From a virus, in the IMG/VR virus record IMGVR_UViG_3300036832_001089, positions 1-42,443 of that record: DNA of 42,443 nt; one strand, written 5' to 3'. The notes beneath the pieces were generated by a model that was not told the origin of the DNA, did no database searches, and saw only the letters and a program-made list of their open reading frames with translations. Of this stretch, positions 1 to 42,443 are shown one piece after another. A program made the position numbers and the translations under genes. Within the stretch, counting starts at the first letter, position 1. The number at the start of each line of letters is the position of its first letter.

Positions 1-914
1 ATCTGTTGAACGATTTCTGGACGCGCTTTCACGTCGCCAAAAAATGGCTCAACGCACGGCGTGCCGAATACCGTGATACCGGCGGTGTCAAGACATTGAA
101 CGGCCAGTGGCGGTTTGGCGTCATGACCGGCAATGAGCCGGTCATCACACCGATCCAGAACGGTGAAGCCGTCATCGTGCTCGACTGCCAGAACGAGCTT
201 CAGAAATTGGCGATCGAATACGACGACATGTATCTGATGCCGCGCATCAACGTGCATGATGATCTGACTTTTATTCTGCCGGATAACGAAGACCGCTTCG
301 ATAAATACCGGGCCGAAATAGAACGCGTGATGACGAAAACCCGCTATCGCTGGCAGACCGTACCGCTGATTGTCGAAGCGTCGGTGGGGTATAATTGGTG
401 TGACATGGAAGCCATCGGCACCTATGAAGGCGACTATGTGCGCGGCAATGTGGTGCCATTCCGCCCGCCGCCGTCACCGCCAGAGAGGAGGCAACCAATG
501 GCACGCGATAAGGGCCGCTATCGTTCAACCGATCCCGATACATCGCGCGACGCGGCAGAGCGGATCGACGCCACCGCGATGGAGAACGAAGTGCTGGTGG
601 TGGTGAAACGCTACGGTCCGCCGTATGGGCCGCCGATGTGTGTCGTGGATATCTGGAAGCGGCTGCAAAACCATCCTATTGACAGCATTAGCCCGCGTAT
701 GAAGCGGCTGGTCGAGAAGGGGCTGGTGGCGTGGTTGGGCAAGGAGCCGCGCGCCAATCGCTATGACAACGTCGTCAGCCAGAATGTCTATTCGGCAGCG
801 CCAGAAGATGTCGCGGCGGCATTGGAGGCTCGCCGGGCAGGACATGGCGGGGCCGAGGCCGAAGCTGAAGCTGATCTAGAGGAAGAAGTGCTGCGGGTTG
901 TATCTGATGAATGA
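1..914 (+). CDS. Family A DNA polymerase, C-terminal part, with in-frame winged-helix-like extension (left-truncated)
   Basis: The reading frame is open from base 3, so the gene starts outside the window. The first ~150 residues look like the end of a T7/PolI-type polymerase palm: KTLNGQWRFG, then ITPIQNGEAVIV (compare APIQGTAAD), then VHDDLTF, which is motif C with its catalytic acidic residue. It would replicate the phage genome. After GYNW the frame runs on through a proline-rich linker into about 135 residues (MARDKGRYRS...) that resemble a small DNA-binding winged helix (DTSRDAAERI, then SPRMKRLVEKGLVAWLG) and an acidic end. An AGAGGAGG ribosome site precedes the in-frame ATG at 498, so the extension may also be made as a separate ~138-aa protein. 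Polymerase call is secure; extension function is unknown. Confidence 0.82.
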   Translation, partial: LLNDFWTRFHVAKKWLNARRAEYRDTGGVKTLNGQWRFGVMTGNEPVITPIQNGEAVIVLDCQNELQKLAIEYDDMYLMPRINVHDDLTFILPDNEDRFDKYRAEIERVMTKTRYRWQTVPLIVEASVGYNWCDMEAIGTYEGDYVRGNVVPFRPPPSPPERRQPMARDKGRYRSTDPDTSRDAAERIDATAMENEVLVVVKRYGPPYGPPMCVVDIWKRLQNHPIDSISPRMKRLVEKGLVAWLGKEPRANRYDNVVSQNVYSAAPEDVAAALEARRAGHGGAEAEAEADLEEEVLRVVSDE

Positions 915-1443
915 GGAGTGGCGTGATATTCCGGGCTGGCCTGGATATCAGGCTAGTTGTTTGGGAAAGATTAAACGTTTGGCTTGTGTGGGAGGTGCTG
1001 GTCGAAAGTTACGGGAAAGGATTTTGAAACAGACTAATACTCGTATAGGTCGGCAATATATTTATGTCAGTGTGGGTCTCGGAAATGCTGAGCATAATGA
1101 ACGTCTATCTGTTGCTAGATTGGTGTTGTTATCGTTTGTAGGTTCGCCGGGGCCAGGAGAGGAATGTCGTCATTTGGATGATGTATCTACGAATTGTGTA
1201 TTGAGTAATTTGGCTTGGGGAACCCGTCAACAAAATCGTGATGATGCAGTTAGAAACAATCGTGTGGCACGTGGTGAAGGGAACGGTGCTGCTAAGTTGG
1301 ATCAGGCTGCCGTTTTGTATATTCGCTCTAACTATAAAGCGTCTAGTCGCTGTGTGGGGTATAAAGCTTTAGCGCGTAAATATGGGGTTCATAACACTAC
1401 AATTATGGACATAGTTCACAATCGTACATGGAAGACGGTGTGA
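907..1443 (+). CDS. HNH homing-type endonuclease with NUMOD4-like N-terminus
   Basis: This 178-aa protein begins EEWRDIPGWPGYQAS, the classic NUMOD4 DNA-binding motif. It continues with an HNH-type core (ECRHLDD, then NCVLSNLAWGTRQQN) and ends in a helix-turn-helix-like segment (YKALARKYGVHNTTIMDI). Free-standing phage HNH enzymes of this kind cut DNA in relatives lacking the gene and spread by repair. Its codons are markedly richer in A and T than those of both neighbours, a sign of separate origin. The ATG overlaps the end of the polymerase gene, and its TGA overlaps the ATG of the clamp loader gene, so it sits seamlessly in the replication operon. The TTG at 898 is a less likely start. Confidence 0.88.
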   Translation: MNEEWRDIPGWPGYQASCLGKIKRLACVGGAGRKLRERILKQTNTRIGRQYIYVSVGLGNAEHNERLSVARLVLLSFVGSPGPGEECRHLDDVSTNCVLSNLAWGTRQQNRDDAVRNNRVARGEGNGAAKLDQAAVLYIRSNYKASSRCVGYKALARKYGVHNTTIMDIVHNRTWKTV

Positions 1444-2384
1444 TGAATGTCCCTTTAATCACAAAATTTCGTCCTGCCAGCTTTGCCGAAGTGCTGGGGC
1501 ATGACGAGGCGATGGCGAGCCTTCAGCGGCGATTGGAAAGCGACAGCCCGCCGCATGCCTTTTTGCTGACCGGCCCCAGCGGTATCGGCAAGACGACCGT
1601 GGCGCGGATTATCGCCAGTCATCTCGCCGCGGAACTCATCGAAATCGATGCAGGCTCCAGCGGCTCGATCGATGTCATCAGGGAACTCATCGATCACGGC
1701 CAGCATCTGCCGCTCTCCGGTGTCGCGTTCAAGATGTTCATCATCGACGAATGCCATGGTCTGTCGGCCCCTGCGAAGCAGGCCTTATTGAAGGTGTTGG
1801 AGGAGCCGCCCGCGCATCTGTTTTTTGCGCTCTGCACGACCGAGGCGCACCGCATCCCGGAAACGTGGAAGACGCGCTGCTTCCCGGTGACATTGAAACC
1901 GGTCGAGCGGAAATATATCGAGGAATTATTGCAGATCATCTGCGACGCCGAGAACTGGCATCCCGCCAACGACATCCTGTCCTTGATCGTCGAAGAGGCG
2001 ACCGGCCAGCCGCGCAAGGCGATCACGTTGTTGGAGCGCTGCTACGATGTGCGTGACCGCAGCGAGGCGAAGCGGATCATCTCGATCCTCGACAATGACA
2101 GCGATACGATCGGCGAGATCGCCGGGCTCTTGATCCAGGGCCGCGCGTCGTGGGAGGCGTTGCGCCCGCTGCTGTTGCGCCTCGACGAGGCCAGCGACAG
2201 TTATGACGGGCTGCTGATCCCGCTGACGCGGCGGCTGATCGGCGCGTTATTGCGCGAGAGCGGCCCCGGCAAGGCGAAGCATCTGGCGTCGATGATCGAC
2301 GCATTGACATTCCCGACACAGTCCTTTGATCCGAAAGCCCAGTTCTACGCGGCGATGAAGCGGGCGGTGTGGGGATCAGCATGA
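1443..2384 (+). CDS. AAA+ clamp loader subunit (DnaX/RFC-like)
   Basis: 313 aa. It carries an AAA+ ATPase core: Walker A GPSGIGKTT (residues 44-52), Walker B with a DECH box (102-105), the LLKVLEEPP segment typical of DnaX and RFC, and a TRC version of the SRC motif (144-146). It would load a sliding clamp onto primed DNA for the phage polymerase. The C-terminal 130 residues resemble the helical collar region. ATG at 1443 overlaps the stop of the HNH gene; an upstream in-frame ATG at 1428 would add only five residues. No tau-type extension is present. A sliding clamp gene is not visible in the window and may be host-supplied or lie upstream. Confidence 0.88.
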   Translation: MNVPLITKFRPASFAEVLGHDEAMASLQRRLESDSPPHAFLLTGPSGIGKTTVARIIASHLAAELIEIDAGSSGSIDVIRELIDHGQHLPLSGVAFKMFIIDECHGLSAPAKQALLKVLEEPPAHLFFALCTTEAHRIPETWKTRCFPVTLKPVERKYIEELLQIICDAENWHPANDILSLIVEEATGQPRKAITLLERCYDVRDRSEAKRIISILDNDSDTIGEIAGLLIQGRASWEALRPLLLRLDEASDSYDGLLIPLTRRLIGALLRESGPGKAKHLASMIDALTFPTQSFDPKAQFYAAMKRAVWGSA

Positions 2385-2890
2385 GCGATACACCGGAAGC
2401 AGATATACCAGCAGCGGAAGCGGCGGACACACTGGATACATCGGAGGAATATCTGGCCTTGCGCAGCCAGTTGCCGATCGATTTTGCCGATCTCGACAAT
2501 GAAGTGATGAAGATGCCTGCCTTGGTGCAGGACGCCTCTGAACTGGCCGTCGCGGCGATGAATGACGAGAACGCCTGTCTCCTGGCCTATGACATCATCA
2601 AAGCCGAGATCGGCCAGCAGTTGCGGGCGGCGCAGGAACGCATTACCGAAGCGGCGATCGAGCGTTCTTTGCCGCTTTACGAACAGGTGCTGGAGGCGCG
2701 ATCGGCCTACAACCATGCCAAGACATATGCGCGATTATGCGACGATCTGGTCAAGGCGTTACGCGGCAAATCGACATTGCTGCAAAAAGCCAGCGATCTG
2801 ATCATCGCGGGGTATATAACACCAGCAGCAACTTATCGGCGGCGGCGCGAGGCGGCTAGCGAGACAGGCAATACATCCCAACGGTCATGA
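2381..2890 (+). CDS. Conserved helical phage protein, possibly a recombination accessory factor
   Basis: 169 aa, strongly helical and acidic at the N-terminus. The middle (LPIDFADLDNEVMKMPALV, then a long helix, then TEAAIERSLPLYEQVLEARSAYN) follows a pattern I recall in a protein often encoded beside phage SSB and recombinase genes. A UvsY-like recombination-mediator role is possible but is only inferred from position and shape. ATG at 2381 overlaps the stop of the clamp loader gene (ATGA). No catalytic motif is visible. It is the last gene of the first replication operon, since a promoter-like sequence follows. Confidence 0.6.
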   Translation: MSDTPEADIPAAEAADTLDTSEEYLALRSQLPIDFADLDNEVMKMPALVQDASELAVAAMNDENACLLAYDIIKAEIGQQLRAAQERITEAAIERSLPLYEQVLEARSAYNHAKTYARLCDDLVKALRGKSTLLQKASDLIIAGYITPAATYRRRREAASETGNTSQRS

Positions 2891-2939
2891 CCCTGGTCCA
2901 GGGGAAACGGTTGGGGATGCGGCGAATTGGGGGTATATT
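2891..2939 (+). promoter_or_regulatory. Putative promoter with upstream palindrome
   Basis: TTGGGG (2911-2916) and TATATT (2934-2939) are separated by exactly 17 bases and resemble sigma-70 boxes. Eight bases upstream lies a perfect odd palindrome, CCCTGG-T-CCAGGG (2891-2903), which could be an operator or a short hairpin ending the preceding operon. The unit would serve the small membrane protein, SSB, recombinase and SbcCD genes. Confidence 0.4.
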
Positions 2940-2970
2940 AGGCCCAAAGCATTGATTAGGGCTGACGGCC

Positions 2971-3126
2971 ATGATGCTAGAACTACTGATGTACACGATG
3001 GGCGCAGTCGTCGCCGTGATATTGAGCGGCTTTGCCCTCTATTACGCGGGCCGCCTTGTCGGGCTGGGCGTTATGCGTTCGATCCGCGAAGTGCAGATGG
3101 ATAATCGGTTTGGCAGGAGGATCTGA
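2971..3126 (+). CDS. Small single-pass membrane protein
   Basis: 51 aa: MMLELLMYTMGAVVAVILSG, then FALYYAGRLVGLGVM and a charged tail ending NRFGRRI. One hydrophobic segment covers residues 4-36, with positively charged residues after it, suggesting the C-terminus stays in the cytoplasm. It ends one base before the ATG of the SSB gene, and the AGGAGG that serves that gene lies inside its last codons, so the two are probably translationally coupled. No family is recognised. The start could be either of the two adjacent ATGs. Confidence 0.6.
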   Translation: MMLELLMYTMGAVVAVILSGFALYYAGRLVGLGVMRSIREVQMDNRFGRRI

Positions 3127-4110
3127 ATGGCTTCGTCGTTTCGCTATCAAGTGCGGTCCAACGATGATTGGGAGCGACGGGCATCGCAGCAGAGCGGTGG
3201 TTTCAAGGGATACATCCTCGACGACTTTCGCATCTATTCGCCAAAGAAGAGCGAAAACTGCGTCCGTATCCTGCCGCCAACCTGGGATCAGGCCAAGCAT
3301 TACGGCATGGATATCTACACTCATTTTGGCGTCGGTCCCGACAAAGCCTCGGTATTGTGCCCGTTGCGCATGGAGGGCCAGTCTTGTCCGATCTGTGAAT
3401 CACGCGCCCTCGCCGAAAAGCGCGGCGACGAAAACGTGGTCCGCGAACTACGTCCGTCAAAGCGCGTCTTGGTGTGGGTGATCGACCGCAAGGACGAGGA
3501 CAAGGGGCCACTGGTGTGGGGCATGCCGTGGACCCTAGACCGCGAATTCAGCAAAGCGAGCCGCGACCGCACGACCGGTAAATTCTACACGGTCGATCAT
3601 CCCGAAGACGGTTACGATGTTTATTTCGACAAGGATGGCGAGGGCATCGGCACCAAATATACCGGTGTGCAACTGGCCCACCGTGCGACATCGGTCGAAC
3701 AGCAATGGCTGGATTACGTCCAGGCGCATCCACTGCCCGATACGTTGCTGGTGCGCAACTACGAAGAGATCATGGGGCTTTTCGAAGGCAGCAAGCCCAA
3801 CAACGGGGCCGAGCGCGCGCCGCCGCGTCCGATGACGCGCGCCATGAATGATGGTGGCGGGCGTCCGGAACGCCCAGAACGCCCAGAACGCCCAGAGCGC
3901 CCGGTCCTCGACCGCCGGGCTGCCGCAGAGGAGGACGACGACGGACCGCCGTTTGACACCGACGAGCCGCCGCCCTCCGAAGAGGAAGATGCCCCAGCGC
4001 CGCCGCGCCCCGCGCCAAAGGCCCCGGCAGAGCGCGAACCGGCCCCCGCATCGCAGACAGCCTCGAAAGCCGCCTCCTTGCGCGAGCGCTTCTCCCGCAA
4101 GAATACTTAG
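3127..4110 (+). CDS. gp32-like zinc-binding single-stranded DNA-binding protein
   Basis: 327 aa. It has the zinc site of T4 gp32-type SSBs: His66, Cys78, Cys87 and Cys90 (HFGVGPDKASVLCPL, then CPIC), close to the H64-C77-C87-C90 spacing known for T4 gp32. The core to about residue 215 would form the OB-fold DNA-binding domain. The C-terminal ~110 residues are disordered, rich in Pro, Asp and Glu, and include four tandem PER repeats (3868-3902). Such acidic tails recruit replication partners in other SSBs. A strong AGGAGG precedes the ATG. It is followed directly by the recombinase gene (TAG then ATG), as expected for a replication and recombination pair. Confidence 0.85.
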   Translation: MASSFRYQVRSNDDWERRASQQSGGFKGYILDDFRIYSPKKSENCVRILPPTWDQAKHYGMDIYTHFGVGPDKASVLCPLRMEGQSCPICESRALAEKRGDENVVRELRPSKRVLVWVIDRKDEDKGPLVWGMPWTLDREFSKASRDRTTGKFYTVDHPEDGYDVYFDKDGEGIGTKYTGVQLAHRATSVEQQWLDYVQAHPLPDTLLVRNYEEIMGLFEGSKPNNGAERAPPRPMTRAMNDGGGRPERPERPERPERPVLDRRAAAEEDDDGPPFDTDEPPPSEEEDAPAPPRPAPKAPAEREPAPASQTASKAASLRERFSRKNT

Positions 4111-5124
4111 ATGCCGCGACCGCATCTCAACCGCCCCGAGCCGCCGGTCGTCTTGCCGGTGGCCGGGACGACCTTCCCGACCGGCTCGATCCTCCTCGAT
4201 CTCGGCAATAGCGGCGGCTGGGCGCGCGGGCGGATGGTCAACATCGTTGGCGATACCAGTTCCGGAAAAACGCTTCTGGCGATCGAGGCCGCGATTAACT
4301 TTGCCGGTCTGCACGGGGCCGAGAATATCCGGTACAACGAAACCGAAGCCGCGTTCGACCGCAATTATGCGTATTCGCTGGGCTTCCCGCCCGGTGTGTC
4401 GTTTACCGGCGACGACACCGAGACCGGGCATGGTTCAGTCATCGTCGAGGAGCTTTTCGAAGATATCGAGAAGTGGCTTGAAGCGCATCCGAGCGGCCCG
4501 TCCTTGTACATCGTGGACAGCATCGACGCGTTGTCCGACGCGCAGGAGATGGGCAACGAGGAACTGGGCAAGGCCACGATGGGCCGCAAGGCTAAGATGC
4601 TCAGTGAATTCTTTCGCCGCATGATCAAGCCGATCGGCAAAGCGAATTGCTGCCTGATGCTGATCTCGCAGATCCGTGAGGCGGTTGGCGTGACGTTTGG
4701 CGAGCATCAGGTGCGGGCAGGAGGCCGCGCGCTGGATTTCTATGCGTCGCAGATCGTGTGGCTGTACTAGGCAGGCAAGATCAACCGTACCGTGTCCGAG
4801 GTCGATCGCACGGTCGGTATCCGCGTCCGCTTCAAAAACAAGAAGAGCAAATTGGGACCGGCCTTTGCCGAAGGCGAAATCTCGATCATGTTCAACTACG
4901 GCGTCGATGAAGAACTGTCGATGGTCAACTGGCTCAAGAAGAACAAATACCAGGGCGATCTGACCTACGGCTTTGACGCCTATCCGGCGGCGTTGAGCCG
5001 CATCCGCCGGGCTCGCGACATGGACAAGCTGGCGTTGTTGCGCGCGGAACTGACGGCGGCGACGACTGCCCGCTGGCAGGAAATCGCCACCGCGATGGCA
5101 CCACCATTGCGCAAATATAGCTGA
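4111..5124 (+). CDS. RecA/UvsX-like recombinase interrupted by an in-frame amber codon
   Basis: Read as one frame, this encodes a 337-codon strand-exchange ATPase. Walker A is GDTSSGKT (47-54), Walker B is LYIVDSIDAL (132-141), and the L2-side segment GGRALDFYAS is clear. Codon 220 is TAG (4768-4770), after IVWLY. The same frame then continues as AGKINRTV, GIRVRFKNKKSKLGPAF and FNYGVDE, the expected last core strands of RecA. A truncated 219-aa product would lack these strands. CAG to TAG is a single transition and fits the position. GTG at 4792 could restart translation but has a poor ribosome site. Possible explanations are readthrough, a real nonsense mutation, or a sequencing error. Confidence 0.85.
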
Positions 5125-5127
5125 CGA

Positions 5128-5682
5128 ATGCGCGGCGGCGGGGGGCACGAAAAAGGCTCGAAATTCGAGCGGGCGATTTGCAAGCGGCTGTCTTTGTGGC
5201 TGTCGCAGGGCGAGCGCGACGATCTGTTCTGGCGATCGGCGATGTCAGGCGGCAGAGCCACATTGCAAATCCGCCGTGATCTCGTCAACAAGGCGCAATC
5301 AGGCGATCTGACGGCGATCAGCCAGGAGGCTTACGAATTCGCCGAGCGGACATTTTTTGAATGCAAGCACTATCGTGATCTCGGCTTTGCCCGTGGCTTT
5401 ATCTGCCAGACCGGGACGGTCTGGAATTTCTGGCAGAAGGCGTGCAACGAGGCCGAGCGCCATATCAAGACACCGGTCCTGATCGCCCGGCAAAATCTCT
5501 ATCCGATCGTCGCAATCACGCGCGACACACAGGCGATCTTTCGCTGCGCACCGTTGATCGTGTTGCCGCAATGGCAGGCGGAATTGTGTTTGTTTGAGAC
5601 GGCTACCGCGCATCACCGGTTGATCCGCCTTCGAGGGACCGCTGTCCCCGGCGGATTGCATGAAATGGAACCAGTCAAATGA
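5128..5682 (+). CDS. PD-(D/E)XK nuclease, possible Holliday junction resolvase
   Basis: 184 aa. The order of residues fits the PD-(D/E)XK fold: KGSKFERAI with Glu14, SGDLTA with Asp60, and FFECKHY with Glu78 and Lys80. A glycine-rich N-terminus precedes the first helix, as in Hjc-type and phage resolvases. It lies between the recombinase and SbcD genes, which supports a role in resolving recombination or replication branches. Exact substrate cannot be told from sequence alone; a VRR-NUC-like or exonuclease activity is possible. Confidence 0.68.
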   Translation: MRGGGGHEKGSKFERAICKRLSLWLSQGERDDLFWRSAMSGGRATLQIRRDLVNKAQSGDLTAISQEAYEFAERTFFECKHYRDLGFARGFICQTGTVWNFWQKACNEAERHIKTPVLIARQNLYPIVAITRDTQAIFRCAPLIVLPQWQAELCLFETATAHHRLIRLRGTAVPGGLHEMEPVK

Positions 5683-5912
5683 CCCAGGACACCAAAATCG
5701 AATTCTGCCGCCATGAAGTCGATCAGGAAGTGCCGATCGACGGTATCTATGAAGCCGATGTATTAAAGATCGGTTTTTGCCCGTCTTGCGGCACGACGAT
5801 CCTGATCATGGGCGATCACGAACATGACGTGGCCTTTGTTCATCTGCCGTTGATCATGCTCGATGGCGTAATCGGCGATCTGCAATCGATCCGTCAGCGG
5901 CTGCGCAACTGA
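5679..5912 (+). CDS. Small zinc-ribbon-like protein
   Basis: 77 aa. It has a C/H pair near the start (FCRHEVD) and a CPSCG knuckle in the middle (FCPSCGTTILIMG), together sufficient for one zinc site. The rest is a short beta-rich domain and a helical tail (DLQSIRQRLRN). ATG at 5679 overlaps the end of the nuclease gene (ATGA). Function is unknown; it could be a small cofactor of the recombination proteins around it. Confidence 0.62.
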   Translation: MTQDTKIEFCRHEVDQEVPIDGIYEADVLKIGFCPSCGTTILIMGDHEHDVAFVHLPLIMLDGVIGDLQSIRQRLRN

Positions 5913-5913
5913 G

Positions 5914-6204
5914 ATGGATCATCCCAATGCACACTGGCTGTATCTCCAGAACTTTATTCATAAGGTGTTCTGTGAAATGGCCGACGAGGTGCGGGCGGGA
6001 AAACGTGTATTCACAGCGGTTAGTCCTGCCGGGAAACGTGTAAGCCTCGACGGGGCATTACTTGAAACGATCACTCCCTCCGACCGTGGGGATAATCAGA
6101 TCACTTTGCCGAGCGGGGAAATTTATACCGATATTCGTTTCTACGATCCCAAGGATTGGAAACGCTATAATGAACCTCCTCGTCACCGATCTGCATCTCG
6201 ATGA
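5914..6204 (+). CDS. Hypothetical protein
   Basis: 96 aa, not recognised. The N-terminal half looks helical (HWLYLQNFIHKVFCEMADEV) and the second half beta-rich, ending RFYDPKDWKRYNEPP. It begins one base after the previous stop and overlaps the start of the SbcD-like gene by 35 bases. Location inside a tight operon and normal codon use support it as a real gene. Confidence 0.55.
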   Translation: MDHPNAHWLYLQNFIHKVFCEMADEVRAGKRVFTAVSPAGKRVSLDGALLETITPSDRGDNQITLPSGEIYTDIRFYDPKDWKRYNEPPRHRSASR

Positions 6205-7165
6205 CAATCCCGACAACGAATATCGCTGGGCGATCTGGGATCACATTCATCAAGCGGTGATCCAGCACCATATCGAAACCGTCTTCATCCTCGGCGATTG
6301 GGTGGATCGCAAGGACCGCTTTACCGCGCGTTTCATCAACCGACTATTTGACGAAGTGTACCGACTGTGTGGGCAGGCCGGGCTGGTCGTGTTGCGTGGC
6401 AACCACGACACCGCGATGACGCCGCCGAGCTATTTTGATTTTATGGCGAGCGGTCCGATCGCGGGCTTTGAATACATCACGTCACCGCGTCCTTTTTCTC
6501 ACCAAGATATGTCGGCTCCCCCGGTATTGTTACTGCCGTTCACCGCTGCGCCCAAGACCGATTGGGCTGGTCTGAATTTGGCCGATTACATGGCAGCGTT
6601 TATGCACGCGACGGTGACCGGCGCAGTGGTCGAGAACGGCATGGTCATGGAGAATGCGAATTTCCCGATCCTGCCGCGTCATGTGAAATTCTATTCCGGC
6701 GATGTCCACGTGCCGCAGAAGGTGCGGAATATCACCTATGTCGGCGCACCGCACCCGATCAAATTTGGTGACGATTTTCCGTGCCGTATGCTGGTGTTGG
6801 ATGAGGCCTACGACATCGTCGCGGAAATCCCGTTATCGCCGCCACGCAAGATCATGGCCGATATTCGCGATCTCGCCGACTTGGACAGGCTGAAGATCCG
6901 TCAGGGGGACCAGATCAAGATCCGCTTTAACTGCCCGCCGTCGCAGATCGAGCATTGGGGCACGACCGAGCAACAGATCAGGCAATGGGCTAGCGAGCAC
7001 GGTGTAACGGTGGCGGGCACCGAGATCATCGTCGGCACCCGCACGCCCGACAGTCTCGATGTCGAACAGACGCCAGAGGCGATCCTGCGTGGTTTTTGTG
7101 GGCGCGAAGGCTTGTCCGAAGGCTTGCTTCAGACCGGTCTCGATCTGCTGGCGGCGTTGCGGTGA
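6170..7165 (+). CDS. SbcD/Mre11/gp47-like metallophosphoesterase nuclease subunit
   Basis: 331 aa. The calcineurin-like phosphoesterase motifs are in order: DLHLDD (7-12), GDWVD (42-46), GNHDT (77-81), and later SGDVHVP with the metal-binding Asp and His. It would form a complex with the SbcC-like ATPase encoded at 7539 to process DNA ends, as gp46/gp47 do in T4. The ATG at 6170 is chosen because the protein aligns naturally from MNLLVTDLHL; the frame is open further upstream but that part belongs to the preceding gene. The C-terminal ~100 residues are variable and probably contact SbcC. Confidence 0.88.
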   Translation: MNLLVTDLHLDDNPDNEYRWAIWDHIHQAVIQHHIETVFILGDWVDRKDRFTARFINRLFDEVYRLCGQAGLVVLRGNHDTAMTPPSYFDFMASGPIAGFEYITSPRPFSHQDMSAPPVLLLPFTAAPKTDWAGLNLADYMAAFMHATVTGAVVENGMVMENANFPILPRHVKFYSGDVHVPQKVRNITYVGAPHPIKFGDDFPCRMLVLDEAYDIVAEIPLSPPRKIMADIRDLADLDRLKIRQGDQIKIRFNCPPSQIEHWGTTEQQIRQWASEHGVTVAGTEIIVGTRTPDSLDVEQTPEAILRGFCGREGLSEGLLQTGLDLLAALR

Positions 7166-7386
7166 GTGAACCGTCAATGCTGCGTTTGGCTTCCGGAGCC
7201 AAGGCGATCACACACCCGCTGAAATTCAAGGAAGGGAGCGATTTAACGTGCAGGCATGGCCGCTTCTGGCGGTCCTGTATGCGCTGCGCGATAGCCAATC
7301 AGGCGAGAGACCGGCAAGAAAGAAAGCGTATCAAAGGGGCGGAACAGAATGCGACAGCAGCGCTACGTACTGATCGACCAGTTTAA
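7162..7386 (+). CDS. Small protein with a C/H-rich putative zinc site
   Basis: 74 aa from a GTG that overlaps the stop of the SbcD gene (GTGA). The centre contains CRHGRFWRSCMRC, four possible zinc ligands in a compact arrangement, followed by a basic helix (ARDRQERKRIKG). It overlaps the next gene by 38 bases. An alternative start is the ATG at 7177. No family is recognised; a small nucleic-acid-binding role would fit. Confidence 0.5.
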   Translation: MSEPSMLRLASGAKAITHPLKFKEGSDLTCRHGRFWRSCMRCAIANQARDRQERKRIKGAEQNATAALRTDRPV

Positions 7387-7576
7387 TCATGTCTATTACG
7401 AAGGCGAAAAATTCATTCACGACGATGCCGTTGATAAAGCCCGTGAACTATCACAGCAGGAACGGTTACATGGGGTATGGATGAGGCGAGAGGACAGCCT
7501 CTTGATCGAGATGCTTTATCCCCCCGTGGAACCGCCGCGTGAAACAGATCAGCCTGAGCCGTATCAAGCTATCTAA
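7349..7576 (+). CDS. Hypothetical protein between sbcD-like and sbcC-like genes
   Basis: 75 aa, not recognised. It opens with a beta-like stretch (QRYVLIDQFNHVYYEGEKF) followed by a helix (DAVDKARELSQQERLHG) and a proline-rich tail. A GGGGCGGAA ribosome site lies ahead of the ATG. The last 38 bases overlap the GTG start of the SbcC-like gene, so it is probably co-translated with it. Confidence 0.55.
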   Translation: MRQQRYVLIDQFNHVYYEGEKFIHDDAVDKARELSQQERLHGVWMRREDSLLIEMLYPPVEPPRETDQPEPYQAI

Positions 7577-9317
7577 TTTCCGGTCCTTTACCGGTTCGAC
7601 GACGATCGATCTGACGACTGGGCCAGGGCTAAAATTGATTACCGGCGACAATCGTGTCGAGCCACGGCTGGGCGCGAACGGGGCCGGGAAATCGACCTTG
7701 TGGGATGCCGTGTGCTTTGCGCTCTACGGCACATCGGTGAAGGGGCTGCGGGCCGCCGATCTGATGTCCTACGGAGCCAACCGTACCAGCAGCGTCCTGA
7801 CATTGTCCGTCGATGGTGTCGAGAAGACGGTTCAGCGCTCGTCACCACCCAACCACCTGTTGATCGATAGTCAGCCGGTGGACCAGCAGGCCGTCGAGGA
7901 ACTGGTCGGGCTGACCAAGGCGCGCTTTCTCAATTCGGTGATCTTTGGCCAGGGCGTGCCGTTGTTTATCGATCTGCCGGTGCCCGCACGCGGCGATCTG
8001 CTGGACGATGTGCTCGATCTCGAATTGTGGATGCAGGCAGCCGAGTTGGCGGGTACACGCTATCGTTCAGCCGCCTCATCGCTAGCGGTGGTCCGCGAAG
8101 CTATCCAGCGTTCTCTCGGGCAGCAGGAAGGCTTGGGCGATTTCGAGCGGTTCCGCGAGCTTGAGGCGGAATGGCAGGCGCAGAAGACGGCGCGCTTTGA
8201 GGCCTTGATGACGCGCTTCGAGGCGACCGAAGCCCGTCACACCGAACTTGCCCAGATCGTCGCCGAGCCATTGAAGCTCCCGGACGAGCGGCGGCTTGGC
8301 CAGGAATTCACGCTGGCCCGCAACCGCAATGCCGAGGCCATCGCCAAGCGCGCCGCCCTCGCCACCGAGCTTGGTATAATCGAAACCAATCTGAAATTCT
8401 TCGAAGACCATGCCACCTGTCCGACATGCGAACAGGCGATCGGCAGAAGCCATGTCGAAGCCTTTGCCGAGCGCGTCATTCCCCATGTCGAGCGCCTCGA
8501 CAAGCTGGTCGCCAACGCATTGATCGATATGGACACGACCGAAGCCGCGATGCGTGCCGCCGAGGAGACATGGCGTGCCACGGTTCGCAACAACCAGCAA
8601 CATCGCGCGGAACGCGAGGCATTGAAGGGCGAAATGGCCAGTCTGAGCCGGGAACTTGCCGCGATGGAAACGGAGGCGGACCGCCTCGCGCAGGAGACCA
8701 GCCCTTATCAGGCCCAGGCCGAGGCGGCGGCGACAGAATATCGCCGATTGGAGGAAGTGCTGCAACAGCAGAGGAGCGAGGAACAGCGTATCCTTGCCGA
8801 GCAACAGAGCTATGATTTCTGGCGGCAAGGCTTTCGACGTGTCCGGCTTTACTGTGTGGAACGCGTTTTGGAAGAGCTGAGTTTAGAAACACGCAATAGT
8901 CTTTTGGCGCTTGGTCTGTCAAACTGGGGTATTATATTTAAGACGGCGACTGAGACGCGGTCGGGGACGGTCAGGCTGGGTGTCCAGATCGATGTCAAAT
9001 CACCGTCTGCACAGAGTAAGTTCGACATGCTGTCAGGGGGCGAAAGCCAGCGGGCGCGGCTCGCCGTGTCGCTTGGCCTTGCCAATCTGATCCAGAGATG
9101 GGCGGGCGTGCGCTTTGATTTCGAAGTGTTTGACGAGCCAACCGCTTGGCTTTCGGAACAGGGCGTCGAGGATTTGCTCGAAAGCCTACGCGCTCGTGCC
9201 GAGACCGGCAACCGGTCCATCTGGATCTGCGATCATCGCGCCCTTGCCCATTCCGGCTTTGTCGAACAGCTTTGTGTGGTCAAAGACGAAACCGGTTCGC
9301 GGCTCGCACAAGCCTGA
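7539..9317 (+). CDS. SbcC/Rad50/gp46-like ATPase
   Basis: 592 aa. It has the Rad50 layout: an N-terminal Walker A (GANGAGKST, ~45-53), long coiled-coil arms, a zinc hook CPTC (294-297), the ABC signature LSGGESQRARL (~496) and a Walker B FEVFDEPTA (~528) followed by a switch region. With the SbcD-like subunit it would process double-strand ends for recombination-dependent replication. The arms are short compared with bacterial SbcC, as usual for phage gp46. GTG at 7539 is the start because the protein aligns from KQISLSRIKLSNFRSF. A region near the 3' end (8870-8945) is poorer in GC than the rest. Confidence 0.9.
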   Translation: MKQISLSRIKLSNFRSFTGSTTIDLTTGPGLKLITGDNRVEPRLGANGAGKSTLWDAVCFALYGTSVKGLRAADLMSYGANRTSSVLTLSVDGVEKTVQRSSPPNHLLIDSQPVDQQAVEELVGLTKARFLNSVIFGQGVPLFIDLPVPARGDLLDDVLDLELWMQAAELAGTRYRSAASSLAVVREAIQRSLGQQEGLGDFERFRELEAEWQAQKTARFEALMTRFEATEARHTELAQIVAEPLKLPDERRLGQEFTLARNRNAEAIAKRAALATELGIIETNLKFFEDHATCPTCEQAIGRSHVEAFAERVIPHVERLDKLVANALIDMDTTEAAMRAAEETWRATVRNNQQHRAEREALKGEMASLSRELAAMETEADRLAQETSPYQAQAEAAATEYRRLEEVLQQQRSEEQRILAEQQSYDFWRQGFRRVRLYCVERVLEELSLETRNSLLALGLSNWGIIFKTATETRSGTVRLGVQIDVKSPSAQSKFDMLSGGESQRARLAVSLGLANLIQRWAGVRFDFEVFDEPTAWLSEQGVEDLLESLRARAETGNRSIWICDHRALAHSGFVEQLCVVKDETGSRLAQA

Positions 9318-9432
9318 ATTTGTCGATGGCTGGAGCGGTGTGCCGGGCCGCTGGAAGGAACGCCGCACGCCGATAGTTGACGGTCTGGTCTACCTGATAC
9401 TGCGGCTGGGGGATGTCATTCGGGGGGAATGA
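9274..9432 (+). CDS. Possible small hypothetical protein
   Basis: A 52-aa frame from GTG at 9274, overlapping the end of the SbcC gene by 44 bases and ending with a TGA that overlaps the ATG of queE. The product runs KTKPVRGSHKPEF, GVPGRWKERRTPIV and ends in a hydrophobic stretch (LVYLILRLGDVI). Perfect fit between two genes and normal codon bias support it. No family is recognised, and the start is uncertain. Confidence 0.42.
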   Translation: MWSKTKPVRGSHKPEFVDGWSGVPGRWKERRTPIVDGLVYLILRLGDVIRGE

Positions 9433-10127
9433 TGCCCGATCATATCATGGTCAGTGAACTCTTTGGGCCGTCGATCCAGGGCGAGGGAGCCCTCGCCGGG
9501 CAATTGTCGCATTTCCTGCGCACCTTTGGCTGCCGTTACCGCTGCACATGGTGCGACAGCCTCTATGCTGTCGAGCCTAAATACAGCGGCACGACGCTGC
9601 GATTGACGGCGGACGATATCGTAACGCGGATACGCGCCTTGCCGACCGTGCCGTGGCTGACGGTGACCGGCGGCGATCCGGTCGATTGGGATTTGACCGA
9701 TGTCATTGCGGCGTTGGCCAGCGACTACAAGATCGCGGTCGAAACGCAAGGCACATTGTGGCGTGACTGGCTGGAACTCTGCGATCTCGTGACGGTGTCG
9801 CCAAAGGGGCCGTCATCCGGCATGCAGGACCGTCTCGATGCGGCGTTACTGCAAAAATACCATGTCCGGTTGCGCGCTCGCATGGTGCTGAAGATCGTCT
9901 GCTTTACCGACGATGATCTGAATTTTGCCGAGCGCATCCACAAATTCCTGGCGGACATACCGCTTTATCTCTCGGTCGGCACCGATGCTGCTGGTACAGG
10001 CCCCGACGCCGTGCTGGCACGCTACAAATGGTTGGCCGACGCCGTGATCCAGCGGCCCAGATTGGCGGATTGCACACTATTGCCGCAGCTTCATGTGCTG
10101 CTGTGGGGCCAGGAACGCGGGCGTTAG
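9429..10127 (+). CDS. queE: 7-carboxy-7-deazaguanine synthase, radical SAM enzyme
   Basis: 232 aa. It has the QueE signature GPSIQGEG (13-20), a CxxxCxxC iron-sulfur site (Cys35, Cys39, Cys42) for radical SAM chemistry, and VTGGDP (79-84). QueE makes 7-carboxy-7-deazaguanine, the shared precursor of queuosine and of 7-deazaguanine bases placed in DNA by some phages as protection from host restriction. No folE, queD, queC or DpdA-like gene is seen here, so the phage either relies on host genes or encodes them elsewhere. Two ATGs (9429, 9432) are possible starts. Confidence 0.88.
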   Translation: MMPDHIMVSELFGPSIQGEGALAGQLSHFLRTFGCRYRCTWCDSLYAVEPKYSGTTLRLTADDIVTRIRALPTVPWLTVTGGDPVDWDLTDVIAALASDYKIAVETQGTLWRDWLELCDLVTVSPKGPSSGMQDRLDAALLQKYHVRLRARMVLKIVCFTDDDLNFAERIHKFLADIPLYLSVGTDAAGTGPDAVLARYKWLADAVIQRPRLADCTLLPQLHVLLWGQERGR

Positions 10128-10148
10128 CCTTATCTCGAAGGATAAGAA

Positions 10149-11618
10149 ATGGTTGCCAAGCTATTAAAGGATTCATTGGAGGACAACGTCCTGACATTGT
10201 TGTGCTGGGATTTTGAGAAAGCCCCGGTCATCGCCTTGCAACTAACCGCCGAACTGTTCTCGACGCGGGAATACCAACGCATCGGGCAGTTTGCGCTGGA
10301 TCATGTCAGCCGCTACGGTGTGCCGCCGCGCGTCCATCTGTACGATTACATGGAACAGGAAATCCGCCGCCGCGATGGTGATTTTCTACGCCAGATCATC
10401 AAGGCAATGGATACATTGCATCCCGAATTACAGGGACGCTTTGTGCAGGATGATCTCGATCTGTTTATCCGCCGCCGCAAGATGGCATTGTCCCTCGATA
10501 CTGCTTACCGCCTCCTCGACCAGAACGATCTCGACGGGGCGCGCGACGCGCTGTACGCCGCCTCCGCGATCGACAAGCCGCCGCAGGGCGTGTGGCTGCA
10601 CGACACGACAAAATGGCTGTCCTTTCTCGACCGGCAGGAAGGCGTCGAATTTTCCTCCGGGATTGATCTGCTGGATGAGGAGGGCGTACATCCCGATCGC
10701 GGCGAACTCTATCTGCATATGGGGCCGCGCAAATCTGGCAAGACATGGGCACTGATCCAGATTGGCAGACGCGCGGTCGAGATGCGCCACGATGTGCTGC
10801 ATATCACCTTGGAAAATTCCAGCGCGATCACGCGCGAGCGCTACACGCAGGCTTTCTTGCAGTTGACGCGTGAACAGGCGCGCACATTGCATGTCCCGAT
10901 CTTCTCGCTCGACAGCGGTAGATTACGGTTGGCGATCGCGGAATTCGACGCGCCCGGAACGATCAGCGACAAAGGGGCGGGCGGTCTGGCCGTCGCGATT
11001 ACGCCGTATCAGTACACCGGCAAGCCGGGCTCGCCGGGGCGGCTCTTGGTACACGAATTTCCGACCGGCACATTGAGCGTGCCGCAGATCGGTAATCTCC
11101 TCGATCATCTGGAGCGCAGCGATGGTTTTAAGCCCGATATCGTGATCCTCGATTATCTCAATCTGATGGAGATCGGCGATGTGCGACAGCACCGCCTGTC
11201 ATTGGGGCGGGTGGGCGTGGCATTGCGCGGGATTGCGATGACGCGGCATATCGCGGTGGTTACCGCGACGCAAACCAACCGGGCGTCGGTCAAGGCGCAC
11301 ATCGTTACCGGGACGCATGTCGCGGAGGACTGGTCGATCTTGGGCACCGCCGACACTGTCGTCACCTACAGTCAGACGGCGCAGGAACATGACCTGAATT
11401 TAGGGCGGATTTATGTCGATGCTGCCCGCAATGCCAAGGACAAATGGTCGGCGTTGATCAGTCAATCCTATGCGACAGGGCAGTTTTGCATCAACAGCCA
11501 CCGAATGACCAAACGGGCCGAGGAGGAAATCGAACGGTTGCAGCGGGAGAGAGGCGGTTTCGGCGATGGCGAAGAGAGCGAAGAGGCCGTTATTCGTTCC
11601 CGCGCTTGGACCGAATAA
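10149..11618 (+). CDS. DnaB-like replicative DNA helicase
   Basis: 489 aa. The RecA-fold helicase domain has Walker A GPRKSGKT (192-199), Walker B DIVILDYLNLM (~330-340) and the TATQTNR motif equivalent to the H3/sensor segment of DnaB family helicases. The N-terminal ~150 residues form a helical domain as in phage DnaB and gp41-like helicases. It would unwind DNA ahead of the phage polymerase. A small gap separates it from queE, with AAGGATAAG before the ATG. No primase is fused and none is seen in the window. Confidence 0.85.
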   Translation: MVAKLLKDSLEDNVLTLLCWDFEKAPVIALQLTAELFSTREYQRIGQFALDHVSRYGVPPRVHLYDYMEQEIRRRDGDFLRQIIKAMDTLHPELQGRFVQDDLDLFIRRRKMALSLDTAYRLLDQNDLDGARDALYAASAIDKPPQGVWLHDTTKWLSFLDRQEGVEFSSGIDLLDEEGVHPDRGELYLHMGPRKSGKTWALIQIGRRAVEMRHDVLHITLENSSAITRERYTQAFLQLTREQARTLHVPIFSLDSGRLRLAIAEFDAPGTISDKGAGGLAVAITPYQYTGKPGSPGRLLVHEFPTGTLSVPQIGNLLDHLERSDGFKPDIVILDYLNLMEIGDVRQHRLSLGRVGVALRGIAMTRHIAVVTATQTNRASVKAHIVTGTHVAEDWSILGTADTVVTYSQTAQEHDLNLGRIYVDAARNAKDKWSALISQSYATGQFCINSHRMTKRAEEEIERLQRERGGFGDGEESEEAVIRSRAWTE

Positions 11619-11636
11619 GGGGTATAATGCAAGCAA

Positions 11637-13250
11637 ATGCCAACATCGCCAGCAGCGCTCGACCGCTTCCTGACGGCCAAACCGCAACCGACGATTGATA
11701 TCAAGGCGAAGGATGCCGTTTGGTGTCTCGATCTGATCGCTAAAATATCGAATGGCGCGCAACCGACATTCCGCACACCGCCGCGTCTCAGCCAGATCCA
11801 GGGCCTTGCCTTTGGCCTTTGGGCGCGCCGCGTCCTCTGGTATTGGGACCCCAGAACCGGCAAAACCAAACTCAGTCTCGATTGGCTGTCATTCCTGCGC
11901 CGCACCGGTAAAGTGCAACGCGGGCTGATTATTGCGCACGCCCCGATCGGCATCGATGAATGGCAGAGCCAGTACCGCCTCCATTCGGCGCTCGATATCC
12001 GCTTTGTGCGGTCGGGCAAGGACGCCTGGGACGCTTTATGCGATGCCCTCGACAGCGACGCCGACGCGGTCTGCACGACATGGTCCACGTTGCAGGAACT
12101 GTTTTCCGAGATCCGCGAAGTGGCGCGCGGCGCAAAGAAAGGCCGCAACAAGCGCTATCCCGATCTCCCGAAACTCCGCGCCGCCGCCGAATTCTTTGAT
12201 TGCGTCATCATCGACGAGATCCACAAGGCGATGAACGATCAGGCCCTGCGCTTTAAGATCGCCGTCGAACTGGTCAAGCACTGCCAGTGGCGCGCCGGAT
12301 TGACCGGTACACCGTTTGGCCGCAACCCGTTTGTGTTGTGGGCCGAGGCGTTTTTGATGGATGACGGCGCGAGCCTCTCGACCAGCAAATACTTTTTCGA
12401 GGAGGCGTTTGGCGTTCGCCAGTACCACCATTGGAATTTCTCGGGCGTGCAATACGTGTTCCCCAAGCCCGGCACCAGGGAACACGAGCGCCGCATGGAT
12501 CTCCTGCGCGGTAAGCTCCAGCACATGATGATGTCGTTGTCATTGGCGGAAATTCAGGATACGAACGTCATCGCCAACACGATCGAATTGTCGATGCTGC
12601 CAAAGCAGCGCACCGCCTACCGTATGGCGTTGAACGGTTATATCGAACTGAAGAAGGGCGAGCGCGAAAGCCGTGCGGCGATCGAGAACATCTTTTTGCG
12701 GTTGCGCCAGATCGCCTCGGGTTTCACCGATGTCGTCGATCCCGATACCGACGAGCACCATCTCCTCGATCTCGATTGTGCCAAGCTCGAATGGCTGGAA
12801 GAGACATTCGCCGATATCGGCGACGAATTCAAAGTGGTGATCTTTCATGAATACACCCATTCGGGCGAGCGGCTCGTGCGGTTGTTCAAAAAGCTCAAGA
12901 TCGCTTGCGGCTGGATCTACGGCGGCACGCCGATGGGTGAGCGCCGCAAGCTGATCGATCGGTTTCAAGAGGGCGATCTGCCGGTGATCATCTCCAACGC
13001 CGCGACCGGCGGCACCGCCATCAATCTCAGCCGTGCTGACTGGCTGTTGTTCTATGAAAGCCCGCCCGGTGTGATCAGCCGCCGACAGGCCGAGAGCCGT
13101 CCCCTCGCGCGTGGCGAGCGCTTGTTGGTCATGGATGATCTGATCTGCGCCCCGGTCGAGCGGCGCATTCTTGAATTCAACCGCGAGGGCCGCTCGCTGC
13201 TTGACGCGCTGGTGGGTGATCCTGACTTGATCAGAGGATTGCGGACATGA
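11637..13250 (+). CDS. SNF2-type (superfamily 2) DNA helicase/ATPase
   Basis: 537 aa. Two RecA-like lobes: Walker A DPRTGKT (~72-78), DEIH box (~191-194), motif III GLTGTPFG, and in the second lobe GTAINLS and SRRQAESRPLARG (~481), a motif VI variant. Such phage helicases remodel DNA or help restart replication and late transcription. It differs from the SMARCAL1-like enzyme on the opposite strand at 14689 in its boxes and N-terminus, so the two are not recent copies. ATG at 11637 follows the previous stop by 18 bases; a TATAAT-like sequence in that gap lacks a matching -35 box. Confidence 0.85.
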   Translation: MPTSPAALDRFLTAKPQPTIDIKAKDAVWCLDLIAKISNGAQPTFRTPPRLSQIQGLAFGLWARRVLWYWDPRTGKTKLSLDWLSFLRRTGKVQRGLIIAHAPIGIDEWQSQYRLHSALDIRFVRSGKDAWDALCDALDSDADAVCTTWSTLQELFSEIREVARGAKKGRNKRYPDLPKLRAAAEFFDCVIIDEIHKAMNDQALRFKIAVELVKHCQWRAGLTGTPFGRNPFVLWAEAFLMDDGASLSTSKYFFEEAFGVRQYHHWNFSGVQYVFPKPGTREHERRMDLLRGKLQHMMMSLSLAEIQDTNVIANTIELSMLPKQRTAYRMALNGYIELKKGERESRAAIENIFLRLRQIASGFTDVVDPDTDEHHLLDLDCAKLEWLEETFADIGDEFKVVIFHEYTHSGERLVRLFKKLKIACGWIYGGTPMGERRKLIDRFQEGDLPVIISNAATGGTAINLSRADWLLFYESPPGVISRRQAESRPLARGERLLVMDDLICAPVERRILEFNREGRSLLDALVGDPDLIRGLRT

Positions 13251-13675
13251 AAACGATCGGCAGTTTTGTTGACGGCAACGGTAGGCTGGCTACCGTCTCT
13301 CTTGGCACGGGCAAGCGGTGGCGGGTCGCTTCAGCCGAGCGCAAGCGATACGCTGAAATGGCCGAACGCAACGCCGAGCGTCACAAGAAGATAACGGATG
13401 GCGTTGGCAGTTGGCCCGATCCGGAACATCCTGGGGTGCCATTGCATCCTGAGCGCGACGGTGCGCATTGGCTGCGCTGGCCACCCTCGCCTTCTGACAC
13501 TCCGCAGGACCGCCAAGGCGGGCAGGGATTGATGATCGCGCAATGGGGCGGCGATCTGCAAATGTGGGTCATTAGCTATTTGAACAGCACTTTTACCGAG
13601 CCGGTGGAAATGGAACATTTGAATTACATCTGCGAAGCGGAACCGCCGGGACCGTGGACGTTGCCGCCAGACTGA
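13247..13675 (+). CDS. Hypothetical protein
   Basis: 142 aa, last gene of the left plus-strand block. ATG overlaps the helicase stop (ATGA). The N-terminus is beta-like (IGSFVDGNGRLATVSL), then a basic helix (SAERKRYAEMAERNAERHKK), then a proline-rich and tryptophan-rich half (HWLRWPPSPSD, QMWVISYLN). No family is recognised. It faces the minus-strand operon across a hairpin region. Confidence 0.6.
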   Translation: MKTIGSFVDGNGRLATVSLGTGKRWRVASAERKRYAEMAERNAERHKKITDGVGSWPDPEHPGVPLHPERDGAHWLRWPPSPSDTPQDRQGGQGLMIAQWGGDLQMWVISYLNSTFTEPVEMEHLNYICEAEPPGPWTLPPD

Positions 13676-13711
13676 ACTTAATTTGTCGGCTCAACTGTTT
13701 GTGCTGGTGAT

Positions 13712-13773
13712 GGTGGGCCGGAACGGACGGCGATCCGGCCTGTAAGCACCGCACAGGCATCCGGCCCGCCACC
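13712..13773. terminator. Nested hairpin between convergent operons
   Basis: Outer arms GGTGGGCCGGA (13712-13722) and TCCGGCCCGCC (13760-13770) enclose a perfect inner stem GCCTGT/ACAGGC (13738-13743, 13753-13758). The structure is nearly symmetric and lies between the plus-strand operon ending at 13675 and the minus-strand operon ending at 13776. There is no long T-run, so it may be a bidirectional or Rho-assisted terminator. Confidence 0.45.
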
Positions 13774-13775
13774 AA

Positions 13776-14024
13776 TCAGTGCTGTCGTTGCCTGCGCCGC
13801 GATGTGTTCGCGGGATGCTGGTGGCCTTCGAAATCGATGTGGCAGATATTGGCCTCATGACGACGGCACCAGATCTGTAGGCCGATCTGTGTCCAACCGG
13901 CTTCGATCTGTGCCCATTCGCGCGGCGACACGCCGTCAGGCTTCTCTTCAAGGCATAGGCCGCAATGCAGAAACATGCCGATCTCGTTGTCGTTGCCGGG
14001 TGCGCTGCCGGGTTCATCATTCAT
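13776..14024 (-). CDS. Small zinc-finger-like protein
   Basis: 82 aa. It contains a probable treble-clef or HNH-like zinc pair: FLHCGLCLEE near the start and WCRRHEANICHIDFEGH toward the end. With only one CxxC and one CxxH this is more likely a structural zinc domain than a nuclease. ATG at 14024 is preceded by AAAGGA at good spacing, which favours it over an upstream in-frame ATG at 14069. Last gene of the minus-strand operon. Confidence 0.6.
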   Translation of the reverse strand: MNDEPGSAPGNDNEIGMFLHCGLCLEEKPDGVSPREWAQIEAGWTQIGLQIWCRRHEANICHIDFEGHQHPANTSRRRQRQH

Positions 14025-14026
14025 TG

Positions 14027-14227
14027 CTATGTCCTTTCGTGCTCTAGCCTTGTGCATCTTTCGTGGCAACAGGCGTGACCGTTACCGTCGAGGATGTGAG
14101 CTTCGCCCTGTGCCAGTGGTACAACGTCGATCCACCAATGGTCGGTATGTCGATCTGGTGTTAGGATGAATTTCTTGTTGGGCCAGATTTTATTGGCTCG
14201 TTGGATTGCTTCGTTCTGTGTCATCAT
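14027..14227 (-). CDS. Hypothetical small protein
   Basis: 66 aa (MMTQNEAIQRANKIWPNKKF...). A short helix (NEAIQRANKIW) leads into a beta-rich stretch (ILTPDRHTDHWWIDVVP) and a Cys/His-rich end (NGHACCHERC), which may bind metal. AGGAGGAG lies upstream of two adjacent ATGs (14227, 14224). It starts six bases after the preceding stop and ends two bases before the next gene. Confidence 0.58.
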   Translation of the reverse strand: MMTQNEAIQRANKIWPNKKFILTPDRHTDHWWIDVVPLAQGEAHILDGNGHACCHERCTRLEHERT

Positions 14228-14232
14228 GGAGA

Positions 14233-14493
14233 TCACTCCTCCTCTTCTGTTTGACGCCACAACCACGCCGCCGCGAACAATTCGCTGTGCCCGGTGGCAT
14301 GCGCGTAATTAGCATCGATCGAATAATATTCGTGTCCCTCATCGCCATAGCGCGCGATCAGTGTCGGCGATCTCCTTCCGTCTGCGTCCTTCTCGTGGAC
14401 ATAGAGATCGACCGGCTTGCCGCCGCCGATGGTCTGGCCGAGAAAGTGACAGCGGTCGCAATCGTGCCGCCACTTGGGTGATCCTTGGTGCAT
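14233..14493 (-). CDS. Hypothetical protein with N-terminal Cys/His motif
   Basis: 86 aa. The start HQGSPKWRHDCDRCHFLGQ has a CxxCH motif of zinc-binding type, followed by a beta-rich domain (KPVDLYVHEKDAD, TLIARYGDEGHEYYS) and an acidic end. AAGGAAAA precedes the ATG. It resembles other small phage proteins that read like one-zinc-site domains, but no named family is recognised. Confidence 0.58.
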   Translation of the reverse strand: MHQGSPKWRHDCDRCHFLGQTIGGGKPVDLYVHEKDADGRRSPTLIARYGDEGHEYYSIDANYAHATGHSELFAAAWLWRQTEEEE

Positions 14494-14513
14494 CGTGTTT
14501 TCCTTGAAACGGC

Positions 14514-14687
14514 TTATGTGTGGAATAGGAGAAAGCGACCGATGGTGACGCCAGCGGCGAGAAGGGCAGCGGCAGCGATTAGTGCCTGGATGGTAAACTT
14601 GCGCTGTTCCAGGCGAATTTCCTGACGCAACCGCTCGATCTGCGTTGTCATTAGTACAGCCCTCAATTGGTTTTCGATATCGGACAT
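14514..14687 (-). CDS. Small membrane protein with N-terminal coiled coil
   Basis: 57 aa. Residues 1-33 form a charged amphipathic helix (ENQLRAVLMTTQIERLRQEI), followed by a membrane segment (ALIAAAALLAAGVTIGRFLL) and a short tail. This shape is common in small phage inner-membrane proteins. The ATG lies one base after the stop of the SNF2 gene, so translation is probably coupled; the internal ATG at 14651 has its own weak GAGGG and could give a 45-aa form. Holin function is possible but unsupported. Confidence 0.55.
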   Translation of the reverse strand: MSDIENQLRAVLMTTQIERLRQEIRLEQRKFTIQALIAAAALLAAGVTIGRFLLFHT

Positions 14688-14688
14688 T

Positions 14689-16407
14689 TCAAAACGGGAT
14701 CTCGGAATATTCGGGGGGCTCCCCGGTATCGGCGACCGGGGCAGGCCGGTTGGCCTCCTCGACCAGCGCCTTCTGCGCCTCGCTCATCTCGACCGCGCCG
14801 GTCTTGTTGTCGATCGCCGCCTCGATGACCGCCTGCTTTTCGATGATGACGGCCGCCATCCGCGCGTCGATCGAACCATCGAACACCAGATGCTGCACCA
14901 AGACGCTGTTGGTCTGGCCGATCCGGTGCAGCCGATCCTCGGCTTGGCTGATATTGCCCGGCACCCAGTCCAGTTCCGCGAACACGACGTGGCTCGCGGC
15001 GGTCAGTGTCAGCCCGACACCCGCGGCCTGGATCGAGCCGATAAACAACCGGCAGGCCGGATCGGTCATAAACCGGTCCACTTCCACTTGCCGCTGCGTC
15101 ATGCCGATCTCGCCGGTCAGGACTGCTGCGGTCGGGAAGGCCTCCTTGAGGGCATGCGCCACATCGTGATGGTGGATGAAGCAGACCACTTTCGCCTCGC
15201 TGTCGAGGCATTCGGTCAGATGCTCGATCACTTGCGGGATCTTCCGCACCGCCGTTTCGTGGCGCAATTTTGACATCTCTTCGAACAACAGCCCCTGCGC
15301 CTGCCGTAACCGCGCCACCGCTGCCGTGTAGGCTGCGTTGTCGCCAGCCATTCGTGCCAGATCGGCCTCGGCCCGTGCCCGTGCCCGATCCGCCTCGGCG
15401 CGCTCGAAAGCGGCCCGCTCGGCATTGACCGCCGCCTGGGCTGCCCGATCACTGGGCGTCAGCAGGATGATCTGCCGCCGCTTCGCCGGAAGCTCGGTCA
15501 ATACATCCGCCTTCAGCCGCCGGATCATGAATTTCGACCGTAGCCGCTGTTGCAGTTCTTCGAGATTGGCCGCGCCCGAGAAATCCCAGCCGTAACCGTT
15601 GTGGTGCGCGTTGGTGTAGCGCTTCATAAAGCCGAAGAAATTCCGCCCCAGATCCTCCGGATCGAGGGCCTGCACCAACGTCCACAATTCGCCGGGCCGG
15701 TTGACGATCGGCGTCCCGGTCAGGAACAGCCGCCGCTTGGCGGCGATCGGGGCGATGCCATTGCGCTCGCCCAGCAGTAATTTGGTCCGCTGCGCCCGCG
15801 AATTTTTGACATAATGGGCTTCATCGACGATCAGCAGATCCCATTCGACCATGTCGATCGCGGCGCGCCACTTTTTCAGAATGTCGTAGTTGACGATGAC
15901 GATATTGGCAGTCGGCCAGGAGCCGTTGGCGATCTCGACCGTCAGAGGCCGCGTCAGCCACTTTTCCAGTTCCCGTTGCCAATTGATCTTTAAGGAGGCG
16001 GGGCTCACGACCAGCACGTTCCGAACGGTCGGATCGCTGTTGATCAGGCCGATCGCCTGGATCGTCTTGCCGAGGCCCATCTCGTCGGCGAACAACGTGT
16101 TTTTGCGGGCGGTGGCATAGGCCACACCGGCTAGCTGATACGGCAGATAGGCGAGCCCGGCAGGGGCCGGAACCGCCACCGCCGCCGAGACGGCGCGCGA
16201 TGCCGCGATCGACCGGTTGGCCTCCGCGACCGCCGCCACTGCCGTGGCAGGATCGAGCCGCCGGGCGACCGTTTCGTCGAACGTGTACCAGAGCTTTGCG
16301 CCGGGATCGAACTTAAACCCTGCCGCCTTGACGACATCCTTGGTCTCGTAGCTGAACGGGAAGCGGGCGATCCAGCGGTTGCCCTGTTTGACGACTGAGA
16401 TGGTCAT
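14689..16407 (-). CDS. SMARCAL1/SNF2-like DNA-dependent ATPase
   Basis: 572 aa. An N-terminal ~50-residue module (KDVVKAAGFKFDPGAKLWYT) resembles the small domain found before SMARCAL1-type enzymes. It is followed by a complete SNF2 engine: GLGKT (111-115), DEAH (195-198), FLTGTPIVN, and in lobe two GVGLTLTAASHVVF and AEDRLHRIGQ. Enzymes of this type anneal or remodel forked DNA. A long charged coiled coil (AERAAFERAEADRARARAEA) interrupts lobe two. AAAGGAG lies upstream of the ATG at 16407, which is chosen over an upstream ATG at 16455. It heads a five-gene operon with its own promoter. Confidence 0.88.
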   Translation of the reverse strand: MTISVVKQGNRWIARFPFSYETKDVVKAAGFKFDPGAKLWYTFDETVARRLDPATAVAAVAEANRSIAASRAVSAAVAVPAPAGLAYLPYQLAGVAYATARKNTLFADEMGLGKTIQAIGLINSDPTVRNVLVVSPASLKINWQRELEKWLTRPLTVEIANGSWPTANIVIVNYDILKKWRAAIDMVEWDLLIVDEAHYVKNSRAQRTKLLLGERNGIAPIAAKRRLFLTGTPIVNRPGELWTLVQALDPEDLGRNFFGFMKRYTNAHHNGYGWDFSGAANLEELQQRLRSKFMIRRLKADVLTELPAKRRQIILLTPSDRAAQAAVNAERAAFERAEADRARARAEADLARMAGDNAAYTAAVARLRQAQGLLFEEMSKLRHETAVRKIPQVIEHLTECLDSEAKVVCFIHHHDVAHALKEAFPTAAVLTGEIGMTQRQVEVDRFMTDPACRLFIGSIQAAGVGLTLTAASHVVFAELDWVPGNISQAEDRLHRIGQTNSVLVQHLVFDGSIDARMAAVIIEKQAVIEAAIDNKTGAVEMSEAQKALVEEANRPAPVADTGEPPEYSEIPF

Positions 16408-16426
16408 ATCGGCTCCTTTCGTCATA

Positions 16427-16455
16427 TAGATAATATGATCCGCACCAAAATTCAA
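16427..16455 (-). promoter_or_regulatory. Putative promoter of the minus-strand operon
   Basis: On the minus strand, TTGAAT (16455-16450) and TATCTA (16432-16427) are 17 bases apart. The next bases read TATGACGAAAGGAG, so the transcript would have a very short leader ending in the ribosome site of the SNF2 gene. The region 16408-16549 is AT-rich compared with its surroundings and contains promoters facing both ways. Confidence 0.5.
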
Positions 16456-16499
16456 GCAGGAATTTCGTTTCCGACGTAAAAAAAATTTAGGCAGGGCTA

Positions 16500-16535
16500 T
16501 TGCAATCTGTCGGGATATGCCCTATATGTAAAGCG
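16500..16535 (+). promoter_or_regulatory. Putative promoter with TAAAGCG downstream element
   Basis: TTGCAA (16500-16505) and TATATG (16523-16528) are 17 bases apart, followed by TAAAGCG and then AAAGGAG. The spacer holds a small dyad, GGGATATGCCC, just ahead of the -10 box. The same arrangement (TTGCAT-N17-TATATA-TAAAGCG) recurs on the minus strand at 32138-32103, which argues that it is a real phage promoter form. Confidence 0.6.
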
Positions 16536-16549
16536 AAAGGAGAGGGCAA

Positions 16550-16744
16550 ATGAGGATGATGGAAAAGCTGGTTGCCGCAGCGGTTCGCGGCTTTTTGGCA
16601 ACGCCCGAATTTGTCGAAGTGATGGCCGCCACGATGATGGCTGGTCCCGAGACGGGCGAGGCGGTCGCCGGGCTGAAGGCCTACAGCGAGCGCAGCCCCG
16701 GTTACGAGGCGTTCTTCCCCGCCGCCATCGTGGCGGCTTCTTAG
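16550..16744 (+). CDS. Small hypothetical protein
   Basis: 64 aa, helical throughout (MRMMEKLVAAAVRGFLATPE, then MAGPETGEAVAGLKAY), not clearly a membrane protein. AAAGGAGAGGG sits at ideal spacing before the ATG, directly downstream of a strong promoter-like sequence. First gene of a three-gene operon that ends in a clear terminator at 17423. Early expression and a host-takeover role would fit the position but are inference. Confidence 0.6.
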   Translation: MRMMEKLVAAAVRGFLATPEFVEVMAATMMAGPETGEAVAGLKAYSERSPGYEAFFPAAIVAAS

Positions 16745-16758
16745 AGAAAGGTACTGAA

Positions 16759-17106
16759 ATGGCACGTAAAAAGACTTGGCAAGCCGTCGCGGAGGCAGCC
16801 ATTGGTTCGACGGTACGCCCACGTACACGCACCAGACAGCCGGAACTAAAGCCCTGCCCGACATCGCAGATGCGGCTGGTCGCTCGCGACGACGATCCCT
16901 TGGCGATGCCGTCTTTGATCGAATTCACGCCCGCGACCGGCGGCAGATTTGTCGGCACGGTCGAGGAGATCAACGGTCTGCTGGCCGCGATGGGCTACCA
17001 CGCGGTCGAGATCCGCCGCAATCTGATGTCGAGGGTGCTGTATCTGGAGGCAAAGGATACGCCGGTTTTTATGTCGCCTGCTTCCGAAACCTACTGGTCG
17101 ATGTAA
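16759..17106 (+). CDS. Hypothetical protein
   Basis: 115 aa. The first 40 residues are basic and probably disordered (ARKKTWQAVAEAAIGSTVRP, then RTRTRQPELKPCP). The rest forms a compact alpha/beta segment (SLIEFTPATGGRFVGTVEEI, LLAAMGYHAVEIRRNLMSRV). AGAAAGG precedes the ATG. No family is recognised. It is in an operon with the genes on either side. Confidence 0.58.
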   Translation: MARKKTWQAVAEAAIGSTVRPRTRTRQPELKPCPTSQMRLVARDDDPLAMPSLIEFTPATGGRFVGTVEEINGLLAAMGYHAVEIRRNLMSRVLYLEAKDTPVFMSPASETYWSM

Positions 17107-17114
17107 GGGAGAAT

Positions 17115-17318
17115 ATGATGACTACTAATACAAACGCTATTGCCGCTCCGGTGTCTGTGGGCGGCGCTGTATTCAAGGTGGTTCAAGCGTTGATCGGGAT
17201 TTATCCGCCGTTTTTAGGATTAATGATTATTTTTTCCTTGTTCGGCGTCCCTTGGGCACAGTCTGTACTCCACTACAACGCGGTCGCCTTTATGGCGTTT
17301 ATCCGCCTTATTAGCTAG
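17115..17318 (+). CDS. Small membrane protein
   Basis: 67 aa. A polar N-terminus (MMTTNTNAIAAPVSVGG) leads into a long hydrophobic part (VFKVVQALIGIYPPFLGLMI, IFSLFGVPWAQSV, AFMAFIRLIS), enough for two membrane segments. AAGGGAGA lies upstream; either of two adjacent ATGs can start it. Last gene before the 17397 terminator. Function unknown. Confidence 0.6.
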   Translation: MMTTNTNAIAAPVSVGGAVFKVVQALIGIYPPFLGLMIIFSLFGVPWAQSVLHYNAVAFMAFIRLIS

Positions 17319-17396
17319 CGTGCGTCGTGTGCGGGCCGCATCAAGCACCGAGAGCCGTCTTTAAGGCACGGGCACGGTTCGTAAAAAGCTACCAAA

Positions 17397-17423
17397 AGCC
17401 CCCCGATCGGGGGCTACTTTTTT
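17397..17423 (+). terminator. Rho-independent terminator
   Basis: A 7-bp stem AGCCCCC/GGGGGCT around CGATC is followed by TAC and six Ts. It is the clearest intrinsic terminator in the window and ends the 16550-17318 operon. Confidence 0.88.
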
Positions 17424-17537
17424 GTCATAGATCAATGTAGCATACGATAGTCAGGGTATGAGACATAAACCGGTCCGTTTGCCTCGCACGCTTGCCTTAA
17501 AGGCAGCGCGGCTCCGAGCTATGTGTGGAGGCGATGG
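17424..17537 (+). promoter_or_regulatory. Intergenic region with palindrome and weak promoter-like boxes
   Basis: Just after the terminator, TTGTCA (17422-17427) and TACGAT are present but at short spacing, so a promoter is only possible. Further on, TGCCTTAAAGGCA is a near-perfect palindrome, and together with GCGGCTCCGAG it is roughly complementary to GAGAGCCGTCTTTAAGGCA before the terminator. The pairing may be structural or regulatory. Confidence 0.25.
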
Positions 17538-17909
17538 ATGCGCAGGATCGCTGTGATCTATCCGCGTGACCGGAACGTCATCTACAAGACGGTTCCTGAC
17601 AAGGACATCAGCCGGGCGGCTGGCCCGGCATTGGAGATGCACAACGTCATCCGGTACGCCAACGGCCATAGCGGCAGTTATGGCTTGTTCACGAATAGCG
17701 CAGGCACACCGTTAGAGGCGGAATATTTCTGCCTGGACGGCAAGCTGTGCCACGGCCCGACCGTGCTCTATGCCTTTGACGGCCTGGGGCAAACCGTTGA
17801 TATCGTGCCACGCGCCCATCCCCAGCCGATGTGGCTGGGATCGCACGAGGCAGCATGGGCTGCGCTGTACGATGGGGTGGCGGTCAAGCCAGCGTGGTGG
17901 GAATGTTGA
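17538..17909 (+). CDS. Hypothetical protein, possibly DUF3846-like
   Basis: 123 aa. The layout (an early beta strand RRIAVIYPRDRNVIYKTVP, then YGLFTNSAGTPLEAEYFCLDG, then LCHGPTVLYAFDGLGQTVD) resembles the small DUF3846 family of phage and plasmid proteins, although I cannot confirm this without a search. GGAGG precedes ATG 17538; an in-frame GTG at 17523 is less well placed. It shares an overlap with the next gene. Confidence 0.58.
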   Translation: MRRIAVIYPRDRNVIYKTVPDKDISRAAGPALEMHNVIRYANGHSGSYGLFTNSAGTPLEAEYFCLDGKLCHGPTVLYAFDGLGQTVDIVPRAHPQPMWLGSHEAAWAALYDGVAVKPAWWEC

Positions 17910-18130
17910 AAATGTCCGATATTGAGCCCTCCCCGCATGATGGCAAGCGGCAGTTGATCGCGGCCTTGCGCGCCGAGATGCAGCGCATGACCGGCAAGGA
18001 TTACCGCATCCAGTTCGATCGCCTGGGCAGCGACGATCTTGCCGCCTTGCTGCGCTTTGTGCGCGACTGCGATACCGAGCGCAGCAACGCCGTTACCCGA
18101 CAGCGATTGCAGCCGTGGCGGCGCATGTAA
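17903..18130 (+). CDS. Hypothetical helical protein
   Basis: 75 aa, with IEPSPHDGKRQLIAALRAEM and LGSDDLAALLRFVRDCDTER suggesting two or three helices. ATG at 17903 overlaps the stop of the previous gene and follows GGTGGGA; ATG at 17912 is an alternative. Its stop codon lies inside the left arm of the 18126-18198 inverted repeat, so the repeat can act on this transcript. Confidence 0.52.
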   Translation: MLKMSDIEPSPHDGKRQLIAALRAEMQRMTGKDYRIQFDRLGSDDLAALLRFVRDCDTERSNAVTRQRLQPWRRM

Positions 18131-18198
18131 ACTATCCCGACATCCCCTTTACGGATGCCCGTGGCGGCCTGCTTGGCCCGGTGTCGAGATAGTTTACA
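18126..18198. repeat. Long inverted repeat, 17-base arms with 16 matching
   Basis: Left arm TGTAAACTATCCCGACA (18126-18142) and right arm TGTCGAGATAGTTTACA (18182-18198) pair at 16 of 17 positions around a 39-base loop. The core ATAGTTTA (18189-18196) appears again at 18219-18226, and as ATAGTTTG at 18237-18244, upstream of a PEP-CTERM gene. The set could be a terminator, an operator array or a recombination site. No flanking transposase or integrase is present. Confidence 0.8.
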
Positions 18199-18266
18199 GG
18201 TGGGCGGGCGTTCGATAAATAGTTTAAGCAAAATCAATAGTTTGATATTTGGTTTGAAAATTGCAT

Positions 18267-18287
18267 GGCCCCCTTTGCAAGGGGGCC
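18267..18287 (+). promoter_or_regulatory. Strong leader hairpin ahead of PEP-CTERM gene
   Basis: GGCCCCCTT/AAGGGGGCC is a perfect 9-bp stem with a TGC loop, 47 bases before the ATG at 18335. No T-run follows, so it is more likely an RNA stability or translation-control element than a terminator. The 18199-18334 interval otherwise holds the ATAGTTT repeats and no gene. Confidence 0.5.
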
Positions 18288-18334
18288 GGAAATGTCTCCG
18301 CGCTCCAACCAAAAGTAAAGTAAGGCAGTCCACC

Positions 18335-19108
18335 ATGCGAACCTTAGTCAGCACGATGACGGCAGCCGGGGCGTTGCTGCTGTCGATCGGAACCGCGCAC
18401 GCCGATGTGATCATCAACGGCGTCAGCTATATCGATCCCACGTCGTTCCATGTCACATCCAGCGTCGCCACGGGCAGCGATCCTGTGCTGCTAAACAACA
18501 GCACGGCATTTAGCATTCAGGACAATGGCGGGCAGAACATCAGCCAGCCGCTGACGATCTATATCGCGGTGCCAACCGGGGCACCCGCACCGGTTATTGC
18601 CAGTGGCTCTTATCTGTTCGACAGCCAACCGGCAACCCCGGTGACCGTTACACCCACCGGCACGGTGAGCGGGACGTTCTCGACGGCGAGTTCATCCGAT
18701 CTCTACACATTCGTCGGATGCGTCGCCTGCGACAACAGCTTGAACGCCAGCAATATCACCGCAGCCTACAATGCAAACAGCATTACAACGCCGAATTCGC
18801 TGACCGTGTTTACGTTCTCGGTCAACCAAGCTTTTCAGGGCAAAGACGAAATTAACTTCCTCGGCACCTTCGCGAAGGGGGACATCATCTTCCCGTTCGC
18901 CGAGAACGGCGCGGGGACCGACCATGTGACGATCTTCGACACGTCGTGGACAAACACGGGCCTCGTCAACACGACCACAACCACGCCGCCGCCACCGCCG
19001 CCCCCACCCCCGCCGCCGCCAATCCCGGAGCCGGGCTCGCTGATGGTGCTGGGCAGCGCAATCCTGATGTTTGGCTTCACCGCTCTGTGGCGGCGTCGCC
19101 GAAGCTAA
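18335..19108 (+). CDS. Secreted PEP-CTERM surface protein
   Basis: 257 aa. A signal peptide covers ~1-24 (MRTLVSTMTAAGALLLS, cleavage near AHA-DV). The mature part is a Thr/Ser/Asn-rich beta domain with a CVAC pair. It ends in 12 prolines, then IPEPGS, a hydrophobic helix and RRRR, which is a textbook PEP-CTERM sorting tail recognised by exosortase and processed at the inner membrane of Gram-negative hosts. No exosortase is encoded in the window, so host machinery would be used. Phage-encoded PEP-CTERM proteins are unusual; this may alter the host surface during infection. Confidence 0.85.
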   Translation: MRTLVSTMTAAGALLLSIGTAHADVIINGVSYIDPTSFHVTSSVATGSDPVLLNNSTAFSIQDNGGQNISQPLTIYIAVPTGAPAPVIASGSYLFDSQPATPVTVTPTGTVSGTFSTASSSDLYTFVGCVACDNSLNASNITAAYNANSITTPNSLTVFTFSVNQAFQGKDEINFLGTFAKGDIIFPFAENGAGTDHVTIFDTSWTNTGLVNTTTTTPPPPPPPPPPPPIPEPGSLMVLGSAILMFGFTALWRRRRS

Positions 19109-19116
19109 GGGCTCTT

Positions 19117-19347
19117 ATGAGCGCGCCCGTGCCGGTGGAGCAACTGACGGCATTGCGCGGGGCTATTGTCTGGCTCGCCGATGATGATAGCACGCCTGCC
19201 CCGATGCTTGAGCTTCTGCGCGCTTTGCTCGCATCGCTGGAGGCGCGCTCGACGGGCGACGAGGTGATTGAGCCGTTGCTGGGTTGGGTGGCCGGTATTT
19301 GGCCCCCCTTGGCGACGGAACTGCGCCGCCGCCTCTGCGGCCCGTAA
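19117..19347 (+). CDS. Hypothetical helical protein
   Basis: 76 aa, probably all helical (VEQLTALRGAIVWLADDD, APMLELLRALLASLEARS, GWVAGIWPPLATELRRRL). AAGGG precedes the ATG, eight bases after the PEP-CTERM stop. No family or motif is recognised. It lies between the two PEP-CTERM genes. Confidence 0.55.
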   Translation: MSAPVPVEQLTALRGAIVWLADDDSTPAPMLELLRALLASLEARSTGDEVIEPLLGWVAGIWPPLATELRRRLCGP

Positions 19348-19356
19348 AGTTAACCT

Positions 19357-19581
19357 ATGAGAGAAGGGCAAACCATAGGGAGAATACGGTTAGCCTTTCT
19401 AGAGGGCAGGCTGAAGAATCCAATCCGACCGCTCGACATCGTGATCTACTGCGGTTCTCCAAACACCGCGGAACCGTTTTTGAACAAGCACTGTCGGCCC
19501 GGTCGTCGTGCCAACACCGTCCACTTCAAGAAAATTGGACCCGCCCTGTACAACCTAGTGCCGCGTCGGCAATCGTTTTAA
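19357..19581 (+). CDS. Possible small basic protein
   Basis: 74 aa, basic, with LEGRLKNPIRPLDIVIYCGS and RPGRRANTVHFKKIGPALY. Base composition is poorer in GC than the neighbours and no good ribosome site precedes the ATG, so this is a tentative gene. The interval between 19347 and 19594 has nothing else of note. Confidence 0.38.
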   Translation: MREGQTIGRIRLAFLEGRLKNPIRPLDIVIYCGSPNTAEPFLNKHCRPGRRANTVHFKKIGPALYNLVPRRQSF

Positions 19582-19593
19582 TAGGAGGGGATC

Positions 19594-20316
19594 ATGTCGA
19601 AAGTTCTGTTAACAGCGCTGGCGAGTGTTGCCAGCATCGCGCTTGCCGTGCCTGCCAACGCCACCCTGGTCCTCAGCGCCGATTTCGGCGGCACGCTCTT
19701 TCAGTGCGCCGACAATGCGGGCTGCGATCAGAACCCGGCGGTCGGCACTCTTCAGATCGGCAATCAGGTGATCAACGGCGTCGCCGTCAACGGCTCGATC
19801 CAGACGCAGACCGCGCCCGTGGGCGGGCAGCAGATCCTGAACACGTCCTCGCTGTCGATCGTCAACACCAATTCAGGGGCGATCGCCTATACCGTCACGG
19901 TCGGCGCGACGAATTTCAACGGCCCGGTTGTCAGCTTCAACACGGCTGGATCGGGCGTCTGGCAAAACGCCAATGGCTCGACGGTCACGCTGAACTGGTA
20001 CGACGATCCGAACAACGCGCAAGGCGGTGTCCTGCCGGGTAGCACGCCCGGCACGAAGATCGACACCTTTTTCGATATGGCGGCCGGTGCGGCTGACAGC
20101 TTCTCGCATAATGGCTCCGGTTCGATCAGCGATCTGGCGCAGTTCTCGATGACCGAGCAGGCGACCGGCAACCTGATCGCGGGCGCGACTTTGCTCAATC
20201 GCGGCCAGACCGAAATCAAAAACCCGGCAGCGGTGCCGGAGCCGGGCTCGCTGGCGTTGTTGGCGACCGGGCTGATCGGCATGGGAGTGTTTTTGCGCCG
20301 TCGCCGCCGCGCCTAG
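19594..20316 (+). CDS. Second secreted PEP-CTERM surface protein
   Basis: 240 aa. It has a signal peptide (SKVLLTALASVASIALAVP, cleavage near ANA-TL), a Gly/Asn/Thr-rich beta domain with one close Cys pair (FQCADNAGCDQ), and a VPEPGS tail followed by a hydrophobic helix and five arginines. The tail is the exosortase sorting signal. AGGAGGGG sits before the ATG. The mature domain is not obviously a copy of the 18335 product, so the two were probably acquired separately or have diverged greatly. Confidence 0.87.
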   Translation: MSKVLLTALASVASIALAVPANATLVLSADFGGTLFQCADNAGCDQNPAVGTLQIGNQVINGVAVNGSIQTQTAPVGGQQILNTSSLSIVNTNSGAIAYTVTVGATNFNGPVVSFNTAGSGVWQNANGSTVTLNWYDDPNNAQGGVLPGSTPGTKIDTFFDMAAGAADSFSHNGSGSISDLAQFSMTEQATGNLIAGATLLNRGQTEIKNPAAVPEPGSLALLATGLIGMGVFLRRRRRA

Positions 20317-20330
20317 ATTTGGCAGATTGG

Positions 20331-20360
20331 AAGGCGGTTTGGGTACAACGCAGCCGCCTT
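20331..20360 (+). terminator. Hairpin after second PEP-CTERM gene
   Basis: AAGGCGG (20331-20337) pairs with CCGCCTT (20354-20360) around a 16-base loop, followed by TCGAC rather than a T-run. It lies 15 bases after the stop at 20316 and may end this transcript. The rest of 20361-20459 shows no gene. Confidence 0.35.
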
Positions 20361-20459
20361 TCGACGAGTTCCCATCGGCGCTTTGTCTTCCCTATACCCT
20401 GGGATGCTAAAGGCGTCACCGCATGCAGCCAAAGCGATCCGAAGGATGGGGATAGGATC

Positions 20460-20681
20460 ATGAGCATGCTGCGCATGCAGCTTGCCCTATGGTGGCGGCG
20501 ACGGCGTGATGCGCGACAGCGCCGCCGCGATATCAAATATTTCTGGCCCGCGATGAAAGTGGATTACAGCGGCAACATCCGCATGGCGCATCAAGCGTTC
20601 CTGCGGCACGCCAACAGTTCCCCGGCATGGCTCGTGCTCGACGAGCAAACCCGGAGAGACTTGGTCAAGGGATTGCGCTGA
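20460..20681 (+). CDS. Hypothetical basic protein
   Basis: 73 aa. The first 30 residues are very basic (LALWWRRRRDARQRRRDIKY) and could bind nucleic acid. The rest (NIRMAHQAFLRHANSSPAWL, DEQTRRDLVKGLR) is helical. The start at 20460 is chosen because GGATGGGGATAGGATC gives a ribosome site; the frame is open further upstream without a good site. It is the last gene before the packaging module. Confidence 0.55.
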   Translation: MSMLRMQLALWWRRRRDARQRRRDIKYFWPAMKVDYSGNIRMAHQAFLRHANSSPAWLVLDEQTRRDLVKGLR

Positions 20682-20706
20682 CAGAGCGAAGTCTTACAAA
20701 TTCCCC

Positions 20707-20734
20707 TCGACAAATCAGGGCGGTGGCCGGTAAT
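20707..20734 (+). promoter_or_regulatory. Possible promoter ahead of the terminase genes
   Basis: TCGACA (20707-20712) and GGTAAT (20729-20734) are 16 bases apart and loosely fit sigma-70 boxes. They lie in the 118-base gap before the small terminase gene, where a late promoter would be expected. Weak evidence. Confidence 0.22.
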
Positions 20735-20799
20735 GAGGCAGTCCCTGTGATCAGACCGGGCCTGCGGTAGCCATCCCCGTCGTCATCTCCTAGGCCAGC

Positions 20800-21660
20800 A
20801 TGTCGCGCCCCGAGCTTCGCAATCATAAGCCGCCGCGCCTGTCGCAACGGCAACGCGACCGGGCAGCGGTGCAGCGCCGTCACAAATTCGCCGAGGCGTA
20901 TGTCGCGCTGCGCGAGAACGGCAAGAGCGATACGGCGGCGGCAGCAGAAGCGGCGTTACACTGCGGTTATGCGACCGGTTATGCGTGGCATCTGATCAAC
21001 CACCCGCAGGTAAAGGCCTTTGTCGAAGGCCGCGTCGCCCGGCATCTGGAACGGGCTGAAGTTAACAGCGAAGCGATCCTGCGCTACTGGTGGGACATCG
21101 CCACCTGTGAATTGCCGTTCCCGCCCGCAGGCCCCTGCCGCTATTGCTGGGGCGTTGATCACCAGTACCAGTACACGCAGTCCGAAGCCCGCACCGCCTT
21201 GCGCAAGCACACCGGCGACCAATTGAAAAAGGCGGTGCATCTGCGCGTCCCGTTCGACGATCTCGGCGGCACCGGTTTCGACCGCACCAAGAAGCCGCAT
21301 CCGCACTGCCCGGAATGCAACGGCCAGGGCCGCAATTATTTGCTGGTGATCGATCGTGACAAGCTGTCCCACGCGCAGCGGCACGCGATCGACGAAATCC
21401 GGGTTCACAAGGACGGCAGTGTCAGCCTGAAGATGCGCGACCGCTCCAGGGCCATGGAAAATCTCCAGAATTTGATGGGGCTGATCCAGCCGAGGAAGCC
21501 GTTGGAAGTGCTCGATCCGCAGCGCCCGCTGGGCGAGAATGTCGATATCGTGTTGCAGACCGCGATCGACCAAGGCCTCTTAAAAATGCCGCTATCGCCG
21601 TTACCGGTCCTTGAGCATGACGGACGTACCGAGCAACTGGCAGACCTTGACGCTGGCTGA
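20800..21660 (+). CDS. Terminase small subunit
   Basis: 286 aa. The N-terminal half has the helix-turn-helix expected of DNA-recognising small terminases (RRHKFAEAYVALRENGKSDT, EAALHCGYATGYAWHLINHP). The C-terminal half contains CRYCWG and CPEC knuckles that could form a zinc site, which is seen in some phage small terminases. It would recognise the packaging site and hand DNA to the large subunit encoded immediately downstream; the genes overlap by 44 bases. The start has no strong ribosome site. Confidence 0.78.
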   Translation: MSRPELRNHKPPRLSQRQRDRAAVQRRHKFAEAYVALRENGKSDTAAAAEAALHCGYATGYAWHLINHPQVKAFVEGRVARHLERAEVNSEAILRYWWDIATCELPFPPAGPCRYCWGVDHQYQYTQSEARTALRKHTGDQLKKAVHLRVPFDDLGGTGFDRTKKPHPHCPECNGQGRNYLLVIDRDKLSHAQRHAIDEIRVHKDGSVSLKMRDRSRAMENLQNLMGLIQPRKPLEVLDPQRPLGENVDIVLQTAIDQGLLKMPLSPLPVLEHDGRTEQLADLDAG

Positions 21661-23167
21661 GAAGCTCGATCTCCTCAAGGGCCTCAAGACCAGACTGATC
21701 GATCTGAAACGCTCCCCCGAGCGGTATCTGGCGGATTACCAGGGCGATCCGGTCGGCTTTATCCAACGCGGGCTGGGGCAGGCGACCGAGCCTAGCTGGG
21801 CGGGCTGGATGACCGTCATCAAGGCCGCCTTTGGCCAGCCGCTGACTGCCGAGGAACACGAATTCTTTTACGAGATCGCCGGGGGCCGCGCCCCGCCCAG
21901 CCGACAGGTCAAAGAGTTTTGGGCGATCGTCGGCCGCCGGGGCGGCAAGGACAGCGTGGCAAGTTTAATCGCGACGTATCTGTCCCGGTTTGCCGACACG
22001 GCAAGATTGCGCCTGGGGGAAGAGGGGATCACCGCCTGCCTTGCCACCGATCGCGACCAAGCCGAGATCGTGTGGAAATACTGCCGGGGCTATTTCGAAG
22101 CCAAACCAGAGCTTTACGCGTTCCTGCGCTCGACCAAGATGACCGGGCAGCGCATCCAGTTGATGAACAAAGTCGAGATCCGCGTCGCCACCAACAACTA
22201 CCGGGCACCACGTGGCCGCGCCATCGTCGCGGGCATCCTCGACGAAGTGGCCTTCTACCGCGACGAGGACAGCGCGAACCCCGACATCGACACGTATATG
22301 GCCTTGCGACCGGGCATGCTGATGATGCCGGGCTCGATGATCATCGGGATCTCGTCGCCGCACCGCCAGAAGGGCCTGTTGTTTCAGAAGTTCGAAGAGC
22401 ATTACGGCCAGGACAATGACGACGTGCTGGTCATCAAGGCCCCGACGCGGCGGATGAATCCGCTGATCGATATTCTGGAGCCGGGCCTCATCGACAAGGC
22501 GATGGAGGAAGATCCGGACCGTGCCGCTGCCGAATACGGTGCGGAATTCCGCCGCGATCTGGAGGATTACGTCAGCCGCGAGGTGGTGTATGCCAGCGTC
22601 GCCAGGGGCGTTAGGGAAATCCCCTACGACGATCTGCGCAAGGGCCGCTATGTCGGCTTTGTCGATCCCTCGGGCGGCAGCCGCGACAGCTTTACGATGG
22701 CCATCGCGCATCTCGACGAGGCCACCGGCAGGGGCATTTTAGACTTTGTGCGCGAGATCAGGCCGCCCTTTGCGCCCTCGGAAGTGGCGGCGACGTTTGC
22801 CCAGGAATTCGCCCGCTACAAGATCTACAAGGTGCGCGGCGATCGCTACGCGGCGCAATGGCCGGTCGAGCAATTCGCGATCAACGGCGTCATCTACGAA
22901 CAGTCGGAAGTGGTCAAAAGCGATCTCTACCGCGATTTCCTGCCTGCCTTGAACAGCCGCCGCATCCAGCTTCTCGATCATACCCGGATGATCAACCAGT
23001 TGCTGGGGCTGGAGCGGCGCACGGTGCGCGGCGGCAGGGACAGCATCGATCATCTGCCCGGAGCCAATGACGACATCATCAACGCGGCGGTCGGCGCGCT
23101 CTTGCAAGTGGTCGGGGACGATCGCCTCGTATCGGTGTCGAAATATCTGCGGGCCTTTGGCGGTTAG
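21617..23167 (+). CDS. Terminase large subunit
   Basis: 516 aa. ATPase motor: Walker A-like GRRGGKD (106-112), Walker B ILDE (207-210) with the catalytic Glu, and GISSPHRQ coupling motif. Nuclease domain: first metal-binding Asp in GFVDPSGG (Asp350), and a late Asp pair in GANDDIINA. It packages phage DNA into proheads and cuts concatemers. ATG 21617 overlaps the small subunit gene; TTG at 21611 is the other choice. Its stop is followed by a hairpin that is repeated 341 bases downstream. Confidence 0.92.
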   Translation: MTDVPSNWQTLTLAEKLDLLKGLKTRLIDLKRSPERYLADYQGDPVGFIQRGLGQATEPSWAGWMTVIKAAFGQPLTAEEHEFFYEIAGGRAPPSRQVKEFWAIVGRRGGKDSVASLIATYLSRFADTARLRLGEEGITACLATDRDQAEIVWKYCRGYFEAKPELYAFLRSTKMTGQRIQLMNKVEIRVATNNYRAPRGRAIVAGILDEVAFYRDEDSANPDIDTYMALRPGMLMMPGSMIIGISSPHRQKGLLFQKFEEHYGQDNDDVLVIKAPTRRMNPLIDILEPGLIDKAMEEDPDRAAAEYGAEFRRDLEDYVSREVVYASVARGVREIPYDDLRKGRYVGFVDPSGGSRDSFTMAIAHLDEATGRGILDFVREIRPPFAPSEVAATFAQEFARYKIYKVRGDRYAAQWPVEQFAINGVIYEQSEVVKSDLYRDFLPALNSRRIQLLDHTRMINQLLGLERRTVRGGRDSIDHLPGANDDIINAAVGALLQVVGDDRLVSVSKYLRAFGG

Positions 23168-23187
23168 CCCTCCCCCTACGGGGGAGG
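23156..23187 (+). repeat. Direct repeat copy 1 with C5/G5 hairpin
   Basis: TTTGGCGGTTAGCC (23156-23169) covers the terminase stop and is followed by CCTCCCCC-TAC-GGGGGAGG (23169-23187), an 8-bp stem with a TAC loop. Copy 2 is at 23497-23532. The hairpin could slow transcription or stabilise the mRNA end; six As rather than Ts follow. Confidence 0.7.
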
Positions 23188-23201
23188 ACTAAAAAACCGT
23201 G

Positions 23202-23453
23202 ATGCGGTGGTGGGAACAGTTCCACTGGGACAGCATGATCTGGGGCTCGCCGCTCGCAAAGCAGGAATGCGCCATGTCGGACAGAGATCCGCTGTGGCCG
23301 CCGCGCCTCGCCCGGCTGCGCCGCCGGGCGGAAGAGTTATGGAAGAAGGCGGGCAGGCCGCCGGGGCGGGACGACGAATTCTGGAGACAGGCGGAACGGG
23401 AGATCGATGCCGAGGCGGGTGCTCGACACGATCCTGATGATCCTCGGCCTTAG
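23202..23453 (+). CDS. DUF2934-like small protein
   Basis: 83 aa. The C-terminal part (RLARLRRRAEELWKKAGRPP, then GRDDEFWRQAEREI) matches the DUF2934 pattern of a helix-loop-helix with conserved Gly, Arg and Trp, a family common in alphaproteobacteria. Its function is unknown. The start could be GTG 23199, ATG 23202, or internal ATG 23274, which would leave only the DUF2934 part. It is bounded by direct repeats together with the next small gene. Confidence 0.65.
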   Translation: MRWWEQFHWDSMIWGSPLAKQECAMSDRDPLWPPRLARLRRRAEELWKKAGRPPGRDDEFWRQAEREIDAEAGARHDPDDPRP

Positions 23454-23508
23454 CCTGATCGTCGGCCTGTTCGCGCTGCTGTATCTGGTGCTGGCTTTTG
23501 GCGGTTAG
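23407..23508 (+). CDS. Tiny single-pass membrane protein
   Basis: 33 aa: MPRRVLDTILMILGLSLIVG, then LFALLYLVLAFGG. One hydrophobic helix with a positive N-terminus. It overlaps the DUF2934-like gene by 47 bases and ends inside the second direct repeat. No family is recognised; small-holin or membrane-stress roles would be guesses. Confidence 0.5.
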   Translation: MPRRVLDTILMILGLSLIVGLFALLYLVLAFGG

Positions 23509-23532
23509 CCGTTTCCCCCCTACGGGGGGAAA
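23497..23532 (+). repeat. Direct repeat copy 2 with C6/G6 hairpin
   Basis: TTTGGCGGTTAGCC (23497-23510) is followed by TTTCCCCCC-TAC-GGGGGGAAA (23512-23532), a 9-bp stem with the same TAC loop as copy 1. It separates the small cassette from the portal gene. Confidence 0.72.
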
Positions 23533-23552
23533 TCAGATTTTAAGGAAATGTC

Positions 23553-25733
23553 GTGCCACTGGTCGATCAATTTGGCCGGACCATCGACAACCGCACGCCG
23601 ATCGAGCGGGCGGCGGCGCGCGAGCGGGCCGAGCCGGTGCCTGCGCAGCCGTTGCGCCATGCCGCCGAGCAAAAGGTGGCGTTTGCCCAGAAGACGCTCG
23701 ACAGCTACCAGAACTTCGTCAGCCACACCGGCTTTGGCACCGACAACGTCAACAGCTTTGGCGGCTACGGTTTTTACCCGATCACCCGTCTGCGGATCAT
23801 CCTCGACTGGGCGTTCCGGAGTTCCTGGGTGTGCCGCGTCGCCTGCGAGGCCGTCGCCGAGGACATGACCAGGGAAGGCTTTGATCTCGGCAGCGAGATC
23901 GATCCCGACGCCAGCCAGGAGATCTACGCCGCCTTCGATCAAACTTACGCGGTGTGGGACCGCCTCGCCGAAGCCATCACATGGTCGCGGCTGTATGGCG
24001 GTGCGGGCATCTACATCATGATCGACGGGCAAAAGCCCGACACGCCATTGCGCCCCGAGACGGTCGGGCCGGACCAGTTCACCGGGCTCTTGCCGTTGGA
24101 CCGCTGGCTCGTGCAGCCCACCCTGAACGAACTCGTTACCGACAAGGCCAGCGCCTCGTTTGGCCGCCCGAAATACTACACGACGGTCGGCGACACGCCG
24201 TTGCCGGGCAACACCAAGATCCACCACACGCGGTTCCTGCGGTTTGACGGCGCGAAGCTGCCGTATTACCAGCGGCTCTCCGAGAACATGTGGGACATGT
24301 CGGTATTGGAGCCGATCTGGGACCGGCTTCTGGCCTTCGACATGACGACGGCCTCGACCGCGCAACTGGTCAACCGCGCCAGCCTCAGAACGCTCGCCAT
24401 CGAGAAGTGGAAGGAAACGGTCGGGACCGGCGGCTCGATGCTGGAAGCCCAGCTTGCCGCGATTGAATGGCTGCGCCGCACACAAGTTAACGAAGGCATC
24501 ACGATCATCGACAGCCAGGACCGCCTCGAATACGCCTCCTATTCGTTTGTCGGGCTCGACGCCGTCCTGATCCAGATGGTGCAGCAACTGGCCGGGGCGT
24601 TGGGCATCCCGCTTGTGAGGTTCTTTGGTCAGTCACCGGCCGGGCTCAACAGCACGGGCGAAAGCGACTGGCGCAACTACTACGACATGATCCGCACGAC
24701 GCAGCAGCGGCGGCTCTACACCAAAGTGGATTTTATCCTCGACTGCGTCGCCCGCTCGCTGCGCATCAAACTGCCCAAGGGCTTTACGTGGAGCTTCAAT
24801 CCGCTGTGGCAGTTGCAGGATGCCGAGAAATCCTCGATCGCCTCGCAGATCACGCAGACCGTGCTGAGCGCCTATGAGGCGGGCGTCCTGCCCAACAGCG
24901 CCATCGTCTTGAAGGAACTCAAGCAGCAGGCCCAGAAGACGAATATCTGGACCAACATCACCGAGGAGGAGATCACCGCTGCTGAGAATGCGCCACCGCA
25001 AGTGCCCGGCATGCCGGGGATGGGCGGCGCTGGCATGCCGCCCGGTATGCCGGGGAATGCACCGGGCGGCATGTCGCAACCGGGTGGCCAACAAGGCCAG
25101 CCCGATCAGTTCCTGCCCGGCGGCTCGCCTCCTGCGTCATCTGGACCGGTGGATTCGGGGGGCGTTGCCATCGGTGCAGTGGGGGAAGGGCCGGATGACA
25201 ATATCCGGTCCTTTCTTCCCCGTCGCGGGTTTCTGCCCGGCGGCCATGGCGAGGATACGCCCGCCCCAGCACGGCGCGGTCATGGCAAGCCGATCTTCCA
25301 CGTCTACTACAACCGCGACGAGGATCTGCCAGGGCGGCAGATCAAGTTCCTGGGGCACGACATCGTCATCGAGCGCGAGAAGGGCGAGCCGCGCCCCGAA
25401 GGCTCGTCGCAGGGCGCGGTCATGGCGGTGCCTTACGGGCATTTCCCCGGCACCCGCGCCAATGACGGCGACGCGTTGGACTGCTTTGTCGGCGATGCCG
25501 CGGACAGCAACCGCGTCTTTGTCATCGATCAGGTCAATCCCGACACCCGCGAATTCCATCAGCCAAAGGTGTTCCTGGGCTTCCGCAACAGCGACACGGT
25601 GCTCGACGCGTTCAACAAGTTCTATGCCGATGGGCGCGGCCCGCAGCGCTTTGGCAGCGGCAAGGAATACACCTTGCGCGATTTTGCCAAGTGGCTCGAC
25701 CGCTTCCGCATCCGGGCAGCTTCATCAGCATGA
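23553..25733 (+). CDS. Portal protein (DUF1073-like) fused to an inorganic-pyrophosphatase-like domain
   Basis: 726 aa, longer than usual portals. Residues ~1-480 look like a DUF1073-type portal (FRSSWVCRVACEAVAEDMTR, ITWSRLYGGAGIYIMIDGQ, GALGIPLVRFFGQSPAGLNS, ESDWRNYYDMI). A Pro/Gly/Met-rich linker follows. The last ~150 residues (IFHVYYNRDEDLPGRQIKFL, YGHFPGTRANDGDALDCFVG, KEYTLRDFAKWL) resemble the InPase-like domain known from phage and mobile-element polyvalent proteins, with acidic residues suited to metal binding. The portal forms the DNA entry ring. Whether the added domain is cut off by the head protease is unknown. GTG start with TAAGGAA. Confidence 0.83.
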   Translation: MPLVDQFGRTIDNRTPIERAAARERAEPVPAQPLRHAAEQKVAFAQKTLDSYQNFVSHTGFGTDNVNSFGGYGFYPITRLRIILDWAFRSSWVCRVACEAVAEDMTREGFDLGSEIDPDASQEIYAAFDQTYAVWDRLAEAITWSRLYGGAGIYIMIDGQKPDTPLRPETVGPDQFTGLLPLDRWLVQPTLNELVTDKASASFGRPKYYTTVGDTPLPGNTKIHHTRFLRFDGAKLPYYQRLSENMWDMSVLEPIWDRLLAFDMTTASTAQLVNRASLRTLAIEKWKETVGTGGSMLEAQLAAIEWLRRTQVNEGITIIDSQDRLEYASYSFVGLDAVLIQMVQQLAGALGIPLVRFFGQSPAGLNSTGESDWRNYYDMIRTTQQRRLYTKVDFILDCVARSLRIKLPKGFTWSFNPLWQLQDAEKSSIASQITQTVLSAYEAGVLPNSAIVLKELKQQAQKTNIWTNITEEEITAAENAPPQVPGMPGMGGAGMPPGMPGNAPGGMSQPGGQQGQPDQFLPGGSPPASSGPVDSGGVAIGAVGEGPDDNIRSFLPRRGFLPGGHGEDTPAPARRGHGKPIFHVYYNRDEDLPGRQIKFLGHDIVIEREKGEPRPEGSSQGAVMAVPYGHFPGTRANDGDALDCFVGDAADSNRVFVIDQVNPDTREFHQPKVFLGFRNSDTVLDAFNKFYADGRGPQRFGSGKEYTLRDFAKWLDRFRIRAASSA

Positions 25734-25783
25734 GGCTAGCTTGGCGGCCCTACGTCCACCACCGTCTCATGAGGAGAATGGCG

Positions 25784-26017
25784 ATGAGCGATCCGCATCC
25801 CCCGCCGCATCCAGACCAGACACCGCAACCGCAGCCGGAAACTCCGCCGACACCGGCCCCGGCCCCCGAGCCGGAAGAGAAGGAAGACGAGGAGGAGCAC
25901 AAGGCCCGCGACGGCTCGCACGGGCTCCGGGCGGCCAAACGAGGCGGGAGGATGTCGATCTGGGACGGCGACGATGACGACTACGACGATCTGCCGCTGT
26001 TCAGCTCGCTGAAGTAG
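25784..26017 (+). CDS. Proline-rich acidic protein
   Basis: 77 aa, of low complexity: an N-terminal Pro/Gln/His-rich half and a C-terminal acidic half (EEKEDEEEHKARD, DGDDDDYDDLPLF). EEEHKARDGSHG faintly recalls the HKRDEGGKF box of later proteins but lacks its core. GAGGAG is well placed before ATG 25784. It may be a scaffold-like or decoration factor; no family is recognised. Confidence 0.5.
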   Translation: MSDPHPPPHPDQTPQPQPETPPTPAPAPEPEEKEDEEEHKARDGSHGLRAAKRGGRMSIWDGDDDDYDDLPLFSSLK

Positions 26018-26025
26018 CCCTCGCG

Positions 26026-26181
26026 ATGGGCACGACCGCGCTGATCCTTGTCGTCGCCGCTCTGATCCTGGCCTTGATCGAGGCCTTCGAGCCGTGGCAG
26101 CGGCCATGGGTGCGCCCGCATCTCGGCTGGCTCGCGATGGCGGCCTATTTTGGCTCGCTCTTGGCGGGGATACATCTCTGA
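26026..26181 (+). CDS. Small two-pass membrane protein
   Basis: 51 aa: MGTTALILVVAALILALIEA, a short FEPWQRPWVRPHLG turn, then WLAMAAYFGSLLAGIHL. Two hydrophobic segments around a Trp/Arg-rich loop form a hairpin topology seen in small phage membrane proteins, including class II holins, but lysis genes are not nearby. It ends two bases before the next ATG. Confidence 0.55.
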   Translation: MGTTALILVVAALILALIEAFEPWQRPWVRPHLGWLAMAAYFGSLLAGIHL

Positions 26182-26183
26182 CC

Positions 26184-26597
26184 ATGCGGGAACTCGATGA
26201 TAACGATCCACGCCTGATCGCCGCGGCCGATCTGCTGCTGGAGGCGCTCCAGCCGTTTGTCGGCCAGCATTTCGACGCGGGCAGGCTGGATGAAGTGTGC
26301 GATCTGGTGCAGCAGCACCGTATCGCCTTCCGGCGCGCCTACGACGCCGATTTCCCGCCTTTGGTGCCGTTTGTGCTGCCGTCGATCCGCTTTATCCACT
26401 TTGTGCGGGCCGATATCGACGACCGCGAGATCCGCATCCAGTTGCGCAATCTCCTCGTGCAGCTTTCCCGGCGTGGCCCCGGTGTCCTGCCCCCGGCGAT
26501 CGAGATCGTCCGGGCAGTCAAGCAGTGCTGGCCGCGTTACCAGCCGCCGGTCGAGGAATTCCGTGCCGATCCCTTGATGAGGCAGAGGCTGAATTGA
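26184..26597 (+). CDS. Hypothetical helical protein of the head module
   Basis: 137 aa, mainly helical (DPRLIAAADLLLEALQPF, LDEVCDLVQQHRIAFRRAY), with PLVPFVLPSIRFIHFVRADI in the middle. No motif is recognised. Its TGA overlaps the TTG start of the next gene, implying coupled translation in the head operon. A neck or adaptor-like role is possible from position only. Confidence 0.55.
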   Translation: MRELDDNDPRLIAAADLLLEALQPFVGQHFDAGRLDEVCDLVQQHRIAFRRAYDADFPPLVPFVLPSIRFIHFVRADIDDREIRIQLRNLLVQLSRRGPGVLPPAIEIVRAVKQCWPRYQPPVEEFRADPLMRQRLN

Positions 26598-28486
26598 CGA
26601 TCCGCGTCCACCTCCACGATCGCCACGGTCACCGTCTCCTCGACCAGGGCGCGGAAGGCAGTCCGGGCTCGCCCGGTACGGCCTATGGTGGGCATCAGCG
26701 GCGGGCGCAGCGGCCGGACAAGCCGCCAGTGGTCAGGGCGGGTAGTTTTACCGTCGATGATCCGCAGCAGCAATCGCCGCAGGGGATGACGCATCAACTG
26801 GCCGCAAAGCAGCACACCGCCGCGGCGCAGCAGCATGTCGGGCTCAATTACGGCCAGCAGAACCCGATCTCCCGTGCCCACACCGAGGCGGCCAAGGCAC
26901 ACAAGACGGCGCACGGCCTCTTAGGCAAGCCGGGCTATGAGCAATCGGCACACTGGGCGAACAGTGCGACCGAGCACGCCCGTAACCTGTCGAAATCGCC
27001 ACAGCAGCCCCAGCAACCGCAGCCCCGGCAACCGGCGCAGGATTACGGCACTGCCGAAGGGGCGGCCAAGCGGCAGCAGGGCGGCGGCGGTAATCCGATA
27101 GAGGCGCACCGCAAGGCGCATGCCTTTCACAAGGCGCAAGGCATTGCCGGGAAGCCAGGACACGGCGCGGCGGCGGCGTTGCACCAGCATGCCGGGATGA
27201 TGCATGCCAGCCCCAATCCGATCTACCGCTCGCGGGCTAATCCGATCTCCGAGCGGGCCTGGGCCGCCTCGAAGGGGCTGGGCTACACGCAGGACGCGGC
27301 CTCGCCCAAGGCTCCCGGTACGCCAAAACCGCCGATGCCGCCCACGCCGCCAAAGCCCAAAGCCCCGCCGAAGCCCAAAGCCGCCGCACCACCGAAGCCG
27401 CCAGCGGCTCCAAAGCCGCCGCCACCGCCCAAACCGCCAGCCCCCGGGCAGCAAAAGCCCAGCGCCCCTGGTGCGGGCTTGGCCAAGGCGAGCGGCGCAG
27501 TGCAAGGCGTCGCCGAAACCGGGCACGGTTTTATCCAGGGCCTCAACGCGATCCAGCGCTGGGGCGAGAACTTGCGCCAGAACGACAGCGGCACGTCTTT
27601 GGGGGCACGCCGCGCCGCCTCGCGCCGCCGTCACATCCAGGCCGAGGATGACGCCAAAAAGCGGCGCTCGTGGTTCCCCAGCAGACGCTCGATCGACGCG
27701 TGGTTCTACGATTTCGACGAGAGCAAGGTTAACCGGGGGGCGAAGGGCTCTGGCAAAGGCGGTCAGTTCCTGCCCAAGGGGCAAGGCGGCGGCGGCGCGA
27801 TCGAAGGCAAGGAGGGCGAAAGCGGGGGCGAGGCCAAGAAGAAGCCGCCGATCCAAGGCGATCTCAGCAAGCAGCCGCAATCTGACCGGCAAGACATCCA
27901 CGATATGGATGACCTCTACGACAAAGCCAAAAAAGACGAGGCGGGCTTTGTCCAGAACATCAGGGACATCGCGGGCGAGACCGGGAGCGAAGCGATCTTT
28001 ACGCCCCCGGAGCACGCCGAGCCAGGGACCACGCTGAAGAAGCGGGAATCGGCGGAGCGCAAGCTAAAGGAAGGCGATGTTGGTGATCCTTCAGGACTGC
28101 GGGATATTCTGCGGGCGACGGTGCTGTCGGAAAATTCCGAGGCGTCGCGCAACAGCGCCACTGCCTTTATCGAAAAGCACTGGGATGACATCGTCAAGGT
28201 GAAGGATCGCATGGTCAATCCGGCACCGGGCGGCTATCGCGATATCCTGATCAATTTCCGCACGCCGAGCGGATTGATCTCCGAAGTTCAGTTCAATTCG
28301 CCGCGCGTGCTTGAAACAAAGCTGGGGGAGGGCCATCGTATCTATGAGAAGCTGCGAGATCTGAAAGTGGAAAAAGAAACGCGCCCGAGCCGCGAGCTTG
28401 ACGACGAGATTTCCACGCTGGAACGTCGCAGCGAGGAAGTGTACGGCGCGGCTTATCGCGCCGATGGCAATGGGCACTGGGCATGA
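26594..28486 (+). CDS. Multidomain virion-type protein with RelA/SpoT-like C-terminal domain
   Basis: 630 aa from a TTG that overlaps the previous stop. Begins with the alternating-His strand TIRVHLHDRH. Residues ~60-240 are His/Ala/Gln-rich helical repeats (AAKQHTAAAQQHVGLNYGQQ, AHRKAHAFHKAQGIAGKPGH). A Pro/Lys linker follows, then the shared tag DESKVNRGAKGSGKGGQF (375-392). The last ~170 residues resemble a RelA/SpoT nucleotidyltransferase: GLRDILRATVLS, VKDRMVNPAPGGYRDILI, EVQFN and LGEGHRIYEKL. Such domains make alarmones or act as toxins. It is likely a delivered effector; catalysis is unproven. Confidence 0.65.
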   Translation: MTIRVHLHDRHGHRLLDQGAEGSPGSPGTAYGGHQRRAQRPDKPPVVRAGSFTVDDPQQQSPQGMTHQLAAKQHTAAAQQHVGLNYGQQNPISRAHTEAAKAHKTAHGLLGKPGYEQSAHWANSATEHARNLSKSPQQPQQPQPRQPAQDYGTAEGAAKRQQGGGGNPIEAHRKAHAFHKAQGIAGKPGHGAAAALHQHAGMMHASPNPIYRSRANPISERAWAASKGLGYTQDAASPKAPGTPKPPMPPTPPKPKAPPKPKAAAPPKPPAAPKPPPPPKPPAPGQQKPSAPGAGLAKASGAVQGVAETGHGFIQGLNAIQRWGENLRQNDSGTSLGARRAASRRRHIQAEDDAKKRRSWFPSRRSIDAWFYDFDESKVNRGAKGSGKGGQFLPKGQGGGGAIEGKEGESGGEAKKKPPIQGDLSKQPQSDRQDIHDMDDLYDKAKKDEAGFVQNIRDIAGETGSEAIFTPPEHAEPGTTLKKRESAERKLKEGDVGDPSGLRDILRATVLSENSEASRNSATAFIEKHWDDIVKVKDRMVNPAPGGYRDILINFRTPSGLISEVQFNSPRVLETKLGEGHRIYEKLRDLKVEKETRPSRELDDEISTLERRSEEVYGAAYRADGNGHWA

Positions 28487-28770
28487 AAACCCGCAGATTT
28501 CGCGTAAAACCACCGCAGCAGGATGCTGAACCGTTTGAGGCGCGGATCGAGCTTGATCCGCTGCGTGTCGTGTCAAACCGCAGTGGTGAATGGGCCGATG
28601 ATCCAAAGCTGAATTTTTATGATCTGATCATGCCCGAGCAAGGCCCCTTATACGAATGGGATGTCGAAAAGCTCGCGGACGACGACGACGACGACGAGAC
28701 GCAGACCGACGAGACCGAGACGCAGACCGCGACCGACGACAAATTCCTGCCGCAACGGCATCGCCGCTAG
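28483..28770 (+). CDS. Acidic protein, possible partner of the RelA/SpoT-like protein
   Basis: 95 aa. ATG overlaps the stop of the RelA/SpoT-like gene (ATGA), so the two are co-translated. The N-terminal 60 residues look folded (EPFEARIELDPLRVVSNRSG, NFYDLIMPEQGPLYEWDVEK); the end is a run of Asp, Glu and Thr. Toxin-antitoxin partners are often paired like this, and an acidic tail could mask an active site, but this is inference. Confidence 0.58.
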   Translation: MKTRRFRVKPPQQDAEPFEARIELDPLRVVSNRSGEWADDPKLNFYDLIMPEQGPLYEWDVEKLADDDDDDETQTDETETQTATDDKFLPQRHRR

Positions 28771-29040
28771 CGGCCCTAGGAAGCCCGCTGGTGCGCCAAA
28801 GCGTCCGGCGGCTCCCCCACTACCAGAAAAACCGTTTAGGCCATTCCTAGGGCTTCCCTGCCGCCCCTGCGTCGGGCTGCCCTGTCATCATTATTTCGCC
28901 ATTCGCTGGTATGCGGCACCGTCCCGCTGCTGTGTCGGTGTCCGCAGAGGGCGGGTCATCAAGGGCCAACCCCCCTTGGTGATTGGGTGGGAGACTACCA
29001 GCGCGGCAGGGTTGGTGCTGCGCGCCCCACAACTGCAACA
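28771..29040 (+). other. Gene-free, GC-rich structured region
   Basis: No convincing gene is seen between 28771 and 29086. The frame through it is open but has no start signal and encodes Pro/Arg/Cys-rich junk. GGAAGCCC (28779-28786) pairs with GGGCTTCC (28850-28857), and GCGCGGCA and TGCTGCGC near 29001-29023 can form another stem. The section ends in an intrinsic terminator, so a structured 5'-leader or small RNA is possible. Confidence 0.35.
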
Positions 29041-29067
29041 AACGCCTTGTATTATCAGGCGTTTTTT
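29041..29067 (+). terminator. Rho-independent terminator
   Basis: AACGCCT (29041-29047) and AGGCGTT (29057-29063) form a 7-bp stem around TGTATTATC, and the T-run extends to 29067. It lies only 20 bases ahead of a TTG start with a strong ribosome site, so it may act as an attenuator for the following gene. Confidence 0.82.
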
Positions 29068-29086
29068 CAATCCAGAGGAGGAGCCA

Positions 29087-29674
29087 TTGGCTGCCGTCGA
29101 AATCACTATTAGTGGCGTCTTGTACGACAAGTACAACCGCACACAACAGAACGTCGTCCTATTCGGGGAAGCAAGCCTCACGGGGCTACATGTCGGTGGC
29201 GGGCCGATGCCGCCGGGCGGCGGTGGCGGGCCGGTTGATCCCGGTTATGGTCAGCCAACGCCGCCGGGGCAGATTTGGGGCGGGCGTCCACCCTCGGGTG
29301 GTGGTTGGCCGGGATGGGGACCAGCGCCACCCTGGTATCCAGGGCATCCTGAGCACCCGATTCCGCCGACTGTCTGGCCACAGCCTCCTGGCGGTGGTGG
29401 CGGTGGCGGACAGCCGCCGCTCGGCACGTGGGGAGGAGACAGTCCGTGGCCCGGCTATGCCACGCCGCCGATCTACATTCCGCCTCTGCCGCCGGATACC
29501 ACTCCACCAAGCCCCGGCGACCCGACCACCCCGTTGCCGCCTCCGCAAGGCAGCCCGGGCTGGCCGGTGCAGGGGATCGTGCCACCGCCTTACATCGTGG
29601 TCATGTACCCCGGCGTCGGTCCGGTCATTGTCGCGCCACCCGAAACCAGTGCGACAACTCCCCCGACGAGCTAG
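29087..29674 (+). CDS. Gly/Pro-rich protein, probable virion component
   Basis: 195 aa. TTG start preceded by AGAGGAGGAG at good spacing. The first ~45 residues form a beta-like domain (AAVEITISGVLYDKYNRTQQ, VVLFGEASLTGLHV). The rest is low-complexity Gly/Pro/Trp/Tyr sequence (PPGGGGGPVDPGYGQPTPPG) and ends PPETSATTPPTS. Such extended tails occur in structural or cell-surface binding proteins. No named family is recognised. It lies between a terminator and a 13-bp hairpin, so it may form its own transcript. Confidence 0.6.
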   Translation: MAAVEITISGVLYDKYNRTQQNVVLFGEASLTGLHVGGGPMPPGGGGGPVDPGYGQPTPPGQIWGGRPPSGGGWPGWGPAPPWYPGHPEHPIPPTVWPQPPGGGGGGGQPPLGTWGGDSPWPGYATPPIYIPPLPPDTTPPSPGDPTTPLPPPQGSPGWPVQGIVPPPYIVVMYPGVGPVIVAPPETSATTPPTS

Positions 29675-29688
29675 ACGCATATTAGGTG

Positions 29689-29719
29689 CTACGCAGCCCT
29701 GGTCTTCAGGGCTGCGTAG
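29689..29719 (+). terminator. Perfect 13-bp hairpin after the Gly/Pro-rich gene
   Basis: CTACGCAGCCCTG (29689-29701) and CAGGGCTGCGTAG (29707-29719) pair perfectly around a 5-base loop. TCTCGCGG follows rather than a T-run, so this may be a Rho-linked end, an RNA-stability element or a processing site. Confidence 0.55.
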
Positions 29720-29735
29720 TCTCGCGGCTTGCATT

Positions 29736-29948
29736 TTGACGTTTCACTCACCGGACGGCTCCGAGCTTTTGGTGCAGTCGGACATCATTAGAGTTATCCG
29801 ACCGATTACCTCGGCGCATCGCGAACACGTCGCCCCCGGCACCAATGCTGTGTTGTATCTGGGCGTGCGGCAGGCCGGTTTTGCTGTCATCGAAACCGCC
29901 GCGACGGTATTGCAGATGGTCCGCGACTGCAAAGAGGAGCATCGCTAA
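29736..29948 (+). CDS. Small hypothetical protein
   Basis: 70 aa (TFHSPDGSELLVQSDIIRVI, NAVLYLGVRQAGFAVIET), beta-rich with a helical end and clear protein-like character. Starts at TTG 29736, without a clear ribosome site, 17 bases after a strong hairpin. Its TAA overlaps the ATG of the next gene. The order of small strands recalls short phage beta-proteins but no family can be named. Confidence 0.5.
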   Translation: MTFHSPDGSELLVQSDIIRVIRPITSAHREHVAPGTNAVLYLGVRQAGFAVIETAATVLQMVRDCKEEHR

Positions 29949-30226
29949 TGATTGCGCCCCGCCGTGCTTATTATTATTTGGATTTGCTGAGGCGGATGAA
30001 CATCCCTGTGCGCCTCACCTTGCCTACCACGATGACGGGCGGCATCGGAACCGTCTGGGACAACGGCACGACGCAGTGGGACACCAGTGGCGCTCGCAGC
30101 GGCGATCCCCCTACCTACTGGGACAATCATCTGGGCGCTGGTATTCGTTATGACATCGTGTGGTCGCGCGACCGGGTGCTGGCGGCCTCGCGCGTGTCCT
30201 CGCCGGTAAACCTGCCAACCGGGTGA
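29948..30226 (+). CDS. Hypothetical head-module protein
   Basis: 92 aa, beginning MIAPRRAYYYLDLLRRMNIP, then a Thr/Gly/Trp-rich stretch (GTVWDNGTTQWDTSGA, PPTYWDNHLG). No family is recognised. Its stop overlaps the GTG of the MuF-like gene. Trp/Gly-rich short proteins at this place are often small virion components. Confidence 0.55.
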   Translation: MIAPRRAYYYLDLLRRMNIPVRLTLPTTMTGGIGTVWDNGTTQWDTSGARSGDPPTYWDNHLGAGIRYDIVWSRDRVLAASRVSSPVNLPTG

Positions 30227-31011
30227 ACGTGAGCCTCGCCTTTGCCGATATCCGTCTGACGGCCCGGCAGCGCCGTCGCGAGGCCGAACACTTTGCCCGC
30301 GTGCAGAACGCGCAGGCGAACTACCAAGCGCAACTTCGCCGCATCGCCCGGCAAGTGGGTGACATCATCCGGGCCTATCCGGTCGGCGATCCGGCGGCGG
30401 TGGCGGCCCTGCAATCTCTGTTGCGCGATTACGCGCAGTTATTGCGGCCTTGGGCCTATGCGGCGGCGGCCCGGATGATCGCCGAAGTGATGCGGCGGGA
30501 CGAGACCGCGTGGTTTCGCCATGCCGCGATGATCGGCGTCGAACTCAAGCGCGAGATGCTGGGGCCGGGGCCGTTGGGCGAGACGATGCGGCGATTGGTC
30601 GAGGATCAGGTGGCCTTGATCACGTCGATCCCGATCGACGCCGGTAGGGACGTGCAACAAAAAAGTCGAGAGTACTGGTCGGGCGGCATCCGCTACGACG
30701 AACTGCGCGACTATATCTTTCAGCGCGCGCCGGTCACGGTCAACCGCGCCACGTTGATCGCCCGCACCGAAACTGCCAAGACAGCCTCGGCGGTAACGCA
30801 GTCGCGGGCGCAGTTTGTCGGCTCGACGCATTACGTGTGGACATCGGTCAGGGACCGGGACGTGCGGCGGCTACACAAGTTATTGCATGGCACCGTGCAG
30901 GCTTGGGACGATCCGCCGGTTGCCGAAGAGAATGGCGACCGGCATCATCCTGGCAATTTCCCAAATTGTCGGTGCTTTGCCACGCCGATCCTGCCGGATG
31001 TCATCACATGA
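30223..31011 (+). CDS. MuF/SPP1 gp7-like head morphogenesis protein
   Basis: 262 aa. The C-terminal half has the MuF pattern: ARTETAKTASAVTQSRAQF, then HYVWTSVRDRDVRRLHKLLHG, VQAWDDPP, and HHPGNFPNCRCFATP, with a conserved Arg, His, Asp and Cys arrangement. Such minor capsid proteins are carried within the head and may be ejected with DNA; in temperate Gram-positive phages they are known to carry toxin domains. GTG at 30223 overlaps the previous stop; GTG at 30229 is also possible. The tagged proteins follow directly. Confidence 0.83.
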   Translation: MNVSLAFADIRLTARQRRREAEHFARVQNAQANYQAQLRRIARQVGDIIRAYPVGDPAAVAALQSLLRDYAQLLRPWAYAAAARMIAEVMRRDETAWFRHAAMIGVELKREMLGPGPLGETMRRLVEDQVALITSIPIDAGRDVQQKSREYWSGGIRYDELRDYIFQRAPVTVNRATLIARTETAKTASAVTQSRAQFVGSTHYVWTSVRDRDVRRLHKLLHGTVQAWDDPPVAEENGDRHHPGNFPNCRCFATPILPDVIT

Positions 31012-31385
31012 GCGTCCACATCCATTTTCACGACGCTTTTAGCGAGAGCGATCACCCGCGCGACGAAGGCGGCCAGTTCACCAGTGGCGGCGGGGCTGCG
31101 CCAAAACCGCATCGCCGCGACGCCCCGGTCAAGAAGCTCATGGAAGATCCGCGCGGCTGGTCCTTTATGGAGGACGCGGACGGCAATACATGGTTCTGGT
31201 CGGAGAAGAGCGGCGGCGCGTGGCGGCCTCGACCGGGCAACAAGCCGATCGGCGGCGAGGGCTGGTACGATTACAGCAAAGTTCTCTCGCAGGAGCGGGC
31301 GACATCGAAAACCGACACAACCGGTGTCACCCGCCACAAGCAGGCTCAGGCTCGCGCTAAGCGGATCATCCCGCGCCAGCGCTAG
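31008..31385 (+). CDS. Tagged small virion-type protein
   Basis: 125 aa. It starts with the alternating-His strand SVHIHFHDAF and then the tag ESDHPRDEGGQFTSGGG (12-28), the same combination found in the topoisomerase and peptidase genes. The remaining ~95 residues (GWSFMEDADGNTWFWSEKSG, GEGWYDYSKVLS) are small, Trp-rich and unrecognised, ending in a basic tail. The ATG overlaps the MuF stop (ATGA). Likely carried in the virion with the MuF protein; function unknown. Confidence 0.66.
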   Translation: MSVHIHFHDAFSESDHPRDEGGQFTSGGGAAPKPHRRDAPVKKLMEDPRGWSFMEDADGNTWFWSEKSGGAWRPRPGNKPIGGEGWYDYSKVLSQERATSKTDTTGVTRHKQAQARAKRIIPRQR

Positions 31386-31659
31386 CGGGCTCCGGACGAT
31401 CAATGCGGAAAACTGTTAGCGATGGCTTGCCGTCCCATAATGTCACTTCTGCGGTAGCGGCGAGATATTCTTTGATTTGGCCGCGCTTGCCTGTGCGAAC
31501 ATACCAACCACCAGCATCCTTGCGTGGCACATAGTGGCGTGCGTTGCGGCGATACCATGGTTGAACCATGATGGGGATATTGCCGTGAATGCTGGTTTCA
31601 TCGATTAGCGCGTCCGTGACGGGAATCGTTTGGTAGGTGAAGGTTGGGAAATCGGTCAT
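31366..31659 (-). CDS. Hypothetical protein of the minus-strand island
   Basis: 97 aa (TDFPTFTYQTIPVTDALIDE, IMVQPWYRRNARHYVPRKDA, GKRGQIKEYLAATAEVTLWD). Beta-rich and basic. It starts with an ATG that overlaps the stop of the upstream gene (ATGA) and converges with the plus-strand gene ending at 31385, overlapping it by 20 bases. No family is recognised. An early, anti-host or regulatory role would fit the island's own promoter. Confidence 0.6.
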   Translation of the reverse strand: MTDFPTFTYQTIPVTDALIDETSIHGNIPIMVQPWYRRNARHYVPRKDAGGWYVRTGKRGQIKEYLAATAEVTLWDGKPSLTVFRIDRPEPASAGAG

Positions 31660-32084
31660 GCCCGCGCCTCCTGCATGTCGGCCTTCTCCTCTTCCCAGCG
31701 GGCTGCGTCGGCAGCCTGCCGGGTGGCCTCGCGGGCGCGCCCTTCGTCGAAGAAAAAGCCTGCCGGGGCGGAGGCCGCGAGCGACTGCATTCGGCCCAGC
31801 CACATGCCGGAGAGGGCGTCCGACCGCGCGGAGAAATAGCCCGCGCCGATCCAGGCATCGACCAGTTGGCCCGCCCGCACCGGGGACATGCATTCGCGGC
31901 AGTAGCCGCTCTCGGCGGCCTTCCGCCAGCAGATAAAGCCCTTGGGCGAGCCTTTGTGCTTGCCCGCGAGCTTCACCGGCAGGGAGGCGATGGCCTCCTC
32001 GCCAAACAGCTTGGTCGCCCATTCCAGCCCGAAGGGCGTGGAGAGATCGGCCGCCTTGTGGTGGAGAGAAACATATTTGGGCAT
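31656..32084 (-). CDS. Hypothetical protein heading the minus-strand island
   Basis: 142 aa. It has one CxxC pair (SGYCRECMSP) and a WRKAAESG helix in the middle, and a long helical end (REATRQAADAARWEEEKADM). ATG 32084 is preceded by AGGAG. The frame is open upstream to 32138, but that part covers the promoter. It lies directly behind a well-formed promoter, so the two genes are probably expressed at a different time from the head genes around them. Confidence 0.62.
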   Translation of the reverse strand: MPKYVSLHHKAADLSTPFGLEWATKLFGEEAIASLPVKLAGKHKGSPKGFICWRKAAESGYCRECMSPVRAGQLVDAWIGAGYFSARSDALSGMWLGRMQSLAASAPAGFFFDEGRAREATRQAADAARWEEEKADMQEARA

Positions 32085-32102
32085 CGAGATAGTCTCCTGT
32101 GA

Positions 32103-32138
32103 CGCTTTATATATAGGTGGTTCTGCCACATAATGCAA
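32103..32138 (-). promoter_or_regulatory. Putative promoter with TAAAGCG element and spacer dyad
   Basis: On the minus strand, TTGCAT (32138-32133) and TATATA (32115-32110) are 17 bases apart, followed by TAAAGCG. The spacer has the dyad GTGG-CAGAA-CCAC ending one base before the -10 box. The 16500 promoter has the same boxes, the same downstream heptamer and a comparable GGG-ATATG-CCC dyad. Confidence 0.65.
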
Positions 32139-32236
32139 GTCCTTTTGGTGAGGGATTTAGGACGAGACATGCACCATGCCCCGCCCGCCCTTGTGGTCGG
32201 TCCCGCCGCGCAAGCGCAAAAAGCGAAAGGCTGCTG

Positions 32237-32404
32237 ATGTCGCTATTGGCCCTGATCCTGATCGTCCTGCTGATCCTGCTGGTGGTCGGGTCGTTGCCCC
32301 AATGGCCCTACATGACGACGATGGGCTACGGCTACACGCCCGTGGGCGTCCTGGGGGTGATCCTGATCATCATCCTGATCTTGGTGCTGGCGGGACATCT
32401 CTGA
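32237..32404 (+). CDS. DUF3309-like two-pass membrane protein
   Basis: 55 aa. Two hydrophobic helices (SLLALILIVLLILLVVGSL and VLGVILIIILILVLAGHL) flank PQWPYMTTMGYGYTPVG. This is the DUF3309 pattern of LP-x-WP-x(n)-WGYGPSGG-type bacterial membrane peptides, common in Rhizobiales and other proteobacteria. GAAAGG precedes the ATG. Function unknown. The 152 bases upstream hold the divergent minus-strand promoter and a basic frame without support. Confidence 0.75.
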   Translation: MSLLALILIVLLILLVVGSLPQWPYMTTMGYGYTPVGVLGVILIIILILVLAGHL

Positions 32405-32568
32405 TGTGGGAATACCGCGTCGAGAAGACGCCCAATGTCTGGGCCGTCCTGTCCAAGGAATATCTCGACCGGCTGAACAATCTCGGCGAGCAAGGCTGGG
32501 AACTCATCACCGTCCATGAGAACAATCTGTATTTCAAGCGGCCCAAGAAGATCCCTCCGGTGCCGTGA
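32404..32568 (+). CDS. DUF4177-like small protein
   Basis: 54 aa: MWEYRVEKTPNVWAVLSKEY, then LDRLNNLGEQGWELITVHEN. The WEY start and the LNxLGEQGWELITV core fit the DUF4177 family of tiny beta-alpha-beta proteins. ATG overlaps the stop of the membrane protein gene, and its TGA overlaps the ATG of the topoisomerase gene. Role unknown. Confidence 0.68.
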   Translation: MWEYRVEKTPNVWAVLSKEYLDRLNNLGEQGWELITVHENNLYFKRPKKIPPVP

Positions 32569-33536
32569 TGGCGGTGCATCTGCATGTCCATTTCCGCGAT
32601 GCCTATGATCCCAAGGAACCGCGTGACGAGGGCGGCAAGTGGACCGAAGGTGGTAGTCGGGCGAAGGGCAAGGAGGCAGGCTTCGCCCCGGTCGAGAAGA
32701 GCGCTTCAGGCAAGTTTACGCTGCCGGGCGGCGGCAAGCTGCCCGCCCATATCGCCAAACTGCGCATTCCGCCCGCTTGGACCGGTGTCCGCTATAATCC
32801 CGATCCGAGAGGCGCGTTGCTGGTCTCTGGGCGGGATACCAAGGATCGCCGCGTGGCGCTTTACGCCGAGCGCTTCGCCAAATCGCAGGCGGCGCTGAAA
32901 TTCAAGCGCATCCAGCAGTTGGAGCCAAAATTCGACCGCATCATCGAGAAGAACACGCAGGCGATGCGTTCGCGCGATCCGCAGAAGCGCGAGGCGGCGG
33001 CCGTGTTGGGCTTGATCATGCATACTGGCATCCGCCCCGGCAGCGAACAGGATACCGGGGCCGAACAGCAGGCCTATGGCGCGACGACGCTCGAAGGCCG
33101 CCACGTCGTCAGCGACAAGGACGGCAATGTGACACTGAAGTTCGTCGGCAAGAAAGGTGTCGAACTGGCGATCCCGGTGAGCGATCCGGCGATCGCCGCC
33201 GATCTGAAGCGGCGCGCCAAGGCGAATGGCACAGACGGGCAGTTGTTTCCAGAGGCCAATGCGCGGCAGTTGCTGAGCCACGTCAAATCGCTGGCCGGGC
33301 AGAATTTCAAGACCAAGGATTTCCGCACTTTGATCGGCACCAAGCTGGCCATTGCCGAGATCCAGAAGCAGACGGTGCCGAAATCACCGACAGCGTACAA
33401 GAAGGCGGCCTTGGCGGTGGCCCGCAAGGTGGCCGAAGCGTTGGGCAACACGCCCGCGATCGCGTTGAAATCCTATATCGCGCCGCATGTCTTTGCCGAT
33501 TGGCATCTGGCCAGCGAAGGCAAGCAGGCAGCTTGA
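32568..33536 (+). CDS. Tagged type IB DNA topoisomerase
   Basis: 322 aa. It begins AVHLHVHFRDAYDPKEPRD with tag EPRDEGGKWTEGG (17-29). The rest matches poxvirus-like bacterial topoisomerase IB: IPPAWTGVRYNPDPRG (67-82), TGIRPGSE with catalytic Arg156, FVGKKG (hairpin Lys195/196), DFRTLIGTKLA with Arg253, and nucleophile Tyr303 in KSYIAPHVF. Such enzymes relax supercoils through a 3'-phosphotyrosine intermediate. The place in the head operon and the tag suggest it is packed in the virion, perhaps to act on DNA during packaging or at entry. ATG 32568 overlaps the previous stop. Confidence 0.88.
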   Translation: MAVHLHVHFRDAYDPKEPRDEGGKWTEGGSRAKGKEAGFAPVEKSASGKFTLPGGGKLPAHIAKLRIPPAWTGVRYNPDPRGALLVSGRDTKDRRVALYAERFAKSQAALKFKRIQQLEPKFDRIIEKNTQAMRSRDPQKREAAAVLGLIMHTGIRPGSEQDTGAEQQAYGATTLEGRHVVSDKDGNVTLKFVGKKGVELAIPVSDPAIAADLKRRAKANGTDGQLFPEANARQLLSHVKSLAGQNFKTKDFRTLIGTKLAIAEIQKQTVPKSPTAYKKAALAVARKVAEALGNTPAIALKSYIAPHVFADWHLASEGKQAA

Positions 33537-33561
33537 ATTATGAGGTATTTATCCCCATTTA
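33533..33561 (+). promoter_or_regulatory. Possible promoter upstream of the peptidase cluster
   Basis: TTGAAT (33533-33538) and CATTTA (33556-33561) are 17 bases apart and the latter is followed by TATCC. This resembles the 16427 promoter (TTGAAT-N17-TATCTA followed by TATG). The interval is AT-rich against its surroundings. The -10 box is poor, so it is tentative. Confidence 0.33.
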
Positions 33562-33584
33562 TATCCGAACCGTTGGAGCGATAA

Positions 33585-33776
33585 ATGCCTGATATTTCGA
33601 AGATGCCGCCTTTGCCAGCGGCCCATTATGGCAAGATCGAGGATCAGCCCAAGGAAAGCGCGACATTACCGCAGCCGGACGACATCGACATCGACGACGA
33701 CGAGGATCTGCCCGCCGATCCGGCACTGATCGACATGCTGGGCTTTGATCCGGACGAGCTTGAAGACGAGGAATGA
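33585..33776 (+). CDS. Small acidic protein
   Basis: 63 aa with a net strong negative charge (PQPDDIDIDDDEDLPADPAL, DMLGFDPDELEDEE). TTGGAGCG serves as ribosome site. Its TGA overlaps the ATG of the double-peptidase gene, so it may be an inhibitor or chaperone of that protein, or a small scaffold. No family is recognised. Confidence 0.58.
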   Translation: MPDISKMPPLPAAHYGKIEDQPKESATLPQPDDIDIDDDEDLPADPALIDMLGFDPDELEDEE

Positions 33777-35113
33777 TCTATCTGCATCGCCACGACCGTC
33801 GATTGACGCGGACATGGACGCGGGATGCTTTCGATCCTAACCAGCCGCGTGAGCCGAGCGGTCAATGGACCGAGGGCAGCGGCGGCAAGAAAGCCAAATT
33901 CAGCGGGACTGCGTATGCCAAGCTGGACCAGCGTAATGTCTGTGGCATCGAAGCGGCTGCGGCCATAACCGGGAAGCCGCCGGATCATGTCTGGGAAAGC
34001 GCCAAGGAGCACTTTAAGAAGGGAGGGATGCGGCCCTCTGCGATGCATCAGGCATTGAATAAGTTAGGTTATACTTTCAACAACATGGATTTTAAGCTTC
34101 TGTTCAAGAAAGACGGGCATAACTACAACGAGCGTTCGATAAGTGAACTTGAAGCCATCGCCCCGCAAGAAGGCACATATCTCGTTGGTACGAGAAATCA
34201 TTGGTTTGTGCTAAAAAATGGCAAGACGATAGATCCGGGGAATACCGGTAAAAGAACAAAGGTTACCGAGATCTATAAAATAGAGCCGCATCGGACGCAT
34301 GATGAGGCTGATGCCTTCCCGGTGCCGCTCGACGCCGATCTCCTGTATCTGGCGCAAAACGCCAAGCAGCAGAATTTCGTGCAGCAGATCTACCAATTGC
34401 AGGCCGAGCGCAACCGCAGGCGGATGCGATTGGGGCCTGACTGGGATGACGCTGACTGGCAGGAAGAGGAGCACAAGCGTGACGAGGGGGGCAAGTTCAG
34501 CGAGACTGGTGGCGGCGCGGAAGCGGAAAAAAAATCAGCCGATCTGCACGAGCCGCAGGCACGGCAGGACTGGGTGAACGGGATTGCCGAGCGTTATGGG
34601 CTGCCGCCGCAGAAATTAAAATTCGATTCGTCACTGACCGAGGCAGGCATCCTCGCACATGCTTCCGGTGATGGGATCAGCCTCAATCCCGATTATTTTG
34701 GCAAACCCGAGAAATACGCCGAACATGAGAAGCGGTGGAGCGGCGGGATGGTAGCGGACGCGTCGCCGCGGGGCACGCTCCTGCACGAACTCGGTCACAA
34801 GATGTTTCAGCAGATCAGGCCGCCTGCCGGTATGTCATCACGGTTCTATAACAAGTGGTTTCGTGAGAAGGATGCGATCGTTCAAAAGTATTTCGATGAT
34901 CCGGAGATGGTCATCTCGGCCTTCGCGCAAGAGCATCCCCATGAATGGGCCGCCGAGGCTTTTGCGGCGCAGCACAACGGCAAGCTCGAATGGCCTTACA
35001 CGCAGAAGGCGGCGGACGGAGCCAAGGCGATGTGGCAGGAACTTTTCGCGTATGGCGAGCGCGATCAGAACGGGCATCTAAAGCCCGGTGTCAAGCCCCG
35101 ATCGGTCGGCTGA
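33773..35113 (+). CDS. Double-tagged protein: cysteine-peptidase-like plus zinc metallopeptidase domains
   Basis: 446 aa. N-terminus IYLHRHDRR, then tag 1 DPNQPREPSGQWTEGSGG (21-38). Domain 1 (~45-165) looks like a papain/C39-type peptidase: QRNVCGIEAAAAITG with Cys57, GTRNHWFVL with His143, and TIDPG with Asp154. A helical linker follows, then tag 2 EEEHKRDEGGKFSETGGG (231-248). Domain 2 holds a zincin site, LLHELGH (336-342), with a possible third ligand in HEWAAEAFA. Two enzyme modules, each behind a tag copy, is a notable design. Domain 1 DNA is poorer in GC than the rest. Activities are inferred from motifs. Confidence 0.72.
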   Translation: MIYLHRHDRRLTRTWTRDAFDPNQPREPSGQWTEGSGGKKAKFSGTAYAKLDQRNVCGIEAAAAITGKPPDHVWESAKEHFKKGGMRPSAMHQALNKLGYTFNNMDFKLLFKKDGHNYNERSISELEAIAPQEGTYLVGTRNHWFVLKNGKTIDPGNTGKRTKVTEIYKIEPHRTHDEADAFPVPLDADLLYLAQNAKQQNFVQQIYQLQAERNRRRMRLGPDWDDADWQEEEHKRDEGGKFSETGGGAEAEKKSADLHEPQARQDWVNGIAERYGLPPQKLKFDSSLTEAGILAHASGDGISLNPDYFGKPEKYAEHEKRWSGGMVADASPRGTLLHELGHKMFQQIRPPAGMSSRFYNKWFREKDAIVQKYFDDPEMVISAFAQEHPHEWAAEAFAAQHNGKLEWPYTQKAADGAKAMWQELFAYGERDQNGHLKPGVKPRSVG

Positions 35114-36120
35114 TGGTTGTCCATCTTAAACCATGGCCGGAACTCAGAGAGCGTCACGCTGCGCACCGCCGTGTCCGTGACGCCGAATGGAAGGAAGCGG
35201 AACACAAGCGTGGCGGCAACCCGTCCAACACCGGACAGTTCAGCAAGGGCGGCGGCAAGACCGCCAAAAAGACCAAGGCCGACGAATGGGAGCCGCCTGC
35301 ACCGTTCGAGCGCGAAGGCGGGCTCGATCCGCTAAAGAGCGCCCGCGAGAGCCTGGAAGCGTTTTTTAGCAAATATCGCCAGCATCGGATGACGACGTGG
35401 CAGAAGACCGATCCCAGCGCCGAGGATTATTCGGAACAGGTCGAGCGCTACAATCGCGAACTTGAACCGGTCAACAAGGCGGCACGCCAGGAGATGGTCG
35501 ATACTGTCGGCAAGGCGATGGGTGTCGATCCAAAGCGGGTGTTCTTTAGCGACGAGAAGCCGACCGCGACGGTGGGCGACAAGCAGTTTAATGTCGGCGG
35601 GACCGCCTTTCATGCCAGCGGCAGGATACAGCTATACGGTGTCGATGTGCCCTATATGAGCACCGCCGGATTGCTGACGCACGAGATGATGCACGTCAAA
35701 TTCGAAGCCATCCGGCAAAAGCGCCACAAGCAATATAATGACTGGATCGAAGCCAGCAAAAAAGAAGATCCCGACGATCCACTGATGACGCGGGCTGGCT
35801 ACCTGACCGAGAAGGCCAAAAAACAATATCCCCTCCTCGCCGATTGGGACGAGACGGTAAACAAATCCGGGCAGTGGCAGAAATTTGTCGAGGATGACGG
35901 GATCACCGATTACAGCCGCGAGTGGTGGCAGGCCTTTAAGGACAAGAAGGCGGACGGCAATCAGGCGACGCATGAGACGCTGGCCGAGATGGCCAAGCTC
36001 GATCTCGAAGGCTCGCTCGACCGCTTGGTGTGGTTCAAGCAATCGGAAACCTTCCGACCGCTCTATGAACTAGTCAATAAGCACTACAAGGCCAGCGAGG
36101 ATGACCGGGTGGCGACATGA
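35113..36120 (+). CDS. Tagged zinc metallopeptidase-like protein
   Basis: 335 aa. Begins MVVHLKPWPELRERHAAHRR, then tag variant EAEHKRGGNPSNTGQFSKGGG (28-48). A helical region leads to LLTHEMMHVKFEAI (187-200), a zincin HExxH site at 190-194. A later helix (ATHETLAEMAKLDLEGSLDR) may supply the third metal ligand. It follows the double-peptidase gene with a TGATG overlap and may be a diverged relative of its second domain. It could digest host proteins or cell-wall peptides after injection, or work in head maturation. Confidence 0.7.
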   Translation: MVVHLKPWPELRERHAAHRRVRDAEWKEAEHKRGGNPSNTGQFSKGGGKTAKKTKADEWEPPAPFEREGGLDPLKSARESLEAFFSKYRQHRMTTWQKTDPSAEDYSEQVERYNRELEPVNKAARQEMVDTVGKAMGVDPKRVFFSDEKPTATVGDKQFNVGGTAFHASGRIQLYGVDVPYMSTAGLLTHEMMHVKFEAIRQKRHKQYNDWIEASKKEDPDDPLMTRAGYLTEKAKKQYPLLADWDETVNKSGQWQKFVEDDGITDYSREWWQAFKDKKADGNQATHETLAEMAKLDLEGSLDRLVWFKQSETFRPLYELVNKHYKASEDDRVAT

Positions 36121-36290
36121 TCAAGCAGCAGGATGTTGACGGTCGGTCCGCCCTTGTCGCCTATCTGAAGGCCGACATGACACCGGTCGATGATCCTGAC
36201 GACGCCGAACTCCTGCGCGTCGTCTTTGATAACGGCGATACGATGTGGCTGATACCACAGTCACAGAGCGACGAGAAAGCCGACGAGTGA
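36117..36290 (+). CDS. Small protein, tandem paralogue 1
   Basis: 57 aa: DGRSALVAYLKADMTPVDDP, then DDAELLRVVFDNGDTMWLIP. Its second half matches the next gene (DATLVKLIFDDGSLVYVSP), so the two arose by duplication. The ATG overlaps the stop of the metallopeptidase gene, and the stop overlaps the GTG of its partner. Possible immunity or chaperone factor for the enzymes upstream, by position only. Confidence 0.6.
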   Translation: MIKQQDVDGRSALVAYLKADMTPVDDPDDAELLRVVFDNGDTMWLIPQSQSDEKADE

Positions 36291-36472
36291 CCGTCGAGCA
36301 CGTAACGCTCGATGGCACGCCAGCCTTGGCCGAATATCTCGACGATGCGTTCATGCCGGTCGAGAAATGCGATGCGACACTGGTCAAACTGATCTTTGAT
36401 GACGGCAGCCTCGTCTATGTCTCGCCGCAACATAGCGGGCTGGCATACGTGGCCGATGCCGAGGAGGAATGA
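36287..36472 (+). CDS. Small protein, tandem paralogue 2
   Basis: 61 aa from GTG 36287: TVEHVTLDGTPALAEYLDDA, then DATLVKLIFDDGSLVYVSPQ and an acidic end. It shares the DGxxALxxYL start and the LLRVVFDNGDxxWLIP/LVKLIFDDGSxxYVSP core with paralogue 1. No family is recognised. Overlaps its neighbours at both ends. Confidence 0.6.
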   Translation: MTVEHVTLDGTPALAEYLDDAFMPVEKCDATLVKLIFDDGSLVYVSPQHSGLAYVADAEEE

Positions 36473-36777
36473 TGTCCAAAATCTGGTGGTTCAGCCTAGC
36501 GCTCCTGCTGTCGCCGGTCCCGGCCTTTGCGCAGTGCAGTGAAGTTCCCGGTCAGGGCTTTTTCTGCAAAACGCTGATGACGATGTCGGGAGGCATCGAA
36601 CTGCCGCCCGCGACGACCGTGGCCGGTCTCTCGGCAATCCCGTGTACGGCGGCAGCGACGGGCCAGTTGCGCGTCGTTAGCGACGCGACGACACCGGCCT
36701 ATAACGGGGCCTTGACCGGCGGCGGCGCGGTTGTCGTCATCGCGTTCTGCAACGGCACGGCGTGGCTGGCGCATTGA
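36472..36777 (+). CDS. Secreted-type protein with phage structural tail motif
   Basis: 101 aa from ATG 36472. A signal peptide is clear (SKIWWFSLALLLSPVPAFA-QC). The mature part has four Cys and ends DATTPAYNGALTGGGAVVVI, AFCNGTAWLAH, a pattern often seen at the end of phage structural and fibre-like proteins (APTYNG..TGGG..V.V.CNGT.W). An exported protein in the head operon is unusual; if cleavage occurs after AFA the next residue is Gln-Cys, so a lipoprotein is not indicated. Confidence 0.66.
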   Translation: MSKIWWFSLALLLSPVPAFAQCSEVPGQGFFCKTLMTMSGGIELPPATTVAGLSAIPCTAAATGQLRVVSDATTPAYNGALTGGGAVVVIAFCNGTAWLAH

Positions 36778-38108
36778 TGGCATTGCGGTTGCATATTGCC
36801 AATCGGACGCTGAGGTTCCGTGACCGGGCGATTGCGCCGCGCCGCATCCGCTTTCACGACACCGACTTTCTGACCGTCGAGCAATTGGGGCCGATGCAGT
36901 CGCTGTCGCCGGAAGGCTTTTTGATCATCCGCAATGTGCCGTTGGCCCGTATCGGGCCACAGCTTTATTCCGATCAGGAAATCCCGATCAAGGGCGATGC
37001 AGCGGGCAAGATAATCATCGACCGCGAACCGGATGAGGTGTTTCGCCCTGCAACATTGGCATCCTTACAGGGCAAGGCGGTCACGCTCGACCATCCCGAA
37101 GACGACGTGATGCCCGAGAACTACAAGGAATTGCTCGTCGGCACGGTGATCAATCCACGGCGTGGCGAGCGCGTTATGGACAATCTCTTGCTGGGCGATC
37201 TGATTATCTACGATCCCGAGGCGATCAAGGCGATCCGTAACAAGGACGTACGCGAAGTTAGCGTGGGTTACAAGGCCGACTACGAGGAGACCGGCAACGC
37301 GCGTGGGCGGCAAAGAAACATTATTTGCAATCACTTAGCGCTAGTGCGCGACGGGCGCTGCGGCCCGATCTGCCGGATCGGCGACACGGCCTTCTTCCCG
37401 CGACACGAAGCGGATTGCGGCTGCGCCCAGTGCAGCACGCATGATTTCGACGAGAGCCAGCACAAGCGTGACGAGGGGGGCAAATTTAGCTCAACCGGCG
37501 GCGGCAGCATGAAGCCCCACGCGCCCGAGGAAAATTCCGTAGAGCCGACGACCGGCTCGCCGATCCGGGTGTTGCGGCTGGGCAGTGAGACGGGTGGGCT
37601 GAAGGGACGTAACGCCGGTAATCTGCGCTCGGTCGCAACCCATCTTGTCAACACGTCATCCGATGAAGGCCCGGTATCGGCGGGCGGTGTCGGCAACACG
37701 GTCTCGGTCTACCATGTGAAATTGCCCGAAAAGCTTGATAACTACGCGATGATCAACGCCGGAAGCGAACCCGGTAAAAATGTTGGTCGCACGACAAAGA
37801 CGCATGGCGACAAGACGGTCATGATCTCCTATTCGTTCCCGCATGACTTTTCCGGCGAGGAGCGCGTAGCGGCAATCCCGCTCTCGGAAATCAAAAAAGA
37901 ACTCAAGGATATGGGCTATAGCAGCGCCGACTACGCGGGGACGCTGAACACCGAAAAGGCGATGCGGACGGTCATGGCGCGGCATGGGCTAAAGATTGAC
38001 GGGCCGACAAACGACGCCGCCGAGGATCTACTGCACGAGGACACCAGGGACCAGTCCCCGGTGAAGGCACTGAAACGCACCGGTCGCCGTGTTCATCTAC
38101 ATTTCTGA
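36777..38108 (+). CDS. DUF2213 prohead-protease-like protein fused through a tag to an unknown domain
   Basis: 443 aa. Residues ~45-200 match DUF2213: EGFLIIRNVPLARIGPQLY, DEVFRPATLASLQGKAVTLD with His106, VREVSVGYKADYE with Ser162, and NHLALVRDGRCG. This family is linked to capsid maturation; His and Ser placement suits a prohead serine protease. A Cys-rich segment (CGCAQC) and the tag FDESQHKRDEGGKFSSTGGG (224-243) follow, then ~190 residues of unknown type (RVLRLGSETGGLKGRNAGNL, VYHVKLPEKLDNYAM) that may be an enzyme. The protein ends GRRVHLHF, a C-terminal copy of the His strand. Confidence 0.75.
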   Translation: MALRLHIANRTLRFRDRAIAPRRIRFHDTDFLTVEQLGPMQSLSPEGFLIIRNVPLARIGPQLYSDQEIPIKGDAAGKIIIDREPDEVFRPATLASLQGKAVTLDHPEDDVMPENYKELLVGTVINPRRGERVMDNLLLGDLIIYDPEAIKAIRNKDVREVSVGYKADYEETGNARGRQRNIICNHLALVRDGRCGPICRIGDTAFFPRHEADCGCAQCSTHDFDESQHKRDEGGKFSSTGGGSMKPHAPEENSVEPTTGSPIRVLRLGSETGGLKGRNAGNLRSVATHLVNTSSDEGPVSAGGVGNTVSVYHVKLPEKLDNYAMINAGSEPGKNVGRTTKTHGDKTVMISYSFPHDFSGEERVAAIPLSEIKKELKDMGYSSADYAGTLNTEKAMRTVMARHGLKIDGPTNDAAEDLLHEDTRDQSPVKALKRTGRRVHLHF

Positions 38109-38123
38109 GGAGGAGATCAAGTG

Positions 38124-39113
38124 ATGGCTAGTTGGCTCGACCGCATGGTGCGGCGGGTGCGCGATGCGCATTCGACCGACGAGGCGCTGGCGGTAACCCG
38201 CGATTACATCGATCCGATGACCGGCGATACAGTCGGTGGCGGTGGTCCCGGTGGTGGCGAAAACGACACGCACATTCATCTTCACATGAACGGCAAAGGT
38301 GAACCGGAAGGAGGTGGCATGGATCAAGCTCCCCCGATGGGCGGCGGCGGCGATCCGAATGGCGGTGGCGGCGGTGCGCCCGATCTGACGCAACTGGCGG
38401 CCCGCATCGCGGCGCTCGAAGAACAGGTGCAGGCGCTGATGGAGGGCGGCGGCGACGAAGAAGACGTGGAACTCGAAGATCCCGATACGCAGGATGCCCG
38501 CCGCTTCAAGCTGCGCCGCCGTTCCGCCTTGCGCACAGGCGACGAGGGGGCCGACGTGCCGGTGCCGGAACGCCTCGGCGAGGACATGGTCGGCGAGACC
38601 GATCTGCCGGGCCTCGAAGATCTCAAGCAAGGCAGCACGGGCGACAGCCGCCGCCGCCGTGCCGCCTATGCCCGCACCCGTGATTCGATGGACCAAGAAG
38701 ATCTGTGGTCCGATCTGGTCGCCAATGCCGAGATCATCGCGCCGGGCACGCGTATCCCCACCTTCGATGCCCGCCTGCCGATGAAATCGACCGCCGAGCG
38801 GCTGTGCAAATACCGCCGCCTCGTCATGGAGAAGGCGTTCAAGGACGCCGACACCGCAGCGGTCATCAAGGACACGATCGGCATCGCCACCTATGACGGC
38901 ATCAAGCCGTTGGGCTGCGACAGCGTCAAGATGGCGTTTAACGCCGTCGGCGCGGCGATGGCCTCGCAGAACAACGGCCGCACCGTGCGCACGGCGGCGG
39001 CGCAGCCGACGCGCGACACGACCGGATACGCTGGCCCGCCCTCGATCGCCAAGATGAATCAAGCGGCCAAAGAGTTCTGGTCGAAGCAAAAGACCAACGG
39101 GGCGATGCACTAA
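38124..39113 (+). CDS. Scaffold-like head protein
   Basis: 329 aa. An N-terminal segment (DRMVRRVRDAHSTDEALAVT), a Gly-rich part with DTHIHLHMNGKG, a coiled coil (LTQLAARIAALEEQVQALME), an acidic zone, then a folded C-terminal half (IIAPGTRIPTFDARLPM, AFKDADTAAVIKDTIGIATY). The region is usually the C-terminal end of DUF2213 proteins, where it acts as scaffold; here it is a separate gene directly after the protease. GAGGAGGAG precedes GTG/ATG starts. It again carries an HIHLH strand. Confidence 0.68.
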   Translation: MASWLDRMVRRVRDAHSTDEALAVTRDYIDPMTGDTVGGGGPGGGENDTHIHLHMNGKGEPEGGGMDQAPPMGGGGDPNGGGGGAPDLTQLAARIAALEEQVQALMEGGGDEEDVELEDPDTQDARRFKLRRRSALRTGDEGADVPVPERLGEDMVGETDLPGLEDLKQGSTGDSRRRRAAYARTRDSMDQEDLWSDLVANAEIIAPGTRIPTFDARLPMKSTAERLCKYRRLVMEKAFKDADTAAVIKDTIGIATYDGIKPLGCDSVKMAFNAVGAAMASQNNGRTVRTAAAQPTRDTTGYAGPPSIAKMNQAAKEFWSKQKTNGAMH

Positions 39114-39145
39114 TATCTTTTTGATCCTCAGAGGAGGGATGACAG

Positions 39146-39667
39146 ATGCCTGATGCAGTTTTTATGTATCGCATGCCTGCCGGAATACCGGGCGAATGCA
39201 CCCGGTTTCAAACGGTCGGTACGACGATTGCAGCGCAAGTGCAGAATGCGACGACGCCGTTTCTGTCCTACGGCACGGTCGGCACGATCGACACAAACGG
39301 GGCGCGGCCGATCCTGGCGACCGATACGGCGGTGCCGACGACACCGATCGGTATCTCGGTGCGCCCGTTCCCGGCCAGCGACAACCAAGCCGCCAATCCC
39401 GGTGTGGTGCCGTTTGGGCCGGGGGTGCCGATGCCGAAGGGGATCATCGATCTGATGTTCCGGGGCTACATCAACATGAAGCTCAACGGTGCGGCGGCCT
39501 GCGTCAAGGGCGGCGCGGTCTACGTCTATTACGGCACCAGCACGGGCAACCACGTGCAGGCCGGTGTCGAAGCCGCTGCTGGGGCGAACCTCTGGCTGTT
39601 GCCCGGGGCGTTCTTCACCGGTCCCGCCGATGCGCAGGGCAACACGGAAATTCAGTTCAACATCTAA
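39146..39667 (+). CDS. Capsid cement/decoration-like protein
   Basis: 173 aa. It is beta-rich with small residues (RMPAGIPGECTRFQTVGTTI, AVPTTPIGISVRPFPASDNQ, VYYGTSTGNHVQAGVEAAAG), the usual character of small decoration or structural cement proteins encoded just before the major capsid gene. AGGAGGG precedes the ATG. Family name cannot be fixed by eye. Confidence 0.66.
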   Translation: MPDAVFMYRMPAGIPGECTRFQTVGTTIAAQVQNATTPFLSYGTVGTIDTNGARPILATDTAVPTTPIGISVRPFPASDNQAANPGVVPFGPGVPMPKGIIDLMFRGYINMKLNGAAACVKGGAVYVYYGTSTGNHVQAGVEAAAGANLWLLPGAFFTGPADAQGNTEIQFNI

Positions 39668-39751
39668 GCCTACCCTACCGGTCCTTGTCTTTCATCGGGC
39701 TACGGCGTTCGCCAAGCCCACCCAAATCCCTGGTAAATTTAGGAGGGGAAA

Positions 39752-40807
39752 TTGCTGCACGAACTGTCGCGCGGGATGACCGGTGGCTGGCCCACCCTCG
39801 ACCGTGCCTATTCCTACGAAGACAAGGCGACCGGCTCGGTAAAGACGGTTGATTCGGCGGGCTCTTTTCTGGTCAACGAACTGGAGCGGCTCGATCCGAC
39901 ACTGCACATGCCGCTGGCGGCCGTCACGTGGAGCCGCGACATCGATCTGCGCGAGGATGTGACGATCGCCGATGAGAGCGCGTCGTTTACCAATTCGACC
40001 GCTGCCGCTGCGGGCGGTGTCGTGCCTGCGGGCATCAACTGGGGCGGCAAGGTGACGACGGCGATTGCCGGGATCAGCCTCGATATCTCGAAGACCAGCC
40101 AGCCCTTGCCGCTGTGGGAGATGGAACTGAAATATTCCATCCCGGAACTGGAGAGCGCGATCAAAGTTGGCCGCCCGATCGACCAGCAGAAATTCGAATT
40201 CCTGAACTTGAAGCACCAGATGGATATAGACCAAGTTGTCTATATGGGGGACGTGACGACGATGGGCACGTCGTTCACCGGGATGTTCAACAATACCGGT
40301 GTCACCGCGACGACGGCGGCGACCGGGGCGGCGCTGGGCACGAAGTGGTCCACCAAGACACCCGCCGAGATGCTGGCGGATGTCAACACGCTCCTCAACA
40401 ACACCTGGGCCGCCTCCGGCTACAGCGTGATCCCGGACCGCCTCTTAATCCCGCCTGCCCAGTACAGCATCTTGGTGTCGCAAGTGGTCTCGACGGCGGG
40501 CTCGATGTCGATCCTGAAGTTCCTCGAAGAGAACAATCTGGCGGCGCAGCGCGGCGGCTCCCTCGACATCTATCCGGTCAAATGGGCGATCGGCATGGGA
40601 GCGGGCGGCACGCCCGGCATCCTCGGAACGGTTGACCGGGCCTTGGCGTATTCGAAAGATCCGGGCCGCCTGCGTTATCCGATGACGCCGTTGCAGAAGA
40701 CGCCTATTCAATATGTAGGCATCTATCATGTAACTACGTACTATTGCCGCCTTGGCCAAGATGAATTTATATATCCTTCGACTTTTGCGTACCTCGACGG
40801 AATATAG
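39752..40807 (+). CDS. Major capsid protein (DUF2184-like)
   Basis: 351 aa from a TTG with AGGAGGGG. The pattern fits DUF2184 capsid proteins of the HK97 fold: DPTLHMPLAAVTWSRDIDLR, LDISKTSQPLPLWEMELKYS, EFLNLKHQMDIDQVVYMGD, LLIPPAQYSILVSQVV, SILKFLEENNLA and DRALAYSKDPGRLRYPM. Its place after protease, scaffold and cement genes is standard. The last ~100 bases (40700-40807) are poorer in GC and less biased in codons than the rest, right beside the HNH gene, which may mark a co-conversion tract. Confidence 0.85.
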   Translation: MLHELSRGMTGGWPTLDRAYSYEDKATGSVKTVDSAGSFLVNELERLDPTLHMPLAAVTWSRDIDLREDVTIADESASFTNSTAAAAGGVVPAGINWGGKVTTAIAGISLDISKTSQPLPLWEMELKYSIPELESAIKVGRPIDQQKFEFLNLKHQMDIDQVVYMGDVTTMGTSFTGMFNNTGVTATTAATGAALGTKWSTKTPAEMLADVNTLLNNTWAASGYSVIPDRLLIPPAQYSILVSQVVSTAGSMSILKFLEENNLAAQRGGSLDIYPVKWAIGMGAGGTPGILGTVDRALAYSKDPGRLRYPMTPLQKTPIQYVGIYHVTTYYCRLGQDEFIYPSTFAYLDGI

Positions 40808-40857
40808 GCTTTTCTTGGCAAAACGAATGGTTTTAGCTCCCCGTTGCGTGCTACGGT

Positions 40858-40880
40858 AGCCTTTCCCGCAAGGAAAGGCT
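40858..40880 (+). promoter_or_regulatory. Hairpin covering the HNH ribosome site
   Basis: AGCCTTTCC (40858-40866) pairs perfectly with GGAAAGGCT (40872-40880) around CGCAA. The right arm contains AAGGAAAGG, the ribosome site of the ATG at 40886. In the folded state translation would be blocked. Known homing endonucleases of phages such as T4 use comparable RNA hairpins to limit early translation. Confidence 0.7.
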
Positions 40881-40885
40881 AGCCC

Positions 40886-41413
40886 ATGCCGAAATACGAT
40901 GATCGCTATCTCGATCCCAAGCTGCGCGAGCTTTGGCTCTACGATCCTGTAACTGGTCGCTTCACATCGAAGATCAGAACGTGGGGCCATGCCGGGATTA
41001 TCAACATCGGTGATCCGGTCGGTGTGCTCAACAAGGGCTATTGGACGCTGGCGCATCACGGCAAGAACTATCGTGCCCATGTTGTTGCATGGGTGTGGAT
41101 GACGGGAAGCCTGCCGTCTGCCGGTCGCGAGATCGATCACAAGAATAGGATCAGAGCCGATAACACGTGGACAAATCTGCGGTTGCTCGACCACGGTGCG
41201 AACACCGCAAACGCGCCACGCAAGACGAACAACACGACCGGTGTTACCGGCGTTTATCCAAATAGGGTCGGCAACTGGTTCGCCGTGATCTACGTCGATA
41301 AGGAACGCGTCCATCTCGGCACGTACCCGACGATCGAACTCGCCATCGCCGCGCGTAAGCGCGCCGAAGCGATTTACTGGGAGCTACAAGCGGAAACGTT
41401 AACTTCAACATGA
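40886..41413 (+). CDS. HNH endonuclease with AP2-like DNA-binding domain
   Basis: 175 aa. HNH core: YRAHVVAWVWMTG with His65, then REIDHKNRIRADNTWTNLRL with the catalytic His85 and Asn97. The C-terminal third (TGVTGVYPNRVGNWFAVIYV, VHLGTYPTIELAIAARKRA) is an AP2 domain. Free-standing HNH-AP2 enzymes are mobile in phages. It lies between the capsid gene and the next virion gene, whose ribosome site begins inside its last codons. The leader hairpin suggests tight translational control. Confidence 0.9.
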   Translation: MPKYDDRYLDPKLRELWLYDPVTGRFTSKIRTWGHAGIINIGDPVGVLNKGYWTLAHHGKNYRAHVVAWVWMTGSLPSAGREIDHKNRIRADNTWTNLRLLDHGANTANAPRKTNNTTGVTGVYPNRVGNWFAVIYVDKERVHLGTYPTIELAIAARKRAEAIYWELQAETLTST

Positions 41414-41427
41414 GGAGGAGCCACTCT

Positions 41428-42003
41428 ATGGCCCAGTCACAACACAGCGACCGCCATCCGCAAGGCGGGGCGTTTTATCTGCCGCAGCGCCTCATCGTGC
41501 AACTCGGTATTTCCGAAGACGCCCCCGAAGGCGGTGTCGTTCAGATGGAACCGGGCTGGTACGACCAGAATAATCTCGATCCGCGCGCCTTGACCAATCC
41601 GGTGGTCCAGGCCTTGATCCCCCACGACAGCGCCGTTGCTGCGCAAAATCAGGCGCAGGCCGACATGCACCGCAAGATCTACAGCGGTGAGGCGACGCAG
41701 GCGGATATGGATAAATTGTTGCAGGAGCAAGCCGCCGCCAACAATGAGACGCGCCAGAAGGCGACGGAGGAATGGAACGGGAAGGCGCAGGCTGCGGCCG
41801 ACAAAGGCGCGGTGTTTATGGATCTGCATCCCGATCCGGCGGTCAATTTCGCGCGGGCGCTCACGGCGCAAGGGCCGCAATACGTCGCGGCTGGCGGTTT
41901 GCAGTCGAAGATCGAGCCGCCGGTCAACGCGCCAGCGATCACGCCGACGGCGACGGCGCATCGCCCGACCGTGACCGCCGCACAGCGCCCGGCAGAGCAC
42001 TAA
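41428..42003 (+). CDS. Hypothetical virion-module protein
   Basis: 191 aa. The first 60 residues are compact (GGAFYLPQRLIVQLGISEDA, VVQMEPGWYDQNNLDPRAL), then a long charged helix (MHRKIYSGEATQADMDKLLQ, ATEEWNGKAQAAADKG) and a Pro/Thr/Ala-rich tail. AGGAGGAG favours ATG 41428 over ATG 41410. No family is recognised; it may be a head-completion or structural protein. Confidence 0.6.
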   Translation: MAQSQHSDRHPQGGAFYLPQRLIVQLGISEDAPEGGVVQMEPGWYDQNNLDPRALTNPVVQALIPHDSAVAAQNQAQADMHRKIYSGEATQADMDKLLQEQAAANNETRQKATEEWNGKAQAAADKGAVFMDLHPDPAVNFARALTAQGPQYVAAGGLQSKIEPPVNAPAITPTATAHRPTVTAAQRPAEH

Positions 42004-42014
42004 CCTAAAAACAG

Positions 42015-42113
42015 CCCAGCGCCCGCATGAGCGGGCTGCTGGGGCACGTTAAACGGTCCTGCCGCCTCCGGTGGCGGTGGGACGCTTTGGCTCGTCCTCG
42101 GCCACCGGAGGCG
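42015..42113 (+). promoter_or_regulatory. Two consecutive hairpins between virion genes
   Basis: Hairpin 1 (42015-42043) has a GCCCGC/GCGGGC stem around ATGA, extended by CCCAGC/GCTGGG past one bulged base. Hairpin 2 has perfect 13-base arms CGCCTCCGGTGGC (42063-42075) and GCCACCGGAGGCG (42101-42113) around 25 bases. Neither has a T-run. They fill the 134-base gap before the next gene and may adjust expression of structural genes. Confidence 0.6.
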
Positions 42114-42137
42114 TTCTCCGACCAAAGGGAGGCTGCT

Positions 42138-42443
42138 GTGCCCCTGACGCCGAAAGGTGAGAAAATCAAATCCGCGATGCAGGAACAATATGGCAAGGAG
42201 CGCGGCGAGCGGGTGTTCTATGCGTCGAAAAACAAGGGTACGATCGAGGGCGTCGATGATGCTGCCGGTGCTCCCGGTGCCCCCGCTGCCCCCGGTGCGC
42301 TTGCCCCCGGTGCCGCCTTTGGCTATGGGACCGACGATGTCGGGGCCGAAAGCTGGGGCGGACCGGGGGGCAAGAGCGGCTACAGGATCGACACGAATGG
42401 CGAATCTAGTGTAGGCGATGTCGGAGCCGAAAGTTGGGGGGGA
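42138..42443 (+). CDS. Phage structural-region protein with repeats (right-truncated)
   Basis: 102 codons are visible from GTG 42138, with AAAGGGAGG upstream; the frame runs off the window. The start PLTPKGEKIKSAMQEQYGKE, RGERVFYASKNKGTIEGV is a pattern found in many phage head or neck-region proteins. An Ala/Pro/Gly repeat (AAGAPGAPAAPGALAPG) follows, then two copies of DVGAESWGG about 30 residues apart. Function unknown. Confidence 0.65.
   Translation, partial: MPLTPKGEKIKSAMQEQYGKERGERVFYASKNKGTIEGVDDAAGAPGAPAAPGALAPGAAFGYGTDDVGAESWGGPGGKSGYRIDTNGESSVGDVGAESWGG

Follow-up and report, generated by a model that had tools for sequence, protein, structure and literature searches.

The window, by which we mean the whole stretch of DNA analyzed, is an IMG/VR virus contig of 42,443 bases. 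It contains two same-strand genes, PEP1 and PEP2, whose products each combine a putative signal peptide, an ectodomain rich in beta structure, and a PEP-CTERM tail (Table 1). A preliminary description had reported two PEP-CTERM proteins at this place, between the replication and packaging modules of a phage. Both ORFs are indeed intact, and when we searched the whole record with PF07589 we found exactly two sites, one at the 3′ end of each gene and both scoring above the cut-off; the same model matched 0 of 14 control genomes. The position was likewise borne out by PHROG and Pfam matches, with a DNA polymerase and a DnaB-like helicase encoded upstream of the pair and TerS, TerL, a portal protein (phrog_146), and the major capsid protein (MCP; phrog_264) downstream. 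The PEP genes are co-directional with the packaging genes and lie behind a terminator-like hairpin. Perfect hairpins occur upstream of PEP genes in L004, L047, and L061 as they do in the window (9–12 bp, with differing sequences), and terminator-like hairpins stand 3′ of some pairs elsewhere (L005, L052).

Table 1. Positions in the window of PEP1, PEP2, their flanking features, and genes whose relatives accompany PEP genes in other contigs
Feature	Position	Strand	Evidence or remark
Terminator-like hairpin with T-run	17397..17415	+	Possible left boundary of the cargo transcription unit
Left-flank gene of cargo site	17523..17909	+	51–54% identity to L006, L007, L008
Perfect 9-bp hairpin GGCCCCCTTTGCAAGGGGGCC	18267..18287	+	Immediately 5′ of PEP1
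PEP1	18335..19108	+	Putative signal peptide, beta-rich ectodomain, proline linker, PEP-CTERM tail (IPEPGSLMVLGSAILMFGFTALWRRRRS)
PEP1 PEP-CTERM sorting signal	19019..19099	+	PF07589, E 2.3e-6, 24.3 bits
Small ORF (MSAPVPVEQLTALRGAIVWLADDD...) between PEP1 and PEP2	19117..19347	+	Relatives adjoin PEP1 in G001, G002
PEP2	19594..20316	+	Putative signal peptide, then an all-beta ectodomain and PEP-CTERM tail (VPEPGSLALLATGLIGMGVFLRRRRRA)
PEP2 PEP-CTERM sorting signal	20230..20304	+	PF07589, E 1.0e-8, 31.8 bits
TerS, right flank of cargo site	20800..21660	+	PF03592
TerL, backbone marker	21611..23167	+	phrog_9 and phrog_2
Proline-rich "HPI" protein	29087..29674	+	Relatives directly adjoin PEP genes in L003, L004, L032, L047
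Small protein (FHSPDGSELLVQSDIIRV...)	29721..29948	+	Relatives near PEP genes in L003, L004

Three features elsewhere in the window were also recorded. Between 26297 and 38108, at least six phage proteins (ORFs starting at 26297, 30837, 32565, 33773, 34945, and 36762) have in common a motif resembling xxRDEGG(K/Q)(F/W)(S/T)xGGG, which may be a shared linker for processing or targeting. The radical SAM protein encoded at 9429–10127 is QueE-like in appearance, which suggests 7-deazaguanine chemistry in this phage. Finally, the portal protein (23553–25733) has an additional C-terminal domain at about residues 595–716 that is also found in large phage proteins, for example in DarB-like and endolysin PHROGs.

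The PEP1 reading frame opens at 18155; we preferred the ATG at 18335 as its start because homologues begin at the signal peptide. The putative signal peptides, MRTLVSTMTAAGALLLSIGTAHA and MSKVLLTALASVASIALAVPANA, were read by eye and agree with the starts of homologues, in keeping with the preliminary description; they end in AHA (PEP1) and ANA (PEP2) with no cysteine at the cleavage site, and hence without a lipobox. Scored as a lone protein, PEP2 reached 29.1 bits with PF07589, above the Pfam cut-off of 20.7, and PEP1 reached 19.8 bits, slightly under it; by some models the PEP1 tail is marginal. Within the PEP1 ectodomain, DP...ATG[ST]DPVLLN is invariant, and C..CDNSLN is present in closer relatives. 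AlphaFold2 predicted a confident all-beta domain followed by a C-terminal helix for PEP2 (pLDDT 82.5) and gave a moderate model for PEP1 (pLDDT 68.8), consistent with the beta-rich domains described earlier. Foldseek returned weak beta-sandwich matches, including carbohydrate-binding modules and adhesins, and a sequence search of the PDB gave no convincing match. Because the TM-scores of all structural matches were low (about 0.2–0.3 on the query), the fold class says little about function, and we set these weak beta-sandwich similarities aside as functional evidence. PEP2 and some of its relatives have a weak long-range similarity (24–30 bits, under the cut-off) to floc_PepA (NF033554), a flocculation PEP-CTERM protein; PEP2 itself, weakly similar over its full length, scored 30.1 bits against a curated cut-off of 80 bits and is not a member of that family.

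One explanation that draws on these similarities is that the pair acts as a surface adhesin that binds host polysaccharide, so that infected cells would clump or stay in the biofilm and progeny would be freed among new hosts. In host bacteria, PEP-CTERM proteins contribute to flocculation and bind polysaccharide (PMC9850573, PMC12188702), and the sub-cut-off resemblance to floc_PepA and the beta-sandwich folds point the same way. The low TM-scores, however, count against this explanation, and any gain for a phage that lyses its host is hypothetical. We consider an adhesin or clumping role unlikely, though it is the main rival to the receptor masking that we favor below.

To relate the site to others in the same phage lineage, we searched with TerL and found six contigs with relatives. 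L006, L007, and L008 keep both flanks of the window cargo site, with identities of 51–54% for the left-flank gene, 61–65% for TerS, and 84–86% for TerL, and contain other small genes in between. Since the flanks are conserved and the content of the interval differs, we regard the window pair as variable cargo in a phage genome. L006 is part of a 114 kb record, G004, which has the same backbone (MCP 92%, TerL 86%) and a PEP-CTERM pair of its own, located 3′ of the major capsid gene; its PEP1 is at another site from that of the window and only ~35% identical to it. In a third genome, G003 (111 kb, capsid 73%), the pair adjoins an SNF2-like helicase. G004 also contains two tyrosine-recombinase ORFs (534–839 and 1712–2089), and the window homologues of the genes that bracket them are nearly adjacent (5912 and 6062). 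Judged by the shared flanks of the cargo site, the PEP pair is almost certainly phage-borne.

Clustering of the ectodomains, with signal peptide and tail removed, yielded four main families: PEP2-type (17 ORFs), PEP1-type (about 11), FAM2, and FAM3. FAM2, which is absent from the window, pairs with PEP2-type genes and is present in at least 162 IMG/VR contigs. Tandem same-strand pairs were found at 16 loci, three of them near-identical (the window, L003, L005, L032, L035, L039, L041–L044, L048–L050, L057, L058, and L061), with partners separated by anything from a slight overlap to about 490 bases and combined as PEP2+PEP1, FAM3+PEP1, PEP2+FAM2, FAM3+FAM2, and a few others; some PEP loci are unpaired. 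Using hhalign on trimmed cores, we detected no homology outside the tail between PEP1 and PEP2 or between PEP1 and FAM2, and a weak but suggestive match between PEP2 and FAM3 (E 2e-4). Across PEP1 and PEP2 relatives dN/dS was about 0.10–0.37, with some synonymous sites near saturation, and the genes are under purifying selection.

The preliminary description had proposed a search for homologues in other phages of the same lineage, and these were found both in syntenic relatives and in unrelated phages. G001 and G002 encode PEP1 homologues of 89–92% identity and otherwise resemble the window only in the small neighbors of the PEP cluster and, in G002, in a portal C-terminal domain. Neither their head genes nor their packaging genes are related to the window's, and their terminases match phrog_2 but gave no match to window TerL. 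In G001 and G002, PEP1 has three companions, one proline-rich protein and two small ones; the "HPI" gene of the window lies ~9 kb from its PEP genes. From these comparisons, the cassette moves between unrelated phages. Together, the PEP1- and PEP2-related families occur in dozens of phage contigs, frequently as tandem same-strand pairs. These collections are metagenomic, and many of the carrier contigs, though not all, have confirmed phage hallmark genes; the carriers are probably soil phages, as read from collection and host type rather than computed. A single-protein search of viral contigs with PEP2 gave no match, but an alignment-based search did find relatives. None of the families tested matched any of 50,697 phage records or any PHROG, and neither PEP1 nor PEP2 matched plasmids.

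Among 84,980 species genomes, which we searched with patterns for the PEP1 family only, the sole PEP1 match was L035, a contig of 5 kb on which three PEP-CTERM genes in tandem adjoin a terminase-small-like gene and one that belongs to phrog_1761. We take L035 to be a mis-binned phage because the MAG that contains it has no exosortase and no further PEP-CTERM gene. This locus bears on the possibility that the pairs are an assembly artefact, host genes having been joined to phage contigs, which the preliminary description had named as what would overturn its reading. PEP-CTERM proteins are otherwise known from bacterial genomes, and the presence of L035 in a bacterial assembly shows that mis-binning occurs. 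An artefact is nevertheless exceedingly improbable: the pairs come from many independent assemblies with phage genes on both sides, and the sole PEP1 homologue in species-genome contigs is itself on a phage-gene contig in an exosortase-free MAG. For the window, host contamination was ruled out by the synteny of its flanks with L006–L008 together with the fact that this sole genome-contig match is a phage fragment.

We next compared the sorting tails, from which L062 and L064 were excluded as their tails belong to another family. Within each pair the tails are of one type, either all PEPxxW or all non-W (PEPGSL-like): both partners have PEPxTW-like tails, similar to PEPxxWA-CTERM (NF035944), in L039 and L041–L044, and both have PEPGSL-like tails in the other pairs. 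Tails of partners from the same phage were more alike than shuffled ones (p<0.0002; 0.018 within the non-W group), with p-values that ignore phylogeny. FAM2 tails are of at least four kinds, PEP, PEPxW, VPLPA-like, and PGPxxGAG-like (L075–L154, 80 of the at least 162 loci), in classes set by our own patterns and with VPLPA matches under the curated cut-off. Tails of the related phage proteins thus resemble PEPxxWA-CTERM and VPLPA-CTERM (TIGR03370) at scores under the curated cut-offs; unlike those sorting domains, they sit on ectodomain families that also bear PEPGSL-like tails. Most simply, the tail would be matched to the sorting enzyme of the host, a fit judged from tail type alone. Common descent or gene conversion could account for part of the likeness within pairs, as the loci are not phylogenetically independent. 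It appears reasonably likely that in many soil phages host exosortases of several types display phage ectodomains in a modular, often two-protein arrangement, in which ectodomains are conserved and tails are exchanged per host. The earlier observation was, in this respect, understated: what recurs is a phage module spread by horizontal transfer, and the tail types agree in each pair.

The matching of tails would also be expected if the proteins were decoys that occupy the host exosortase, block display of host PEP-CTERM proteins, and loosen the polysaccharide coat, the tail being the part that needs to fit the host. For a decoy, however, neither a recurring partner nor a second conserved ectodomain, with both under purifying selection, would be required, and we consider this role improbable.

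The absence of an exosortase from the window, noted in the preliminary description, was confirmed with PF09721, which also found none in the 27 records tested, two of them over 110 kb; therefore the host would have to supply the enzyme. With syntenic flanks and pairs embedded among phage genes, the proposal of phage cargo relying on a host exosortase thus gained support, and from their sequences PEP1 and PEP2 are very probably substrates of that enzyme. They resemble bacterial PEP-CTERM proteins (PF07589/TIGR02595; Haft et al. 2006, PMC1569441) in having a beta-rich ectodomain of low homology, a C-terminal PEP motif, helix, and Arg cluster, and, as read by eye, a signal peptide. Unlike the bacterial proteins, they are phage-carried, form conserved families and tandem pairs, and come with neither a sigma-54 site nor an exosortase of their own. 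Host PEP-CTERM genes are mostly solitary behind large intergenic regions, and in Proteobacteria most have a sigma-54-related site (PMC1569441). In the 300 bases upstream of phage PEP-CTERM genes we found such a site in 0 of 16 regions, which speaks against a sigma-54 promoter there; tandem, compact, and lacking this site, the phage genes differ from typical proteobacterial host PEP-CTERM genes.

We propose that the infected cell would make both precursors and export them via Sec using their N-terminal signals, and that the host exosortase would then recognize the PEP-CTERM tails and cut off the membrane anchor. The beta-sandwich ectodomains would end either within the surface polysaccharide or on the outer surface itself, where PEP1 and PEP2, probably jointly, would alter the surface of the infected cell. 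Masking of the receptor, on infected cells and on the debris left after lysis, would amount to superinfection exclusion. The display step appears well supported by the predicted sorting signals; expression, processing, surface location, joint action, and receptor masking we infer. Taken as a whole, a cargo pair displayed by host exosortase, most likely for superinfection exclusion, is the best explanation we can offer and a plausible one, at slightly less than even odds. Receptor masking as the final function is a tentative assignment.

This assignment is favored because in L039, L044, and L048 the pair is close to genes for tails or tail fibres, as llp of T5 adjoins its receptor-binding gene (PMC9586334), and because the pair in L061 is followed by an Acb2/Tad1-hairpin anti-defence gene (PF24729, 6974–7234). 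T5 Llp and Cor (PMC9586334) are likewise encoded by phages and exported to the envelope of the host, as is predicted from sequence for the PEP pairs, and in some PEP loci the genes are likewise close to tail or tail-fibre genes. Unlike Llp and Cor, the PEP proteins have an exosortase sorting signal instead of a lipobox, come as two proteins, and have no known sequence relation to them; receptor blocking by the PEP pair is a candidate role that genomic context supports. Genes of the phrog_1761 family are also close to pairs (L035:4591–4791 and L048:5016–5231), and the small genes beside the pairs in L061, L035, and L048 form a possible anti-defence island. Known superinfection-exclusion proteins, Llp for one, each consist of a single small lipoprotein, in many cases produced early. 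Against superinfection exclusion, the PEP pairs are, unlike such lipoproteins, often among packaging and head genes, and the window pair adjoins terminase genes, not tail fibres.

That location among head genes would be explained if the proteins were virion parts, such as capsid decorations, and the genes are often in the packaging or head region (the window, G001, G002, G004, L068, and L109). A signal peptide and a membrane anchor, however, direct proteins away from the cytoplasm, where capsids are assembled, which makes this very unlikely. Alternatively, the pairs could be morons or serve lysogenic conversion, to the advantage of the bacterium carrying the phage. Tyrosine-integrase matches in four carrier contigs (G004, G016, G032, and G034) would be in line with this, but most carriers have no integrase, G003 (111 kb) and the window among them, although fragments prove little in this regard. 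Moreover, the polymerase, clamp loader, RecA-like, and SbcCD-like genes that the window phage encodes for itself are characteristic of lytic phages. We therefore regard a benefit to a lysogenic host as improbable, and counted the absence of a tyrosine integrase from 17 of 21 records toward receptor masking.

A search of 5.4 million papers, few of them from subscription journals, yielded no description of PEP-CTERM proteins encoded by phages, and phage-encoded exosortase substrates have apparently not been described before. If our reading is correct, soil and biofilm phages would have a widespread means of altering infected-cell surfaces, and exosortases would gain a role in phage-host conflict. 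The pairs would also provide conserved protein families with a directly testable function, and the sorting tail might serve to indicate the host group of uncultured phages.
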